From Gammaproteobacteria bacterium (GTDB taxonomy: Bacteria > Pseudomonadota > Gammaproteobacteria > Ga0077536), in NCBI GenBank assembly GCA_016191285.1, contig JACPPA010000021.1:78473-142472 (forward strand): DNA of 64,000 nucleotides, given 5' to 3'. The notes under the pieces are model-generated. The model did no database searches. It had not been told where the DNA came from and saw only the letters and a program-made list of their open reading frames with translations. The position numbers were made by a program, and so were the translations under genes. Shown here piece by piece: positions 1 to 64,000 of the stretch (its first letter is position 1; each line of letters starts with the position of its first letter).

Positions 1-2
1 TG

Positions 3-2189
3 CAGCGGGTGATGCCCGACCTGATGGGTCTGAAGAGCATCCTGGTCCTGAACGACGAAGCCCACCATTGCTACCGCGAAAAGCCTGATGCCGACGAGGA
101 TGAAGACTTAAAGGGCGAGGACCGGAAAGAAGCCGAGAAGAACAATGAAGCCGCGCGGCTTTGGATCTCCGGCCTCGAATCGGTGAACCGCAAGCTCGGC
201 ATTGCGCGCGTGATCGATCTCTCCGCCACGCCATTTTTCCTGCGCGGCTCGGGCTACGCCGAAGGCACGCTCTTCCCGTGGACGATGAGCGACTTCTCCC
301 TGATGGACGCCATCGAGAGTGGCATCGTCAAACTGCCGCGCGTGCCCATTGCGGACAATATTCCGGGCAATGAGATGCCGATGTTCCGCAATCTTTGGGA
401 GCACATCCGCGCCAAGATGCCGAGGAAAGGGCGTGGCAAGGCCGAGACGTTGAATCCGCTTGATCTGCCGCCACCACTGCAAACGGCGCTGGACGCCCTC
501 TATGGTCATTACAAGCAGACGTTCGAACTCTGGTCCGCGGCTAAGGTTTCCGTGCCACCCTGTTTTATTGTCGTCTGCAACAACACCTCGACTTCGAAAC
601 TGGTCTACGACTATATCGCTGGTTTTCAGCGCGAGAACGAAGACGGCGCCAGTCAATTAACGTTCGGCCGCCTGCCGTTGTTTCAAAATCATGATGAACA
701 CGGCAATCCGCTCCCGCGGCCTAGAACCTTATTGATCGACAGCGAGCAATTAGAGTCCGGTGAAGCCTTGGACGACAACTTTCGTGCGATGGCCACCGAT
801 GAGATCGACCGCTTCCGGCGCGAAATCGTTGAACGTACCGGCGATGCGCGCCAAGCCGAGAATCTCACCGACCAGGATCTATTACGTGAGGTCATGAACA
901 CCGTCGGTAAGCACGGCCGGCTCGGTGCGGATATCCGTTGCGTGGTTTCGGTATCGATGCTGACCGAAGGTTGGGACGCTAACACCGTTACTCATGTCCT
1001 CGGCGTGCGCGCCTTCGGTACTCAGCTTTTGTGTGAGCAGGTCATCGGACGCGCCCTGCGTCGCCAGTCCTATGATCTGAACGAAGATAATCTCTTTAAC
1101 GTCGAGTACGCCGATGTACTCGGCATCCCGTTCGACTTCAACGCGAAGCCAGTGGTGGCGCCACCCCAGCCGCCGCGCGAAACCATTCAAGTCAAAGCCA
1201 TGCGACCCGAGCGGGATGCACTCGAAATTCGCTTCCCGCGGGTCGAAGGCTATCGTGCCGAGTTACCCGAAGATCGGCTGACCGCACAGTTCAACGACGA
1301 CTCCGTCCTCGAACTCACGCCCGATTTGGTCGGCGCGACCGAGACGCGCAATTCTGGGATCATCGGCGAAACCGTCGATCTCAACCTCGTGCATACCGGC
1401 GACGTGCGACCATCCCAAGTGGTCTACGAACTAACGTCCCACCTGCTCTTAAGCAAGTGGCGTGATCCGAATGGCGAACCGCAACTACATCTCTTCGGTC
1501 AGTTGAAGCGCATTGCGCGCCAATGGCTAGAAGGCTATCTCCGGTGCAAGGGCGGCACCTATCCGGCGCAGCTTAAGTACAAGATGCTGGCGGACATGGT
1601 CTGCGAGCGCATCATGGCCGGCATCACGCGCGAATTAATGGGCAAGCGGCCGATCAAAGCCGTGCTCGACGCTTACAATCCCATCGGCTCCACCGCGCAT
1701 GTTCGCTTCAATACGTCCAAAACGGACCGGTGGGAAACGGATCCGCGCCGGTGTCAACTCAACTGGGTGGTGCTGGATGGCGATTGGGAAGCGGAGTTTT
1801 GTCGTGTGGCGGAGTCGCACCCGCGTGTTCGCGCCTACGTCAAAAATTACAACTTAGGCCTTGAAGTGCCATACCGCTACGGCTCGGAGACGCGTAAGTA
1901 CCTGCCCGATTTTATCGTGTTGGTGGATGACGGATACGGCGACAATGATCTGTTGCACTTGATTGTCGAGATCAAAGGCTATCGACGCGAAGACGCCAAA
2001 GAAAAGAAAGCCACCATGGACGTTTACTGGGTGCCTGGTGTGAACAATCTCAGCGTGCATGGTCGCTGGGCGTTTGCTGAGTTCACCGAGGTCTATCAGA
2101 TCGAGGCCGATTTCAAGGCGAAAGTCGAAGGCGCGTTCGACAAGATGATAAAGTCCGTGACGGATAACGAGAATCAGGGCGCAGCCTAA
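3..2189 (+). CDS. Type III restriction enzyme, Res (helicase/nuclease) subunit, 5'-truncated by window edge
   Basis: ATP-dependent translocase and endonuclease subunit of a Type III restriction-modification system; with Mod it cuts unmodified foreign DNA in the cytoplasm. The reading frame is open from the first bases, so the N-terminus with Walker A lies outside the window. Visible superfamily 2 helicase motifs are the DEAH box (LNDEAHHCY, near base 50), SATP (near 220) and the motif VI-like VIGRALRR (near 1050). The C-terminus has a PD-(D/E)xK nuclease signature, LPDF near 1905 followed by VEIKGYRR near 1970. The mod gene follows about 1 kb downstream, after a toxin-antitoxin module. Family assignment is strong; recognition specificity cannot be read from the sequence. 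Confidence 0.9.
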   Translation, partial: QRVMPDLMGLKSILVLNDEAHHCYREKPDADEDEDLKGEDRKEAEKNNEAARLWISGLESVNRKLGIARVIDLSATPFFLRGSGYAEGTLFPWTMSDFSLMDAIESGIVKLPRVPIADNIPGNEMPMFRNLWEHIRAKMPRKGRGKAETLNPLDLPPPLQTALDALYGHYKQTFELWSAAKVSVPPCFIVVCNNTSTSKLVYDYIAGFQRENEDGASQLTFGRLPLFQNHDEHGNPLPRPRTLLIDSEQLESGEALDDNFRAMATDEIDRFRREIVERTGDARQAENLTDQDLLREVMNTVGKHGRLGADIRCVVSVSMLTEGWDANTVTHVLGVRAFGTQLLCEQVIGRALRRQSYDLNEDNLFNVEYADVLGIPFDFNAKPVVAPPQPPRETIQVKAMRPERDALEIRFPRVEGYRAELPEDRLTAQFNDDSVLELTPDLVGATETRNSGIIGETVDLNLVHTGDVRPSQVVYELTSHLLLSKWRDPNGEPQLHLFGQLKRIARQWLEGYLRCKGGTYPAQLKYKMLADMVCERIMAGITRELMGKRPIKAVLDAYNPIGSTAHVRFNTSKTDRWETDPRRCQLNWVVLDGDWEAEFCRVAESHPRVRAYVKNYNLGLEVPYRYGSETRKYLPDFIVLVDDGYGDNDLLHLIVEIKGYRREDAKEKKATMDVYWVPGVNNLSVHGRWAFAEFTEVYQIEADFKAKVEGAFDKMIKSVTDNENQGAA

Positions 2190-2480
2190 GTGAACAGAGA
2201 CGACATCATTAGTGTCTTGCAACAGCACAAACCGCACCTCGCGCGCGCTTTCGGCGTTACCGTACTGGCCTTGTTCGGGTCCGCGGCACGCGATGCGCTG
2301 CGCTCAAACAGCGACATCGACATTCTGGTTGCCTTCGATGGGCCAGCGACTTCGAAGCGTTATTTTGGTGTTCAGTTTTATTTGGAAGACTTGCTCGGCC
2401 ACCCAGTGGATCTGGTGACGGAGAAGGCCTTGCGCCGGGAGCTGCGTCCTTATATCGAAAGAGAGGCAATCCGTGTCTGA
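2190..2480 (+). CDS. mntA: MntA-type nucleotidyltransferase antitoxin
   Basis: Small (96 aa) minimal nucleotidyltransferase. The canonical GSx10DxD motif is intact (G30-S31 to D42-I-D44), so it should be catalytically active. In the MntA/HepT family this enzyme neutralises the HepT RNase by adding AMP to a tyrosine near its active site. The GTG start directly abuts the res stop codon, and the gene overlaps hepT by 8 bp, so the pair is translationally coupled and part of the restriction operon. The toxin-antitoxin role is inferred from family knowledge and the HepT partner next door. Confidence 0.85.
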   Translation: MNRDDIISVLQQHKPHLARAFGVTVLALFGSAARDALRSNSDIDILVAFDGPATSKRYFGVQFYLEDLLGHPVDLVTEKALRRELRPYIEREAIRV

Positions 2481-2838
2481 CCCTGACGCAGCCCAGGAGG
2501 GACGCGAATGGCGTTTCTATGTCGACGATATGATTATCTTCGCACAGAAGGTTGTGGTGTACACCGCTGGCCAGGATCAAACCGGCTTCGTCGCCGATGC
2601 CCGTACCTACGATGCTACCTTGCGCAACTTGGAGCTTATTGGTGAGGCAGCCACCCGTGTTCCCGACGCGGTGCGCGCCGCCCATCCTGAAATTCCCTGG
2701 CGCTTGATCGTCGCGACCCGCAACCGATTGATTCACGCTTATCTCGGCATAGACGACGACACCCTCTGGAGCATTATCCAAGACGATATTTCCGCGCTGG
2801 TGACTGCTTTACAGAAACTGAAACAAGACTCTGCATGA
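2473..2838 (+). CDS. hepT: HepT-like RNase toxin (DUF86/HEPN family)
   Basis: 121-aa HEPN-fold protein. The RX4HXY catalytic motif of HEPN RNases is visible as RNRLIHAY (R83, H88, Y90); Y90 is the position AMPylated by MntA in characterised systems. The helical body before it (RTYDATLRNLELIGEAA) is typical of DUF86. The GTG start at 2473 lies inside the end of mntA, an order and overlap typical of these modules. As the motif is intact, the toxin is probably active. The likely role is abortive defence or stabilisation of the restriction operon in which it sits. Confidence 0.85.
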   Translation: MSDPDAAQEGREWRFYVDDMIIFAQKVVVYTAGQDQTGFVADARTYDATLRNLELIGEAATRVPDAVRAAHPEIPWRLIVATRNRLIHAYLGIDDDTLWSIIQDDISALVTALQKLKQDSA

Positions 2839-3137
2839 GTGGCTGGTGGGGCGTTTCCTACACCTCTGCATCTCAGAGTAACCTTCTCACTCAGGGCGGT
2901 ACGCAAACAGGAAACATCACGGCGAACACGCTACCTTTAGAAAAAATGTCGGTGGAAGAAAAACTGCTGGCGATGGAATCGCTGTGGGACGATTTAGGCG
3001 GCAAGGCGGGAGTCATGCCTTCTCCAGCCTGGCATGAAGGGGTCCTTACCGAAAGGGACGCGATGCAACAGCGCGGTGATGATGCCTTCGAAGATTGGAA
3101 GGTGGCCAAGAGGAATATCAGAAATAAGATTTCATGA
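2835..3137 (+). CDS. Addiction module component (antitoxin-like), toxin partner missing
   Basis: The C-terminal 70 residues match the small 'putative addiction module component' family: LPLEKMSVEEKLLAMESLWD, then PSPAWHEGVLTERD and the DWKVAKRNI end. The first ~30 residues look like read-through of upstream DNA. Members of this family usually begin MNTLPLEK, but here the expected ATG position (2922) reads GCG, so translation must start at the ATG overlapping the hepT stop (2835) or at the internal ATG at 2946. No intact RelE/ParE toxin follows in the 67 bases before mod. It is probably an orphan or decaying antitoxin. Confidence 0.6.
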   Translation: MSGWWGVSYTSASQSNLLTQGGTQTGNITANTLPLEKMSVEEKLLAMESLWDDLGGKAGVMPSPAWHEGVLTERDAMQQRGDDAFEDWKVAKRNIRNKIS

Positions 3138-3204
3138 AGAAAGCTCGGTGCTGGGTTTGAAGATGGTCGGCCAGTTCAATGTATAACATCGGATCGCTAT
3201 AACC

Positions 3205-6144
3205 ATGGCCAGGACACCCAAGAGCACCGCCGGGTCGAGAAGAAGCGTCGAAACGCTCAAACACGACGAAGCCACGCGCAAGAACATTCCCACCGCCGAA
3301 TACCAGTCGGTAATGCAGAAGAACGAACAGGATCCGGTGCGCGTGGCTTATGAACGGCGCAATCGCGATCTCGATCCGCAGCTCGTCTGGCGCGGCAAGG
3401 ATGAGCAGGATTGGAGCGATCTCGTGGTTCACGCACCACCACTGTACATCCAGGAAAAAGTTCACCCCAAGGCACTAATCGATGATCTTTTGCGCGAGAC
3501 GCGCGAGCGCCAACACGAAACCGGGCAGTCGACACTAGATTTGTTCGCGGACTTCAACGGCATCCCGAAGGGCGTGGACAAGACCGAGTTCTACCAACAC
3601 GACCAGAACTGGTCGAACCGCATGATCCTCGGCGACTCCCTCCAGGTCATGGCCAGCTTGGCCGAGCGCGAAGGCCTGCGCGGCAAAGTGCAGTGCATTT
3701 ATTTCGATCCGCCATATGGGATCAAATTCAACAGTAACTTTCAGTGGAGCACGACCAGCCGGGACGTGAAGGACGGCAAGGCCGATCACATCACGCGTGA
3801 ACCTGAGCAAGTAAAGGCGTTTCGGGATACGTGGCGTGATGGCATTCATAGTTATCTCACCTACTTACGTGATCGGCTCACTGTCGCCCGCGATCTGCTC
3901 ACCGATTCTGGCTCCATCTTCGTGCAGATCGGCGATGAAAATGTCCATCGCGTCCGGGCGGTGATGGATGAGGTGTTTGGGGAAAATAACTTCTGTTCTC
4001 TACTTGTATGCCGCAAGACAAGCAGTCTGAACAGCCCTGTCGCGCGAGTGAACGTGATTCCGGGAAGCGCCGATTTCATCATCTGGTTTGCAAAGAGCAA
4101 AGACAGGGTGAAATACCGCCAGCTCTATACTGAAAAATCTTTGGCAGGCGAAGGCGGTGACCATTACCGCGTCGTTGAGTTGTGCGATGGATCGACTCGG
4201 GCGATTGCACCAGATGAAATGCTGAGGCCTGAAATGCTGCCAGCTGGCGCCAAGGTTCTCCAAGTAGACAATCTTATATCCCAAGGATACTCCGAGTCAT
4301 TGTCGCAGGCATTTTCGTATTCCGGGCGGACTTTCTCGCCGGGCGGGACTTCGCATTGGAAGACCACACTTAGCGGCCTCAACAAGTTGGTTATGGCCGA
4401 TAGATTGGTCGCAGCCGGAAAGACCCTTCGATACAAGAGGTTGTTTGCCGATTTCCCAGTGATGATGGTCAACAGCATATGGGAAGATATCGGTGCCGAC
4501 TCAGACAAGGCATACGTTGTTCAAACGCCAACTGCGGCCATAAAGCGGTGCATCGTGATGACCACCGACCCCGGCGACCTCGTACTCGACCCGACCTGCG
4601 GTTCCGGCACCACGGCTTTCGTCGCTGAGCAATGGGGCCGCCGCTGGATCACGATTGACACCTCGCGCGTGGCGCTGGCGCTGGCCCGTGCCCGCATCAT
4701 GGGCGCGCGTTATCCGTTTTACCTGCTGGCCGATTCCCGCGAAGGCCAGCTCAAGGAAGCCGAAGTCACTCGCACCGCGCCGAGTTCGCAGTCCGTGCAA
4801 GGGAACATCCGCCACGGCTTCGTCTATGAACGCGTGCCACACATCACGCTCAAGTCCATCGCCAACAACGCGGAGATCGATGTCATCTGGGATCAGTGGC
4901 AGGCGATTCTTGAACCGTTGCGCGAAAAGCTCAATACCGCACTCGGCACCCAATGGCAGGAGTGGCAAATTCCGCGTGACCTTGCCACCGTCATGCCGGC
5001 GAACCCCGTGTCGGGGCACGGGGCAGGCCCCGGCATCCAGAAAGAAAAGAAAGACTGGACCCCGGCTTCCGCCGGGGTGACGAAGCAGGCCGGGGTGACG
5101 ACGCAAGTAGAGAAATTGCACGCCGACTGGTGGCAAGCGCGCATCGCGCGGCAAAAAGAAATCGACGCCTCGATCGCCGCCAAAGCCGAGTTCGAAACCC
5201 TCTACGACAAGCCGTACACCGATAACAAGAAAGTTCGTGTCGCCGGACCGTTCACCGTCGAAAGTCTCTCACCGCATCGTGTATTGGGCGTAGACGAGAA
5301 TGACGAACTGATCGACCCTAACGATCAAGGAGTAGCGGAGTCGGGTTCCGGTTACGCGGAGAAGCAGTCATTCCCGCAGATGATTCTCGAAAACCTCAAA
5401 GTCGCCGGCGTGCAGCAGGCGCACAAAGAAGGTCGAATTAGTTTTACTGCGCTTAAGCCCTGGCCCGGGGAACTCGTCTGCGCCGAGGGCCGATACCTCG
5501 AAGGCGATGCGAAAACAGGCGCCGAGAAACGCGCCGCGATCTTCATCGGCCCCGAGTTCGGTACTGTCACCCGCCCTGATCTGGTGGCCGCCGCGCGCGA
5601 AGCGGGCGACGCCGACTTCGACGTGCTGATCGCCTGCGCCTTCAACTACGAGGCCCACGCTACCGAGTTCAACAAGCTCGGCCGCATCCCCGTGCTCAAG
5701 GCGCGCATGAATGCAGACCTACACATGGCTGACGATCTCAAGAACACCGGCAAGGGCAACCTGTTCGTGATCTTCGGCGAGCCCGACATCACAATCCTGC
5801 CGACCGAGGACGATAAAATCCGCATCAAGGTCAACGGTGTGGACGTCTTCCACCCACAAACCGGCGAAGTCCGCAGCGACGGCCCCGACGGTATCGCCTG
5901 CTGGTTCATCGATACCGATTACAACGAAGAAAGCTTCTTCGTCCGCCATGCCTACTTCCTAGGCGCCAACGATCCCTACAGCGCGCTAAAAACGACGCTG
6001 AAAGCCGAAGTCAACGAAGAAGCATGGGCTACACTGAACAGCGATACCTCGCGCGCATTTCCGCAACCGAAATCAGGGCGGATTGCTGTGAAGGTAATCA
6101 ATCACCTGGGGGATGAGGTGATGAAGGTGTTTAGGGTTTCGTAA
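3205..6144 (+). CDS. Type III DNA methyltransferase, Mod subunit (adenine-specific)
   Basis: 979-aa methyltransferase and specificity subunit; it methylates adenines at the recognition site and guides Res. Motif IV DPPY (D168-Y171, in YFDPPYGIKF) precedes the SAM-binding motif I (DPTCGSGTT, from about residue 462), the order of beta-class methylases. The long region after motif I ends in a conserved Mod tail (NHLGDEVMKVFRV). Residues about 595-632 (PANPVSGHGAGPG... to ...TKQAGVTTQ) are encoded by a palindromic repeat inserted in frame, so this stretch is not ancestral protein. Both catalytic motifs are intact. The gene is co-oriented with res but separated from it by the toxin-antitoxin genes. 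Confidence 0.9.
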   Translation: MARTPKSTAGSRRSVETLKHDEATRKNIPTAEYQSVMQKNEQDPVRVAYERRNRDLDPQLVWRGKDEQDWSDLVVHAPPLYIQEKVHPKALIDDLLRETRERQHETGQSTLDLFADFNGIPKGVDKTEFYQHDQNWSNRMILGDSLQVMASLAEREGLRGKVQCIYFDPPYGIKFNSNFQWSTTSRDVKDGKADHITREPEQVKAFRDTWRDGIHSYLTYLRDRLTVARDLLTDSGSIFVQIGDENVHRVRAVMDEVFGENNFCSLLVCRKTSSLNSPVARVNVIPGSADFIIWFAKSKDRVKYRQLYTEKSLAGEGGDHYRVVELCDGSTRAIAPDEMLRPEMLPAGAKVLQVDNLISQGYSESLSQAFSYSGRTFSPGGTSHWKTTLSGLNKLVMADRLVAAGKTLRYKRLFADFPVMMVNSIWEDIGADSDKAYVVQTPTAAIKRCIVMTTDPGDLVLDPTCGSGTTAFVAEQWGRRWITIDTSRVALALARARIMGARYPFYLLADSREGQLKEAEVTRTAPSSQSVQGNIRHGFVYERVPHITLKSIANNAEIDVIWDQWQAILEPLREKLNTALGTQWQEWQIPRDLATVMPANPVSGHGAGPGIQKEKKDWTPASAGVTKQAGVTTQVEKLHADWWQARIARQKEIDASIAAKAEFETLYDKPYTDNKKVRVAGPFTVESLSPHRVLGVDENDELIDPNDQGVAESGSGYAEKQSFPQMILENLKVAGVQQAHKEGRISFTALKPWPGELVCAEGRYLEGDAKTGAEKRAAIFIGPEFGTVTRPDLVAAAREAGDADFDVLIACAFNYEAHATEFNKLGRIPVLKARMNADLHMADDLKNTGKGNLFVIFGEPDITILPTEDDKIRIKVNGVDVFHPQTGEVRSDGPDGIACWFIDTDYNEESFFVRHAYFLGANDPYSALKTTLKAEVNEEAWATLNSDTSRAFPQPKSGRIAVKVINHLGDEVMKVFRVS
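4989..5100 (+). repeat. Palindromic intergenic-type repeat (MITE/REP-like) inside mod
   Basis: The ~94-bp unit runs from CGTCATGCCGGCG (4989-5001) to CCGGGGTGACG (ends 5082); the ends are near-complementary, and an inner pair is CGGCATCCAG / CTGGACCCCGG. An 18-bp partial copy of its right end (GCAGGCCGGGGTGACG) follows up to 5100. This end sequence resembles the dispersed palindromes found between genes in many proteobacteria. Here it is translated as part of Mod without a frameshift or stop. Confidence 0.7.
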
Positions 6145-6183
6145 GTACCGTAATCATTCGGCCGAACTGGGGGTATCGCATCA

Positions 6184-7149
6184 ATGAAGTACGCGTATGA
6201 AGACCTTAGCGACAGACAGTTCGAGATTTTGATTGTGCTTTTGTGCCAGCGCCTGCTTGGCGTGTCCGTCCAGCCTTTCGCTAGCGGCCCCGATGGCGGT
6301 CGAGACGCCAAGTTTGTTGGCAAAGCAGAATTGCATCCGAGTAGTGCTTCCCCCTGGGATGGCATCACTATCATTCAAGCTAAACACACCAATGGCTACA
6401 ATCGAAGTTTCTCCGAGACCGATTTCTATAGTGAGGCCGGCACGAGCACGGTGCTCGCCAAGGAAATTCCAAGAATTGTTAAGCTGCGCACAAACAAAGA
6501 ACTTGATCACTACATGCTGTTCGCTAACCGGCGCTTAGCCGGTAGCGCTGAAAGCGAGATACGTGCATACATTGCAAAGCAATGCAACATTCCGCAAGTT
6601 TCGATCTTCTTGTGCGGACTTGAGCAACTGGAAATCTGGCTGAAGACCTTCCCCGAAGTGCCGACACAGGCTAACCTCGATCCTGTCGATTCGCCACTGA
6701 TTGTCAGTCCTGACGATCTGGCCGAAGTCGTGCAGGCGCTCGCAAGGCAGATGCCGAGCCTATCGGTGCTGGTCGACGACCCGCCGACGTCGCGCGTGAC
6801 CTATGAACAGAAAAACACGCTCAACAACATGAGTGACGAGTATGCTAGAGCGCAGCGGAAGAAGTATTTGAAAGAGACGACGCAAATCCGCACATTTCTG
6901 GCCGCACCAGAAAACCTTGACCTGTTGCGGGCATATGAGTCCGTTGCCGATGAGTTCCAGCTCAAGATCATCGCTAAGCGAAAGGATTATCAAACCTTCG
7001 ATAGCGTGATGGAATACCTTGTGGATCTGCTGTTTAACCGTGACCCCGTCCTGCGCCAACTCGCACACAAGCGCCTGACGAGAGCTGTTCTGTTCTACAT
7101 GTACTGGAATTGCGATATCGGGGCGGTAGGCGATGCTGAGACCAACTAA
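6184..7149 (+). CDS. ABC-3C system effector: Mrr-like restriction endonuclease domain protein
   Basis: 321-aa protein. The N-terminal third has a restriction-endonuclease-fold signature, GPDGGRDAKF followed about 30 residues later by IIQAKH, i.e. the D...(E/Q)xK pattern of Mrr-like nucleases. The C-terminal part is helical and unassigned. Its stop overlaps the start of a small middle component, which in turn overlaps a DUF2326-type ABC ATPase: this is the three-gene order of predicted ABC-3C (ABC three-component) conflict systems, where the first gene encodes the effector. It probably cleaves DNA when the ATPase senses invasion. The nuclease call is motif-based; activity is inferred. Confidence 0.75.
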   Translation: MKYAYEDLSDRQFEILIVLLCQRLLGVSVQPFASGPDGGRDAKFVGKAELHPSSASPWDGITIIQAKHTNGYNRSFSETDFYSEAGTSTVLAKEIPRIVKLRTNKELDHYMLFANRRLAGSAESEIRAYIAKQCNIPQVSIFLCGLEQLEIWLKTFPEVPTQANLDPVDSPLIVSPDDLAEVVQALARQMPSLSVLVDDPPTSRVTYEQKNTLNNMSDEYARAQRKKYLKETTQIRTFLAAPENLDLLRAYESVADEFQLKIIAKRKDYQTFDSVMEYLVDLLFNRDPVLRQLAHKRLTRAVLFYMYWNCDIGAVGDAETN

Positions 7150-7381
7150 ACACTCGCACCCCGATCGCACGGTCATCAATGTGTCGCTTTTACTACTAGC
7201 ACGTCTAAAGACGCGCAGGCTCGACGAATATGACAGTCTACGCAAGTATGCCAAAAAGGCCGTTATCGGTGGCGATGTGCTTTTCCTGCCCGCGCTCAAC
7301 TTTCTCTATTTGTTGGGATTGATCGACTATCGCTCCAAGACCGACTCCGTGGAATACGTAGGGCCCAATGAAGCTATCTAG
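7133..7381 (+). CDS. ABC-3C middle component (MC6-like)
   Basis: 82-aa protein (MLRPTKHSHPDRTVINVSLL..., GGDVLFLPALNFLYLLGLI) matching the small middle component of ABC-3C systems, which is thought to link the ABC ATPase to its effector. It overlaps the nuclease gene by 17 bp and the ATPase gene by 14 bp, so the three genes are translationally coupled. The C-terminal half resembles a winged-helix-like fold in this family. The MC6 subclass is assigned from memory of the family pattern, not from a search. Confidence 0.7.
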   Translation: MLRPTKHSHPDRTVINVSLLLLARLKTRRLDEYDSLRKYAKKAVIGGDVLFLPALNFLYLLGLIDYRSKTDSVEYVGPNEAI

Positions 7382-9164
7382 ACTCTATGCGAATCAGCCG
7401 GACTTGTTTGAGCCGGTGGATTTCGTGCAGGGATTAAACGTAGTCATAGCCGAAATTCGTCTGCCCGAGAATCGGGACAAAGACACACACAACCTCGGGA
7501 AAACCACGCTTGGACGGATGCTAGACTTCGGCTTTCTCGCTGGGCGTGACGCCAAATTCTTTTTGTTCAAACATTTCGATACTTTCAAGAAGTTTGTGTT
7601 CTTCCTTGAGATCGAGCTGACGGACGCGTCCTATGTGACCGTACGCCGTAGTGTCGAGGAATCGAGCAAGATAAGCTTTAAGAAGCACGAGGCTGGGCAC
7701 CAAGACTTTACCGTGCTGCCTTTGTCAGCGTGGGATCACGTCGATATGCCGTTCGACCGTGCGCGCGACATGCTAGATAGCCTGCTCGACTGGCGCGCGC
7801 TCAAACCGTGGCACTACCGCAAGAGCCTAGGCTATCTACTGCGGTCGCAGGACGATTTTCGCGACGTATTTCACCTGCGTAAATTCGCAGCAGCGCATTC
7901 GGACTGGAAGCCCTTTCTAGCGCACATCCTGGGATTCGACGCCCTGTTGATCGGTCAGCACTACGAGAAGGAAGACGAGCTGTCAAAGAAGCAAGGAATC
8001 GAACAAACAATCAAGAACGAACTTGGCGGTTCAATCGAGGACATCAGCAAAATCGAGGGCATTCTACTGCTCAAGGAGCAGGAAGCGGAGAAAAAACAGA
8101 AACTCCTTGATGCCTTCGACTTCCGCGCGCAAGACAAGGCCCTCACTAAACACCTAGTCGATCAAATTGATGAGCGCATCGCCACTCTTAACGCCGAACG
8201 CTATTCGCTGAATCAGAATAAGAAGAAGATTCTGGCGTCGCTTGAAGAGGAGCAAATTCTCTTTAATCCCGATGAAGCGCAACGTCTTTTCGAGGAAGTC
8301 GGCATTCTGTTCAAAGGGCAGATTCGGAAGGACTATGAACAATTAATTGCCTTTAATCGCGCGATCACAGACGAACGTCGCGGATACCTTCAGGAAGAGC
8401 GCGCCGAAGTCGAGATTGAATTGAAGCGCGTAAATACGGAACTTAATGTGCTGGGTAAACGGCGTTCGGATGCGTTGTCGTTTCTGAGCGGCACCGATGT
8501 GTTCAGCAAGTACAAGCTGGTTTCAGGCGAAATGGTGACTCTGCGGGCCGATATCACATCATTGGAACGTCAACGCAGCTTCCTGCATCGTTTGCAGGAG
8601 TTGCGTACTGAGATCCGCGTTTTAATCGAAGAGCGAGGACACTTGCAAACTCAGATCGAAGTCGATGTAGAGGAGCAGAATTCCGACAAGACCAGTCTGT
8701 TCTCTTCAATTCGACTATTCTTCAGCGAGATCGTCGAGGAGGTCATTGATCGTAAGGCTTTGCTGAGCGCGGCGCCTAATCAGTTGGGTCATCTCGAATT
8801 TAAGGCTGAGATCCTCGACGAGTCTGGCAATGCCACTAGCGCCGACCTGGGGCACACGTATCGCAAGCTGCTCTGCATCGCATTTGACTTGGCTGTGTTG
8901 CGTGCACACATCGACGAAAAATTTCCGCGCTTTATCTATCACGATGGCGTCTTCGAATCGCTGGACGATCGAAAGAAGGAAAATCTGCTGGCTGTTATCA
9001 GAAGCTATGCCGATCTCGGGATTCAGCCAGTCATCACCTTGATCGACTCTGATCTCCCGGCTCGTGATGAGGAGGAAGGCGTTGTGTTCGACGACGCAGA
9101 GATTGTGTTAACCCTACACGACGAAAGCGAGCGGGGGCGGCTGTTTAAGATGCGGGCTTGGTAG
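7368..9164 (+). CDS. ABC-3C system ABC ATPase (DUF2326 domain)
   Basis: 598-aa SMC/RecN-type ABC ATPase. The P-loop is the atypical form of this family (HNLGKTTL, about residues 40-47), a long coiled coil with many Glu/Lys/Arg occupies about residues 200-460, and the C-terminus has a degenerate Walker B (FIYHDGVFESLDD). It is the putative sensor of invading DNA or of replication status in the ABC-3C system and acts with the two genes before it. Length and domain order are normal and no frame damage is visible. Confidence 0.8.
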   Translation: MKLSRLYANQPDLFEPVDFVQGLNVVIAEIRLPENRDKDTHNLGKTTLGRMLDFGFLAGRDAKFFLFKHFDTFKKFVFFLEIELTDASYVTVRRSVEESSKISFKKHEAGHQDFTVLPLSAWDHVDMPFDRARDMLDSLLDWRALKPWHYRKSLGYLLRSQDDFRDVFHLRKFAAAHSDWKPFLAHILGFDALLIGQHYEKEDELSKKQGIEQTIKNELGGSIEDISKIEGILLLKEQEAEKKQKLLDAFDFRAQDKALTKHLVDQIDERIATLNAERYSLNQNKKKILASLEEEQILFNPDEAQRLFEEVGILFKGQIRKDYEQLIAFNRAITDERRGYLQEERAEVEIELKRVNTELNVLGKRRSDALSFLSGTDVFSKYKLVSGEMVTLRADITSLERQRSFLHRLQELRTEIRVLIEERGHLQTQIEVDVEEQNSDKTSLFSSIRLFFSEIVEEVIDRKALLSAAPNQLGHLEFKAEILDESGNATSADLGHTYRKLLCIAFDLAVLRAHIDEKFPRFIYHDGVFESLDDRKKENLLAVIRSYADLGIQPVITLIDSDLPARDEEEGVVFDDAEIVLTLHDESERGRLFKMRAW

Positions 9165-9228
9165 GGGTAGGGCAAGCGAGGTCGCATTGGCATGCCTGCT
9201 GCAAGCTGCTGGATGGTGCTGACGTTTG

Positions 9229-9444
9229 ATGAACTTCCGTATCACCGACAGCCTCGTTCGTCTGACCGGCGAAGAGCTGAAAGCCGTCAAGACCACCGCC
9301 TTCGACTTACAGATCAAGCCGGTGAATCCGGGGATGAGCTTTCACAAGCTCGATAAGGCAAAGGACAGGAATTTCTGGTCGGTGCGCGTCAACAGCGACA
9401 TCCGGTTGATCGTCCACAAGACACCGGAAAGCTTGTTGCTATAG
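9229..9444 (+). pseudogene. Truncated N-terminal RelE-like domain of a UvrD-type helicase
   Basis: 71-aa ORF that is a diverged copy of the first ~75 residues of the helicase at 13350-15428 (shared NPGMSFHKL, VNSDIRLIVHKT, ESLLL). Similarity stops abruptly at ESLLL, where this copy ends in TAG while the full gene continues CYVEHHDKAY. Many silent differences show it is an independent homologue and not a fresh duplication. It probably marks where a second RelE-helicase gene was cut by recombination. Whether the fragment is still translated as a RelE-like peptide is unknown. Confidence 0.7.
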
Positions 9445-9501
9445 GAAATCAACGCCAGTTTCATCTCTTGTTTGCGAAAAAATGTGCTATGCCAAGCGAC
9501 C

Positions 9502-10245
9502 ATGCATGACGATCTCGAATTGCGACTTCCCGAGATGCCCGCGTTTCTCGAAGAGGTCAATCTGCCGCAAGCCTTGGCGCTCCGCTTGGCTGGACAGACC
9601 GTAAAGGTTCGGGTCCTCCCCGAAGAGCAGGCATCCGCGCGTCAGCTTGAAGTCCCGGACGATTACCCCGTCATCGTCAAACCGGACGGCACGATCTGGA
9701 ACGACTTTCGGCCCGTACGGATCCTTTTGCGCAGTGACGACGGTGGAACGTGGCGCCTTCCGCGCCACTGGTTGTACCAGCCGCCACAGTCGTTGGCCAT
9801 TCACAACCCGCTGAGCCGAGGGTTAGCCTGGGTTGAAGAGCTGAATCTCCCCCACGCCTGGGATCTGTTAGAGGTCAATATTCCCGCGCGCGTGGCGGCC
9901 CAATGCAGTGGCGCGATCACTCAAGTGGTCGTAAAAGCTGCGATGGCCGGTCCCGTGGAAGTGTGCTGGCGAGATCCTACAGAGGTGATGTGGCGCATTC
10001 CCGCAAGCTGGCGTCGTCGCCGCATTCAGTTACCGGATGTGACAGTTCTGATGGAGCAGGGCGTGCCGGATTCCGTCGCGCAGACCTTTGCGCACCGGAT
10101 CGTGTCCGTCAACTATCATCCAGGCTCATTGTGCTGCCTTGCCGAGCATTTCCGCTTTCGCGATGATGACGGTGGCAAATGGCCAGTCCGGATCGCGGAT
10201 TGCACGGTCGTTGGCTTCGGGAACGGGCCTGAGCACAGCGCTTGA
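9502..10245 (+). CDS. Orphan protein with repeated W-R-(L/I)-P motifs
   Basis: Unrecognised protein of 247 aa from the ATG at 9502 (a TTG at 9472 would add 10 residues). It contains internal sequence repeats: DDGGTWRLPRHWL near residue 80, EVMWRIPASW near 160 and DDDGGKWPVRIADC near 223, each at the end of a beta-rich stretch rich in valine and proline. This suggests three small beta-barrel (SH3-like) repeats. No signal peptide or membrane segment is visible. It is flanked by a truncated helicase fragment upstream and a Mod 3' relic downstream, so it sits on a recombination patchwork. Function unknown. Confidence 0.5.
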   Translation: MHDDLELRLPEMPAFLEEVNLPQALALRLAGQTVKVRVLPEEQASARQLEVPDDYPVIVKPDGTIWNDFRPVRILLRSDDGGTWRLPRHWLYQPPQSLAIHNPLSRGLAWVEELNLPHAWDLLEVNIPARVAAQCSGAITQVVVKAAMAGPVEVCWRDPTEVMWRIPASWRRRRIQLPDVTVLMEQGVPDSVAQTFAHRIVSVNYHPGSLCCLAEHFRFRDDDGGKWPVRIADCTVVGFGNGPEHSA

Positions 10246-10276
10246 TGTTCGATTGCAGTCGCCGGAGTCTATTTTT

Positions 10277-10309
10277 AGCCTAGGGGATGAAGTGACGAAA
10301 GTATTTTAA
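10277..10309 (+). pseudogene. 3'-end relic of a second Type III mod gene
   Basis: Eleven codons ending in TAA read SLGDEVTKVF, matching the very C-terminus of Mod at 6144 (HLGDEVMKVF). The match is short, but it is in frame with a stop and at the expected terminus. It suggests that another mod gene once ended here and was replaced by the orphan gene upstream. Confidence 0.4.
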
Positions 10310-10367
10310 GATCAAATAACCATGTTGATGTCTTACGTTTAGTTGCAAACGAAGAGTTACGCCCACC

Positions 10368-10832
10368 ATGAATTTCGACGCACTAACTGACGCAGAAATT
10401 GATCAGCTCATTAAATTGAGAAAGCGGGTTACCAATCCGAGTGTTCGTTGGGTTACAAAGCCTGGTCACAAGCAGCGTAACTTCAAACTTGAAGACGGTG
10501 ACTACTGGTTCGAACTCTATTTGCGCCAGAGCATTTACGACGACGCTGATTTCTCCTGCGGCTTGAAGGTAATTAAGCCCGATGGTCAACCACTAACGCT
10601 ACTGCGGTACAACGGTGCCGGACATGTCCACGGAGAGATCAAGTTTCAGTGTCACGCCCATACCGCGACGGAAAGTGCGATGCGAGGCGGTAAAAAGCCG
10701 GAATCCCACGCGGAAATCGCCACTAGGTATCGTACACTCGACGGCGCGCTATATTGCATAGTCAAGGACGCGCATATCGACGGACTGCCGAACCTAACCC
10801 TGGGCGAACCGGATTTATTTTCCAGTCCATAG
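10368..10832 (+). CDS. Hypothetical protein, first gene of a six-gene accessory operon
   Basis: 154-aa soluble protein that I do not recognise with certainty. The N-terminus is helical (LTDAEIDQLIKLRKRV), followed by a beta-rich middle (YWFELYLRQS, FSCGLKVIKPDG, LLRYNGAGHVHG) and a His/Ala/Glu-rich segment. A homologous small gene is, as far as I recall, often found next to DUF1828 proteins, as here (13-bp gap to the next gene). That pairing suggests they act together, possibly as a toxin-antitoxin or phage-defence pair, but nothing in the sequence shows catalysis. Confidence 0.6.
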   Translation: MNFDALTDAEIDQLIKLRKRVTNPSVRWVTKPGHKQRNFKLEDGDYWFELYLRQSIYDDADFSCGLKVIKPDGQPLTLLRYNGAGHVHGEIKFQCHAHTATESAMRGGKKPESHAEIATRYRTLDGALYCIVKDAHIDGLPNLTLGEPDLFSSP

Positions 10833-10845
10833 ACGGAGTCGCGCC

Positions 10846-11628
10846 ATGCTAGAGACACTGGACAATCAACAGCTTTGCGAACAGCTCTGTGCGCAGGTCA
10901 CCCTCCGACGACGCGAGAATGGGATGATAATGTTGGAGACACCGTTCAGCTTTCCAGACGGCGACCAATACTCCCTTTATTTGACTGAGACGAGAACCGG
11001 TGGCGTGCGCATTAGCGATGGCGGCCACACGTTGCTGCACCTGAGCTATGAGAATGATATCGATAAGCTATTTTCAGGTACACGCTCGGTATTGTTTGAA
11101 AGGATTATTGCGGAGCAGGGAGTCTATTTTGATCAAGAGACAGGGCAGTTCTTTACCGAATCCGCGATCGTCGATCTGGCGCGCGCAACGTTTCGGCTTG
11201 GACAGGCACTAACTTCTGTTTACGACTTAACGTTCCTAAATCGTTCGCGAGTGGCATCGACGTTTTACGATGACTTATACGAACAAATCCTCGACGTAGT
11301 GTCATCGGAAAAAGTTCATCGGTCTTTTGAAATCCCTGGGCTGGCTAATGCGGAATACTACCAAGTTGATTTTTGTATCGATGGCAAGAATAGCGTGCCG
11401 TTGTTTCTGATTGGCATTCCGAATCAGGACAAGGCTCGGTTGGCCACGATCTTCTTGGAGTATTACCATCGGAACAAAATTGAATTTGAGTCGTTATTGG
11501 TCTTTGAAAATCAACAGGAAATGCCGCGCGCCGATCTAGCACGCCTTTCTAATATTGGTGGCGAAATGATCGCATCGCTAAACGCCGAAGATGATTTTCG
11601 AAGAAAGCTTTTGAAAAAGGCCGCGTAA
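10846..11628 (+). CDS. DUF1828-like protein
   Basis: 260-aa protein. The N-terminal ~100 residues fit DUF1828: an ETPFSFPDGDQYSLYL strand followed by VRISDGGHTLLHL. The remainder (EIPGLANAEYYQVDFCIDG..., LFLIGIPNQDKARLATIFLE) resembles the DUF1829-like C-terminal half that accompanies it. No catalytic motif is known for this family. It lies 13 bp after the small hypothetical and 19 bp before the TIGR04255-like gene, within one transcription unit. Function unknown; location in a defence island suggests a role in biological conflict. Confidence 0.65.
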   Translation: MLETLDNQQLCEQLCAQVTLRRRENGMIMLETPFSFPDGDQYSLYLTETRTGGVRISDGGHTLLHLSYENDIDKLFSGTRSVLFERIIAEQGVYFDQETGQFFTESAIVDLARATFRLGQALTSVYDLTFLNRSRVASTFYDDLYEQILDVVSSEKVHRSFEIPGLANAEYYQVDFCIDGKNSVPLFLIGIPNQDKARLATIFLEYYHRNKIEFESLLVFENQQEMPRADLARLSNIGGEMIASLNAEDDFRRKLLKKAA

Positions 11629-11647
11629 CGCCGCGCGATCGAATTTA

Positions 11648-12397
11648 ATGGCTAGACAACGTCATCTACCGCACGCGCCGATCACGGAAGCATTGATCGA
11701 TCTTCATATATCTGCCCGAGAGGGCCTTACAGTCGAAGGACTGAGCAATTCAATCGCGCCAATGGACTTCGACTACTACGTAAAGGGTCCAATCTCTGAA
11801 GGAACATTCAGGTTCATGCTTCCGGCAGATGGGCAACGGCCGGAAACGACGGCTGCGGCTGCTCAGATAGGATTGCGCTTTCACTCAAGCGATGAAAAAT
11901 ACGTTGCGCAGTGTCGGCTTTCCGAGTTTACATTAAGTCGGTTACCGCCGTACGAGGATTGGGCGACGCTTTTGATGGAGACGAGCCGGATCTGGAGCCT
12001 ATACGTAGAACGTCTTACACCCCAGCGAGTCACCAGAGTGGCTACTCGCTTCATCAACAATTTGCGTCTTCCATTGGAGACTGGAGCGTCCTTTCAGACG
12101 TACTTGCAAAAGCTAGTGGATGTACCGGAAGAGGCGCCGCAAGCTGTCGAGGTGTTTTTCCAGCGGTTTCAACTAGTCGACGCGCCGAGTGGTGCGCGCG
12201 TTATCCTGACCGTGGCTTTCGAAGGGATGGCGGCGGACGGCACCGCGCCGGTGATTTTGGATGTGGACGCGTTCATGTCGACCAATTTGGACCCGACGGA
12301 TCCAGAACTGTGGAATATTCTTGAACGCTTACGTGAACTAAAGAATCGCAGCTTTTTCGGAACCATTACCGAACGCGCAGCGGGGTTGTACAAATGA
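11648..12397 (+). CDS. TIGR04255-like family protein
   Basis: 249-aa protein opening with HLPHAPITEALIDLHI, the APIxEAlxD start of the sporadically distributed TIGR04255 family. Other family-like segments are RVTRVATRFINNLRLP and VILDVDAFMSTN. No enzyme motif is apparent. It overlaps the next gene by 4 bp (ATGA), and the same partner type commonly follows TIGR04255 genes. Molecular function has not, to my knowledge, been described. It is the most recognisable member of the accessory operon. Confidence 0.7.
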   Translation: MARQRHLPHAPITEALIDLHISAREGLTVEGLSNSIAPMDFDYYVKGPISEGTFRFMLPADGQRPETTAAAAQIGLRFHSSDEKYVAQCRLSEFTLSRLPPYEDWATLLMETSRIWSLYVERLTPQRVTRVATRFINNLRLPLETGASFQTYLQKLVDVPEEAPQAVEVFFQRFQLVDAPSGARVILTVAFEGMAADGTAPVILDVDAFMSTNLDPTDPELWNILERLRELKNRSFFGTITERAAGLYK

Positions 12398-12942
12398 GTT
12401 TTCCGATTGCGATGAGACGCCACCAATTCAGTGGATTCCATGACTATGAGCCTGTCAGCGCTGGCAGCCAAGCGGGCAGACACCAATGGGCCGACGAGAG
12501 AAATTACCTTCGAGGAAGCGCCTCAGACTGGCTTCCGACCGTCGACGCTGCGTTCCGTGGCATTCGCAGCGAATGCGGTAGGGCGAATTGGGATGGAGAG
12601 GATGCAGTTGCTATCACCAGCCAGGTGATTTCGACCACGAAGAAAGTTGTTGAGACCTTATACGCACTGCTTCCAACGGGAACACCAGCGCCGGATGTAA
12701 TCCCAGAATCGGACGGGGAAATCTGCATTAGTTGGTCGATCGATGTCGAGCGCGTGTTTTCACTCAGCGTTGGTGCGTACGGGAAGATCAATTTCGCTGG
12801 TCAGTTTGGTAAGGAGGGAAGCGTGCATGCCTGGCAACCCATTGCGACGTCAAATCCGATCGCACTTGAGGAATCTCTTCAAGATGTTGTCACGTACATG
12901 GCGAAGCTTTACCCGCCGGCTGCCGGCGGACGTGCGGCCTGA
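12394..12942 (+). CDS. Hypothetical protein coupled to the TIGR04255-like gene
   Basis: 182-aa protein. A central NWDGEDAVAITSQVI segment and a later PESDGEICISWSIDVERVFS strand pair (ending in LSVGAYGKINFAG) look like a conserved alpha/beta domain. The ATGA overlap with the preceding gene implies coupled translation, and its own 3' end overlaps the following gene by 59 bp. I recall the same kind of protein following TIGR04255 genes elsewhere, but no function is known. No signal peptide or membrane segment. Confidence 0.6.
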   Translation: MSFPIAMRRHQFSGFHDYEPVSAGSQAGRHQWADERNYLRGSASDWLPTVDAAFRGIRSECGRANWDGEDAVAITSQVISTTKKVVETLYALLPTGTPAPDVIPESDGEICISWSIDVERVFSLSVGAYGKINFAGQFGKEGSVHAWQPIATSNPIALEESLQDVVTYMAKLYPPAAGGRAA

Positions 12943-13345
12943 AGAAACGCTCAGCAGTTTCGTATTTCGACAGGATCAAGTCGATCGGAAAGCAAACACT
13001 ATTCGCCATACGCGACTCGTTCCACGTCGCAATCGCGAGAACCACCGTCTGGAAGTTTCTGTATGTCGCTCCAATGAATTGAGTGAGGAACAGATTTGGA
13101 CGCGCTGTTCGAATTATTTCGACCGTACCGCGCCGGACCCGGCCATAGGGCGAGGCGTGGGTCTCGCGTCAGCCGTGTATGCGGAGAAACTGGGCTTTGA
13201 CGCAGATGGCAAACCGTACCCGAAGCACGCCAATATCGTTGGCTGGCATGACGAAACTGGGAAGCCCGCTGACGAGTTGAAGCATTTTTGGATCGATCGG
13301 GCGCAGAGAATGGCTGCCCAGTTCTCTTATAGGCCGCGCCGATAA
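12884..13345 (+). CDS. Hypothetical protein, third member of the TIGR04255-like triad
   Basis: 153 aa from the ATG at 12884, the last reasonable start; an earlier start at 12743 would create 47 extra residues entirely inside the preceding gene. Recognisable blocks are PEETLSSFVFRQDQV, ENHRLEVSVCRSNELSEEQIW and KPYPKHANIVGW with well-spaced polar and aromatic residues. The protein is basic at the N-terminus. The stop codon lies 4 bp before the helicase ATG, so the two genes should be co-translated. Function unknown. Confidence 0.55.
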   Translation: MLSRTWRSFTRRLPADVRPEETLSSFVFRQDQVDRKANTIRHTRLVPRRNRENHRLEVSVCRSNELSEEQIWTRCSNYFDRTAPDPAIGRGVGLASAVYAEKLGFDADGKPYPKHANIVGWHDETGKPADELKHFWIDRAQRMAAQFSYRPRR

Positions 13346-13349
13346 ATCG

Positions 13350-15428
13350 ATGGACTTCCGCATCGCCGACACCTTCACCGACAGCCTCGCTCGCCTGTCT
13401 GGCGAAGAGCAGAAAGCAGTCAAGACTACGGCGTTCGACCTGCAGCTCAATCCGGTGAATCCGGGGATGAGCTTTCACAAGCTCGACCAGGCAAAAGACA
13501 AGAACTTCTGGTCAGCGCGCGTTAACAGCGACATCCGGCTGATTGTTCACAAGACGTCGGAAAGCTTATTGCTGTGCTATGTCGAGCATCACGACAAGGC
13601 GTATGCGTGGGCCGAGCGGCGCAAGCTCGAAACACATCCGAAGACCGGTGCCGCCCAGTTTGTGGAGATTCGGGAGCGCGTCGAGGAAATTGCGGCGCCG
13701 AAGTATGCGGAAATAGCGCAACCGCTGCCGTCTAAAAATCTCCTGTTCGCCCGGCATTCCGACGACGAGTTGTTGAGTTACGGCGTGCCACCGGAATGGC
13801 TCGCTGACGTGCACCGGGCGACCGAAGAAAGTCTGCTGGAGTTGGCCGATCACCTGCCCAGAGAGGCGGCGGAAGCCTTGCTCGAACTGGCCACGGGTGG
13901 ACAGCCGCAGGTCGCCTCGCCCACCGTCACCGGTGGCCCGGATCCGTTCGGCCACCCGGACGCACAGCGACGCTTCCGCGTTATTAGCGACGTTGAGGAA
14001 CTTGAGCGAGCGCTGGAATATCCGTGGGATAAGTGGACGATTTTTCTGCACCCGGCACAACGCGAATTGGTTGAGCGCGAGTACGCAGGGCCTGCGCGGG
14101 TCTCAGGCTCAGCGGGTACCGGCAAGACCATAGTCGCGCTACACCGCGCGGTGTTTCTGGCGCGCAAATATCCGGATTGCCGGGTGTTGCTGACTACCTT
14201 CTCCTGTACGTTGGCGAACGCGCTTCGAACAAAACTGCGGCGCTTGATAAGCAATGAGCCGCGTCTGGCGGAACGCCTCGAAGTCCACGCCATAAGCGCG
14301 ATTGGCGAGCGCCTTTTTGAACGTCAGATTGGCCGCTCACACGTTGCTTCGCAAGATGTGATTCGACGTTTCGTCGCCGAGGCTGCCGGTGCCGTCGCGG
14401 GTCAGAAGTTCAGCATGGGTTTCTTGCTGACGGAGTGGGAGGAACTGATTGACGCCTGGCAACTGGATAGCTGGGAGTCCTACCGGGACGTCAAGCGTCT
14501 TGGCCGAAAGATCCGTCTGCCGGAGGCGCAGCGCGCCGCAATTTGGGCGGTATTCGAAGCCGTTCGGTCCCGCTTGAAGGAGGAAGGCCTAATTACCCGT
14601 GCATCGATGTTCAGTCAGCTCGCGCGTGATTTGGCGAGTCGCAAGCAGCCGCCCTTTGAGTTCGCGGTGGTCGATGAATCGCAGGACCTCAGCCCACCGC
14701 AGTTGCGGTTTCTTGCCGCGTTGGGCGCGGATCGTCCGAATGCGCTTTTCTTTGCGGGCGATCTGGGGCAGCGGGTCTTCCAGCAGCCGTTCTCGTGGAA
14801 ATCGCTCGGCGTCGACATTCGGGGTCGCGCCCGAACGCTGCATATCAACTACCGCACATCGCACCAGATCCGAAGCCAAGCCGATCGGTTACTGGATCAT
14901 GAAGTATCCGACGTCGACGGCAACACGGAGGCACGGCGCGGAACCGTGTCGGTCTTCAACGGGCCGGCGCCTGCAGTGAGAATGTTCCCTACCCAAGAGG
15001 AGGAGATTGGCGCCGTCGGCGATTGGATTAAAGATTGCGCCAAAAGAGATGTCGCTCCGCACGAAATTGGCGTGTTCGTCCGCTCAGAGAAAGAACTAGA
15101 CCGCGCTCGCGAGGCGGTCACCCTGGCGGGATTGCCATACAAGGTGTTGGATGCGCAGGTCGAGACCAGCCACGGCCACGTCTCCGTCAGCACGATGCAT
15201 CTGGCTAAGGGCTTGGAGTTTCGGGCCGTGGCGGTGATGGCCTGCGACGACGAGATCATTCCGCTGCAAGCGCGCATCGAGCGCGTCACCGACGACAGCG
15301 ATCTCGAAGAGGTCTACAACACCGAGCGCCATCTCCTGTACGTGGCGTGCACGCGGGCGCGAGATCACTTGATCGTCACGAGTGTGGAGCCGGCGTCGGA
15401 ATTCCTCGACGATTTGCGGGCGGAGTGA
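13350..15428 (+). CDS. RelE-like/UvrD superfamily 1 helicase fusion
   Basis: 692-aa protein. Residues about 1-100 resemble a RelE/ParE-type fold (NPGMSFHKLD, NSDIRLIVHKT, YCYVEHHDKAYAWAERR type blocks); residues 240 onward form an SF1 UvrD-like helicase with Walker A GSAGTGKT (about 253-260), DESQD motif II (about 440), a GDLGQRVF segment and the motif VI-like LYVACTRARDHL. It presumably unwinds or translocates on DNA with ATP. It closes the accessory operon, 4 bp after the previous gene. Its 5' end is duplicated, diverged and truncated at 9229-9444. A defence role is inferred from context. Confidence 0.8.
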   Translation: MDFRIADTFTDSLARLSGEEQKAVKTTAFDLQLNPVNPGMSFHKLDQAKDKNFWSARVNSDIRLIVHKTSESLLLCYVEHHDKAYAWAERRKLETHPKTGAAQFVEIRERVEEIAAPKYAEIAQPLPSKNLLFARHSDDELLSYGVPPEWLADVHRATEESLLELADHLPREAAEALLELATGGQPQVASPTVTGGPDPFGHPDAQRRFRVISDVEELERALEYPWDKWTIFLHPAQRELVEREYAGPARVSGSAGTGKTIVALHRAVFLARKYPDCRVLLTTFSCTLANALRTKLRRLISNEPRLAERLEVHAISAIGERLFERQIGRSHVASQDVIRRFVAEAAGAVAGQKFSMGFLLTEWEELIDAWQLDSWESYRDVKRLGRKIRLPEAQRAAIWAVFEAVRSRLKEEGLITRASMFSQLARDLASRKQPPFEFAVVDESQDLSPPQLRFLAALGADRPNALFFAGDLGQRVFQQPFSWKSLGVDIRGRARTLHINYRTSHQIRSQADRLLDHEVSDVDGNTEARRGTVSVFNGPAPAVRMFPTQEEEIGAVGDWIKDCAKRDVAPHEIGVFVRSEKELDRAREAVTLAGLPYKVLDAQVETSHGHVSVSTMHLAKGLEFRAVAVMACDDEIIPLQARIERVTDDSDLEEVYNTERHLLYVACTRARDHLIVTSVEPASEFLDDLRAE

Positions 15429-15654
15429 GCGCCGGGGCTGGGTGAGACGAACCGACGGCTGGGCATCTCGCACTCCCACGGCGGGCCTCGTCAGCGGTGC
15501 TGCGACGAAAAAGCGCGCGCGTATTCGGTGCGATTTCTCCTGCCGCGATCTCAATCACCTGAGGTGCTGTTGCCATGGTCGTATCCCTCCACTCGCTGGT
15601 TCGAAAACACCGTCATCCGAGCATGCCCTATTGAGGTTTTCGTTTGCGTACTGC

Positions 15655-17658
15655 TCACCAAATCCGTAGGACGGATATCCCCCGAACTTTTTGCTTAACG
15701 ACCGATAAATGCTGGTTCCGCAAATCCCGTTCAAGGCGTTCCAACGGCGTAACGAAATCGGACGCGGTAGTGACCAGCATTATCTTCCTCACGGGATGAT
15801 CCAGGCGCTCAATCGTCACCATGCCATGCCAGAGTGGACGGGATTTCCGACCTGCGTCGGTATCGATCACTTCACCCACGACCCAGAGTCGAACCGCAAA
15901 CCGTTCCCGCAGATTGAGCACTCGGACGAATGTCAATGTTTGCGCTTCGCCATGATCAAACTTCGGCAGTACCGGCAGTTCCGCGATAGGCGTCTTGGCC
16001 AACATCCAGAGCGACGCTGTTTTTAAAGTCCAGGTGGGTGGGACGTGCCATCCCGACACAGCAAGCGTCTCGGAAATCCGCGCGGCCGTTCCAATCCACT
16101 GCACCGAAAACGGTTCTTCGTATTCGCCGTCGAGTTCGGAACGGGCCAACGATAAACTACGCCAACCCCCTGCGTTCCAATCGGCCAGCAATATAGTCTC
16201 CACTTTTGGCCGATAAGCATAACGCTCGAGGTCAGCACTGCGATGCCCTCTGACGTATACGGCGGCTACCAGCGCGAGCGTTGCCGAAACCATCAACAAC
16301 AGCGGGAATACGGATAATTTTTCAGTTTGCACGTGGTGCGTGTAAGCGATACTCAGGAGCGCAATCCAGGCAACGCCCAAGGCCAGGCTGCCGAGTACGT
16401 CCGAAAACCAGTGAACACCCAAATAGACACGTGAGAATGCGATCAGAAGGATCGCCACGGCTGCGACCAAAATCACGGCGATCTTTGTTCCAACGGGCTG
16501 TGCGCGAGCCAGCAGAAAGGCCATGAAACCGTAAACCACAATGCTCAAAGTCGTATGGCCGCTCGGAAATGAAAATTGTTCGATCCCCGTGTAAATGTTG
16601 TTTGGGCGCGTCCTGCGCAAGAGGTATTTCAATACCGAAACGAGAATCTCGGCAAAGCCGGCGGCCGCCAACCAATAGCCCAACGTGCGCCAATAGCGTT
16701 TGAAGCTGAGCCACGACGACACCACTACAACGACTGGAAGCGTACCGGCGACGCCGCCCATCTCGGTGATGGCAACCATAACGTTGTCTACCCACGCGGT
16801 TCTTAGGCCTTGTAACACGCTGTAAACCGTGCGGTCGAATTGAACCAGCCGGTCGCCAGAAACGACATCTTCCAAAATGCCCAAAAATAACCAAGCGCTG
16901 CCGATCAGCAACACGGCGGCAGTCAGAAGCGCAGCCGATTCGGCTCGCGCGGGATCGAACAGCGAAAGCACGACGCGCGCGAACGGTCCCGATTTGCCGC
17001 GCGCGAACTCCACCGTCCGATCGCGCAGGGTAATGAGTCGCGGCCAGCCGTGAGTGAGCGCGAATCGCACGAGCTTCGTCATCGCCCACAACACGATGAC
17101 AGTCGCCACCAGCAAGACGACCAGTCGCGAGCTCACGGCGCCCGCCAGTTGCAGCGAAGTGCCGAACAGCATGCCGGGCAGAATATGCGCGGCAGCCCAC
17201 GCCACTGCCGAAAGGATATTCATGAGGTAGAACTGCCCGGCCGGCATGTTGGACATCCCGGCCACCACCGGGACGATGGCCCGTAGCGGCCCGAGGAAGC
17301 GACCGAGAAACACGCTCTTGCCGCCGTTTTTGGCGAAATACGCTTGCCCGCGATCGAACAATCCCGGGTAGGTTTTCATCGGCCAAATGGCGCGAATTCT
17401 GTCGTGATAGCGCTGCCCGAGCCAGTAGCTGCTGCTGTCTCCCAGAATCGCGCCGATAACGGCGGCAACCACTGCTGACCATGGATCAAGGGCCTTGAGA
17501 CCGATCAGCACGCCACCGACGAAGACGATCGAGCTGCCCGGAATGACGGTACCGATGACAGCTAGCGCCTCGAGCAAAGACGCGGCGAAAATTGCGCCGA
17601 GCGCGAGCTGCGGATGGGCCGAAAAGAAGGCGATCAGCGATTGCAGATGCGATTCCAA
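15655..17658 (-). CDS. DedA-PAP2-LssY multidomain membrane protein
   Basis: 667-aa inner-membrane protein. Residues 1-200 are a DedA/SNARE-associated domain (FLGRFLGPLRAIVPVVAG) with several membrane helices. Residues about 240-440 are a PAP2-type phosphatase with KYLLRRTRP, SFPSGHTT (about 362-370) and SRVYLGVHWFSD, all three catalytic motifs intact. The last ~200 residues are a soluble LssY-type domain. It probably transports and dephosphorylates undecaprenyl or other lipid phosphates. The start is a TTG at 17658 with GAGGG upstream; no ATG or GTG is available before the preceding in-frame stop. It converges with the helicase gene; the 226 bp between them hold nothing I can identify. Confidence 0.85.
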   Translation of the reverse strand: MESHLQSLIAFFSAHPQLALGAIFAASLLEALAVIGTVIPGSSIVFVGGVLIGLKALDPWSAVVAAVIGAILGDSSSYWLGQRYHDRIRAIWPMKTYPGLFDRGQAYFAKNGGKSVFLGRFLGPLRAIVPVVAGMSNMPAGQFYLMNILSAVAWAAAHILPGMLFGTSLQLAGAVSSRLVVLLVATVIVLWAMTKLVRFALTHGWPRLITLRDRTVEFARGKSGPFARVVLSLFDPARAESAALLTAAVLLIGSAWLFLGILEDVVSGDRLVQFDRTVYSVLQGLRTAWVDNVMVAITEMGGVAGTLPVVVVVSSWLSFKRYWRTLGYWLAAAGFAEILVSVLKYLLRRTRPNNIYTGIEQFSFPSGHTTLSIVVYGFMAFLLARAQPVGTKIAVILVAAVAILLIAFSRVYLGVHWFSDVLGSLALGVAWIALLSIAYTHHVQTEKLSVFPLLLMVSATLALVAAVYVRGHRSADLERYAYRPKVETILLADWNAGGWRSLSLARSELDGEYEEPFSVQWIGTAARISETLAVSGWHVPPTWTLKTASLWMLAKTPIAELPVLPKFDHGEAQTLTFVRVLNLRERFAVRLWVVGEVIDTDAGRKSRPLWHGMVTIERLDHPVRKIMLVTTASDFVTPLERLERDLRNQHLSVVKQKVRGISVLRIW

Positions 17659-17681
17659 AAAACGCCCTCGACGGGTTCGGG

Positions 17682-17945
17682 TCAGCGTGTGACGCGATTC
17701 GCGTCACGACCCAAAAGCCCGACATCGAGGTAACGCGCAAGGCGTTCCCGATCGAACAAGAACAGCGCAGCCGCCATCCCCCGATAGATCCAAGCAGAGC
17801 CGGTCAAGCATACGATCGTGCGGGCTTCGTCGTGCTGGAATACGAAGGAAATGCCTAATTGGAATGCGAACAAAGCTAAGAGTATCGAGGCACTACGCAC
17901 GCGCATGAGCTTTCCGAATCGCGCCGGCCAGTAGCGCATCGACAA
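17682..17945 (-). CDS. Small putative membrane protein
   Basis: 87-aa ORF immediately upstream of the DedA-PAP2-LssY gene and on the same strand (23-bp gap). It has two hydrophobic stretches (SILLALFAFQLGISFVF and WIYRGMAAALFLF) separated by a charged loop (QHDEART), so it looks like a two-helix membrane protein. I do not recognise the family. Its start region overlaps the next small ORF upstream, which suggests either coupling or that one of the two is not real. Confidence 0.4.
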   Translation of the reverse strand: MSMRYWPARFGKLMRVRSASILLALFAFQLGISFVFQHDEARTIVCLTGSAWIYRGMAAALFLFDRERLARYLDVGLLGRDANRVTR

Positions 17946-18036
17946 ATGGTGTGAGATGGATACCGAGTGCCCGCAGCGCGAGTCCGGGTAAGCTGCACAA
18001 CACCGCGAATGCGACGTAGAGGCTGAATTTCTTCAT
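17893..18036 (-). pseudogene. Possible N-terminal fragment of a cation exchanger-like protein
   Basis: 47-aa ORF starting MKKFSLYVAFAVLCSLPGLA and continuing LRALGIHLTPFVDALLAGA before it ends in RKAHARA. The LPG-ALRxxGxHLxP pattern resembles the first helix pair of sodium/calcium antiporter-type proteins, but the remaining ~300 residues are absent. It may be a truncated relic or a small membrane protein in its own right. The family call is tentative. Confidence 0.3.
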
Positions 18037-18241
18037 GGTCCGGTTGCGTCCCTCATTCCCATCAGGGAGCCTATAGTAAATCCACCTCTTATTTTTCCGC
18101 GGCAACGGGGAAAAAGCGGTTGTGATAGTGCCACAGACCCGTTTTTAGGATGATGATTGGGTCAGCGAAATCCCGGCCAATGGGTCAAACTTGGTTCAGC
18201 GCGCGCCGCGTGCCGCGCGTTTGTTCGGAGTCGAGAGCAAC

Positions 18242-18916
18242 ATGAAGATCCTGATCGTCGAAGACGAGCCGAAGACGGCTTCCTACTTGAGGAAGGGGCT
18301 CGACGAGAATGGCTTCGTCGCCGATCTGGCAGAGAATGGCGAAGACGGCGCGCACCTCGCACGCACCGGCGGCTATGACCTCATCATCCTCGACGTGATG
18401 CTCCCGGTTCGCGACGGCTGGTCCGTCATCCGTGAATTACGGCGGCGCGACGTCTCCACGCCGGTGCTCTTTCTTACCGCCCGCGATGCGGTTCACGATC
18501 GGGTGCAAGGATTGGAGCTTGGCGCTGACGATTATCTCGTGAAGCCCTACGCTTTCACGGAACTACTCGCGCGGATACGCTCAATCCTGCGGCGCGGCGC
18601 CACTCGGCAAGTCTCCGTCGTGACGGTCGCCGATCTGGCGATCGATCTCGTGCGGCATCGCGCTACCCGTGCCGGCAAACTCCTCGAGCTGACACCCAAG
18701 GAATTTTTGTTACTCTCGCTGCTGATGCGACGAACGGGCGATGTCCTGTCGCGGACGATCATTGCCGAGCAGGTTTGGGATATCAATTTCGATAGCGATT
18801 CGAACGTGGTCGATGTGCATCTGCGGCGCCTGCGCTTGAAGGTGGACGACCCCCACGAGAAAAAGCTGATTCACACGGTTCGGGGCGTCGGCTACGTACT
18901 CGAAGCGCGCTTGTAG
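18242..18916 (+). CDS. OmpR-family response regulator, heavy-metal type (CusR/IrlR-like)
   Basis: 224-aa DNA-binding response regulator. The receiver domain begins [20 protein letters not shown], with phospho-acceptor D51 in LIILDVMLP and conserved K101 (YLVKPYAF). The C-terminal winged helix has the [14 protein letters not shown] and [14 protein letters not shown] segments typical of this group. The start at 18242 fits the family exactly; a longer frame back to 18191 lacks homology. The sensor kinase begins right after its stop codon. It probably binds the palindrome at 20390-20413 to switch on the efflux genes. Confidence 0.9.
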
Positions 18917-20359
18917 ATGTCCGGCGGAACGAAATTGATCGGGCGCCTACCGAAGTCGATCGCGCTGCGCATGGCAGCTTGGTACGCGCTCTCAACCGTC
19001 GTGCTAATCGTCGTCGCCACGGGCTTTCTTTATTGGGTCTTGGTCACCAGCCTCGCGCGCGAGGACAGCCGTACTTTAGCCGACAATCTGGACAGTCTGC
19101 GCTTGTTGCTGCGCTCCTCGCCAAACGGTGCGTTGTCACTCCGTCCAGACCAGGCGCACGGCTGGGGGACAAGCCCACGGCAGCCACAAAGCTACTTTCG
19201 GATCCTCGACGACGGTGGGCGAATTCTACTGGAAACGCCGGGCCTGTCGGCAGAGCTGCCGCCGCCTACCCCGTCGGAACTGACAACGATCGGCGCCGCC
19301 GAAGCGACAAGCCATGAGGCCGTCTCCCCCTCAGGCAAACTGTTTCAGATCTTGAGCGCTAGAGTTTTGGACACCTCCACTGGCAACGCGACACGCATTG
19401 CTCAGGTGGCGATGGACCTCGCCAACGACGACGATCTGTTGGCGCGATATCGGCAGCGGCTCGTGCTCGTACTCACCCTCTCGGTCGGCATCTGCTCCAT
19501 GGTTGGTTATGTCATTGCAAAGGCTGGGATGCGGCCGATCAAGCGCATCGGCCAAACCGCAGAGCGCATCCGCTCGGCCACGCTCTTCGAACGGATTGAC
19601 ACGCTCCGCTTGCCGGTCGAACTCTCTGGCCTGGCCGAGACCTTCAACCGTATGCTCGACCGGCTCCAGGAGTCATTCGCGAGCATCTCGCAGTTCGCCG
19701 ACGATGTCGCCCATGAGCTACGCTCGCCGATCAACAATCTGCTCGGCGAGATCGAGGTCGCGCTCCGCAGGGCGCGATCGAATGCGGAGTATCGTGAGAC
19801 CCTCGACTCTTGCCTTGAAGAATGCGCGCGGCTCTCGCGAGTGATCCAGCGCCTGCTCTTTCTCGCCAGGACAGAGAATGCACCCGAACCGCTCGAACGC
19901 GAGATGATCGACGTCCGCAAGGAGCTCGCGGCGGTGCAAGAGTTCTACGAGGCGGCGGCAGCGGAAGTCGGCGTCGGTCTTCGCCTCTCGGTCGCAGACG
20001 ATCTCATGGCGCCGCTTGATCGCACGCTCTTCCAACAAGCGGTCGGAAATCTCGTCTCGAATGCGCTCGCGCACACACCGAAAAAGGGCACGGTCCGGAT
20101 CGCCGCGAGCGCTGACGCAGCATGGCTTAAGGTGAGTGTCACGGATACCGGGTGTGGCATTGCCGCGGAGCATCTGCCGCATGTGCTCGATCGATTCTAC
20201 CGGGTCGCTCGGGCGCGGGCGGAGTCCAGGCACCCTGTCGGACTCGGTCTTGCAATCGTCAAAAGCATTGTCGAACGCCACGCCGGAACCATTGAGATCG
20301 ACAGCCAAATGGGACAGGGCACAGCGGTGACGCTCAGGTTCCGGCGATTATCCGAATAG
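18917..20359 (+). CDS. Heavy-metal sensor histidine kinase (CusS-like)
   Basis: 480-aa inner-membrane kinase, the partner of the response regulator directly upstream (no gap between stop and start). A first membrane helix (about residues 20-45) and a second (about 175-195, LVLTLSVGICSMVGYVIAKAG) enclose a periplasmic sensor loop. A HAMP domain follows, then the H-box DDVAHELRSPINNLLGEIE with H266, and an ATPase domain with N-, G1- and G2-type boxes (QAVGNLVSNALAHTP, DTGCGI, GLGLAIVKSI). The inducing metal cannot be inferred; the periplasmic loop has few Met, His or Cys residues. Confidence 0.88.
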   Translation: MSGGTKLIGRLPKSIALRMAAWYALSTVVLIVVATGFLYWVLVTSLAREDSRTLADNLDSLRLLLRSSPNGALSLRPDQAHGWGTSPRQPQSYFRILDDGGRILLETPGLSAELPPPTPSELTTIGAAEATSHEAVSPSGKLFQILSARVLDTSTGNATRIAQVAMDLANDDDLLARYRQRLVLVLTLSVGICSMVGYVIAKAGMRPIKRIGQTAERIRSATLFERIDTLRLPVELSGLAETFNRMLDRLQESFASISQFADDVAHELRSPINNLLGEIEVALRRARSNAEYRETLDSCLEECARLSRVIQRLLFLARTENAPEPLEREMIDVRKELAAVQEFYEAAAAEVGVGLRLSVADDLMAPLDRTLFQQAVGNLVSNALAHTPKKGTVRIAASADAAWLKVSVTDTGCGIAAEHLPHVLDRFYRVARARAESRHPVGLGLAIVKSIVERHAGTIEIDSQMGQGTAVTLRFRRLSE

Positions 20360-20389
20360 GCCGCACTGGCGTCAGTCATAAGGCAGCCG

Positions 20390-20413
20390 CCAGATGACGG
20401 ATCCGTCATCTGG
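20390..20413. promoter_or_regulatory. Perfect 24-bp palindrome, CusR-box-like operator
   Basis: The core is ATGAC-6 bp-GTCAT, the same half-sites and spacing as the E. coli CusR box. It lies 80 bp before the TolC-family gene. Three additional GCGTCA half-sites flank it within 70 bp. There is no loop or T-run, so it is not a rho-independent terminator for the upstream kinase gene. Binding by the adjacent response regulator is inferred. Confidence 0.65.
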
Positions 20414-20492
20414 GCGTCATCGTGGCGTCAGCGTGCAGTTTCTACCCTGAGTCGGTTATGCGGGCTTTCCGCAGTACCGAGCAAGGGTTGGA

Positions 20493-21908
20493 ATGCATCC
20501 ACCGTACCAGGCGATTCTTCTTGCCGGCTTGACCGTGTTTGTCGCCGGCTGTGCAAGTTATCGCCCCGAACCTATCTCTCCGGCCGACAACGCGCGCTTG
20601 CTCGATCACCGGCGTCTGGACGATCCGCGTCTGCAGCAGTTCATCGCGGTGGGCCTTGACCGTGAAAGGAAGCCGGGTTCGCTTCCGACGTGGGACCTCT
20701 CGTCGCTCACGCTGGCCGCGATTTACTATCATCCCGATCTCGACATCGCGCACGCTAAGCTTAGGGGCGCCGAGGCAGGCGTGGTCACCGCCCATCAACG
20801 CCCGAATCCCCGACTTAATTTCACGAACATTTTTATCCAACCCGCCGTGGCTGGCGCCGCTCCACTTACGATCGGGCCGGTCATTGACTTCATCCTGGAA
20901 ACTGCCGGCAAGCGCGAGTACCGCACGGCACAGGCGCAGCATCTCGCGGAGTCCGCGCGGTGGGACCTCGCCGGGGTCGGCTGGCAAGTCCGCGCACAGG
21001 TGCGGACGGCGCTGCTGAACCTCTGGGCTGCGCGACAGCGCTTGACCTTGACCCGCCAGCGGCTCGATCTCCAGGCGCAACTCGTGGAGCTGGTCGAGCG
21101 ACGGCTTGCGCTGGGCGAGGCGGCGTCCCTCGATGTTGCACGCGAACGCATCAATCGTTCTCAGATCACGTTCGCCATCCGCGATCTCGAACGCGCTGCT
21201 GCCGATGCGCAGGCCCAGCTCGCGATCGCGATCGGCATTCCAGTGAGCGCGCTCGAGGGTGTCGACTTCGCGTTCGCAGCCTTCGACTTTCCGCCGACCT
21301 TAGCCGCGAACCTGGTCACGGGCGATTGGCGGCGCGCAGCGCTGACCACACGAGCCGACGTCCAGGGAAGTCTTGAGGCATACGCAGCGGCGCAGTCGGC
21401 ACTCCAGCTTGAGATCAGCAATCAGTATCCGAACGTGAGCTTGAGTCCTGGCTATAACTACGATTTTGGCGACAACAAATATATTTTCGATCTCGGCGTA
21501 GACCTTCCGATCTTCCACCAGAATCAAGGACAGATCGCAAGGGCGGTGGCTAATCGAGAGCAGGCGGCGGCCAACTTCACCGCGCTCCAGGCGCGGATCG
21601 TTGGCGCGATCGACCAGGCGGCGACGGCCTACCGCACGGCGGCACAGAGTTTGGTAACCGGCGATGCACTGCTGGCCGAGGAGCAGCGCCGCCAGCGTCA
21701 AATCAAGAACTCGTTCCGCGCCGGACAAGTTGACCGGCCCATGCTGGTGACGGCGGCGCTGGAAGTCGTCGCAACCGAACTGTCGCGATTTGACGTCGTG
21801 GTGGCGCAGCGGCAAGTACTCGGCGCGCTCGAGGACTCTTTGCAGCAACCCGTACTCGACCCGGCAATGGCCCGCCGTCCCGGCACGGAATCCCCGCCTC
21901 GTCGATAG
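20493..21908 (+). CDS. TolC-family outer-membrane efflux lipoprotein (CusC/CzcC-like)
   Basis: 471-aa outer membrane factor forming the exit duct of a tripartite pump. The N-terminus is a lipoprotein signal (ILLAGLTVFVAGC, cysteine near residue 20). Two long helical repeats typical of the family are visible (HPDLDIAHAKLRGAEAGV... and the second around YAAAQSALQLEISNQYPNV with a NYDFGDNKYIFDLGVDLPIF barrel strand). It is followed by the periplasmic adaptor after 12 bp and then the RND permease: outer, periplasmic and inner components in order. The transcription unit probably starts at the palindromic site upstream. Confidence 0.88.
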   Translation: MHPPYQAILLAGLTVFVAGCASYRPEPISPADNARLLDHRRLDDPRLQQFIAVGLDRERKPGSLPTWDLSSLTLAAIYYHPDLDIAHAKLRGAEAGVVTAHQRPNPRLNFTNIFIQPAVAGAAPLTIGPVIDFILETAGKREYRTAQAQHLAESARWDLAGVGWQVRAQVRTALLNLWAARQRLTLTRQRLDLQAQLVELVERRLALGEAASLDVARERINRSQITFAIRDLERAAADAQAQLAIAIGIPVSALEGVDFAFAAFDFPPTLAANLVTGDWRRAALTTRADVQGSLEAYAAAQSALQLEISNQYPNVSLSPGYNYDFGDNKYIFDLGVDLPIFHQNQGQIARAVANREQAAANFTALQARIVGAIDQAATAYRTAAQSLVTGDALLAEEQRRQRQIKNSFRAGQVDRPMLVTAALEVVATELSRFDVVVAQRQVLGALEDSLQQPVLDPAMARRPGTESPPRR

Positions 21909-21920
21909 GGAGCCGCCTTC

Positions 21921-23000
21921 ATGACCGACCGACCACCATCGTTCCGGCGAATGCCGCTACTGCGGATCATTGTGGTTGCAGTCGTTCTCGGTCTTGGCGC
22001 GCTCATCGTCTGGGGTTTCATCGAAGGTCGCGGCGAAGCGGCGCGTGAGGCTGAGCGCGAGCGTCCCGTCACGCCACCCCGCCGCGTGTCGATGGTGAAC
22101 GGCGCACCGGTTATTACGCTCAATGTCGAGTCGCAAAAACGCAGCAGGATCGAGACCACGGTGCCAGCGCCAGCGCCCTATCAGGAGCAGGTTCGTGCCT
22201 ACGCCACTGTCCTCGAGGTGGCGCGACTGATCGATCTCAATAGCAGCTACGCCAACGCCAACGCCCAGCGCCTGGCGGCACACGCCAAGCTCGCTGCCTC
22301 GAGCACCGCCTTCGAGCGCGCGCAGAAGCTTTACCAGGACCAACAGAATGTCTCCTTAGCGCAGCTCCAGGCCGCCGAAGCGGCGTTTCGCACGGATCAA
22401 GCGGCTCTCACTGCGGCGGAGTCGCAGGTGCGCACCTTGGCTACAACCGCACAACAAGAATGGGGTCCGGTGCTCGGCAAATCTCTCATCGACGGATCGT
22501 CGATGATCACCCGGCTGCTCGAGCGACAGGATTTCCTGTTGCAAGTCACCTTGCCGCCTGGCGTCATCCTCGCGGCTCCGCCCGCGACGGCGGCGATCCA
22601 GACTGGCCAGCACTCGCGCATCGCTATCATATTCGTCTCGCCAGCGACCCGCACCGACCCAAAGATCCAGGGTGTCAGCTTCTTCTACCTAGCGCCGGCG
22701 AATAGCGGCGTGCTGCCCGGCATGAATGTTCTCTCCTTCCTATCGTCAGGTCGACCGATCTCAGGCGTGACGTTGCCGGCGGAGGCGATCATCTGGTGGC
22801 AGGGCCGAGCCTGGGTTTATCACCGCACTGGTTCCGAGACGTTCACGCGGGCGGAGATCGCGACCGACCTACCGGCACCCGGCGGTGGCTATGTCGTCAA
22901 GGACTTTGCGCCGAACACCGAGATCGTGACGCGCGGAGCGCAATTGCTGCTGTCCGAGGAGTTTCGAGCGCAGATCCAGATCGGTGAGGACGAAAAGTGA
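21921..23000 (+). CDS. RND efflux periplasmic adaptor subunit (membrane fusion protein)
   Basis: 359-aa adaptor that links the inner-membrane permease to the outer-membrane duct. It has one N-terminal membrane helix (IIVVAVVLGLGALIVWGF), a lipoyl/coiled-coil portion (AFERAQKLYQDQQNVSLAQL) and beta-barrel and membrane-proximal parts to the end. It is shorter than CusB and lacks clusters of Met or His that bind copper or silver, so the substrate may differ. The stop overlaps the permease start by 4 bp (GTGA), indicating coupled translation. Confidence 0.85.
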   Translation: MTDRPPSFRRMPLLRIIVVAVVLGLGALIVWGFIEGRGEAAREAERERPVTPPRRVSMVNGAPVITLNVESQKRSRIETTVPAPAPYQEQVRAYATVLEVARLIDLNSSYANANAQRLAAHAKLAASSTAFERAQKLYQDQQNVSLAQLQAAEAAFRTDQAALTAAESQVRTLATTAQQEWGPVLGKSLIDGSSMITRLLERQDFLLQVTLPPGVILAAPPATAAIQTGQHSRIAIIFVSPATRTDPKIQGVSFFYLAPANSGVLPGMNVLSFLSSGRPISGVTLPAEAIIWWQGRAWVYHRTGSETFTRAEIATDLPAPGGGYVVKDFAPNTEIVTRGAQLLLSEEFRAQIQIGEDEK

Positions 23001-26000
23001 GCTGCGTCCCCGCCGGTCCCCAGGCCGCGATCATCGGTTTCGCGATTCGCTTCCGCGGCCTCGTCATTGCGTTGGCCTGCGTGCTGCTCGCCTACGGCGT
23101 CTATGCGCTCGGCCGCGCCAAGTACGATGTATTCCCGGAGTTCGCACCGCCCCAAGTCGGCATCCAGACCGAGGCGGTCGGGTTGACGCCGGAACAGGTG
23201 GAAATCCTCGTTACCCGGCCGATAGAGAACGCTATCAACGGCGTGCCGGGCGTACAAACGTTGCGTTCGACCTCGATCCAGGGGCTGTCCGTCGTCACCG
23301 TTTTTTTTAGTCCATCGAGCGACATCTATCGTGATCGGCAGGTGGTCGCCGAGCGGTTAGCCGCCGCGGCTCTGCAACTCCCACAAGGTGTACAGCCGCC
23401 GGCCATGACGCCGCTCACCTCGTCGACCAGCGTCGTGCTGGTGGCCGGCCTCACCTCGGACCAACGCTCGTTAATGGACCTGCGCACCGTCGCCGAATGG
23501 ACGGTCCGTTTGCGCCTGCTCGCGGTGCCCGGGGTAGCGAATGTCACGGTGTTCGGCGGCGATGAGCGCTCGATCCAGATCCAGGTCCATCCCGACCAAC
23601 TCATCCGCTACGATGTGGGTCTCAACGATGTCTTGACGGCAGCCCGGCAGGCCACCGGCGTACGCGGCGCGGGTTTTATCGACACCAAGAACCAGCGGAT
23701 CGTCTTCCAAACCGAGGGACAGTCACTCAAACCCGACGACATCGCGCGTACGGTGCTGCTGAGCCAGGGCGCGGCGAGTGTCATCTTGGGTGACGTCGCC
23801 GATGTTCGCGAGGCGCCCAAGCCGCCGATCGGTGGCGCGGCGATCGATGGCAAGCCAGGCGTGATCCTCAACGTCTCGGCACAGTACGGCGCTAACACTG
23901 TCGAGGTAACGCAGGCGGTGGAAGCCGCGCTGAACGAGTTACGGTCGAGCCTGAAAGCGGAAGACATCGCCCTTCATGCCGATCTGTTCCGCCCGGCGAA
24001 CTTCATCGACACCGCGACGAGCAATGTGCGGGATTCGCTGATGCTGGGCGGCATCCTGGTCATCGTGGTGCTGTTCCTGTTTCTCTTCGACTGGCGAACC
24101 GCGGCAATTTCGTGCACCGCCATCCCGCTGTCGCTCCTGACGGGAACGATCGTGTTGGAAATGCTCGGCGTGACACTCAACACGATGACGTTGGGTGGCC
24201 TCGCCATCTCGATTGGCGTGGTCGTTGACGACGCCGTGATCGGGATCGAGAACATCGTCCGGCGGCTGCGGGAGAACGGCCGACTAGCCCAGCCGCGACC
24301 GGTCGCGCGGGTCGTTCTCGACGCCTGTCTCGAAGTCCGGGGCGCGGTCGTCTATGCGACCTTCGCCGTCATCTTGGTAGTCCTTCCGATCATGGCGTTG
24401 TCCGGCATCGCGGGTCGCCTGTTCGCGCCACTTGGGCTCGCCTACACGCTCGCCGTGGTGGCCTCGCTGCTCGTCGCGCTCACCGTGACCCCCGCCCTCT
24501 CGATGGCGCTGCTTGCGGGCAGGAAGATGGCAGAAAAGGACCCGCCGGTGGTGCGGTGGACCCGCGCTGGTTACGAGCGCCTGCTACGCGATATCGCGCG
24601 GCGACCGCGGACCCTCATCGCCGCCGCGGCCGCGTTCTCGATTGCCGGCTGCGCGGCGCTGCCGTTCTTCGGCGGCACCTTCATCCCTGAGCTTAAAGAA
24701 GGACACTTCATCATCCATCTGTCGGCGGTGCCCGGCACCTCGATCGAGGAATCGCTGCGCATCGGCGCGCGCGTCGCCGAGGCCCTCAGGCAGTTGCCAG
24801 TCATACGCTCGGTGGCGCAGCGCGTCGGTCGCGCCGAGAAGGCCGAGGATACGTGGGGCACGCATTACAGCGAGTTAGAGGTAGATTTGAAACCCGGTTT
24901 ATCGGGGAACGAGGCCGAAGCGGCACAGGCCGGTATCCGGCAGGCGCTCGCAGGCTTCGTCGGCGTCCACTTTTCGGTCAAGACGTTCCTGACCGAGCGG
25001 GTCGAGGAAACTCTCTCGGGCTATACGGCCCCGGTGGCGGTCAATATCTTTGGCAACGATCTCGAGGTCCTCGACCGATCAGCGCAGGAAGTTGCCCGCA
25101 CGCTCGCTGCGGTGCCGGGCGCGACCGAGGTTCAGATCCAATCGCCGCCCGGCTTGCCGCAGCTCACCATCCGCCTGCGGAAACCCGACCTTGAGCGTTG
25201 GGGCTTCGACGCCGTCGAAGTGCTCGATCTGATCCGCGCCGCTTATCAGGGTGACGCTGTCGGACAGACCTATGAGGGCAACCAGGTTTTCGACGTTATC
25301 GCCATTCTCGATAGTGCGAGCCGGGACGCCATCACGAAGGTCGGGGAGCTGCCATTACGCAGCCCCGGCGGCGCTCATGTACTGCTCCGCCAGATCGCCG
25401 ATATCTACGAAGCTGCCGGACGCTACCAAGTGCTGCACGAAGGCGGGCGACGCCGGCAGACCGTGACCGCCAACGTTGCGGGGTCCGATATCGCCTCCTT
25501 CGATCAAGCGGCGAAGGCCGCTGTGGCGGCGAACGTGCCGCTCCCGGCCGGAACGTATCTCCAATTCGCGGGCGCCGCCGAGGCCCAGTCGCGATCGCAG
25601 CGCGATCTCCTCATCAACTCGTTCATCGCCGGTCTCGCCATGATTCTTCTGCTGTCGATCGTCACCCGCAACTGGCGCAACCTGCTGTTGATTCTGGCGA
25701 ACCTGCCGTTCGCGTTGGTGGGCGGCGTGCTCGCCGTGTTGGTCACGGGCGGCTTGCTTTCCTTGGGTGGAATGGTCGGGTTCGTGACGCTCTTCGGCAT
25801 CTCGCTCCGCAATTCGATCCTGATGATCGCCCACTACGAGCACCTGGTTGCAGTCGAGGGCATGAACTGGGAGCTAGCGACAGCCGTTCGCGGTGCTGGG
25901 GATCGGCTCACGCCGGTCCTCATGACCTCTATCGTGACCGGCCTCGGTGTCCTACCGCTCGCGATCGGCCTGGGGGATCCCGGCCGCGAGATCGAGGGGC

Positions 26001-26155
26001 CGATGGCGGTCGTGATCCTGGGCGGTTTATTGACCTCGATGGCGCTGAACCTGCTCGTACTGCCGACGCTCGCGTTGCGTTACGGCAGGTTCGAGCCCCT
26101 CATCGATGAACTGGCGGATGAGTCGCTCGGTGGGGGTAGCGTAGCCTCGAATTGA
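22997..26155 (+). CDS. RND efflux permease, heavy-metal (CzcA/CusA) family-like
   Basis: 1052-aa proton-driven inner-membrane pump with the usual twelve-helix RND layout; the two large periplasmic loops and hydrophobic blocks are present. The proton-relay helix reads GVVVDDAVIGIEN: it has two adjacent Asp, as in a CzcA-like subgroup and in drug pumps, not the single-Asp DGAV of classical metal pumps. The three methionines of CusA are not apparent. Its context with a Cus-type two-component system favours metal export, but the substrate is unresolved. GTG start overlapping the adaptor stop. Confidence 0.88.
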   Translation: MSCVPAGPQAAIIGFAIRFRGLVIALACVLLAYGVYALGRAKYDVFPEFAPPQVGIQTEAVGLTPEQVEILVTRPIENAINGVPGVQTLRSTSIQGLSVVTVFFSPSSDIYRDRQVVAERLAAAALQLPQGVQPPAMTPLTSSTSVVLVAGLTSDQRSLMDLRTVAEWTVRLRLLAVPGVANVTVFGGDERSIQIQVHPDQLIRYDVGLNDVLTAARQATGVRGAGFIDTKNQRIVFQTEGQSLKPDDIARTVLLSQGAASVILGDVADVREAPKPPIGGAAIDGKPGVILNVSAQYGANTVEVTQAVEAALNELRSSLKAEDIALHADLFRPANFIDTATSNVRDSLMLGGILVIVVLFLFLFDWRTAAISCTAIPLSLLTGTIVLEMLGVTLNTMTLGGLAISIGVVVDDAVIGIENIVRRLRENGRLAQPRPVARVVLDACLEVRGAVVYATFAVILVVLPIMALSGIAGRLFAPLGLAYTLAVVASLLVALTVTPALSMALLAGRKMAEKDPPVVRWTRAGYERLLRDIARRPRTLIAAAAAFSIAGCAALPFFGGTFIPELKEGHFIIHLSAVPGTSIEESLRIGARVAEALRQLPVIRSVAQRVGRAEKAEDTWGTHYSELEVDLKPGLSGNEAEAAQAGIRQALAGFVGVHFSVKTFLTERVEETLSGYTAPVAVNIFGNDLEVLDRSAQEVARTLAAVPGATEVQIQSPPGLPQLTIRLRKPDLERWGFDAVEVLDLIRAAYQGDAVGQTYEGNQVFDVIAILDSASRDAITKVGELPLRSPGGAHVLLRQIADIYEAAGRYQVLHEGGRRRQTVTANVAGSDIASFDQAAKAAVAANVPLPAGTYLQFAGAAEAQSRSQRDLLINSFIAGLAMILLLSIVTRNWRNLLLILANLPFALVGGVLAVLVTGGLLSLGGMVGFVTLFGISLRNSILMIAHYEHLVAVEGMNWELATAVRGAGDRLTPVLMTSIVTGLGVLPLAIGLGDPGREIEGPMAVVILGGLLTSMALNLLVLPTLALRYGRFEPLIDELADESLGGGSVASN

Positions 26156-26249
26156 CCGATTCAATTTTCAAAGCGGATTGGGGGCTCCCGTCATCGCGAA
26201 ACCAGCATTGATGACGATTGTTGCAGCTCGACCTGAGTACCTGTGGTTA

Positions 26250-26529
26250 AAATATTCACATCGAGCTTGGCGACCAAGTCTTCGGCGCGCAGAGGGGTGT
26301 AGCGGCGTAACATCTGTCGCAGATCGTGAAAGCAGAGCCCGCCGATGCCATTGTCCTTGAGCACTTGTTGTCAGGCAGGGTGAAACTCGTACGCGACCGG
26401 GTTCGCCGAAGAAGATAAGGTCGCAGTCGACAGGCCTGATCGGATTACTCAACACTTGTCGCCGACCATCCGCGCTTAGGAACGATCGCCCGCCAGGTTT
26501 CGTGCCGGAGCCTTAATGATCGTTGCCAT
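26250..26529 (-). pseudogene. Degenerate tyrosine-type integrase (element B)
   Basis: On the minus strand, ATGGCAACGATC (26529 down) encodes MATIIKAPAR; after a frameshift it continues TWRAIVPKRGWSATS, the N-terminus of a phage-type integrase. Further fragments in shifted frames are LIFFGEPGR, YEFHPA-stop-QQVLKDNGI and GLCFHDLRQMLRRYTPLRAE. The last fuses the FHDLR box directly to the RYTPL block that carries the catalytic Tyr, so the intervening region is deleted. Only about 280 bp of a ~1-kb gene remain. It lies 87 bp from the partial tRNA copy, reading away from it. Confidence 0.75.
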
Positions 26530-26615
26530 GATCACCTCGAAGCACTCGCCAGCATACCGAGAACGTACCCGGTGCTGAATCAGAGCCACTGAGAAATTCG
26601 TAACTAGTTGATTTG

Positions 26616-26663
26616 ATGGTGCGCCGTGTAGGGTTCGAACCTACGACCAGCGGATTAAAAGTC
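26616..26663 (-). repeat. Partial tRNA-Lys copy (att site), 3' half only
   Basis: 48 bp matching the 3' half of the tRNA-Lys gene at 29896-29971 (CCA end, T arm, variable region, anticodon 3' stem and loop) with a single mismatch, in the same orientation. Similarity ends within the anticodon stem. This is the classical footprint left at the far end of an element integrated in a tRNA gene. Confidence 0.85.
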
Positions 26664-26935
26664 ATAGGAACTGAATTAGTTTATCTATTAATCAATCGCT
26701 TATGTGGGCGCTCGTTGCGTAATGTGCCCAACGATAGATAACGATATACAGCTGAGTCACGCAAATCTCCCGCACCGGAGCCAGCCTTTCAAGACTTGAC
26801 CGATACCCTTGAGTCGAGTGATTCGCTAGTCTTGGCAATCGCCCGACCAGGTGCATCTATGAAAATGCCGCAGTGTGATCTCTCAGTCTTTGAGAGTGAA
26901 ATGGACTTGGGCAGTCTTCGGCATCGGCGTACCGT
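26664..26935. other. Non-coding left end of the 3.2-kb tRNA island
   Basis: The whole gene-free stretch runs from 26156 to 26935. Its left part holds the integrase relic and the partial tRNA; from here on I see no credible gene. It contains an integrase arm-type-like repeat at 26753-26779 and is locally AT-richer (26670-26760) than its surroundings. Confidence 0.6.
26753..26779 (+). repeat. Island end repeat, possible integrase arm-type site (left)
   Basis: TGAGTCACGCAAATCTCCCG and the following GCACCGGA match the sequence at 29828-29853 at all but about four positions, in direct orientation. The copies sit near opposite ends of the same interval between the partial and the intact tRNA-Lys. 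Confidence 0.5.
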
Positions 26936-28261
26936 TCACTCCTCGTCCGGTGCCGCGAGTAGCCATTCGTAGACAGGCTTCACTTGCACCATCGATGCCT
27001 TGATGCGTGTGAGCGCATCGCGATCGAGTACGAGTAGTCGCTGCGCAGCGCCTGGGTGATCCTGTGCCGCCTCTCGGAGGGCGCGCAGCTCACGTTCCAG
27101 GGTCGCCGGTGAAGATACGTCGGCACAAACTTGGATCAACGTTTCTCCAGAGCCGCGTTGGCGCGCGAGGAAGTCCACTTCCCAACCATCGCCGGTTTTG
27201 ACATAGGTAATATCGGCGCCGCGCCGCTCGAGTTCGTTCAAGACCACCGTTTCGAGTGCATGACCGACGTTAGCGCGCCCGCTCGAATCGAACGCTTTGA
27301 TGAATCCGGGATCAGCTGGATAGAGCTTACGCGGGTTCGAATTCCGTTTGCGCTCAGACTCCGTCGCGAGCGGCACCGCGCTAATCAGAAAGGCGTCCAT
27401 CAGATGCCCGAGCATCGCGTGCACGGCATCCTTGGCAACACTGTGACCTTGGGCTTTTAGATCGTGATACAGACGATGGGCACTGAAGCTGCTGGCGGGG
27501 TTACGCAGGCACTGTCGGATCAGCCAGCGCAACGCTGCCACTTGCGAGACCGCGTAGCGTTCAACGACGTCGCGAAACAGCACCGCGTCCACATAGCTTT
27601 GCAGCAACTCGATTTGTAGGGATGTGGTTAGACCCTGGGCTTCGGGAAAGCCACCTTGCGAGAGATACTCGCGAAAGCGTTTTTCGATACTTGAACGCTC
27701 TGCCGCCCGCCACAGTCGCGGCGCCTTCTTTGGCTCTTCGCCGCGATGACGCAGGAACTCGCGAAAGCTAAAGGGACGAATAACGGTTGCCATGCCGCGG
27801 CCGCGAAGTGAGGTATGCACTTCACGCGAGAGCATGCGCGCTGACGATCCGGACACCACGATGTCGACCGCTTCTGTGTCGAGTGCGCGACGCACGAAGC
27901 GCTCCCAGCCGGGCACAAACTGGATCTCGTCCAAGAACCAGTGCACCGTCTGGCGGCCCCGCAATGCTGGGTAACGACGGTAGTACTCTTCGAGCAGGAA
28001 ACCCAGCTGCGCAACGTCCACACCGGCTAGTCGATCGTCGTCAAAACTAAGATAGAGCGATTGCTCGGGTGGCAATGATCTGCGGCGCGTCGCCAACAGT
28101 TGGCGTAGGAAGGTTGTTTTGCCTGCGCGGCGCAGCCCGATCACGGCATGCACTTTGCCGGGCACGGCCGGCAGCTCGGCATCGCGGCGTGTCAAACTGG
28201 CCCCGTGCCCCGGTTCGAGGGCCGAGCTCAGTTTCTCTGCCAGCACGGGATGCAAACTCAT
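26936..28261 (-). CDS. AAA+ ATPase with DUF4143 C-terminal domain
   Basis: 441-aa protein of the ATP-binding family widespread in mobile DNA. Walker A is GLRRAGKTT (about residues 42-50), Walker B is VHWFLDEIQ, followed by a VSGSSARML sensor-type segment. The C-terminal domain contains YVKTGDGWEVDFLARQ, which resembles the nuclease-like core of DUF4143. Such proteins have no settled function; defence and toxin-like roles have been proposed. A perfect inverted repeat 18 bp upstream of its start suggests tight control, perhaps autoregulation. It is one of two genes in the tRNA-flanked mini-island. Confidence 0.8.
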   Translation of the reverse strand: MSLHPVLAEKLSSALEPGHGASLTRRDAELPAVPGKVHAVIGLRRAGKTTFLRQLLATRRRSLPPEQSLYLSFDDDRLAGVDVAQLGFLLEEYYRRYPALRGRQTVHWFLDEIQFVPGWERFVRRALDTEAVDIVVSGSSARMLSREVHTSLRGRGMATVIRPFSFREFLRHRGEEPKKAPRLWRAAERSSIEKRFREYLSQGGFPEAQGLTTSLQIELLQSYVDAVLFRDVVERYAVSQVAALRWLIRQCLRNPASSFSAHRLYHDLKAQGHSVAKDAVHAMLGHLMDAFLISAVPLATESERKRNSNPRKLYPADPGFIKAFDSSGRANVGHALETVVLNELERRGADITYVKTGDGWEVDFLARQRGSGETLIQVCADVSSPATLERELRALREAAQDHPGAAQRLLVLDRDALTRIKASMVQVKPVYEWLLAAPDEE

Positions 28262-28278
28262 CGGAGCAGCATCATTTC

Positions 28279-28305
28279 AATGTGTCCTTTTGTCAAGGAC
28301 ACATT
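28279..28305. promoter_or_regulatory. Inverted repeat operator upstream of the DUF4143 ATPase gene
   Basis: Perfect 11-bp arms AATGTGTCCTT and AAGGACACATT around a 5-bp spacer, plus an additional half-site (TGTCCTT) at 28316-28322. On the minus strand it overlaps a TTGACA hexamer. No T-run follows, so an operator is more likely than a terminator. Confidence 0.55.
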
Positions 28306-28483
28306 AGAAACAATCTGTCCTTATTGAAAACACACCTGTACCTCTACGCGTTAGACCGCAAGATCCAGGATCGCCGTGCTCTTAACTTTAGACGGACAAC
28401 ACCAGTCAGTCTTTGACGACGGTTCGTCGGTGACTAAGTTCAACTATGCGCAAATCCCAGCCCTCGCCCGGAGCGATTAAGAC

Positions 28484-29677
28484 TCATCCGCGCCGCGACT
28501 TCGGCCACGTCTTGTTCAACCAGTCGAGCCCGCCGTCGCGTTCCCATACGGCGCGCGCGGACATTCGATACAACCACGCCTCGTGCTTACCGCCGACTGT
28601 GATCCCGCCACCTTCGTCAGCTTTCGGTTGTCGGGGTTTCTCAGCGAGCAACATCTTAAGCGCCACATCATTTTCCTCAATTGCCACCAACAACTCATCC
28701 CGCGCGTCCGGATCGCGACCAATGGTGAACAACGCAAGAATTCGATTAAGGGCGGGCCCACAAAAATCGCCGGGATAGTGGTCCGTGAGCTCGATGGCTT
28801 TTTCTGGCCAACCGCGCGTTAGGTACGCACAGCTCAACTGCTCGCGGATCCCGTGGTTATCGTTGGGATTCAGTGCAAGCAACAGTTCGGCGTGTTTAAT
28901 GAAGTCGTCACTTGCGACGCCGCGCGCCGGATCATGCAACGCGCGATAAGCCCGCTGAACCAGGAGGCGCAGCGCCGGGCGATTCTCCATCCAGCCCCAA
29001 GGCAAGAGGCCTTTACTTAGCGCCGCGTCCAGATTCACTTTTAGCAACGCCACGCCGCGTGTGAGCAATGATTCTAGGAGGGACGGGCCAGCGACCATCG
29101 TTACCAACGCATGCACACTGAGCACAAGATCGTCGAGGACTTCAAAACTTTGCCAGCACAGTGGATGCTGGGCGAGAAAATCCAACCACCGTTCGGGTTC
29201 GTCCCACGTGTCTTCGTCGACAGCGCCAGTAGCAGTGAGTAAAGGCTTCACTTGAGGAAATACGGTGGACCAACCCGCTTCGAGAGATTTGAGTGCCGGG
29301 TCCGGTTCGAGCCTACGCTCGCCGTGACCCACTATGTTCACGGTGTAATGCGCCACCGCCGCCGGTGCCGTCGCAAATAATGCTTCGATACCGGCTATCT
29401 CGGGGTTGCGCTCCCGATCAACGTTCGCGGCAGCCATCGAAGGATCTTCCCGAACTGACCGCACAAAGCGGATCAATTCCGTCAGTGCGGGATCGCGCAT
29501 TCGTTCCAGGCGCGCCAGCCAGAATGTCGCGCGTTCGCGCGCTTGATCGTGTCGACCTTCCGTAATCAGTAACGTCAATTCAAGCAACGCATGCGACGGG
29601 CTATCAGGATCCATACGTTGTGCGTCCGCGAACACTCGCCACGCGCCGGCGAAATCGCCCCCGTCGGCTAACATCAT
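28484..29677 (-). CDS. TPR-like hypothetical protein, probably N-terminally truncated
   Basis: 397-aa, mostly helical protein. The N-terminal 60 residues read like TPR helices (GDFAGAWRVFADAQRMDPDS, then LLITEGRHDQARERA), as does a later stretch (LLLALNPNDNHGIREQLSC, AYLTRGWPEKAIEL). No catalytic motif. The frame begins exactly where an integrase C-terminal fragment on the opposite strand begins, and an in-frame stop lies 12 bp upstream, so earlier TPR repeats were probably lost at a recombination junction. Function unknown; cargo gene of the tRNA island. Confidence 0.6.
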   Translation of the reverse strand: MMLADGGDFAGAWRVFADAQRMDPDSPSHALLELTLLITEGRHDQARERATFWLARLERMRDPALTELIRFVRSVREDPSMAAANVDRERNPEIAGIEALFATAPAAVAHYTVNIVGHGERRLEPDPALKSLEAGWSTVFPQVKPLLTATGAVDEDTWDEPERWLDFLAQHPLCWQSFEVLDDLVLSVHALVTMVAGPSLLESLLTRGVALLKVNLDAALSKGLLPWGWMENRPALRLLVQRAYRALHDPARGVASDDFIKHAELLLALNPNDNHGIREQLSCAYLTRGWPEKAIELTDHYPGDFCGPALNRILALFTIGRDPDARDELLVAIEENDVALKMLLAEKPRQPKADEGGGITVGGKHEAWLYRMSARAVWERDGGLDWLNKTWPKSRRG

Positions 29678-29830
29678 ACTGCGTCGCTACTGGGGCATCG
29701 ATCGGGGCGGATCACGACGCACTATTCAGCGGCCGAGCTTTCTCGGCTCATTGAGGCTGCGAATAGTATTTGTGATCGGGAAGGCACTAGACCCGACTTG
29801 GTGGTACTGCGGCGCCTCAACATTTGTTGA
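29675..29830 (+). pseudogene. C-terminal remnant of a tyrosine-type integrase (element A)
   Basis: 52 codons read HTASLLGHRSGRITTHYSAA, then ELSRLIEAAN... to a TGA at 29828-29830. The LGHxSxxxTTHYS block is the catalytic H/W-x2-R plus Tyr region of phage integrases. The gene's N-terminal 300 or so codons are gone. It points at the 3' end of tRNA-Lys, 65 bp away, the usual arrangement for an integrase beside its attachment site. Confidence 0.75.
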
Positions 29831-29853
29831 GTCCCGCAAAAATCCCGCACGGA
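29828..29853 (+). repeat. Island end repeat, possible integrase arm-type site (right)
   Basis: TGAGTCCCGCAAAAATCCCG followed by CACGGA begins with the integrase stop codon. It is the near-identical partner of 26753-26779. Confidence 0.5.
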
Positions 29854-29895
29854 CGATGCGAACTCTTCGACGGGGTTCGTAAGCCATTGAAACAA

Positions 29896-29971
29896 TGGTG
29901 CGCCGTGTAGGGTTCGAACCTACGACCAACGGATTAAAAGTCCGCTGCTCTACCAGCTGAGCTAACGGCGC
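29896..29971 (-). tRNA. tRNA-Lys (anticodon TTT)
   Basis: On the minus strand the 76-nt gene folds into a full cloverleaf: acceptor GCGCCGT/ACGGCGC, D arm GCTCAGCTGGTAGAGC, anticodon arm GCGGA-CTTTTAA-TCCGT, T arm GTAGG-TTCGAAC-CCTAC and an encoded CCA. The anticodon TTT reads lysine codons. It is the integration target of the island to its left; the 3' half is duplicated at 26616-26663. Confidence 0.97.
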
Positions 29972-30122
29972 CAGGCAGGCAAAAAGAGGCGCGGATGATA
30001 GCCACGCGGGCGTACTGGCACAAGCAAAACGGCTGCTTGGTATCGCGCTTAAGGGATCGCGCCCCTTGAAAAATTTAGTTAAGCCCCTATCTTGCCCCGG
30101 CTGATTCAGCCCTGAGGACCCT

Positions 30123-30506
30123 ATGCCAACGTATTCCTATAAATGCTCGTCGTGCGGACACCAGCTCGAAGTGGTCCAACGCATGAGCGAAGATGCACTC
30201 AAAGATTGTCCGGATTGTCAGGCGCCTACCCTCATTAAACAGATCCAGGCGGTAGGCTTCGCCCTCAAAGGAACTGGCTGGTATGTGACCGATTTTCGCG
30301 ATAAGGGTAAGGCGGCGAAGAAAGCCGAAGAGGATGCGCCCGCCAAATCGGAGACCACTGGCGAGTCTAAGCCGGAGACTAAACCCGACACGAAGCCCGA
30401 CACCAAATCCGAGACCAAGTCCGACTCCAAATCCGAGACCAAGAGCGAGACCAAGAGCGAAACCAAAACCGAATCGAAACCGGCCGCGAGTAGCCCTGAG
30501 ACCTGA
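30123..30506 (+). CDS. FmdB-family zinc-ribbon protein with low-complexity tail
   Basis: 127-aa protein. The first ~70 residues are the FmdB-type zinc ribbon, MPTYSYKCSSCGHQLE with a second Cys pair in DCPDCQAP, then ALKGTGWYVTDFRDKG. Residues about 78-127 are an acidic/basic repeat tail of K-x-E/D-T/S-K units (KPETKPDTK...). The family is called a putative regulator, but its role is unproven. The gene precedes aspS, a common gammaproteobacterial neighbour. About 190 bp separate them and probably contain the aspS promoter. Confidence 0.85.
   Translation: MPTYSYKCSSCGHQLEVVQRMSEDALKDCPDCQAPTLIKQIQAVGFALKGTGWYVTDFRDKGKAAKKAEEDAPAKSETTGESKPETKPDTKPDTKSETKSDSKSETKSETKSETKTESKPAASSPET
30370..30483 (+). 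repeat. Tandem short repeats in the FmdB tail
   Basis: Imperfect 12-bp units of the type GAGACCAAGTCC/AGC, repeated about nine times, encode the K-x-E-T/S tail. It is a slippage-prone coding repeat and not a CRISPR: units are contiguous and lack spacers. Confidence 0.7.
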
Positions 30507-30698
30507 GTAATTGGCTCGTGCTGCCCGCACGAAACATGGCGGCGAGACGCGCATGCGGCGTTGCGGCATCTGGCCGCAATCCGTATGATTCCGGCCCTTC
30601 AGGCCGTGTAAGGGCGTCACGAGCGAGCGCAGTAGTTTTTACACGACCTGCCTTGCCGGTAAGCTCCTGATCTCGTCTTTGTACTAAGAGTCTCTGTC

Positions 30699-32480
30699 AT
30701 GCGCACCCATTATTGCGGCCACGTTGTCGAATCTCTGGTCGGCCAGACAGTAACGGTCTGCGGCTGGGTGCATCATCGGCGTGACCATGGGGGCGTGATT
30801 TTTATCGATCTGCGCGATCGCGAAGGCGTGGTGCAGGTAGTCATTGATCCGGACACGCCGGCGGCCTTCCGCACCGCTGAGTCGGTGCGTGGGGAATTCG
30901 TCCTGAAAGCGACCGGTAAGGTTCGGCCGCGACCGGCGGGGACTGTGAATGCAAATCTTGCGACGGGTGCGATCGAACTCTTGGTGAGCGATCTGGAAGT
31001 CCTCAATACCGCGCATCCGCCGCCGTTTCAGATCGATGATCCCAATGTACAAGAAGAAACGCGCCTGCGTTTCCGCTACATCGATCTGCGCAGCGCACGC
31101 ATGCAGAACAACCTCATGCTGCGCGCGAAGGTCGCCCGTTACCTGCGACGTTTTCTCGATGCCGAGGGTTTCCTCGATATCGAAACCCCGATGCTGACCA
31201 AGGCCACGCCGGAAGGCGCGCGCGATTATCTGGTGCCGAGTCGCACGCATCCCGGGCGTTTCTTCGCGTTGCCGCAGTCGCAGCAACTGTTCAAACAACT
31301 GCTGATGATGTCGGGATTCGATCGCTACTACCAAATCGTCCGCTGCTTCCGCGATGAGGACCTGCGGGCCGATCGTCAGCCCGAATTCACGCAGCTCGAT
31401 ATTGAAATGTCCTTTGTCGATGAACAGGCAGTATGCGGGTTGATGGAACGGATGATCCGCGAACTGTTCAAAGAAGTGATGGGCGTGACCTTGGATGCGC
31501 CGTTCCCGCGCATGACTTATCACGACACGATGCAGCGCTACGGTAGCGACCGGCCTGATCTGCGCAATCCATTGGAGCTGGTCGAACTCGCTGACCTCAT
31601 GCAGGACGTGGAGTTCAAGGTCTTTGCGAGCGCGGCCAAGGATCCCGCCGCGCGCATCGCCGCGCTGCGCGCGCCCGGCGGCGGCGCGCTGTCGCGCAAG
31701 CAACTCGATGACTATGCGGAATTCGTCGCGATTTACGGCGCTAAGGGCCTGGCTTACATCAAGGTCAACGATCTCGCGGCGGGTCGCGACGGATTGCAAT
31801 CGCCGATTTTAAAATTCCTGCCGGACGCAACGCTGAGTGCAATTCTGCAACGCACGGGCGCCGAATCAGGTGATGTGATTTTCTTCGGCGCCGATAATGC
31901 CAAGGTAGTCAATGCCGCGCTCGGCGCGCTGCGCGATAAAGTCGCGGCGGATCTCAATTTGGTCGCCGACGCCTGGCGGCCGCTGTGGGTTATCGATTTC
32001 CCGATGTTTGACTGGGATGCCGAATCCAAACGCTGGCAAGCCTTGCATCATCCCTTCACGGCGCCGCACGCCACGGCCGACGCGGTGGCGCAAAATCCGG
32101 GCACGGCGTTGTCGCGAGCCTACGATCTGGTCTTGAACGGATCGGAAATTGGCGGCGGCTCAATCCGCATTCATCGACCGGAGATGCAAACGGCGGTGTT
32201 CTCATTGCTCGGTATCGAAGCCGAGGAAGCGCGCGCGAAATTCGGCTTTCTGCTCGACGCCCTGCAATACGGCTGTCCACCGCACGGCGGCATTGCCTTT
32301 GGCTTGGATCGGTTGGTCATGCTGCTTGCGGGGGAACGATCGATCCGCGAAGTGATTGCCTTTCCGAAGACGCAAACCGCGTCCTGCCCGTTGACTGCCG
32401 CACCGACAGCGGTGGGTGAACTCCAGCTGCTGGAACTCGGGGTGCGTCTGCGGCGGAGCGAGCCCGCGGCCGGGACGTGA
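30699..32480 (+). CDS. aspS: Aspartyl-tRNA synthetase
   Basis: 593-aa class II synthetase that attaches aspartate to tRNA-Asp in the cytoplasm. The N-terminal anticodon-binding OB fold ([20 protein letters not shown]) is followed by the catalytic motifs 2 ([19 protein letters not shown]) and 3 ([12 protein letters not shown]), with the bacterial GAD insertion domain (about residues 300-420) between them. Length is normal for the bacterial type. The usual neighbour yebC is not found downstream; nadA follows instead. Whether it also charges tRNA-Asn cannot be judged by eye. Confidence 0.96.
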
Positions 32481-32544
32481 GCGCTGCTCGAAATTCCGGA
32501 CGGTCCGTGCGATAAAGCGCGCACAGTGAGCGGAGTCTCAAATC

Positions 32545-33627
32545 ATGTCTGCCGTCAGCGATTCAATTCAAACCATCCACTTCAAGGCGCCACCGTTTGT
32601 GGTGCCGCCAACCGTCGTTGAATGTCTCGACCCGACTGAGCGCGCGGCCTTAAGAGCCGAAATCAAAGCGCTACTGAAGCGCGAAGACGCGGTGCTGGTC
32701 GCGCATTACTACACCGACCCAGAGCTGCAATCCCTAGCCGACGAAACCGGCGGGCACGTGTCCGATTCGCTCGACATGGCGCGCTTCGGATTCGAGCATC
32801 CGGCCCGCACCTTGGTGGTGGCTGGCGTACGCTTCATGGGCGAGACCGCGAAAATCTTAAGTCCCGGAAAGCGGGTGTTGATGCCCGACCTAGCGGCCGA
32901 ATGCTCGCTCGATTTGGGCTGCCCGGCCGCCGAATTCAGCGCTTTCTGTGATCAACACCCCGAGCGCACGGTGGTGGTCTATGCCAACACCAGCGCGGCC
33001 GTTAAAGCCCGTGCCGATTGGATGGTGACGTCCGGCAGTGCGGTCGACGTCGTGCGGCATCTCCAAGCGCAAGGTAAGAAAATCCTGTGGGCGCCGGATA
33101 AATACTTAGGTCATTACATCCGCGAACAAACCGGCGCTGACATGTTGCTGTGGAATGGCGCGTGCATCGTGCACGAGGAGTTCAAAGGGCGCGAACTTGC
33201 CGAACTGCGCGCCGTGCATCCGGACGCCAAAGTCTTGGTCCACCCGGAATCGCCGCCGTCGGTGATCGCACAAGCCGATCTGGTGAGTTCGACGAGCGGT
33301 CTCATCAAAGCCGTGAAAACCATGTCGGCGCAAAAATTCATCGTCGCGACCGATAGCGGTATTTTCTACAAGATGCGTCAGGCGGCGCCGGATAAAACCG
33401 TCATCGAAGCGCCAACCGCCGGCCGCTCGGCAACCTGTCGCAGTTGTGCGCATTGCCCGTGGATGGCGATGAATGGCTTGAGGAAGCTGGCCGCAGCGCT
33501 ACGCGACGGCCACAACCAAGTTCAAGTCGAACCTTCCATCATTACGCGCGCAGCCGCGCCGATTAAGCGCTTACTCGAATTCTCGGCCGCGCAGCACAAG
33601 ATTGTGTTAGGCAATAACGACGCGTGA
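32545..33627 (+). CDS. nadA: Quinolinate synthase A
   Basis: 360-aa iron-sulphur enzyme that condenses iminoaspartate with dihydroxyacetone phosphate to quinolinate in de novo NAD synthesis. Typical segments are [43 protein letters not shown] and, near the C-terminus, [15 protein letters not shown], which holds a cluster-binding cysteine. It lies between aspS and ruvC. The nadB partner is not in the window. Confidence 0.95.
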
Positions 33628-33679
33628 GTCAGCAACTTTCGTCATCGCGCGCGGCGCGCATTCGATTCCACCCGCGCGC

Positions 33680-34198
33680 ATGACCATCATCATCGGCATC
33701 GACCCCGGTTCGCGCATTACTGGCTACGGTGTAGTGGCGATGGAGAAAGCACGCGCGGTGCATCTCACCAGCGGCTGCATCGAGATCGCCGAACTCGCGT
33801 TCGAAGCCCGGCTCTGCGTTATTTTTGACGCGATTACGGCGATTGTGCGGGAATTCGAACCGACCGAAGCGGCGGTCGAAAAGATCTTCATGAACCGCAA
33901 TGCCGATTCCGCGATCAAATTGGGTCAGGCGCGTGGCGCGGCGCTGGTGGCGCTCGCCAAGCAAGGCCTGGCTGTCCATGAATATTCGCCTAATCAAATC
34001 AAGCAAGCGATTGTGGGGCGCGGGCACGCCGAAAAAGCACAGGTCCAACATATGATCAAGGCGCTCTTAAGCTTATCTTCAGCGCCCAAGGCGGATGCCG
34101 CGGATGCCCTGGCGACAGCAATGTGTCACGGCCACACGCAGCAAGGTTTAGTCGCGGTGCGCAGCGCACGACGCGCCCGCGCGGGACGTTACTCATGA
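33680..34198 (+). CDS. ruvC: Holliday-junction resolvase RuvC
   Basis: 172-aa endonuclease that cuts Holliday junctions during recombinational repair. The first catalytic Asp is D8 in IIGIDPGSRITGYGV; the acidic segment EAAVEKIFMNRNADSAIKLG and the C-terminal DAADALATAMCH contain the remaining active-site residues. The ATGA overlap with ruvA means coupled translation of the resolvase and its branch-migration partner. Confidence 0.96.
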   Translation: MTIIIGIDPGSRITGYGVVAMEKARAVHLTSGCIEIAELAFEARLCVIFDAITAIVREFEPTEAAVEKIFMNRNADSAIKLGQARGAALVALAKQGLAVHEYSPNQIKQAIVGRGHAEKAQVQHMIKALLSLSSAPKADAADALATAMCHGHTQQGLVAVRSARRARAGRYS

Positions 34199-34797
34199 TT
34201 GGCCGGATCCGCGGCCTGCTAGTCGAAAAGCGGCCGCCGCGAATGCTGGTCGAATGCCACGGCGTGGGTTACGAGATCGAAGCCCCGATGACAACTTTTT
34301 GGGCGCTGCCCGAGATCAATCACGAAGTCACGCTGCATACCCACCTCATTGTGCGGGAGGACGCGCAATTACTATTCGGCTTTGCCACGCTCGCCGAGCG
34401 GCGGCTGTTTCAGAGCCTGCTCAAGGTCAACGGTGTGGGCGCCAAAATGGCGGTGACGATCCTCTCCGGGATCCAGGCCGATGAGTTCGTTGTCTGTATT
34501 CAACGTGGCGATACCGCGCGTTTGACCGGACTGCCGGGCATCGGCAAAAAAACCGCCGAGCGCCTAATCGTTGAAATGCGCGACCGGGTGACCGATTGGA
34601 CGGACAGCGAGCCCTTTGCGCCGAATCGTGTGGCAAGCGGCGCGCCACCGGACGCACTGAGCGATGCGGTCAGCGGATTGATCGCCTTGGGCTATAAGCC
34701 ACAGGAGGCGAGCAAGCTTGTCCATGGCCTTGAGCTCGCGGGCAAGTCGAGTGAAATGATCATCCGCGAGGTGCTGCGTGGTCTCGCGAAAAGTTAA
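34195..34797 (+). CDS. ruvA: Holliday-junction branch migration protein RuvA
   Basis: 200-aa junction-binding subunit that loads RuvB. MIGRIRGLLVEKRPPRML begins the OB-fold domain; two helix-hairpin-helix motifs (VNGVGAKMAVTIL and LPGIGKKTAERLI) and a C-terminal domain that contacts RuvB (DALSDAVSGLIALGYKPQEA) follow. The start at 34195 overlapping the ruvC stop is chosen because earlier in-frame starts lie within ruvC and lack homology. Confidence 0.96.
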   Translation: MIGRIRGLLVEKRPPRMLVECHGVGYEIEAPMTTFWALPEINHEVTLHTHLIVREDAQLLFGFATLAERRLFQSLLKVNGVGAKMAVTILSGIQADEFVVCIQRGDTARLTGLPGIGKKTAERLIVEMRDRVTDWTDSEPFAPNRVASGAPPDALSDAVSGLIALGYKPQEASKLVHGLELAGKSSEMIIREVLRGLAKS

Positions 34798-34873
34798 AGC
34801 ATCACCCGGATCGTTAACCCTAAATTCATGCGTAGTAGGTTAAACTTGCACGGAGTTTCAAACCCCGCCTTCG

Positions 34874-35911
34874 ATGTCTAACCGGATTACCTCGCCCGCC
34901 TCCAGTCCCGACGACGCTGCGCTTGACCACGCCATTCGTCCGCGTCGTCTCGCCGACTACATTGGGCAACCCGCGGTCCATGAACAAATGGAGATCTTTA
35001 TCGGCGCGGCGCGACAGCGCGGTGAGGCGCTCGATCACGTCCTCATCTTCGGGCCACCGGGTTTAGGTAAGACTACGTTGGCGCACATCATTGCCAACGA
35101 ATTGGGCGTGAACTTACGCCAAACCTCGGGCCCGGTGTTGGAACGGCCGGGCGATCTCGCCGCGTTGTTAACGAATCTCGAACCGCGCGATGTGTTGTTC
35201 ATCGATGAGATCCATCGCTTAAGTCCGGTGGTCGAAGAAATTTTGTATCCGGCGCTCGAGGATTTTCAGCTCGACATCATGATCGGCGAAGGGCCGGCCG
35301 CGCGCGCGCTGAAACTCGATCTGCCGCCGTTTACGTTGGTGGGCGCGACCACGCGCGCCGGGCTTCTAACTTCGCCACTGCGCGATCGCTTCGGTATCGT
35401 GCAGCGCTTGGAGTTCTACACGGTGCCCGATCTCGCGCACATCGTGACGCGTGCGGCGCGTATTCTCGACGTTCCGATCGAGACCCGCGGCGCGCTTGAG
35501 ATCGCCGGGCGCTCGCGCGGCACTCCACGCATTGCAAATCGCTTGCTCCGCCGCGCGCGCGATTATGCCCAAGTCAAAGCCGACGGCCGCTTAAGCGCCG
35601 AGATCTCGGCCCGCGCGCTCGATATGCTTAATGTGGACGTGCAAGGGTTTGACGTCATGGATCGCAAGCTGCTGCTGACCATCATGCAGAAATTCGACGG
35701 TGGACCGGTGGGTGTTGACAGCTTGGCGGCCGCGATCAGCGAAGAACGGGGCACCATCGAGGATGTGATTGAGCCGTTTCTGATCCAACAGGGATTCATC
35801 CTGCGGACCGCGCGCGGCCGGATGGCGACGCGCCAGGCGTGGCAGCACTTTGGCCTGACGCCGCCCGCCAGCAGCGCCGTGCCCGCCGACCTTTTCGATG
35901 GCGTTGACTAA
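34874..35911 (+). CDS. ruvB: Holliday-junction branch migration helicase RuvB
   Basis: 345-aa AAA+ motor that drives branch migration with RuvA. Walker A is [11 protein letters not shown] (from about residue 60), Walker B is [11 protein letters not shown], the arginine-finger/sensor region [19 protein letters not shown], and the C-terminal winged helix ([19 protein letters not shown]) is complete. It is 76 bp downstream of ruvA, so it is probably in the same operon, possibly with its own promoter. Confidence 0.97.
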
Positions 35912-35930
35912 GATCGAGCTGCGCCCCGCC

Positions 35931-36338
35931 ATGTCGGAATTTTGTCTACCGATTCGAGTCTATTACGAGGACACGGACGCCGCGGGGATTGTTTATCACG
36001 CGAATTATTTGAAGTACATGGAGCGCGCGCGCACCGAATGGCTGCGCGCGCTCGGGTTTGAACAGGACCGGCTCGCGCGACTCCATGGCATTGCTTTCGT
36101 GGTGTGTGATGCGACGCTTAAGTTTATTCGACCGGCGAAATTTGACGATCAGTTGGAATCGATCTGCCGCCTTACGCGTTGCGGCCGCGCCTCGGTCGAG
36201 TTTGAGCAATTACTTGTCGGGCTGGATAAAACCGTCGTGTGCCGCGGACTAATCAGGGTGGGATGTGTCGATTTTCGCGCGATGGTGCCAAAGGCGATGC
36301 CTAAGAACGTTTATTTGGGAATAAAGCATGCAAGGTGA
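35931..36338 (+). CDS. ybgC: Acyl-CoA thioesterase YbgC (Tol-Pal associated)
   Basis: 135-aa hotdog-fold thioesterase, the usual first gene of the tol-pal cluster. The catalytic signature VYYEDTDAAGIVYHANYLKY and ERARTEWLRALG are intact. The start at 35931 (MSEFCLPIRV) matches the family; an earlier in-frame ATG at 35898 would overlap ruvB by 14 bp. It overlaps tolQ by 11 bp. The substrate is probably short-chain acyl-CoA; its link to Tol-Pal is conserved but not understood. Confidence 0.92.
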   Translation: MSEFCLPIRVYYEDTDAAGIVYHANYLKYMERARTEWLRALGFEQDRLARLHGIAFVVCDATLKFIRPAKFDDQLESICRLTRCGRASVEFEQLLVGLDKTVVCRGLIRVGCVDFRAMVPKAMPKNVYLGIKHAR

Positions 36339-37002
36339 TTTATCGATCGCGAGCCTGATTCTCGGTGCGAGCGTGCTGGTCAAGCTCGTGATGCTCGCGC
36401 TGCTCGTCGCCTCTGTCGCGTCCTGGTCGCTGGTGATCCGCAAGCGTCGCGAACTTAACGATGCGAAGCGGATCGCGCAAGGTTTCGAGGATCAATTTTG
36501 GGCCGCCGAAGATCTCACCGCGTTGTTCAATCGCATCGCGCAACAACGCCATCCGTCAGACGGTACGCAACGCATCTTTGAAGCTGGATTCAAGGAATTC
36601 GCGCGGCTACGCAAAAAAGAGGGCATTCCACCCGAGATGATTTTGGAAGGCTCGCAACGGGCGATGCGCATTGCGCTCAATCGCGAGCTGGAAGAACTAG
36701 AAGCGAATCTGCCGATGTTGGCCACCGTCGGCTCGGTCAGTCCGTACATCGGGCTGTTTGGCACCGTGTGGGGCATCATGAATTCATTTCGCGGCTTGAG
36801 TAACGCGCATCAAGCGACGCTCGGGATGGTCGCACCCGGCATTTCGGAGGCGCTGGTGGCGACCGCGATGGGGCTCTTCGCGGCGATCCCCGCGGTCATT
36901 TTCTATAACCGCTTCTCGAGTCAAATCGATCGCCTGACTACCCGTTATGAAATTTTTGCTGAAGAATTCGCGGCGATTCTGCAGCGCCAAATGCATACCT
37001 AG
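36328..37002 (+). CDS. tolQ: Tol-Pal system inner-membrane protein TolQ
   Basis: 224-aa MotA/ExbB-family membrane protein, part of the proton channel that powers Tol-Pal constriction of the outer membrane at division. Three membrane helices are seen: near residues 10-32, and in the LATVGSVSPYIGLFGTVWGI and APGISEALVATAMGLFAAIP regions. The start overlaps the ybgC stop. Partners tolR and tolA follow directly. Confidence 0.95.
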   Translation: MQGDLSIASLILGASVLVKLVMLALLVASVASWSLVIRKRRELNDAKRIAQGFEDQFWAAEDLTALFNRIAQQRHPSDGTQRIFEAGFKEFARLRKKEGIPPEMILEGSQRAMRIALNRELEELEANLPMLATVGSVSPYIGLFGTVWGIMNSFRGLSNAHQATLGMVAPGISEALVATAMGLFAAIPAVIFYNRFSSQIDRLTTRYEIFAEEFAAILQRQMHT

Positions 37003-37013
37003 CCGAAGCAATC

Positions 37014-37463
37014 ATGGCCAATGTAATGCATCGAGGTCGGCGTGGCGGTAAACGCCGGTTGATGGCCGAGATGAACGTCGTGCCGTACATCGACGTGACG
37101 CTGGTACTGTTGATTATTTTCATGATTACGGCGCCGCTCATCACGCAAGGGGTCAAAGTGGATCTCCCGCAGGCGCCCTCGGAAGTCATGTCGCCAACCG
37201 AGCAGGAACCGGTGATCGTGACGGTGGACGCGCATGGCGCGATTTACGTCGATCTCGGCGAGAAACCGGAATCCGCGATCGACGAAGCAACCTTGGTGAC
37301 GCGCATCGCGGGCATCAGCAAGTATCGCCCGGGGACGGATTTCATGGTGCGTGGAGATGCAGGCGTCGCCTATGGGCGGGTGGTCGAAGTGATGGCTTTG
37401 CTGCAAAGCGCCGGGGTCAAGAATGTCGGTTTAATGACCGATCCGCCGCCGGCCAAGAAATAA
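37014..37463 (+). CDS. tolR: Tol-Pal system protein TolR
   Basis: 149-aa ExbD-family protein with one membrane helix carrying the proton-conducting Asp (MNVVPYIDVTLVLLIIFMIT). The periplasmic domain (VKVDLPQAPSEVMSP onward) dimerises on peptidoglycan. It lies 11 bp after tolQ, with which it forms the motor complex. Confidence 0.95.
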   Translation: MANVMHRGRRGGKRRLMAEMNVVPYIDVTLVLLIIFMITAPLITQGVKVDLPQAPSEVMSPTEQEPVIVTVDAHGAIYVDLGEKPESAIDEATLVTRIAGISKYRPGTDFMVRGDAGVAYGRVVEVMALLQSAGVKNVGLMTDPPPAKK

Positions 37464-37482
37464 ATGCGTCAGTGAGTATTAC

Positions 37483-38430
37483 GTGCCCCAGTCCATGAAG
37501 AAATCATCGTCAATTGCCGCGGCGCGCGTGCGCGAACCTGGCCGCGACCGCTCGTTTTACTACTCGGTGCTCCTCCATGCGGCGTTGATCGTGGCCGTGA
37601 TCGTCGGGATTGATTGGAAGATCAGCTCGGCACCCGCGCCGAGCGTCGCACCAAACGTGATGAATGCGACGACCGTGGACTCGCACCAAGTCGCCGCCGA
37701 AGCCGCGAAGCTGAAAGCGCAGGAAGAGAAGAAACACGCCCTTGAGCAGCAACGGCAACAGAAAGCCGAGGAGAAGGTCAGGGCCGAAGAGACGCGCTTG
37801 AAAAAACTGCAGGAAGAGCAGGCAGAAGTGAAGCGCCAAAAGGAAGCGGAAAATCGCCAATTGGAAACTGACAAGCAGCGCCTCCAACAAGAAAAAGCGC
37901 TGGCCACGCAGCAAAAGAAAAAACTTGAAGAAGAAAAGCAACAGTTAGAGGTCGAGACCCGCGAAGCTGCTGAAGACAAGAAACAGCGCGAAACCATTGC
38001 TGCAAAAAAGAAAGCTGAACTCGATAAGAAGCACGCGAAGGAAGAACAGCGTAAGAAGGAAGCGGCAAAGGCGGAAGCAGCATTGAAGGATGCGCTCGCG
38101 ACCGAGGAAGCCGAACAAGCCGCGGCGGCGCAAGCGAGCCAGGATGCATCCGAACTTGAAAAATATAACGCGCGCATTGCTAGAGCAATTGAAAATGTCT
38201 TTGTACGTCCGCCCGGTCTGGAACCAGGGCTAAAATGCACTCTGTTTGTGCGTGTAATCCCGGGTGGGGAAGTTATTGAAGCACGGGTAGTTAAATCCAG
38301 TGGCAATGCGGTATTCGATCGCCAAGCGGAAATCGCAGTACGCAAAGCAGCGCCCTTGCCCGTTCCAGAAGAGTCGCGTTTGTTCCAACCCTTTCGTGAA
38401 TTCACTTTCTTGTTCGACCCGGAGTCGTAG
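37483..38430 (+). CDS. tolA: Cell-envelope integrity protein TolA
   Basis: 315-aa periplasm-spanning protein linking the TolQR motor to TolB/Pal. A single N-terminal helix (FYYSVLLHAALIVAVIVGI) is followed by a long Lys/Glu/Gln/Ala-rich helical stalk (about residues 65-220) and a C-terminal TonB-like domain (GLKCTLFVRVIPGGEVIEAR, ..VFDRQAEIAVRKAAPLP). The GTG at 37483 and an ATG at 37495 are both possible starts. The charged stalk makes a long antisense frame that is not a gene. Confidence 0.94.
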   Translation: MPQSMKKSSSIAAARVREPGRDRSFYYSVLLHAALIVAVIVGIDWKISSAPAPSVAPNVMNATTVDSHQVAAEAAKLKAQEEKKHALEQQRQQKAEEKVRAEETRLKKLQEEQAEVKRQKEAENRQLETDKQRLQQEKALATQQKKKLEEEKQQLEVETREAAEDKKQRETIAAKKKAELDKKHAKEEQRKKEAAKAEAALKDALATEEAEQAAAAQASQDASELEKYNARIARAIENVFVRPPGLEPGLKCTLFVRVIPGGEVIEARVVKSSGNAVFDRQAEIAVRKAAPLPVPEESRLFQPFREFTFLFDPES

Positions 38431-38434
38431 TGCC

Positions 38435-39739
38435 GTGATAAGACATTTGATTACGCTAACGTTGTTATGCGGTGTGGTGACGGTTCAAGGGCAGACAGCG
38501 ATCAAAGGCCCGCTCGAAATACGCATCACCCAAGGCGTGAAAGGGGCGTTACCCATTGCAGTTGTACCGTTCGAGTGGAACGGCGCCCCGTTACCTGAAG
38601 ATCTGGCGCAAGTGGTCTCAAATGACTTAACGCGAAGCGGAAGTTTTAATGCAATGCCACGTGAAGATTTACCCGCAAGGCCGACCGACGTCGCGCAAAT
38701 CAATTACAAGGATTGGCGAGCCCTCGGCATGGATAATCTGGTCATCGGTCGTGTCAGCGTGGCCAGCGATGGCGGTTATGTCGTCGAGTTTCGCCTGATC
38801 GATATTTTTACCGGCAAACAAACCGCCGGATATCAAATCCCGGCGCAGGCATCGAATCTGCGGCTGACCGCACACCACATCAGCGATCTCATTTATGAAG
38901 CCTTGTTGAAAACCAAAGGCGCGTTTTCGACACGCATCGCCTACGTGACGGTCGATCGCAGAGGTCCCAAGGACGCGACGTACCATCTGCAAATTGCCGA
39001 TGCCGATGGCTACGATGCCAGATCGGTGCTCGAGTCACGCCAGCCGGTGTTATCACCTGATTGGTCGCCGGATGGAAACCGCCTGGCCTACGTTTCGTTT
39101 GAGGACCGCAATTCGGCCATCTACGTGCAAGATGTGCGAACTGGCGAACGCGAAAAAGTAGTTTCCGGTATTGGCATCAACAGCTCGCCGGCGTTTTCGC
39201 CCGACGGTCGGCGCCTCGCGGTCACGCGCTCGCTCGAAGGCAATCCCGATATCTACTTGGTCGATCTTGCAACCAAGCAACAGACGCGACTGACAACCGA
39301 TGAAGCCATCGACACCGAGGCCGCCTGGTCACCGGATGGGCAAACGATTGTGTTCACCTCCGATCGCGGTGGCGGTCCGCAGATTTATAAAGTGCCGGCG
39401 AGCGGCGGTCCGCAACAACGTGTGACCTTTAACATGGGGGATTACAATGCGCGCGCAAGCTATTCGCCCGATGGCAAGTCGTTAGTCATGGTGACCGGGG
39501 GCAAGGGATTCCGCATCGCCGTGCTCGATCTCGCGAGTGGCGCGTTCAAAACGATTACCAGCGGCAACCTCGACGAATCGCCGAGCTTCGCCCCGAACGG
39601 CAGCATGATCATCTATGCGACAATGGGTGAGCGCGGCACGGAACTCGCCGCGACTTCCGTCGACGGTACCGTTAAACAACGCTTGGCGTCACAACAAGGA
39701 CAGGTACGCGAGCCAGCATGGAGCCCATTTCGCCAGTGA
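38435..39739 (+). CDS. tolB: Tol-Pal system beta-propeller protein TolB
   Basis: 434-aa periplasmic protein. A signal peptide (LITLTLLCGVVTVQGQT) precedes the N-terminal domain and a six-bladed propeller with repeated SPDG blocks (PDWSPDGNRLAYVSF, SPAFSPDGRRLAVTRS, EAAWSPDGQTIVFTSD, RASYSPDGKSLVMVTG). It binds Pal and TolA. The GTG at 38435, 5 bp after tolA stops, gives the proper signal peptide; an upstream in-frame start at 38300 lies within tolA and is rejected. Confidence 0.94.
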   Translation: MIRHLITLTLLCGVVTVQGQTAIKGPLEIRITQGVKGALPIAVVPFEWNGAPLPEDLAQVVSNDLTRSGSFNAMPREDLPARPTDVAQINYKDWRALGMDNLVIGRVSVASDGGYVVEFRLIDIFTGKQTAGYQIPAQASNLRLTAHHISDLIYEALLKTKGAFSTRIAYVTVDRRGPKDATYHLQIADADGYDARSVLESRQPVLSPDWSPDGNRLAYVSFEDRNSAIYVQDVRTGEREKVVSGIGINSSPAFSPDGRRLAVTRSLEGNPDIYLVDLATKQQTRLTTDEAIDTEAAWSPDGQTIVFTSDRGGGPQIYKVPASGGPQQRVTFNMGDYNARASYSPDGKSLVMVTGGKGFRIAVLDLASGAFKTITSGNLDESPSFAPNGSMIIYATMGERGTELAATSVDGTVKQRLASQQGQVREPAWSPFRQ

Positions 39740-39788
39740 ACTCCGATGCCAAAACGCTCGGGGTTACGCGCGAAAGATTTCAGTGTGC

Positions 39789-39815
39789 GCCGCAAGCCAT
39801 GACACGGCTTGCGGC
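39789..39815 (+). terminator. Hairpin between tolB and pal
   Basis: 10-bp perfect stem GCCGCAAGCC/GGCTTGCGGC with a 7-nt loop. There is no T-run, so it is more likely an intercistronic mRNA hairpin that tunes tolB versus pal levels than a full terminator. Confidence 0.5.
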
Positions 39816-39852
39816 CTGAATTAAACATTAAAAATTTGGTGAGGAGAGAGCG

Positions 39853-40398
39853 ATGACTAAGACCTTGAGTAATGCCTTGTTAACGCTGTTGGCGGCGGTT
39901 GCGATTACCGCGTGCAGTAGCCTGGATAAAAAGCCCGCGCCGCCGGCGTCGGTCGAAAACCGCGGGATCTCGGGCAATGAAATGAGCGATATCGACGCCG
40001 CCAAGAGCAAAGGTATGGCGGGTGACACCGGCGGCGGGGCAAACGCCTTAAATGATCCCAAGAGTCCGCTTGCGACACGGGTGATCTATTTCGATTACGA
40101 CAGTACGACGATTCGGCAGGATTTCGCTGCGATAGTACAAGCGCACGCGACCTATCTCGCCGCCAATCAGGGCGTGTCGATCACGGTTGAAGGGCATGCC
40201 GATGAACGTGGGACGCCAGAATACAATTTGGCGCTCGGCGAACGTCGCGCGCTCGCCATCCGCAAACAATTAGTGTTGCTCGGCGCCAGCGCCGGCCAGA
40301 TTAAAACCGTGAGCTATGGCGAAGAACGGCCCATCGCGCTAGGTCATGACGAGCAGGCTTATAGCCTGAACCGGCGCGCGGAGTTGATCTACCCGTAA
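39853..40398 (+). CDS. pal: Peptidoglycan-associated lipoprotein Pal
   Basis: 181-aa outer-membrane lipoprotein. The signal peptide ends in the lipobox ITAC (cysteine near residue 22). The C-terminal OmpA-like domain has the peptidoglycan-binding core VEGHADERGTPEYNLALGER and the RRAELIYP end. It anchors the outer membrane to peptidoglycan and is moved by TolB. A strong RBS (GAGGAGAG) precedes the ATG. Confidence 0.95.
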   Translation: MTKTLSNALLTLLAAVAITACSSLDKKPAPPASVENRGISGNEMSDIDAAKSKGMAGDTGGGANALNDPKSPLATRVIYFDYDSTTIRQDFAAIVQAHATYLAANQGVSITVEGHADERGTPEYNLALGERRALAIRKQLVLLGASAGQIKTVSYGEERPIALGHDEQAYSLNRRAELIYP

Positions 40399-40473
40399 TG
40401 GAATGAATTGAACACAGTCGGGACGAATGAACGGGGAGGGCAGGTGAGCGTGGGCAGAGACGAGGAGGTGGCG

Positions 40474-41433
40474 ATGCGATCGGCGAAGTTCTTGGTTTGG
40501 AGTGCATTCTGCTGCTGGCTGTTGGGGGTTCCGCAATTCGTCGCGGCCGAACCATCCGAGTTGGCCGGTCGCGTTGCCAAACTTGAGCAGACGTTTAGTA
40601 ATCGTGGGTTACTTGATCTGCTGCAAGAGGTCGAAAATCTAAAGCGTGAGATTAAAAGTCTACGCGGCGAACTCGAGAATCAAACTCATGCGCTCGAGCA
40701 GCTTAAGAAGTCACAAACCGCGACTTACACCGATTTAGATTCGCGTCTGCACGCACTCCAGGGTTCAGCCGCGCCACTGCCGACATTGCAAGCCGCGCCG
40801 GCCGACCCAGTGGCGGGTACACCGGCCATGCAAGGTAATTTGCAGGTTGAAACTGAACCTCACCCGCGGACTCCGGTCGACGCCAGCGGTACGCCAAACA
40901 CCGAACTGACACCGACCACCACTGACTCGACCGGCGCCAATCGTTTACTCGATCAATCGAGCGGACTCGCCGCCGTGACCCCCGGAGCCGGCGAAATGGC
41001 GATGACGCCCACGCCGTCTGGCGAAAATTCCGCCGCGCCGTTGTCGATCACGGACGATGCAAAGTCGGAAGCTGCCTATCGCGATGCGTTTGGGGCTTTG
41101 AAATCGGGTGAGTACGATAAGGCCATCACCGCGCTCAGCGCTTTCCAGCAGCAATACCCGAATAGTCAGTATGGCGACAATGCTCAGTTCTGGCTTGCCG
41201 AAGCCTATTATGTGAAGCGTGATTTCGCGGCTGCGTTACCCGAATACCAGAAGATGATGACCAATTATCCGGCGAGCAAAAAGCTTTCGCACGCGATGTT
41301 GAAAATTGGCTATAGCTATTTGGAACTCGGCCAGCCCGAGCAAGCGCGTACGGTACTTGAAGATCTCCAACGGCGCTTCCCAGGCTCGGCCGCCGCGCAG
41401 CTCGCGGCTCAGCGTCTTGCGCCGGCGCATTAG
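40474..41433 (+). CDS. cpoB: Cell-division coordinator CpoB (YbgF)
   Basis: 319-aa periplasmic protein with an N-terminal signal (KFLVWSAFCCWLLGVPQFVAA), a coiled-coil trimerisation segment (VENLKREIKSLRGELENQTH), a ~100-residue low-complexity Pro/Thr linker and three C-terminal TPR repeats (GEYDKAITALSAFQQQYP, DFAALPEYQ-type and GQPEQARTVLEDLQRRFP). It coordinates Tol-Pal with peptidoglycan synthesis. The ATG at 40474 follows a GAGGAGG ribosome-binding site; an earlier frame from 40408 lacks a signal at its start. Confidence 0.92.
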   Translation: MRSAKFLVWSAFCCWLLGVPQFVAAEPSELAGRVAKLEQTFSNRGLLDLLQEVENLKREIKSLRGELENQTHALEQLKKSQTATYTDLDSRLHALQGSAAPLPTLQAAPADPVAGTPAMQGNLQVETEPHPRTPVDASGTPNTELTPTTTDSTGANRLLDQSSGLAAVTPGAGEMAMTPTPSGENSAAPLSITDDAKSEAAYRDAFGALKSGEYDKAITALSAFQQQYPNSQYGDNAQFWLAEAYYVKRDFAAALPEYQKMMTNYPASKKLSHAMLKIGYSYLELGQPEQARTVLEDLQRRFPGSAAAQLAAQRLAPAH

Positions 41434-41479
41434 GCATTCGATGCCGTCGCGCCGCTAGCGCGTTCCGCAGATACGCAAC

Positions 41480-42154
41480 ATGTCGCAGGGGCGCGCCGTT
41501 GTTTTGTTATCGGGCGGGTTGGATTCGGCGACATGCTTAGCGCTCGCGCGTGCTACCGGCCAACATTGCTTTGCGTTGAGCATTAACTATGGTCAGCGTC
41601 ATGTCGCCGAACTCGCGGCGGCGCGCGACATCGCGCATGAACTCGGCGCGGCTGAATGCCGCGAAGCGAAAGTCGATCTCGGCCAATTCGGTGGCTCGGC
41701 GCTGACCGACGACACGCTGACCGTTCCGCACGCACCCTCCGCTGGGATCCCGATCACTTACGTTCCTGCACGCAATACGGTGTTCCTCGCGCTAGCAACC
41801 GCATGGGCCGAAGTCCTAGGCGCTACTGAAATTCACTGCGGGGTGAATGCGGTTGACTACTCGGGCTATCCGGATTGTCGCCCTGAGTTTATCGCAGCGT
41901 TCGAGACTGTCGCGCGGCTCGGAACCAAAGCGGGGGTCGAAGGCGCTGCGCTCAAAATTCGAACGCCATTAATCGCGTGGTCAAAAGCTGAAATTATCCG
42001 TCGAGGAATCGCGCTTGGCGTTGATTACGCGCGGACCGTATCGTGCTATCAAGCAGATAGTGATGGCCGCGCCTGCGGCAACTGCGACGCCTGCCGCCTT
42101 CGTCGCGACGGATTTATCGCCGCCGGGGTAATCGACCCAACGCGCTATCAGTGA
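41480..42154 (+). CDS. queC: 7-cyano-7-deazaguanine synthase QueC
   Basis: 224-aa ATP-dependent enzyme making preQ0 for queuosine tRNA modification. The PP-loop [14 protein letters not shown] is at the N-terminus, and the C-terminal zinc-binding cysteines are clear ([18 protein letters not shown]). It follows cpoB, as in pseudomonads, but queE is not present between them. Confidence 0.95.
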
Positions 42155-42157
42155 GCG

Positions 42158-44299
42158 TCAGCGAAGGGCGTAGCTCGCCGATTTCGTCGGCTCGAGCAAA
42201 CCGGTCAGAGGTAAATTGGAAAGTTCGGTGACCGCGCCCGGTGTCGCCGCTGTTCTTAGATGCCGATAGGCACCGTAGAGCGATTGGATTTGGCGTACAT
42301 AGATAATCGCCTGACCACAACTGCCAGCGCCCCCACGTGACGAGCGTGCGAATTGCAGCATGGCGAGCTCCACATTGCCAAACCATTTATTCGGATCGAG
42401 ATTAAGTTTCTCGGCCATCTGACGGGCGCGTGCGACGCGATCGATCCCAATATTGTAGGCGGCCAAGGCGAACCATGTGCGCTCGCCTACAGGCACGCCA
42501 TCCTCGAACTCACTGCGCAGATTATAAAGATACTTAACGCCGGCATGGATCGATGCATCGGGCCGCGAAAGATTTTCGAAACCAAGTGATTTGGCTGTGC
42601 TCGGCAACATTTGCATCAGACCGCGGGCCCCGCCAGCCGACACCGCGCGTGGATCAAATTGGCTTTCTTGATAAATTTGCGCCGCGATCAACCGCCAGTC
42701 AAAATCGTATTGATCGGCATAGGTTTGAACGATTCGGTCGTACGGTGATATTGGTTGTGTGTCGCTTTTTGCGATTTGCGTTCGGCCATGCGGCGCGAAA
42801 TAGCGCGCAGCGAGTACGGCGTCCAGACCGTTACGGTGTGCGTCGACTAGAAATCGGTTGACAGCCTGGAGCATCGATTCGTCCGATCCGCGTACGATCC
42901 AGCGATAATCGAATTGATGAGGAATCGAGTCGCCAACGACTAGGTCTGGACGCGCGGTAAGCAGCTGACGACTCTCGACGGGATCGATCGCGACGGCGTC
43001 TATTTGACCGCGGCCCAAGCGGTCGAGCAGCGTTTGTTTCGGGACCGTTGGCGCGGCCGCGATTGCGTGCAGTCCTGAAATCTCCGCCGGTAAACTCCGC
43101 ACGGCGCGCAATTCGGGGGAATCGTCGTAGGCCACCACCAACTTTTGCCGGGTACTCGCCGCCGCGGTATCCGGCGCGTTTCGACGCGTAAGCAACGCAT
43201 ACGCATTGTAATGATAGCGCCGCGACGCACGCACACTAGGGTCGCCATGGAATGCTGCATTCGCGAGACGAGTGGTGATGATGTCGCCAACGCCATCCTT
43301 CAACCATTGCAATAATTGGTTATCGCTATCGGCAACCAAGACTTCGAGCGCCAGCGCGTGTGCCTCGGCGAAACTCCTCGCGAGTTCGAACTCGTACCCC
43401 GTTGGCGAGCCCCCATCGACGAAATAATTCTGCGCATCGACGCGCGTGAGGATGCGCAGGACGCCACGCTTTTTTATAGCGTCGAAGTCCCGGGGCGCGG
43501 CGACCGGGTCGAAGTAAGCGGTGTGGTAGCGTTCAATAAAGCGGTTGAGACCGAGTAATAGATCGCGCTGGTCGCTGCGTACGTACCACCCGATCGGCTC
43601 GTTATCCGTCAAATCGAATAGGCGCTTGAGCCGCGGATAGGCCGTCAGGTCATCGGCTGCCATGGTGGTCGGCAACACGGCGGCGTCATAGTCGCCATCG
43701 GCCACGTAGCGCAAGGCGGTATCGCGATCGAGGTTCGGCGGCAGTGCTTCGAGCTGCAGGTTGGGCACTGTTTTCCGTAATTTTTCTAGATACGACCAGA
43801 GTGGCGAGGAGAGCCGCGCGGCGATGTGCATTCCGGCCAGTTCAAGCGGGCTCTTCGCCGGTGAATCCGCCCGCCCGATGAGCTGGTAGCGTTCCGTGGC
43901 GAGCGGGTGGGTGCGGGTGACGCTGGGCTCCTGTTCAAGTTCGGGCGACAAGGTGCCGATAGCGATATCGCCCTCGCCGCGCAGCAGTTTCTGATACAGG
44001 TCAATTGGCCGGAAGACCTCCACCCACTTCAGCGTGAGGTGGCGGGCCCGGGCGTAGTCGGTGAGCATCGATATTTCCAGCGCACGATTGCGTTGCCATT
44101 GGGTGGCCCGCTCGCCGAGGATTAAGACGCGTAAGGGCTGGTTGTGGAAAAGAGCGCCGTTCAAGCTCGGGGCGTGAGACGACTCGGACGCGGTGCTCCA
44201 CAACGGATGGGCAGCCGCGACCGCGGCTGAGCCCACGCCGGCAGCAAACAATCCCGCACACCACCACGCAGTGGCGCTGTTTAAGCGCAAACGAGTCAT
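42158..44299 (-). CDS. MltF-like lytic transglycosylase with two substrate-binding-like domains
   Basis: 713-aa periplasmic protein, larger than classical MltF (about 480-520). After an N-terminal signal (LFAAGVGSAAVAAAHP) come two solute-binding type 3-like modules (about residues 55-270 and 275-500, the second opening with KKRGVLRILTRVDAQNYF), then an SLT domain (about 530-680) with the catalytic Glu in YQESQFDPRAVSAGGARGL. It presumably cleaves peptidoglycan to 1,6-anhydro products, regulated by ligand binding to the N-terminal modules. It converges with queC (3-bp gap). Confidence 0.85.
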   Translation of the reverse strand: MTRLRLNSATAWWCAGLFAAGVGSAAVAAAHPLWSTASESSHAPSLNGALFHNQPLRVLILGERATQWQRNRALEISMLTDYARARHLTLKWVEVFRPIDLYQKLLRGEGDIAIGTLSPELEQEPSVTRTHPLATERYQLIGRADSPAKSPLELAGMHIAARLSSPLWSYLEKLRKTVPNLQLEALPPNLDRDTALRYVADGDYDAAVLPTTMAADDLTAYPRLKRLFDLTDNEPIGWYVRSDQRDLLLGLNRFIERYHTAYFDPVAAPRDFDAIKKRGVLRILTRVDAQNYFVDGGSPTGYEFELARSFAEAHALALEVLVADSDNQLLQWLKDGVGDIITTRLANAAFHGDPSVRASRRYHYNAYALLTRRNAPDTAAASTRQKLVVAYDDSPELRAVRSLPAEISGLHAIAAAPTVPKQTLLDRLGRGQIDAVAIDPVESRQLLTARPDLVVGDSIPHQFDYRWIVRGSDESMLQAVNRFLVDAHRNGLDAVLAARYFAPHGRTQIAKSDTQPISPYDRIVQTYADQYDFDWRLIAAQIYQESQFDPRAVSAGGARGLMQMLPSTAKSLGFENLSRPDASIHAGVKYLYNLRSEFEDGVPVGERTWFALAAYNIGIDRVARARQMAEKLNLDPNKWFGNVELAMLQFARSSRGGAGSCGQAIIYVRQIQSLYGAYRHLRTAATPGAVTELSNLPLTGLLEPTKSASYALR

Positions 44300-44493
44300 T
44301 CCAGCGCGAAACCTTTGGTCTTAAGTCTGATTATTTTGTGAGCAAGTCGACACATTTGAGCGCCGAACGGAAGCTGGCGCAACCGCCGTTCGTCGATGTC
44401 GACGCTACAGAAATGAGATTAGCGAGGAATTACAACCAACCACCAACGCATTCTAAGATAGTTATCGAAGAAAAGTAACTAATCATTTGTATT

Positions 44494-44519
44494 AAAGACT
44501 AATATCTTAGATAGTCTTT
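44494..44519 (-). terminator. Weak hairpin downstream of the MurU-like gene
   Basis: 8-bp perfect stem AAAGACTA/TAGTCTTT with a 10-nt loop, 12 bp after the murU-like stop codon. It is AT-rich and followed on the minus strand by TTTAATAC, so it could be a modest terminator. The remaining 190 bp to mltF hold no gene and probably its promoter. Confidence 0.4.
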
Positions 44520-44531
44520 GCCGGGCCATGG

Positions 44532-45200
44532 TCACTTTGAAGTAAAAAATCGTTTCGCGTCGGTTAATCGCTCAGGGGTTCCGATGTCCATCCAAAGCCC
44601 GCGATGCACCTGCCCCGTGACGCGATCTTCGGCAGCCGCTGCCCGCAGCAGCGGCGTGAGTGGGAACCGTTGCACGGGCGGGGACTTCTCAAAAAATCGT
44701 GGGTGATAGACCGCGATGCCGGCGAAGGTGAAACGCGCGATCGAAGCATTGTCGACGCGGGTTCCGACGAGTGCGAAGTCGCCGCCTTGGTGATCCGGCG
44801 GATTGGGCACGAGCACCAAGTGCGCGTCTTCGACCTGCCCTGGGAGCGCGGAAAACTCAAAATCGGTTAATACATCGCCATTCACGACGATGAATGGCGC
44901 GCGCTCGAGCAACGACAGAGCATGCTTAATTCCGCCGCCGGTTTCGAGCGCGCCCGGTGGCTCGCGCGAGTAGGCAACTGTCATTCCAAACTGAGCGCCG
45001 GATCCGATCCTAGCTTCGATTAGATGCCCTAGGTGCGCGACATTGATCACGCACCGCCTGACTCCGGCACGCTGCAATTCCCGCAAGTGGCGATCGAGTA
45101 AGGTAGCGTCGCCGATCGCTATCAGGGGTTTGGGCAATAGGTCGGTCAGCGGCCGCAGTCGTTCGCCCCGGCCCGCCGCAAGAATCAATGCATTCATCAC
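44532..45200 (-). CDS. murU: Nucleotidyltransferase, N-acetylmuramate-1-phosphate uridylyltransferase-like (MurU)
   Basis: 222-aa sugar-phosphate nucleotidyltransferase. The N-terminal LILAAGRGERLRPLTDLLPK is the NTP-binding signature, and FIVVNGDVLTDF holds the metal-binding Asp. Size and spacing fit MurU, which recycles peptidoglycan amino sugars to UDP-MurNAc, consistent with the nearby transglycosylase. A related sugar-1-phosphate transferase cannot be excluded. Two adjacent ATG codons (45200, 45197) are possible starts. Confidence 0.8.
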   Translation of the reverse strand: MMNALILAAGRGERLRPLTDLLPKPLIAIGDATLLDRHLRELQRAGVRRCVINVAHLGHLIEARIGSGAQFGMTVAYSREPPGALETGGGIKHALSLLERAPFIVVNGDVLTDFEFSALPGQVEDAHLVLVPNPPDHQGGDFALVGTRVDNASIARFTFAGIAVYHPRFFEKSPPVQRFPLTPLLRAAAAEDRVTGQVHRGLWMDIGTPERLTDAKRFFTSK

Positions 45201-45359
45201 GAGACTAGCGTTGACGTGGAGTTGACAATTTAAGAGTTACGCGACTGCCCCGCCAGCGTCTAGCGCGGGGACGCAGCTTGCGCCATCGAGCGCATTCGGT
45301 TCGAATAACACAGCGAGTGCCTGGATATAGTTAATAACCACCGAGATCCGCGGCGCGAT

Positions 45360-46385
45360 GTGCCGACGGCTGTGCAACCCGAACCGACAGTAGTGCTGAA
45401 ACCCTATACCGACATCGACGAGACTCGTTTGAAGGGTCTGGCGAAAGCCGTGCTGGAAATCGAGGCGCGCGCGATCACCAATCTGCTCCCCGAAGTTAAC
45501 GCCGCCTTCGTGGCCGCCGCGCGCCATATTTTGGAATGCCAGGGACGGGTGGTCGTGCTCGGCATGGGGAAGTCTGGACATATCGGCGGCAAGATTGCCG
45601 CGACTTTCGCCAGCACCGGTACCCCCTCGTTCTTTGTCCATCCCGGCGAGGCGAGTCATGGCGACATGGGGATGATTATTCCCCAAGACGTCGTCCTCGC
45701 CTTATCGAATTCGGGTGAAACTGATGAATTGGTGGTGTTAATTCCACTCTTAAAGCGCCTCGGTGTGCCATTGCTTGCCATGACTGGCAACCGGAATTCG
45801 ACGTTGGCCGAGGCGGCGACCGTCCATATTCATATTCCGATCGCCCAGGAAGCTTGTCCGTTGGGACTCGCACCCACGTCAAGTACGACGGCGGCACTCG
45901 CCATGGGCGATGCCTTGGCGATTGCCTTGCTCGAAGCGCGGGGCTTTACGCAAGAAGAATTCGCACGCGCGCATCCGGGCGGCAGGCTTGGCCGTCGTTT
46001 GCTGTTGAAACTACGCGATCTGATGCACACCAATTCCGAAATGCCGGCGGTGACGCCGGACGCACGCCTGACCGATGCCTTGTTGGAAATGACTCGCAAA
46101 GGTCTTGGTCTAACGGCCATCGTGGACGCCGAGTGCCATTTGCTTGGCATCTTCACGGATGGCGACCTGCGTCGCGCGTTGGATCGCGGGGCCGATATTC
46201 GCACAACCACCATGCACGCCGTAATGAATTCCAACTGCACGAAAGTGCGCGCCGATCTGCTGGCCGCCGAAGGTCTAGCCATCATGCAAGATAAGAAAAT
46301 CAATGCGCTCTTGGTGGTGGATGCGGAAGACGTATTGATCGGGGTCATCAATATGCATGATTTATTGAAAGCCCGCGTCGTATGA
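45360..46385 (+). CDS. kdsD: Arabinose-5-phosphate isomerase KdsD
   Basis: 341-aa isomerase converting ribulose-5-phosphate to arabinose-5-phosphate, the first step of KDO synthesis. An N-terminal SIS domain (VVVLGMGKSGHIGGKIAATF, STGTPSFFVHPGEASHGD) is followed by two CBS domains (about residues 215-340). GTG start. In E. coli kdsC follows; here lptC follows after 34 bp and kdsC is absent from the window. Confidence 0.94.
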   Translation: MPTAVQPEPTVVLKPYTDIDETRLKGLAKAVLEIEARAITNLLPEVNAAFVAAARHILECQGRVVVLGMGKSGHIGGKIAATFASTGTPSFFVHPGEASHGDMGMIIPQDVVLALSNSGETDELVVLIPLLKRLGVPLLAMTGNRNSTLAEAATVHIHIPIAQEACPLGLAPTSSTTAALAMGDALAIALLEARGFTQEEFARAHPGGRLGRRLLLKLRDLMHTNSEMPAVTPDARLTDALLEMTRKGLGLTAIVDAECHLLGIFTDGDLRRALDRGADIRTTTMHAVMNSNCTKVRADLLAAEGLAIMQDKKINALLVVDAEDVLIGVINMHDLLKARVV

Positions 46386-46419
46386 GCGCTGCTATAAAGC
46401 CGCAGATTCACCAAGATTA

Positions 46420-46989
46420 ATGCGCCAACCCTGGATCATCGCGGCGTTGATGGCGACGCTTGGCGTCGCCACCTATTTCCTATGGCGCCAACTCGATGAA
46501 GATTCGAGTAAGGGCTTAATTCAGCATCGCCATGAACCTGATTATTATTTGGTCGAGATGGTACGCCGCACGATGGATCGAACCGGCACACTCCAAAATG
46601 TGTTGACTGCCGAACAAGTGTTCCATTATCCGGACGACGACACCACGGAGTTAGCTAAGCCGCGCATGGAAATTTACAATGGCGATGCCAATCCGTGGCA
46701 GATGGTTGCCGAGCGCGGCGTAATCAAGGCTGATAACGAGGTTATCTTTCTGCATGGCCGGGTTGAAATCTGGCGTCTCGACGATGCCGGCAACCGAGAA
46801 TTCGAAATCCTAACCTCGGAACTTCGCGTGTTTCCCAAAGTTCAGTACGGCGAAACCGAGAACGCGGCGACCATAAAAGGTCCCGCGACGGTTACTAAAA
46901 CACGTGGCTTTCGTGCCAACTTCGAGCACAATCGCCTAGAACTTTTAGAGCAAGTCAGAGCCCGGTATGAAAAACGTCCTCGCCCTTAG
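46420..46989 (+). CDS. lptC: LPS export protein LptC
   Basis: 189-aa bitopic protein: one N-terminal membrane helix (IIAALMATLGVATYFLWRQL) and a periplasmic beta-jellyroll (LTAEQVFHYPDDDTTELAKP). It carries LPS from the LptBFG ABC transporter to LptA. It overlaps lptA by 23 bp. Low sequence conservation is usual for this family; the call is supported by its neighbours. Confidence 0.9.
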   Translation: MRQPWIIAALMATLGVATYFLWRQLDEDSSKGLIQHRHEPDYYLVEMVRRTMDRTGTLQNVLTAEQVFHYPDDDTTELAKPRMEIYNGDANPWQMVAERGVIKADNEVIFLHGRVEIWRLDDAGNREFEILTSELRVFPKVQYGETENAATIKGPATVTKTRGFRANFEHNRLELLEQVRARYEKRPRP

Positions 46990-47515
46990 CTTGGTCGCGA
47001 TCCTGCTATCGCTCCGCAGCTTGAATGCGTTGGCGTTAACGACCGATACTGAACAGCCGGTCGAAATCGAAGCTGATTTCGCCGAACTCGATGACCAGCA
47101 AAAGCAAACCACCTACACCGGCAATGTGGTTGTGGTGCAGGGTTCGATTCGCATGACGGGCGACAAACTGATCGCCAATTTCGACGACGACCGGCAGATG
47201 CAGGATGTGTATCTGGATGGCAAGCCCGCTTTTTTCAAGCAAACCCCCGATGGCGCCAAACAAGACATCGAGGGCGAAGGACTAAAGATCGAATATCACG
47301 CTCAGAAAAACCTGCTGTACCTGATCGACAAAGCACGCCTTAAACAGGGCGAGCGCTTATTCGAAGGCTACCGCATTAATTACGACACTAAAAACAGCAT
47401 CATTACTGGACGCGGTGCCCCTAGCGCGGCCAAGGAGGACGGCGCCGCGCCGCGCCGTTCGGGGCGCGTCAAAGTCATTATTCCACCTAAGCACAAAAAC
47501 GTTCCTCCAAATTGA
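46967..47515 (+). CDS. lptA: LPS transport periplasmic protein LptA
   Basis: 182-aa OstA-like periplasmic bridge protein. The signal peptide ([19 protein letters not shown]) is followed by [20 protein letters not shown] and [19 protein letters not shown], the beta-jellyroll strands of the LptA fold. Its head-to-tail oligomers span the periplasm to LptD. Basic C-terminal tail. Overlaps lptC; lptB starts 16 bp after its stop. Confidence 0.93.
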
Positions 47516-47531
47516 AGACAGCAGGCTCACG

Positions 47532-48257
47532 ATGACGGCGCTGATCGCACGGCACTTATCAAAATCGTATAAGTCGCGACAGGTTGTAAAAGATGTCAGT
47601 TTGAGTGTCAGTAGCGGCGAGGTCATCGGTTTGTTGGGACCGAATGGCGCCGGCAAGACCACGAGCTTCTACATGATCGTGGGGCTGATCGCTGGCGAAG
47701 GCGGCACCATTCATCTGGATAAGGAAGATCTAACGCCGCTGCCAATGGACTCACGGGCGCGGCGCGGCCTCGGCTATTTGCCGCAAGAGGCATCGGTGTT
47801 TCGCAAGTTGACGGTCGAAGAAAATATCGCGGCAGTACTCGAGATTCTGCCGGATCTAACCCCCGAGCAACGCAGTCGCCGCCTCGATAGCTTGCTGCGT
47901 GAATTTCATATCAGCCATATCAAGAAAAATCTCGGCATGTCGTTATCTGGTGGTGAGCGACGCCGGGTTGAAATTGCGCGCGCGCTGGCGTCCCAGCCGC
48001 GATTTATCCTGCTCGACGAACCGTTCGCGGGGGTTGACCCAATATCAGTCGGCGATATTCGACGAATTATTCAGCATTTGAGTCGGCTGGGGATCGGAAT
48101 CTTGATCACCGATCACAATGTCCGCGAAACCCTCGGGATCTGCGATCGCGCGTATATCGTCAACGAGGGACGGATCATCGCCGAAGGCAGTGCCGACAAG
48201 ATTCTCGAAGACGAGCACGTTCGTGAGGTTTATCTGGGCGAAGATTTCACACTCTGA
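47532..48257 (+). CDS. lptB: LPS export ABC transporter ATPase LptB
   Basis: 241-aa cytoplasmic ATPase that powers LPS extraction by LptFG. Walker A is [19 protein letters not shown], the signature is [16 protein letters not shown], Walker B is [13 protein letters not shown] and the switch His is in [11 protein letters not shown]. The ATG at 47532 is correct; an in-frame start in lptA is not. rpoN follows, as in most gammaproteobacteria. Confidence 0.96.
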
Positions 48258-48372
48258 AGCGCCGACGCAGGCCTCAAACAATGCGGTATGCGTCATGGCA
48301 GTGCGCGAGTGCGGATTGAGCTACACTATCCGTAATGCAAGATACGTTCCGTTTGATACCAGCCCCTAGCCG

Positions 48373-49878
48373 ATGAAGCAAACGCTACAGCTTAGACTCG
48401 GCCAGCAGCTGACCATGACGCCACAGTTGCAGCAAGCGATTCGACTGCTGCAACTCTCGGCCATGGAGCTTTCGACCGAAGTCCAGCAAGTGTTGGAGTC
48501 CAACATGATGCTGGAACTCGAAGACGAAGCCTCCGACGCTTATGACGCCGCCGCCGATTTGGTACCCGCCGCGAGCGCCGCGTCCAATGAGCGCGATGCG
48601 ATCGACGATGAGCCGGACGGCGAAGATTGGGACTCCTCAAACGCCACTACCACCGACGACATCCCCCAAGACCTACCGGTCGATACCGACTGGGAAGAGA
48701 TCTTCGATAGCACTTTGCCGCAAGGCGCGCCAGTCGGTCCGCACGACGACGACAAAGTTGAATTTGAAAACCTGAACGGCACGCAAGAAACGTTGCGCAG
48801 TCATCTGTTATGGCAAATCAATCTACTGCCCCTAAGCAATAATGACCGCCATATTGCCTTAGCCCTTATCGATGCCTTGAATGACGACGGCTACCTTGAG
48901 GCGACGCTCGAAGAAGTCGTCGAAGCGGTAAACCACGAAGCGCCTGAACCGGTCGTGCTGGAGGAAATTCAAGCCGTATTGAAACAGGTCCAAACGCTCG
49001 ACCCGCCAGGGATCGCCGCCCGCAATTTGCGCGAATGTCTGCTCATTCAATTGCGACAACTGCCACCCGAGGTGCCGCGTCTGACCGAGGCGCGGCGACT
49101 GTGCGAAAGCGCGCTGGATTTACTTGCCAATCGCGATTTCACGCTGCTGATGAAGCGCCTCAAGCTTACTCACGATGAGCTCAAAGGCGCGATCGGACTC
49201 ATCCAGTCCCTGAATCCAAAGCCCGGCGCGCGCTTTACCGACGCCAAGACCGAGTACTTGGTGCCGGATGTGTTTGTGCGCAAATCCAAAGGTCGCTGGA
49301 AGGTGGAGCTGAATCCGGATTCAGTGCCGCAATTACGCATAAATCCGTACTACGCCAGCATGATTCGGCGCACCGAGAATACGCCGGACAACAATTCGTT
49401 GAAGGCCCATCTGCAAGAAGCAAAATGGTTTATTAAGAGTCTCCAAAGTCGCAGCGAAACGCTGTTGCGAGTAGCTGCCGCTATCGTCGAGCGCCAACGC
49501 GCTTTTTTGGAACACGGAGCTGAAGCGATGCGGCCGCTGGTCTTGCATGACATCGCGGAAACACTCGGGATGCACGAGTCGACCATCTCGCGGGTGACCA
49601 CCCGTAAATATATGCACACGCCGCGTGGCATTTTCGAGTTGAAGTATTTTTTCTCCAGCCACGTCAGTACGTCGCTCGGCGGCGAAGCGTCGTCAACGGC
49701 GATTCGCGCGGTCATCCGCAAGCTTGTAATCGCCGAAAATTCCGGCAAGCCCTTGAGTGATAGCAAAATCGCGACGATATTATTCAAGCAGGGGATCAAC
49801 GTCGCGCGGCGAACGGTTGCGAAGTATCGCGAAAGTATGCAGATCCCACCATCCAATGAACGTAAGAAACTTACGTAA
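48373..49878 (+). CDS. rpoN: RNA polymerase sigma-54 factor
   Basis: 501-aa alternative sigma factor for enhancer-dependent promoters. Region I is glutamine/leucine-rich (LRLGQQLTMTPQLQQAIRLLQ), region II is acidic (EDEASDAYDAA...), and the C-terminus has the core-binding and DNA-binding domains with the RpoN box (ARRTVAKYRES). Length is typical. It is upstream of hpf and rapZ in the conserved nitrogen-PTS cluster. Confidence 0.96.
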   Translation: MKQTLQLRLGQQLTMTPQLQQAIRLLQLSAMELSTEVQQVLESNMMLELEDEASDAYDAAADLVPAASAASNERDAIDDEPDGEDWDSSNATTTDDIPQDLPVDTDWEEIFDSTLPQGAPVGPHDDDKVEFENLNGTQETLRSHLLWQINLLPLSNNDRHIALALIDALNDDGYLEATLEEVVEAVNHEAPEPVVLEEIQAVLKQVQTLDPPGIAARNLRECLLIQLRQLPPEVPRLTEARRLCESALDLLANRDFTLLMKRLKLTHDELKGAIGLIQSLNPKPGARFTDAKTEYLVPDVFVRKSKGRWKVELNPDSVPQLRINPYYASMIRRTENTPDNNSLKAHLQEAKWFIKSLQSRSETLLRVAAAIVERQRAFLEHGAEAMRPLVLHDIAETLGMHESTISRVTTRKYMHTPRGIFELKYFFSSHVSTSLGGEASSTAIRAVIRKLVIAENSGKPLSDSKIATILFKQGINVARRTVAKYRESMQIPPSNERKKLT

Positions 49879-49970
49879 ACAAAACTTAAGGAGGACCAAT
49901 CGCCGATTTACGAATTGCGACGACGTTCGACCACGAATCCTAATTTAATTGCCTTGCAGGAGAGTCTTCC

Positions 49971-50291
49971 ATGCAGCTGAACATTACCGGTCACCATTTG
50001 GACCTCTCGCCAGCGCTCAATGAGTACATCAAGAATAAACTGCAAAAGGTACAGCGGCATTTCGATCATGTAGTTGACGCGCATATCGTGCTCGGCATCG
50101 AAAAGCAATTACATAAAGCCGAGGCGACGGTCCACGTCGCGGGCAACACGCTGCATGCCGCAAGCGAGCATTCTGATATGTATGCTGCAATCGACTCGAT
50201 GCTGGATAAGCTCGATCGCCAAGTTAGGCGGCACAAAGAGAAGCTAACCGATCACCACGCACGAGACGCGGTGAATCGCGATCAGGTTTAA
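49971..50291 (+). CDS. hpf: Ribosome hibernation promoting factor HPF
   Basis: 106-aa short-type HPF (MQLNITGHHLDLSPALNEYI), which binds the ribosome decoding centre and promotes inactive 100S dimers in stationary phase. The basic helix segment DKLDRQVRRHKEKLTDHH is typical. A good RBS (AGGAGAG) precedes the ATG. It lies 92 bp downstream of rpoN, its normal position. Confidence 0.93.
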   Translation: MQLNITGHHLDLSPALNEYIKNKLQKVQRHFDHVVDAHIVLGIEKQLHKAEATVHVAGNTLHAASEHSDMYAAIDSMLDKLDRQVRRHKEKLTDHHARDAVNRDQV

Positions 50292-50356
50292 CGAGTAACC
50301 GGCGGCTATTCATTGATCGCCCGTATGCACGAGGCGCCAATGCGTCCCTTTCGAAA

Positions 50357-51217
50357 ATGACCACCCAACGGTTCATCATCGTTTCGGGATTATCCGGCGC
50401 TGGCAAAACGATCGCGCTCCATGCTTTGGAGGACACTGGATTTTACTGCGTCGATAACCTGCCGGTTGGCTTGTTAGCTGAATTCGCGCGGTTCGTGGGG
50501 CGTGCCGGATTGCCGCATTACGAGCGCGTGGCGGTGGGGATCGACGCGCGCAACCTCGAAAGCGATCTCAAGCAGTTACCCCTCATTCTTGGTCAGTTGA
50601 AGTCGCAGGCTTTGCCGGTCGAAGTGGTGTTTGTAGAGGCGAGCGACCAGGCGTTGATTAATCGCTTCAGCGAAACCCGCCGCCGCCATCCCCTTTCCAC
50701 GTCTGATGTTCCGTTGCGCCAAGCGATTGCGCGTGAACGGGCGGTCTTGGAACCGGTAACCGCGTTTGCCGATCTAAGAATCGACACCACTCATACGCAC
50801 ATTCACGATTTCCGCGCGCAGATCACGGCACAAGTGAGCCAGCGACAGAAAAATGCGCTGGCGCTGCAAATTAGTTCCTTCGGCTACAAGAACGGGGTGC
50901 CCCCCGATGCGGACTTTGTGTTCGATGTGCGGTGCCTGCCGAATCCGTATTGGGATCCTAATTTGCGGGAACTCACTGGCCGAGATCTGCTTGTGCAGGA
51001 TTTCCTCGACCAGACCGCGAATGCGCCGCTCATGGTCACTGACATCATTAGTTTCCTTGAGCGTTGGATCCCGCGCTTCGAGCAGGAAGACCGGGCCTAC
51101 CTGACGATTGCCGTAGGCTGCACCGGCGGCCGTCACCGTTCGGTCTATGTTGCCGAGCGCTTGGCGCAGCACTTTCGTGCTCGTTTGCACTTGGTGCTAA
51201 CTCATCGCGACCAGTGA
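50357..51217 (+). CDS. rapZ: RNase adapter protein RapZ
   Basis: 286-aa nucleotide-binding protein. Walker A GLSGAGKT (about residues 10-17), DNLPVGLL and the C-terminal RDQ end are as in RapZ/YvcJ. In E. coli RapZ delivers the sRNA GlmZ to RNase E and senses glucosamine-6-phosphate. ptsN, which usually precedes it, is missing here; hpf comes directly before it. Confidence 0.94.
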   Translation: MTTQRFIIVSGLSGAGKTIALHALEDTGFYCVDNLPVGLLAEFARFVGRAGLPHYERVAVGIDARNLESDLKQLPLILGQLKSQALPVEVVFVEASDQALINRFSETRRRHPLSTSDVPLRQAIARERAVLEPVTAFADLRIDTTHTHIHDFRAQITAQVSQRQKNALALQISSFGYKNGVPPDADFVFDVRCLPNPYWDPNLRELTGRDLLVQDFLDQTANAPLMVTDIISFLERWIPRFEQEDRAYLTIAVGCTGGRHRSVYVAERLAQHFRARLHLVLTHRDQ

Positions 51218-51274
51218 AACGTTCAGGATCAACCGAGGATTGCCGCTGGTAACCATCGGCGCGCGGAGCGATCC

Positions 51275-51544
51275 ATGCCAACAATTTCAATAACGATAAT
51301 TAACCGACTTGGCCTGCACGCGCGCGCTGCGGCGAAATTCGTCCAGACTGCAGCAGCCTATACTTGTGAAATAAGCGTCGCTAAAGGAGCAACCCGCGTA
51401 AACGGTAAAAGTATCATGGGCCTCATGATGCTCGCCGCATCACGGGGCTCGGAGCTGGTCATCACCACCAACGGAACCGATGCTGAGCCAGCACTCGCCG
51501 CATTAGTAGCGCTGATAAGCAACAAGTTTGGAGAATTTGAGTGA
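51275..51544 (+). CDS. ptsH: Phosphocarrier protein HPr
   Basis: 89-aa PTS phosphocarrier. The phospho-acceptor H15 is in NRLGLHARAAAKF, and the regulatory S46 site is in NGKSIMGLMML. It passes phosphate from EI to an EIIA. It ends with a 4-bp overlap on ptsI. No EIIA or sugar permease is in the window, so it probably serves a regulatory (nitrogen-type) PTS. Confidence 0.93.
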   Translation: MPTISITIINRLGLHARAAAKFVQTAAAYTCEISVAKGATRVNGKSIMGLMMLAASRGSELVITTNGTDAEPALAALVALISNKFGEFE

Positions 51545-53274
51545 CGTTCTCACTGCACGGGGTAGCGGTTTCACGCGGGGTCGCGATCGGGAACGCCTAT
51601 GTTATCGCGCATGACGAGTTTGAAGTTCGCGACCATCTAGTCGAAGCCTATGAGATTGAATCGGAAGTAGCGCGTTTGCGCGCCGCCATCGAGGCGGCGG
51701 CAGTGCACTTGCGAAGCATGCACGACAAGATTCCAGCACATACCCCGGCTGACGTAGCTGCATTTATTGATACCCATCTGTTAATGGTGTCGGACGCGAC
51801 GCTATCTGAAGAGCCAATTCGATTGATTCGCGAACGGCGCTATAACGCGGCGTGGGCCTTGAAATGCCAGCACGACGCCATTGTCGCGGCGTTCGAGCAA
51901 ATGGATGACCCCTACTTGCGGACGCGTCGCGACGACATTGACCATGTTGTAAATCGCATTTTGCGCAATTTATTTAGCGCGGGGATCTCGAAACCGACCG
52001 CCGACGATACGCGCTTGCAAGGTGCGATCTTGCTCGCCGACGACTTGGCGCCCGCCGATGCGTTGCTGATGCAGCACCACGGTGTGGTCGGTTTTGTCAC
52101 CGAATTTGGTGGCCCCACTTCGCATACTTCGATCCTTGCCCGCAGCCTCGGTATTCCCGGCATCGTCGGCGTACGACATGTGCGGCGTTTCGTCCGCGAT
52201 GGCGAAACGCTGATCATCGATGGCAATGAAGGGGTGGTCATTGGTGAGCCTGATCAACGCGTCCTCACCCATTATCAGCGCCGCCGCAGCGAACGTCTGA
52301 AGCACTCCGTCGCCCTCAACAAGCTCAAGCGCGCGTCCTGTGTCACGCGCGATGGAGTAGCACTTGACCTCCAGGCGAATGTCGAATTGCCGAGTGACTT
52401 TGAAGCGGCGCGCGAGGTGGGTGCGAGCGGTGTCGGACTCTATCGCACAGAATTTTTGTACATGAATCGAATTGATCCGCCGACCGAGGAGGAGCACTTC
52501 GAAACGTATCGACAGTTGGTGCAAACCGTATCGGGCCTGCCCGTTACGATTCGAACGCTCGATATCGGCGGGGATAAGCAAGTTGAACTGGCGTTGACCG
52601 CGCGTCCGAAAGGCGCCAATCCGGCGTTGGGATTGCGCGCGGTCCGCCTCGGACTGAAAGAGATGACCTTGTTCATGCCGCAGATCCGCGCGATTGTACG
52701 CGCCTCGGCGCTCGGTCCAGTGCGCATGATGATCCCCATGTTGTCGCAGCTCGATGAAGCCCGCCAGGTGATTGAGCTAGTGCGTAACGTCCAAGCAGAA
52801 TTTGGCGCCGACGGCGTCCCTTTCGATCCACAAATGCCGGTTGGCGGCATGATCGAAGTCCCCGCCGCGGCGGCCTACGCGGATGGTTTCGCGCACGTGC
52901 TCGATTTCCTTTCGATCGGGACCAACGATCTCATTCAATATGCCATTGCAATCGACCGCGCCAATGAAGAGGTTAATTACTTATATGATCCTTTGAACCC
53001 CGGCCTCTTACGGCTGATTTCGATGACGATAAAGGCGGGGGCGAGGGTCAAAGTTCCGGTCGCTATGTGCGGCGAAATGGCCGGCGATACGCGCTACACG
53101 CGCCTGCTACTCGGGCTCGGGCTGCAATCCTTCAGCGTCCATCCCTCGGTTTTGTTAGAAGTTAAGGGCGTGATCAACGACGCTTATTCAAAGCCGTTGA
53201 AATCGTTAGCAGAACGCGCCCTGAAAACCACGGATCCCGAGCGCTTTAAATCGCTCTTGGTCGAACTGACATAG
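51541..53274 (+). CDS. ptsI: PTS enzyme I (phosphoenolpyruvate-protein phosphotransferase)
   Basis: 577-aa enzyme I that takes phosphate from PEP and gives it to HPr. The phospho-histidine is H195 in GGPTSHTSILARSLGIPG. The PEP-binding domain contains GLYRTEFLYM, the DIGGDK motif and FLSIGTNDLIQY. GTG start overlapping ptsH. There is no N-terminal GAF domain, so this is sugar-type EI rather than EI-Ntr. Confidence 0.94.
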   Translation: MTFSLHGVAVSRGVAIGNAYVIAHDEFEVRDHLVEAYEIESEVARLRAAIEAAAVHLRSMHDKIPAHTPADVAAFIDTHLLMVSDATLSEEPIRLIRERRYNAAWALKCQHDAIVAAFEQMDDPYLRTRRDDIDHVVNRILRNLFSAGISKPTADDTRLQGAILLADDLAPADALLMQHHGVVGFVTEFGGPTSHTSILARSLGIPGIVGVRHVRRFVRDGETLIIDGNEGVVIGEPDQRVLTHYQRRRSERLKHSVALNKLKRASCVTRDGVALDLQANVELPSDFEAAREVGASGVGLYRTEFLYMNRIDPPTEEEHFETYRQLVQTVSGLPVTIRTLDIGGDKQVELALTARPKGANPALGLRAVRLGLKEMTLFMPQIRAIVRASALGPVRMMIPMLSQLDEARQVIELVRNVQAEFGADGVPFDPQMPVGGMIEVPAAAAYADGFAHVLDFLSIGTNDLIQYAIAIDRANEEVNYLYDPLNPGLLRLISMTIKAGARVKVPVAMCGEMAGDTRYTRLLLGLGLQSFSVHPSVLLEVKGVINDAYSKPLKSLAERALKTTDPERFKSLLVELT

Positions 53275-53496
53275 GCCGAGCCGGGACCCGCCTCGGACGC
53301 GTTGGCGCGTAGGAAAAAAGCTACAAACCCCTCGGATTTTTAACCACGATCTTTAAAATAAGCGCAGCTAACAATCCAATCGAGCCTGCAGGACTTCATT
53401 CAGGGTTCAGAAATTAAGGCTTCAAGCTAAGGGCTTAGAGAGTACGCATCGCGAAAAACCTATGTTATCCTTGCCTTCTGGAACGGAGTGTTGTAA

Positions 53497-53568
53497 ATGG
53501 GCAACACCGCAATGGTATTGTCTTCAGGGTTCTTTCAAGAATTAACGCGGGGAAGATCGTATGGATAA
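53497..53568 (+). CDS. Candidate leader peptide coupled to the OmpA-like gene
   Basis: 23-codon ORF (MGNTAMVLSSGFFQELTRGR, then SYG and TAA) preceded by GGAG at good spacing. Its stop overlaps the ATG of the next gene (ATGGATAA), so translational coupling is possible. An inverted repeat GTGTTG/CAACAC surrounds its start codon. It was too short for standard calling; real translation is unproven. Confidence 0.35.
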   Translation: MGNTAMVLSSGFFQELTRGRSYG

Positions 53569-54223
53569 TCGAGTCGGAGCCGGATTAGCACTTACTTTGA
53601 GCGCCGCCCTTGCTGGCTGCGCGAATCAAAACATTAAAGCGCCGGACATCATGTGCCCGATCGTGGGTGCCCTGGTTGGCGCCGCAGTGACTGCCGGTGC
53701 AACGAATTCTGATGACGGCGGTGTTTACGCCGGCGGCGCCGCCATCGGCGGTGCGCTCGGTTATCTGCTGTGCCGCGAAAAAGAGAAGCCTGCGGCACCC
53801 ATGTCAGCGCCGATGGCTGCGACCCCACCAGCGCCGCCGCCGCCCCCACTGCCAGCACCGGCTGCGCCGGAAGTCGGCTCAAAGATCGTTAGCCTCGAAG
53901 GTACGAATTTCGACTTCAACAAGGCGACCTTACGACCCGAAGCAATCGCGAAATTGGACCACGCAGTGGCAGTGATGACCGAGAATCCCGCGATTAAGGT
54001 CAGCGTTGAAGGCCACACGGACAGCGTCGGATCAGACGCGTATAACCAAAAGCTCTCCGAGCGTCGCGCCCAAGCCGTTGTTAGTTACCTGACTAGCAAG
54101 GGAATCAATGCAGCACGCTTGACGTCAGTTGGTTACGGCGAAAGCCGGCCGGTTGCGAGTAACGACACCGCCGACGGTCGTGCACACAACCGTCGCGTCG
54201 ACTTGGTAATCGCTGCCAATTAA
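53561..54223 (+). CDS. OmpA-family lipoprotein
   Basis: 220-aa protein. An N-terminal signal with lipobox ALAGC is followed by a glycine-rich segment (CPIVGALVGAAVTAG, GGAAIGGALGYL), a Pro/Ala linker and a C-terminal OmpA-like peptidoglycan-binding domain (VSVEGHTDSVGSDAYNQKLS). It probably anchors the outer membrane to the cell wall. It is monocistronic, with a strong terminator 22 bp downstream. The 286 bp before it contain no gene other than the leader ORF. Confidence 0.88.
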   Translation: MDNRVGAGLALTLSAALAGCANQNIKAPDIMCPIVGALVGAAVTAGATNSDDGGVYAGGAAIGGALGYLLCREKEKPAAPMSAPMAATPPAPPPPPLPAPAAPEVGSKIVSLEGTNFDFNKATLRPEAIAKLDHAVAVMTENPAIKVSVEGHTDSVGSDAYNQKLSERRAQAVVSYLTSKGINAARLTSVGYGESRPVASNDTADGRAHNRRVDLVIAAN

Positions 54224-54245
54224 TCCAGCGGCGCGATTGCGATCG

Positions 54246-54275
54246 AAAGGCCCTCTTACGAGGGCCTTTCCTTTT
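54246..54275 (+). terminator. Rho-independent terminator of the OmpA-like gene
   Basis: 10-bp perfect stem AAAGGCCCTC/GAGGGCCTTT with a TTAC loop, followed by CCTTTT. Placement right after the stop codon supports the call. Confidence 0.9.
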
Positions 54276-54293
54276 GGAGAGTTTAGCTTTAAG

Positions 54294-54377
54294 GAAGCTC
54301 TGCAAAAGGCAGAGCTTCCCGCGGCACAGGGAGGTTCCTTAAGGGAAGCGCTGGATGCAGTACCCGAGGGTACTGCA
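54294..54377. repeat. Pair of hairpin palindromes downstream of the terminator
   Basis: GGAAGCTCTGC and GCAGAGCTTCC form an 11-bp stem (54294-54320); GCAGTACCC and GGGTACTGC form a second 9-bp stem (54358-54377). AAGGGAAGCGCTGGATGC lies between them. It looks like a small repeat element or mobile-element remnant between two convergent genes. Confidence 0.5.
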
Positions 54378-54418
54378 AAGATAAAGACTTATGGTCAAGC
54401 TCGCTCGGAACCGCGCAC

Positions 54419-54766
54419 TTACCAGCTCAGGATCACCCACTGTGGAACGATCGGGTCTTTATAGAGATCGCTGATCTTCGATTCCATCAAGCCATCGCCG
54501 TCGCGATCCATCAAGTAGTACGGCTTGCCGACGATCGGAACTACTTTGATCATGTAGAGCCGACCGTTCATCCGGTATTCCTCGATAGTCGCGTCTTTAC
54601 GCTGGACGATGGTAACGTCCGGCTCCAGAGACTGTCCGTCTTCAATCGATGGCGGTGACGCAGGCGCGGCTTCGGGGACATTTTGCAGGTTATTGCCACC
54701 CGCCGCGTAAGCGGCGAATGCACTAAAAACAAGGCCGGCGAAAATTGATGAATTTAAAACGAGCAT
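54419..54766 (-). CDS. DUF2782 domain protein
   Basis: 115-aa exported protein with an N-terminal signal (IFAGLVFSAFAAYAAG). The conserved block is PDVTIVQRKDATIEEYRMNG and the YMIKVVPIVGKPYYLMDRDG segment, both typical of DUF2782. It is divergent from polA, its usual neighbour in gammaproteobacteria. Function unknown. Confidence 0.8.
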   Translation of the reverse strand: MLVLNSSIFAGLVFSAFAAYAAGGNNLQNVPEAAPASPPSIEDGQSLEPDVTIVQRKDATIEEYRMNGRLYMIKVVPIVGKPYYLMDRDGDGLMESKISDLYKDPIVPQWVILSW

Positions 54767-54886
54767 GACGACTTTCGAATGATTTTGGGCAGTAGCTACC
54801 TGCCTGCTAGCATAGCATTAGGATCTCGCTAAATCTGCTGCATCAACTCATAAAGCGAGCACAGTTTACGTGTGTAATAGGTGGCT

Positions 54887-57580
54887 ATGTCCAAACCTAC
54901 TTTAGTTCTCGTCGATGGCTCGTCGTACTTGTACCGCGCCTTTCATGCACTGCCGAATCTCGCGACGAGCACCGGGCAACCGACTGGCGCGATCCACGGC
55001 GTGGTCGCGATGCTGAAAAAGCTCAAAGAGGAATCCAGGGCCGAATTTTTCGCCGTCGTGTTCGATCCGCGCGGGAAAACCCACCGCGACCGTTGGTTTC
55101 CAGCGTACAAGGCTCAGCGACCGTCAATGCCTGCCGAACTGGCTTCCCAAGTTCCCCTATTGTTCCAGGTGATCGAAGCTCTCGGGTTACCCCAATTCGT
55201 CGTCGACGGGATCGAAGCCGATGATGTCATCGGAACGCTTGCACGGCAGGCGGCGGCCGCCGGTTATAAGGTGGTCATCTCAACCGGCGATAAAGACCTC
55301 GCGCAACTCGTCAACGAGGATATTCACCTGGTCAACACCATGGACGATTCGCGACTCGATCCAGCGGGTGTACTGACTAAATTTGGTGTCGCGCCAGATC
55401 GCATCGTGGATTATCTGACCTTGGTTGGCGATACAGTCGACAACATTCCAGGGGTACCCAAAGTCGGGCCTAAAACAGCGGTCAAGTGGTTGACCCAATA
55501 CGGCAGCCTTGACGCAATCATCGCGAATGCCGCGGCAATTACCGGCGCCGTAGGCGAAAATCTGCGCGGTGCGCTCGCGCAACTTCCGTTGTCGAAGCAG
55601 CTGGTGACGATCCTTGATCAGCTTGACCTCAATATCCCGCTCGCGAGCTTAGCACCGCGCGATCCGGATACCGCCAAGCTGCAGACTTTGTATCAGCAAT
55701 TAGAGTTTAAAACGTGGTCGCGACAACTCGCAGTCGACGCCCCCAGTGTGACTGCTGGTGCCAGTTCGGATGCTACTCACTACGACACAATTCTGACTCG
55801 CGACGCCCTCGACCAGTGGCTGACGCGCTTGAGTGGCGCAACGTTTTTCGCCTTCGATACCGAAACCACCAGCCTCAATTACATCGATGCACGGATCGTT
55901 GGAGTGTCGTTCGCCTGCGACACCGGCGCAGCTGCCTATATTCCACTCGCGCACGATTACTTGGATGCGCCAACGCAGTTAGCGCGCGATGAAGTATTAG
56001 CCGCGCTCAAACCGCTACTCGAAGATCCGGCACGCCTCAAGCTCGGTCATAACTTGAAGTACGATTGCAGTGTGTTGCGCAATCATGGCATTGAACTACA
56101 AGGGATCCGTCATGACTCGATGCTGGAGTCCTATGTCTTGAACAGTGTTGCGACTCGCCATGATCTTGATTCGCTCGCGCTTAAGTATCTCGCCATCAAC
56201 ACCATTCATTTCGAGGATGTTGCGGGTAAAGGCACCAATCAGATCACTTTTAATAAGGTGCCAGTTGAACGCGCGGCGATCTACGCGGCGGAAGACGCCG
56301 ACGTTTGCTTGAAGTTGCACGAGCATTTTTGGCCTAAATTGCAAGACGCGCCGAAGCTTCGTCAGTTGTATGAAGAAATCGAAATACCGTTGGTGCCGGT
56401 GCTGTCGCGAGTGGAATACTGCGGCGTGATGGTCGATGCGGCGATGTTGTGCGCGCACAGCGCTGAGATGGCGGCCGAGCTCGTGGTAATCGAGCAGCAG
56501 GCGCACGCTATTGCCGGCGCGGAATTCAACATTGGGTCGCCTAAACAAATTCAAGAAATTCTGTTCGACAAAATGGGTCTGCCGGTGACCGCCAAAACAC
56601 CGACCGGACAGCCGTCGACGGCCGAGTCGGCCTTACAGGAGTTGGCGGAAGAATATCCGTTGCCGAAATTGATCCTGGAACATCGAACGTTATCCAAACT
56701 CAAATCTACCTATACGGACAAATTGCCGGCCGAAATTAATCCCAGCACGGGGCGAATTCACACGAGTTACCATCAAGCAGTCGCAGCCACCGGACGTCTG
56801 TCGTCCTCCGATCCGAACTTGCAGAATATTCCGATCCGTACCGCGGCTGGCCGGCGGATCCGTAAAGCTTTCATTGCCCCTGCGGGCACGCTGCTCGTGG
56901 CGGCGGATTATTCGCAGATTGAGTTGCGGATCATGGCGCATCTTTCGCAAGACGAACGACTATTGGCGGCCTTCGCCGCAGGAACCGACATTCATCGCGC
57001 GACGGCGGCGGAAGTGTTCGGGCGCACGCCAGAAATGGTTGATGATGACCAGCGGCGTGCCGCCAAAGCCATCAATTTCGGATTGATTTACGGCATGTCG
57101 GCGTTCGGACTCGCGCGTCAGTTAGGGATCGAGCGGGGCGCCGCGCAAGCCTACGTCGACCTTTATTTCGCGCGCTATCCCGGGGTCAGGCGATTCATGG
57201 AGGGAATCCGTACGCAAGCGCGTGAACAAGGCTATGTCGAGACGGTGTTTGGGCGGCGGCTATTCCTACCCGATATCAATTCACGGAATGTCCAACGCCG
57301 TCAGTATGCGGAGCGCACTGCTATCAACGCGCCGATGCAAGGGACGGCCGCCGATATCATCAAACGCGCGATGATTGCGGTCGATCGCTGGATTTTGGAG
57401 GCGCGACCGGCGGTCAAACTTATCATGCAGGTCCACGATGAACTCGTGTTCGAGGTTGCGGAGGCAGCGATTAGCGATGCTGTCGCCCGTATCCGCGAAA
57501 TCATGTCGCAGGCCGCGGCTTTGGCTGTGCCGCTGGTGGTGGATATTGGCGTTGGAGCAAATTGGGACGAAGCGCATTAG
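54887..57580 (+). CDS. polA: DNA polymerase I
   Basis: 897-aa repair and Okazaki-fragment polymerase. The 5'-nuclease domain (LVLVDGSSYLYRAFHAL, ..GIEADDVIGTLA), an intact 3'-5' exonuclease (FFAFDTETTSLNYIDARIVG) and the polymerase palm motifs A (DYSQIELRIMAHLS), B (RRAAKAINFGLIYG) and C (MQVHDELVFE) are all present. The ATG at 54887 follows a GTG at 54881; both are in frame. A terminator follows at 57630. Confidence 0.96.
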   Translation: MSKPTLVLVDGSSYLYRAFHALPNLATSTGQPTGAIHGVVAMLKKLKEESRAEFFAVVFDPRGKTHRDRWFPAYKAQRPSMPAELASQVPLLFQVIEALGLPQFVVDGIEADDVIGTLARQAAAAGYKVVISTGDKDLAQLVNEDIHLVNTMDDSRLDPAGVLTKFGVAPDRIVDYLTLVGDTVDNIPGVPKVGPKTAVKWLTQYGSLDAIIANAAAITGAVGENLRGALAQLPLSKQLVTILDQLDLNIPLASLAPRDPDTAKLQTLYQQLEFKTWSRQLAVDAPSVTAGASSDATHYDTILTRDALDQWLTRLSGATFFAFDTETTSLNYIDARIVGVSFACDTGAAAYIPLAHDYLDAPTQLARDEVLAALKPLLEDPARLKLGHNLKYDCSVLRNHGIELQGIRHDSMLESYVLNSVATRHDLDSLALKYLAINTIHFEDVAGKGTNQITFNKVPVERAAIYAAEDADVCLKLHEHFWPKLQDAPKLRQLYEEIEIPLVPVLSRVEYCGVMVDAAMLCAHSAEMAAELVVIEQQAHAIAGAEFNIGSPKQIQEILFDKMGLPVTAKTPTGQPSTAESALQELAEEYPLPKLILEHRTLSKLKSTYTDKLPAEINPSTGRIHTSYHQAVAATGRLSSSDPNLQNIPIRTAAGRRIRKAFIAPAGTLLVAADYSQIELRIMAHLSQDERLLAAFAAGTDIHRATAAEVFGRTPEMVDDDQRRAAKAINFGLIYGMSAFGLARQLGIERGAAQAYVDLYFARYPGVRRFMEGIRTQAREQGYVETVFGRRLFLPDINSRNVQRRQYAERTAINAPMQGTAADIIKRAMIAVDRWILEARPAVKLIMQVHDELVFEVAEAAISDAVARIREIMSQAAALAVPLVVDIGVGANWDEAH

Positions 57581-57629
57581 AAGTTATCGTTCGCCCAGTC
57601 CGCATACACCTAACGGACTTGCTAAGGCG

Positions 57630-57663
57630 CGTAACCCGTTCTCCTCATGGGTTACGATCTTTT
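57630..57663 (+). terminator. Terminator after polA
   Basis: 8-bp stem CGTAACCC/GGGTTACG with an 11-nt loop and an ATCTTTT tail. It separates polA from the his genes. Confidence 0.75.
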
Positions 57664-57769
57664 CAAATCCATGTGCTAACATTTATCCGAGGCTTTACTA
57701 TTAGCAAAGTTCCTGTAACTTGGCCTAAGACCAAACTCGTTATCTAGCCCGCGCCCGGCACCCCATGCC

Positions 57770-58519
57770 ATGCTTTTGATCCCTGCTATCGATATCAAAG
57801 ACGGTAAATGCGTTCGCCTCAAACAAGGCCGCATGGACGACGATACAATCTATTCCGACGACCCGGTGACCATCGCCGCGCGCTGGGTCGACGCTGGGGC
57901 TCGGCGCTTGCATGTCGTCGACTTGAACGGCGCCATCCTGGGCAAGCCAGTTAATTCGGCGATCATTCACGAAATCGCTGAGGCTTTTCCTCAGATCCCC
58001 ATTCAAGTCGGGGGCGGGATCCGCGATGAAGATACCATCCAGACCTATCTGAACGCTGGCGTGCGCTACGTCATTGTCGGTACCAAAGCGGTCACGGCAC
58101 CGCATTTCGTTTCAGATATTTGCCTGGAATTCCCGAGCCATATCATCGTTGGCTTGGATGTCCGCGATGGCAAGGTCGCGATAGAAGGATGGTCGAAGCT
58201 ATCGCGACACGAAGCGGCTGATCTCGCGCGGCAATTCGAATTGGATGGAGTCGAGGCCATTATATTCACCGACATCCGGCGTGACGGCATGATGACCGGG
58301 TTGAATCTCGACGCGACCGTCGCGTTCGCGCGCAACCTCACCATCCCAGTTTTTGCTTCTGGTGGAGTCACCAATCTCGACGATATCCGCGCGCTATGCG
58401 CGGTCGAAGCAGAAGGAATTGCCGGGGCGGTGACAGGGCGCGCAATTTACGAAGGAACGCTGGATTTCGCGGCCGCGCAACGTCTCGCCGACAATCTCGT
58501 GAGCGCGGGCTTAAGCTAG
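57770..58519 (+). CDS. hisA: Phosphoribosylformimino-AICAR-P isomerase HisA
   Basis: 249-aa TIM-barrel isomerase of histidine synthesis. The catalytic Asp residues are in [15 protein letters not shown] and [16 protein letters not shown], and phosphate-binding motifs are [10 protein letters not shown] and ASGGVTN. It is the first of four his genes; hisH, the usual upstream partner of hisA, is absent here. Confidence 0.95.
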
Positions 58520-58624
58520 GACTGGTGAGTGCGCTCGCTCACGCACCGCCGCTAAGCGCGCCCGACCACTCGTATTGTCGCCGAACAACCTAATCGACGC
58601 AGGTGGCGCCGAAATCACCACGCA

Positions 58625-59386
58625 ATGAGCCTCGCCAAACGCATCATCCCCTGTCTTGACGTCGACGCCGGACGTGTCGTCAAAGGCGTGCGCTTTGTCG
58701 ACATCCGCGATGCCGGTGATCCCGTTGAAATCGCAAGGCGCTACGATAATGAAGGCGCCGATGAAATTTGCTTCCTCGACATCACCGCCAGTAGCGACGG
58801 GCGCCAAACCATGGTGCGGGTCGTTGAAGCCGTGGCGGCGCAGGTGTTTATCCCGTTGACAGTGGGCGGTGGAATTCGCGAACTGGCTGATGTGCAACGC
58901 ATGCTTAACGCCGGCGCCGACAAAGTTGGGATTAATACTGCCGCCGTCACCAACCCGGAATTTGTGCGGGCGGCCGCAGACAAGTATGGTTCGCAATGTA
59001 TTGTCGTCGCCATTGATGCCCGCCGCGCGGCGCGTGGCGGATGGGAGGTCGTTACGCACGGCGGCCGCAGAGCGACGGGTCTGAACGCCGTCGAATGGGC
59101 GCGCCGCATGGTCACCCAGGGCGCCGGCGAAATTCTGTTGACGAGCATGGATCGCGACGGCACCCGCGACGGATTCGATCTTGAATTAACGCGCGCGGTA
59201 GCTGATGCAGTCCCCATTCCGGTCATCGCTTCCGGGGGCGTAGGGAACTTGGAACATTTGATCTGCGGTGTTAAGCAGGGCCATGCGGATGCGGTGTTGG
59301 CCGCCACCATTTTTCATTTTGGGGAGTACAGTATCGGCGACGCAAAACGCCACATGGCGCGCGCCGGTATCGAAATGCGGTTATGA
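58625..59386 (+). CDS. hisF: Imidazole glycerol phosphate synthase cyclase subunit HisF
   Basis: 253-aa TIM-barrel cyclase. Catalytic Asp residues are in [15 protein letters not shown] and [15 protein letters not shown]. It works as a complex with the glutaminase HisH, which must be encoded outside this window. The 105-bp gap from hisA holds no gene. It overlaps hisI by 4 bp. Confidence 0.95.
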
Positions 59387-59778
59387 ATTATTTAGACGAG
59401 ATCAAATGGAATGTGGAAGGTCTGGTGCCAGTGGTAACCGTGGACGCCACCTCAAAGCAGCTGCTAATGCTGGCCTGGATGAACCGTGAAGCCTTAACGG
59501 CAACCATCAAAGAAGGTCGCGCCGTGTATTGGTCGCGTTCACGCGGGCGCCTGTGGCGTAAGGGCGAGGAATCGACGCATACGCAAACAATCCGCGAAAT
59601 ACGCTTGGATTGCGATAGTGACGCGATTCAGTTGCTGGTTGAACAAAGCGGCGGGATCGCGTGTCATACTGGACGCGCGACGTGTTTTTATCGTCGGTTA
59701 GTTGGGTCGGAATGGAAGGAAATCGATCCCGTGCTTAAAGATCCCGCGCGGCTTTATGCGTCGCGGCAGCCGGAGTAG
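59383..59778 (+). CDS. hisI: Phosphoribosyl-AMP cyclohydrolase HisI
   Basis: 131-aa monofunctional cyclohydrolase. Signatures are [20 protein letters not shown] and the metal-binding [16 protein letters not shown] followed by [11 protein letters not shown]. In this genome HisI and HisE are separate proteins, unlike the fused E. coli HisIE. hisE follows after 7 bp. Confidence 0.95.
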
Positions 59779-59785
59779 GTCCGCC

Positions 59786-60109
59786 GTGGATTCGACTGAA
59801 CATGTGTTGAACCGTTTGACCGCGGTCCTGGAACAAAGGAAGGAGGCGGATCCCAACTCGTCCTACGTCGCGTCGTTATATCGCGATGGCATCGACCGAA
59901 TTCGCAAGAAGATCGGCGAAGAAGCGACCGAAGTCGTGATCGCCGTCGGTAATACGGACCGCGACGCGATCGTCGGCGAAATGGCGGACCTTTGGTTTCA
60001 TTGCCTCGTCGCGCTGGTGCATCGTGGCATCGATCCCGCCCTTGTGCTGGCCGAACTCGACCGCCGCTTCGGCCGCTCGGGCATTGAGGAAAAAGCGGTG
60101 CGGCGCTGA
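59786..60109 (+). CDS. hisE: Phosphoribosyl-ATP pyrophosphatase HisE
   Basis: 107-aa MazG-like pyrophosphohydrolase. Signatures are [20 protein letters not shown], followed by [10 protein letters not shown] and the [14 protein letters not shown] segment. GTG start at 59786; in-frame upstream codons lie within hisI and are not expected to be translated. tatA follows after 57 bp, so the genes may share a transcript. Confidence 0.94.
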
Positions 60110-60166
60110 CCTGAAGATCGATTATTTATTATTACGTCGTCGCAGTGACGGCCTCGGAGATAAGCC

Positions 60167-60394
60167 ATGGGCATCGGAATTAAAGAATTAATCCTAATCC
60201 TTGTCATCGTCATGTTGGTGTTCGGGACCAAGAAAATCAAAGGGATTGGGTCGGACGTTGGCGGTTGGATCCGCGACTTTAGAAAGGCCATCAAGGACGG
60301 TAACGACGAGCCGGCGGTGGTCGATCTCAATACTGTCGGTAAACCGGTCATCGAAGCCGAGGTCATCAATTCCCCCGATAAGAAGAATTCGTAG
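60167..60394 (+). CDS. tatA: Sec-independent translocase subunit TatA
   Basis: 75-aa pore-forming subunit of the Tat exporter for folded proteins. A single membrane helix (ELILILVIVMLVFGTKKI) and an amphipathic helix (GSDVGGWIRDFRKAIKDG) precede a charged tail. First of the tatABC operon. Confidence 0.92.
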   Translation: MGIGIKELILILVIVMLVFGTKKIKGIGSDVGGWIRDFRKAIKDGNDEPAVVDLNTVGKPVIEAEVINSPDKKNS

Positions 60395-60402
60395 GTCGCC
60401 CC

Positions 60403-60675
60403 GTGTTTGACGTGGGTTTTTCGGAGCTGGCGCTGACTGGGCTGATTGCGCTGTTGGTTTTGGGGCCCGAGCGCCTCCCCCCACTGGTGCGCACCACGGG
60501 ACGCTGGATTGGTCGCGCGCAACGCATGGTGCGGGATCTCAAAGCGCAAATCGATCGCGATCCCAGTATTCAAGAATTTCGCGGCTTAAACGAGGTAATG
60601 CGTGAGCAGGACTTAAAACAGCTAGCCACGCCGCCGCCAATCGTTGACCCACCGTCATCCGACAAGCAGCTTTAA
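60403..60675 (+). CDS. tatB: Sec-independent translocase subunit TatB
   Basis: 90-aa subunit of the Tat substrate receptor. MFDVGFSELALTGLIALLVL and the GPERLPPLVRTTGRWIG hinge are diagnostic for TatB. It is shorter than E. coli TatB (171 aa) and has a truncated C-terminal tail, as in several other gammaproteobacteria. GTG start. Confidence 0.92.
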   Translation: MFDVGFSELALTGLIALLVLGPERLPPLVRTTGRWIGRAQRMVRDLKAQIDRDPSIQEFRGLNEVMREQDLKQLATPPPIVDPPSSDKQL

Positions 60676-60681
60676 GCGGCC

Positions 60682-61482
60682 ATGACGGGTTCGCCAAAAT
60701 CCACGGATCTCAATAGTGGTGAGCAGAGCTTTCTATCGCACCTAATTGAGTTACGGTCGCGGCTAATGCGCGCGGTCATTTTCTTCCTCGTGGTGTTATT
60801 CGCCTTGATGCCGATCTCGAATACGTTGTATGAGTGGTTGTCGCGACCGCTGATGCAACAGATGGCGGAAGTTGGCGCGCAAATGATCGCGACCGAAGTC
60901 GCCTCGCCGTTTCTTGCGCCTTTCAAACTCACTTGCTTCGTCGCCATCATGTTGAGCGCGCCGTACATTTTTTATCAACTCTGGGCATTCGTCGCGCCGG
61001 GGCTTTACCGGCATGAAAAACAACTCGCACTGCCGTTAATGATTTCGAGTACGGTACTTTTTTATTGCGGAATAGCCTTCGCCTATTTCGCCGTGTTCCC
61101 GGTGATCTTTGGATTTTTCACCGCAGCGGCGCCGACCGGTGTCACCGTCATGACCGATATCAGCAAATATCTGGATTTCGTGATCGTCATGTTCTGCGCG
61201 TTCGGTGCGGCGTTCGAGGTCCCGGTCGCGACTTACTTGGTCGTGAAAATGGGGATCACCACGCGCGAGGCATTGGTTGAAATGCGGCCGTATATCATTG
61301 TTGCGGCCTTTGTCATCGCGGCGATACTAACGCCGCCGGACGTGGTTTCGCAGACATTGATGGCGGTTCCCATTTGCCTGCTCTACGAATTGGGCCTGCT
61401 ATTTTGCAAGTACTTTATTTCCGATAAATCCGACGAAACCACCGGCGCGCTCGCCACCACCGATACCACCCCAAAGTCTTAA
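60682..61482 (+). CDS. tatC: Sec-independent translocase subunit TatC
   Basis: 266-aa six-helix membrane protein that recognises twin-arginine signal peptides. Signatures are FLSHLIELRSRLMRAVIFFL, the LWAFVAPGLYRHEKQLALPL loop and the DPPDVVSQ-like TPPDVVSQTLMAVPICLLYE region. Tail of about 20 residues. It converges with rpiA. Confidence 0.95.
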   Translation: MTGSPKSTDLNSGEQSFLSHLIELRSRLMRAVIFFLVVLFALMPISNTLYEWLSRPLMQQMAEVGAQMIATEVASPFLAPFKLTCFVAIMLSAPYIFYQLWAFVAPGLYRHEKQLALPLMISSTVLFYCGIAFAYFAVFPVIFGFFTAAAPTGVTVMTDISKYLDFVIVMFCAFGAAFEVPVATYLVVKMGITTREALVEMRPYIIVAAFVIAAILTPPDVVSQTLMAVPICLLYELGLLFCKYFISDKSDETTGALATTDTTPKS

Positions 61483-61518
61483 TCGGTTCGACGCGGATCG
61501 GCGCGGCATGCGCTTAGT

Positions 61519-62175
61519 TCACGAGATTTGACGCACGCCGTCCGCGGTACCAACCAACAGAGTGTCTGCCCCGCGCAGAGCAAAAAGGCCGTTGGTCACG
61601 ACGCCTGGAATTTGATTGATCGCGGCTTCGATGCGCGGCGGATCCAGCAGGTCGAGATCGTGCACGTCTAAAATCAAATTGCCGTTGTCCGTCGTTACTC
61701 CGCTCCGCCACGCCGGTTGCCCGCCCAACTTCACCAGCTGCCGTGCGACGAAACTCCGCGCCATCGGAATCACTTCAACCGGCAACGGAAACCGACCCAA
61801 ACGCGAGACGAGTTTCGAGTCGTCGATCAGGCAGACAAAAAGGCGGCTTGCCGCGGCCACGATTTTTTCGCGAGTCAGCGCGCCGCCACCACCCTTGATT
61901 AGATGGCGCTGTTCGGTTGCCTCGTCGGCGCCATCAATGTAGACCTCGAGCTCGCCGGTGTCGTTCAAGTCGTAAACTCGAATCCCTTGCGCCTGCAAGC
62001 GCAAGGCGGTGGCTTCCGAACTCGCGACCGCGCCATTGAGTCGGTGTTTATGCGCGCCCAATAAATCAATCAAGAAGTTCGCAGTTGACCCGGTCCCCAC
62101 CCCGATGATGGCATTGTTGGGAACGAAACCGAGTGCCGCTTCGGCCACTTGGCGTTTTTTGTCGTCTTGATTCAC
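61519..62175 (-). CDS. rpiA: Ribose-5-phosphate isomerase A
   Basis: 218-aa pentose-phosphate isomerase. Signatures are [40 protein letters not shown] with the catalytic Asp and Lys, and the [15 protein letters not shown] strand. Divergent from ilvA, a common arrangement. Confidence 0.95.
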
Positions 62176-62203
62176 TCGGCTCCTCTAAGAACGGATCCAT
62201 ACT

Positions 62204-63751
62204 ATGAGTGGTAGCGCTAAATGGTATCTTATGCCGATGCTCGATACCTATCTCAAGATGATCTTGAAGGCGCCAGTTTACGACGTGGCGCGCGAGACGC
62301 CGTTGGAGCCGCTGCCAGCCATCTCGCGTCGCACGCAAAACGCGGTGTGGCTAAAGCGCGAAGACATGCAGCCGGTGTTTTCGTACAAGCTCCGCGGTGC
62401 GTATACAATGATGGCGGCGCTAACGCCGGACGAGCGTGCGCGTGGCGTGATTACGGCGTCCGCCGGCAATCATGCCCAAGGCGTCGCGCTCGCCGCGCAA
62501 CGCCTAAATCTTCGGGCCGTTATCGTGATGCCGAAAACCACGCCCGAGATCAAGATCAGCGCCGTGCGCCGCCTACAGGCTGAAATCATCCTGCACGGGA
62601 ATACCTACGACGAGGCAAGCGTCCATGCGCATGAATTGGCGGCAAGCGCGCAACTAACCTACGTTCCGCCTTACGATCACCCGCTCATCATTGCTGGCCA
62701 GGGCACGGTGGCGATGGAAATTCTGCGCCAACATCCAACGCTTCCTTATGCGATCTTTGTCCCGGTGGGCGGCGGTGGTTTGATCGCAGGCGTCGCCGCT
62801 TATGTGAAGGCCTTGGAGCCGGGCGTGCGCATTATCGGCGTCGAAGCCATTGAAGCAGCGTGCATGAAACGCGCGCTCGAAGTCGGCGAACGAGTTATTC
62901 TGGACAAGATCGGCATTTTCGCCGACGGCGCCGCCGTGCGTCAGGTTGGCGCCGAGCCGTTCAAAATCGCGCAGCGTTATGTCGACGAAGTTTTAGCGGT
63001 TTCGATCGATGAGATCTGCGCCGCGGTCAAAGATATTTTCGAGGATACGCGTTCGATTGCCGAGCCGGCTGGCGCGCTCGCGTTGGCCGGCCTCAAGCAG
63101 TATGTAAATCGCGAAAAACTCAAAGGTCAGGAGCTGGTGGCGATTTTAAGCGGAGCAAATGTCAACTTCGATCGGCTGCGCCATATTGCCGAACTCGCCG
63201 AACTCGGTGAACGCCGCGAAGTTCTCATCGGCGCGATCATCCCAGAGCGTCCGGGCAGTTTTCGCCGCTTTTGTCATGCTCTGGGGCCGCGCGCGATTAC
63301 CGAATTCAATTATCGTTATGCCGATCGCGAGCGCGCGGCAGTATTTGCCGGCGTGCAACTACGCACCAACGATCTCGATCATGAGCTGTTATTGAATAGC
63401 CTACGCGAAAAGGGTTTCGAGACGATCGACATCACGGATAATGAGCTCGCCAAACTTCACATCCGCTACATGGTGGGTGGTCATGCCGGAAAGCTCAGCG
63501 ATGAACGCCTGCTGCGCGTCGAGTTCCCGGAACGCCCCGGCGCACTGCTCCATTTTCTAAATCAGATCGGGGATCGTTGGAATATCAGTTTGTTCCACTA
63601 CCGAAACCATGGGGCTGCTTATGGCAAGGTCCTGATGGGGATCCAGGTGCCGCCAGCCCAAGCCGCGGCGTTTGCGGCGTTTCTCGCCGATCTCAATATG
63701 GAATATGTCGAAGAGCGTGATAATCCGGCGTATGACTTGTTTTTGCGATAA
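62204..63751 (+). CDS. ilvA: Threonine ammonia-lyase (biosynthetic)
   Basis: 515-aa PLP enzyme that deaminates threonine to 2-oxobutyrate, the first step of isoleucine synthesis. The PLP Lys is in REDMQPVFSYKLRGAYT; SAGNHAQGVA and PVGGGGLIAGV bind the cofactor phosphate. Two C-terminal ACT-like regulatory domains begin near residues 340 and 430 (LRVEFPERPGALLHF), giving feedback control by isoleucine. Starts at 62204, 62231 or 62237 are possible. Confidence 0.93.
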   Translation: MSGSAKWYLMPMLDTYLKMILKAPVYDVARETPLEPLPAISRRTQNAVWLKREDMQPVFSYKLRGAYTMMAALTPDERARGVITASAGNHAQGVALAAQRLNLRAVIVMPKTTPEIKISAVRRLQAEIILHGNTYDEASVHAHELAASAQLTYVPPYDHPLIIAGQGTVAMEILRQHPTLPYAIFVPVGGGGLIAGVAAYVKALEPGVRIIGVEAIEAACMKRALEVGERVILDKIGIFADGAAVRQVGAEPFKIAQRYVDEVLAVSIDEICAAVKDIFEDTRSIAEPAGALALAGLKQYVNREKLKGQELVAILSGANVNFDRLRHIAELAELGERREVLIGAIIPERPGSFRRFCHALGPRAITEFNYRYADRERAAVFAGVQLRTNDLDHELLLNSLREKGFETIDITDNELAKLHIRYMVGGHAGKLSDERLLRVEFPERPGALLHFLNQIGDRWNISLFHYRNHGAAYGKVLMGIQVPPAQAAAFAAFLADLNMEYVEERDNPAYDLFLR

Positions 63752-63757
63752 GTCGCG

Positions 63758-64000
63758 ATGACCGCGCTGAGCTTGGAACCGCGACTGGCGCTCACCGCCG
63801 CGATGCAGCAGCTCGAGGCGGCCGGCTTAAATCAAGGCGCCGCCGGCAACGCGAGCGTTCGCACCCCGGAGGGGATGTTAATCACGCCGACCGGGGTGCG
63901 GCCTCGCGATCTCGCGCCCGCGCAACACGTGGTAATGGCCCTCAATGGCGAAGTGGCTGGACACGGAATACGACCATCAAGCGAATGGCGCTTCCACCGC
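63758..64000 (+). CDS. Class II aldolase/adducin family protein, 3'-truncated by window edge
   Basis: First 81 codons of a zinc-dependent aldolase-type protein. GLNQGAAGNASVRTPEGMLI, then TPTGVRP and, near the edge, RPSSEWRFH match the N-terminus of the family (L-fuculose-phosphate aldolase and relatives). Zinc-binding His residues lie beyond the window. The ATG at 63758 is 6 bp after ilvA stops, so they may be co-transcribed. The substrate is not deducible. Confidence 0.8.
   Translation, partial: MTALSLEPRLALTAAMQQLEAAGLNQGAAGNASVRTPEGMLITPTGVRPRDLAPAQHVVMALNGEVAGHGIRPSSEWRFHR

Follow-up and report, generated by a model that had tools for sequence, protein, structure and literature searches.

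A candidate four-half-site operator for a CusR/CopR-class regulator in front of an RND efflux operon

The efflux locus and its possible signal

The window, by which we mean the whole 64,000-nucleotide stretch of DNA analyzed here, carries a two-component system followed by an efflux operon, all on the forward strand. The first gene (18242-18916) encodes a 224-residue OmpR/PhoB-class heavy-metal response regulator with Response_reg and Trans_reg_C domains, which aligns with E. coli CusR and retains the phosphoacceptor Asp51. It passed TIGR01387, the model for cztR/silR/copR heavy metal response regulators (330.7 bits, cut-off 279.2), and did not pass the CusR equivalog model NF007346 (295 bits, cut-off 420). 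A heavy-metal sensor histidine kinase gene follows (18917-20359; TIGR01386, 360.2 bits, cut-off 292.55). The efflux operon opens with a TolC-family outer membrane gene (20493-21908; OEP, PF02321) and continues with a periplasmic adaptor, or membrane fusion, gene (21921-23000) and a CusA/CzcA-like RND permease gene (22997-26155; ACR_tran, PF00873), whose TIGR00914 score of 665.7 bits lay slightly under the cut-off of 701.45. The adaptor gene was assigned from weak TIGR01730 and TIGR00999 matches, both below cut-off, and the assignment also fits its position, which is the same in the operons of relatives; a Pfam search returned no match for it. Between the end of the kinase gene at 20359 and the start of the TolC-family gene at 20493 lies a gap of 133 bp. 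It holds the palindrome that the initial annotation had placed between these genes, about 1.5 kb downstream of the end of the regulator gene.

Several other features adjoin this locus. A divergent gene with VTT, PAP2 and LssY_C domains (15655-17658) neighbors the regulator gene, and an AAA_14/DUF4143 ATPase gene (26936-28261) lies beyond the operon on the opposite strand. A tRNA-Lys gene (29896-29971), a possible insertion landmark, is found about 3.7 kb past the operon.

The G+C content of the operon is 62-64%, as compared to 52-61% for other 4-kb stretches of the window, and no relative of the regulator at an E-value of 1e-60 or better was found in five other genomes of the genus. Based on these two observations, the efflux operon (18000-26155) was probably acquired.

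The permease is 28% identical to E. coli CusA. At the columns of M573, M623 and M672, which we take to be the CusA methionine triad (the letters agree with the K-12 CusA sequence), it has H, Y and E. CusA residues E939 and K984 are replaced by R and V, and D405 and E625 are kept. At the columns of H42, F43, S84, M133, M135, H145 and H176, presumably the periplasmic ligands of CusS, the kinase has S, L, four gaps and D in a region that aligns loosely. Since the permease lacks the methionine triad, these comparisons give no support to copper as the signal, and another metal or another signal appears as likely as copper or silver.

The half-site array between the kinase and TolC-family genes

The sequence CCAGATGACGGATCCGTCATCTGG at 20390-20413 is a perfect 24-bp palindrome with an ATGAC-N6-GTCAT core beginning at 20394, exactly as first described. 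It is the longest perfect palindrome in the window, the runner-up being 16 bp. Perfect palindromes of at least 24 bp arose in 4 of 200 simulated windows of 64 kb each (order-2 Markov), so the length by itself is only modestly unusual. We did not accept the 24-bp length as what makes the site significant.

Four half-sites step through the gap at intervals of 11 bp, the first pair inverted and the remainder direct. Half-site 1 (20394-20398) reads ATGAC on the forward strand and is thus inverted, and half-site 2 (20405-20409, GTCAT) begins at +11 from it; the register of both is kept in relatives. This inverted pair conforms to ATKAC-N6-GTMAT across 20394-20409. On the forward strand, half-site 3 (20416-20420, GTCAT) begins at +22 and half-site 4 (20427-20431, GTCAG) at +33, and they are followed at +49 by a predicted -10 element, TACCCT (20443-20448, forward strand), which is a weak match to consensus. 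In the relatives examined, the core and the direct half-sites are conserved and the outer CCAG...CTGG arms of the palindrome are not. As judged from this comparison, the conserved unit is the 38-bp array of four half-sites with a -10 element at a fixed distance, rather than the 24-bp palindrome.

The palindrome had also been credited with three flanking GCGTCA half-sites. All three copies are present (20369-20374, 20414-20419 and 20425-20430), but only the latter two are in register, their GTCA at 20416 and 20427 extending the 11-bp steps from the GTCA at 20405 in the palindrome's right half. The upstream copy, on the forward strand with its GTCA at 20371, is off this register. Its offset of -23 was absent from the eight best GTMA offsets in related loci (the best 80 of 563), and it probably falls outside the operator. 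A scan for the sigma-70 consensus found no forward-strand promoter, and no composite (the half-site array with its -10 element) was found upstream of the window's regulator gene.

No second copy of the palindrome within three mismatches was found in the window. The core ATGACN6GTCAT occurs at seven sites in the genome, versus three for a backward control, and the other six all have different spacers; we therefore rejected a repeated genomic element. The exact composite occurs once in the 5.1-Mb genome, and 12 sites matched at up to one mismatch versus 8 for the control, which led us to reject a larger regulon defined by the composite. Likewise, only one regulator in the genome exceeds the TIGR01387 cut-off, with 51 of the 52 matches to this model falling below it. 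With a single exact composite and a single such regulator, the two appear to form a switch devoted to one target. A single target is also reported for E. coli CusR without a phosphodonor, according to the excerpted text of PMC8249747.

Recurrence of the register in related and known systems

The same register was found upstream of related operons. Two loci (L031 and L033) have ATGAC-N6-GTCAG-N6-GTCAC, L037 has ATGAC-N6-GTCAT, and L024 has ATGAC-N6-GTCAC-N6-GTCAT located 3' of a kinase gene that accompanies a 63%-identical regulator. A -10-like hexamer recurs 26-27 bp past the start of the third half-site in related operons. We scored the composite upstream of 18 of the 19 TolC places outside the window, dropping L046 because its start was too near a contig end, and wider pieces were taken for 8 of the 19. 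Four of the 18 (L030-L033) scored 12 of 14; the fraction of mononucleotide shuffles attaining this was 0.0026. Among these four, L032 has ATAAC/GTTAT as its pair, and L030 reached its score even though the fetched piece contains only a 37%-identical regulator. Scores of 11, reached in 0.031 of shuffles, were obtained for L037 (regulator 64% identical), L039 and L045, followed by 10 for L034 (64%) and 9 for L048 (63%). A search of genome contigs with the TolC protein found no relative.

Across 369 genomes of the class, the pattern ATGACN6GTCAN7GTCAN{22,24}TANNNT had 15 matches in 13 genomes, the window included, as compared to one match for the backward pattern. A regulator of at least 50% identity was present on the same fetched piece of 7-14 kb for 10 of the other 14 matches and absent from the piece for four (L077, L079, L081 and L082). 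L081 lies near a contig end, and L079 is on the same contig as L080. On this contig of one class genome, three composites fall within 12 kb (L079:7448-7502, L080:2045-2099 and L080:4932-4986), which suggests a multi-promoter island.

We quantified the register in loci chosen by regulator similarity, namely the best 80 of 563 relatives (L096-L175), to which all counts in this and the following paragraph apply. ATTAC and GTAAT were separated by 6 bp in 30 cases and by each other distance from 0 to 15 bp in 0-2, and ATGAC and GTCAT by 6 bp in 25 cases and by each other such distance in 0-4. An exact inverted pair occurred in 56 of the 80 loci, with the third half-site also present in 44. The anchor ATKAC-N6-GTMAT gave 154 oriented sites in 56 loci, versus 8 for the strictly reversed motif, and 122 were left after dropping those at least 75% alike. 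Of these 122 non-redundant oriented sites, 46 had GTMA at +22 and 9 had it at +33, and 27 had TANNNT at +49, with at most 5 having TANNNT at any other offset. The third half-site was absent from 76 of the 122, a count in which many entries are simply the wrong side of a site because each palindrome is taken in both directions. TANNNT at +48 or +49 accompanied 22 of the 46 sites with a third half-site versus 10 of the 76 without (Fisher p = 3.5e-5). Among the same 46, 16 had [GA][TA]CA at +33, against 0-2 for any one of 18 other offsets, and the third half-site was GTCA in 43, many of them with a GTAAT-type inverted pair.

Sites with an inverted pair and a third half-site numbered 62 in these best 80 of 563 loci, and 49 of them were near the regulator gene. 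Specifically, 33 were within 400 bp upstream and pointed away from it, 7 were within 400 bp upstream and pointed toward it, and 9 were within 1.8 kb after it and pointed downstream, with none there pointing back; 13 were elsewhere. The regulators of the closest operons are 74-78% identical to that of the window. Two of these operons (L096 and L097, regulator 75-76%) share the window's gene order and carry four half-sites between the kinase and TolC genes, with TAGGCT and TAAGCT at +49. A third (L098, 78%) has four half-sites after the kinase gene on a piece that stops before any pump gene, and its hexamer, TATACT, is one base earlier, at +48. L096-L098 have GTAAT- or GTTAT-type inverted pairs rather than GTCAT ones, and L112 has four GTCAT-type half-sites. 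Regulators with an NAID recognition helix were paired with TGAC/GTCA sites. We sought a rule connecting residues of the recognition helix with the dialect of the site (GTCAT or GTAAT) and found none, as NVID and NVIE occurred with both.

The initial annotation's comparison with the E. coli CusR box is borne out at K-12 cusC, which has ATGAC-N6-GTCAT-N6-GTCAC-N6-ATCAG, with the third and fourth half-sites at +22 and +33 assigned by our reading of the K-12 sequence, and TAAAGT at +49. The gene arrangement is different: the E. coli box is located between the divergent cusRS and cusCFBA, whereas the window's genes are co-directional and the box sits between the kinase and TolC-family genes.

An inverted-plus-direct arrangement is already known from AgrR, and the window site adds another example. 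In the parts of PMC7380067 drawn upon here, AgrR binds the inverted repeat ATKACA-N4-TGTMAT, some operators add in-phase direct half-sites, and mutating either the inverted or the direct repeats lowers activation. AgrR promoters are described there as having a fair -10 and a poor or absent -35, and class II activation is proposed. The window does not match the strict 16-bp AgrR consensus as given in that text, reading ATGACG-GATC-CGTCAT with G/C in place of A/T at the sixth base of each arm; L110, L112 and L114 depart likewise at the sixth base of at least one arm. Unlike the AgrR box presented in these parts, the window site has two direct half-sites on the promoter side. Its inverted pair is centered at about -54 from the predicted start, as compared to -43.5 for AgrR's own box and "slightly more upstream" for others. 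AgrR is also autoregulated in this account (PMC7380067), whereas the window's regulator gene has no visible box in front.

Four plasmid operons were examined from among 44 plasmid records, 15 of them listed. The plasmid of Caulobacter sp. S6 (NZ_CP073079.1; L187) has the same order of regulator, kinase, TolC, adaptor and RND genes, a 73.5%-identical regulator and a permease gene about 75% identical in DNA. Like the window, it has four half-sites between the kinase and TolC genes; unlike the window, it has a second full composite ahead of the regulator gene (L187:3635-3694). The regulator's own control thus differs between close relatives. The +49 hexamers of its two composites are TATAGA and CATACA rather than TANNNT, and TATAGA, the one between the kinase and TolC genes, sets it apart from the window. 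No composite scoring at least 12 of 14 was found in three plasmid pump operons with other types of regulator: two from Rhodanobacter (L188, with a 41%-identical regulator, and L189) and one from Acidithiobacillus caldus with an ArsR-type gene (L190).

Alternative explanations and a proposed mechanism

Taken together, we consider it probable, at roughly 0.87, that the palindrome would supply the inverted pair that anchors an operator of four half-sites, through which the efflux operon would be activated by its CusR/CopR-class neighbor. The earlier description of a CusR-like box linking regulator and pump agrees with the TIGR01387-type neighbor and with the occurrence of the box beside related regulators; what changes is the unit, which becomes the 38-bp array plus its -10 element. 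Several observations weigh against this reading: the weak TACCCT hexamer and the lack of a forward-strand promoter in the sigma-70 scan, the center near -54 and the sixth-base departures when compared with AgrR, the low composite scores of L034, L037 and L048, the score of 12 in L030 with only a 37%-identical regulator, the L187 hexamers, the four class matches with no such regulator on the fetched piece and, in the best 80 of 563 loci, a third half-site missing from 76 of 122 oriented sites and a fourth present in only 16 of 46.

The palindrome could instead act as RNA, forming a hairpin in read-through transcripts from the kinase gene that dampens or processes expression of the pump genes. 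The segment 20360-20495 does fold stably (-67.4 kcal/mol, z = -5.09 relative to 200 shuffles), with the palindrome forming a stem of 9-10 bp. However, the relatives examined keep the half-site letters and the 11-bp steps and not the outer stem arms, and a hairpin leaves the direct half-sites 3 and 4 unexplained, which makes this role quite improbable. A terminator or attenuator as the main role was rejected, there being no terminator-like site and the stem arms not being kept in the relatives examined. Pure coincidence of a palindrome and repeats in a GC-rich gap is exceedingly improbable: equally long palindromes did appear in 4 of 200 simulated windows, but the register and the distance to the -10 element recur in other operons.

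A different OmpR/PhoB-class regulator might be the main occupant of the site, PhoB with its box of 11-bp direct repeats being an example. Taking TATAGT to be the -10 element of E. coli phoA, its GTCA repeats lie 26 and 15 bp from the -10; half-sites 3 and 4, which have the same 11-bp step, lie 27 and 16 bp from theirs. The window's direct pair is therefore within 1 bp of the phoA pho box position. The genome's 52 matches to the TIGR01387 model, 51 of them below cut-off, also speak for this alternative, and the excerpted text of PMC11195947 describes targets shared by CopR, CusR and CzcR in Pseudomonas. Against this, the pho box has no inverted half-site. In many genomes, moreover, it is next to regulators of the TIGR01387 type that the composite is found, and the three plasmid pump operons with other regulators lack it. 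We regard control mainly by a non-neighboring regulator as very improbable.

For the adjacent regulator, the sequences suggest the following order of events. The sensor kinase would change the phosphorylation state of the regulator, and regulator molecules would sit on both pairs, the inverted one at 20394/20405 and the direct one at 20416/20427. The inverted pair would anchor the regulator and the direct pair would set it against sigma-70, covering the place of the missing -35 within 1 bp of the phoA pho box position relative to the -10. From this position the regulator would assist sigma-70 RNA polymerase in engaging the -10 at 20443, and the TolC, adaptor and RND genes would be transcribed from a start near 20455. 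The analysis directly establishes the sequence, its register and conservation, and the regulator's family; we infer binding and activation, where transcription starts, what the signal is and a contact like that of PhoB. PhoB sites overlap the -35, where PhoB is held to contact sigma, in the portions consulted of PMC4415409 and PMC3348028, and Pseudomonas putida CopR footprints contain several TGACA-like motifs in the excerpted part of PMC12428095.

As a switch, the window site is well formed, yet it belongs to a kind already known and is unremarkable within it. A broader proposal, which we put forward tentatively and at slightly under even odds, is that CusR/CopR-class operators share a fixed four-part grammar: an inverted anchor of either dialect (GTCAT or GTAAT), followed by a direct pair at +22 and +33 that has GTCA first with both anchor dialects and takes the pho-box position relative to a -10 at +49. 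L187 is an exception to the GTCA-first part, being GTAAT-type there. This grammar is not spelled out in the papers examined, and no statement of the +22/+33/+49 register was found in our literature search, whose scope lay outside the original CusR papers. If true, one winged-helix regulator would use two geometries at one promoter, a symmetric one to anchor itself and a tandem one to contact sigma, and metal two-component systems would follow this rule in general, with E. coli cusC among them. The locus also cautions against taking a CusR-like box as a sign of copper. It provides a defined, testable site from which this apparently acquired efflux operon would be controlled, and the unit to test becomes four half-sites plus a -10 element in place of the 24-bp palindrome. 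In genomes that lack annotation, the register can serve in the search for targets of metal response regulators.
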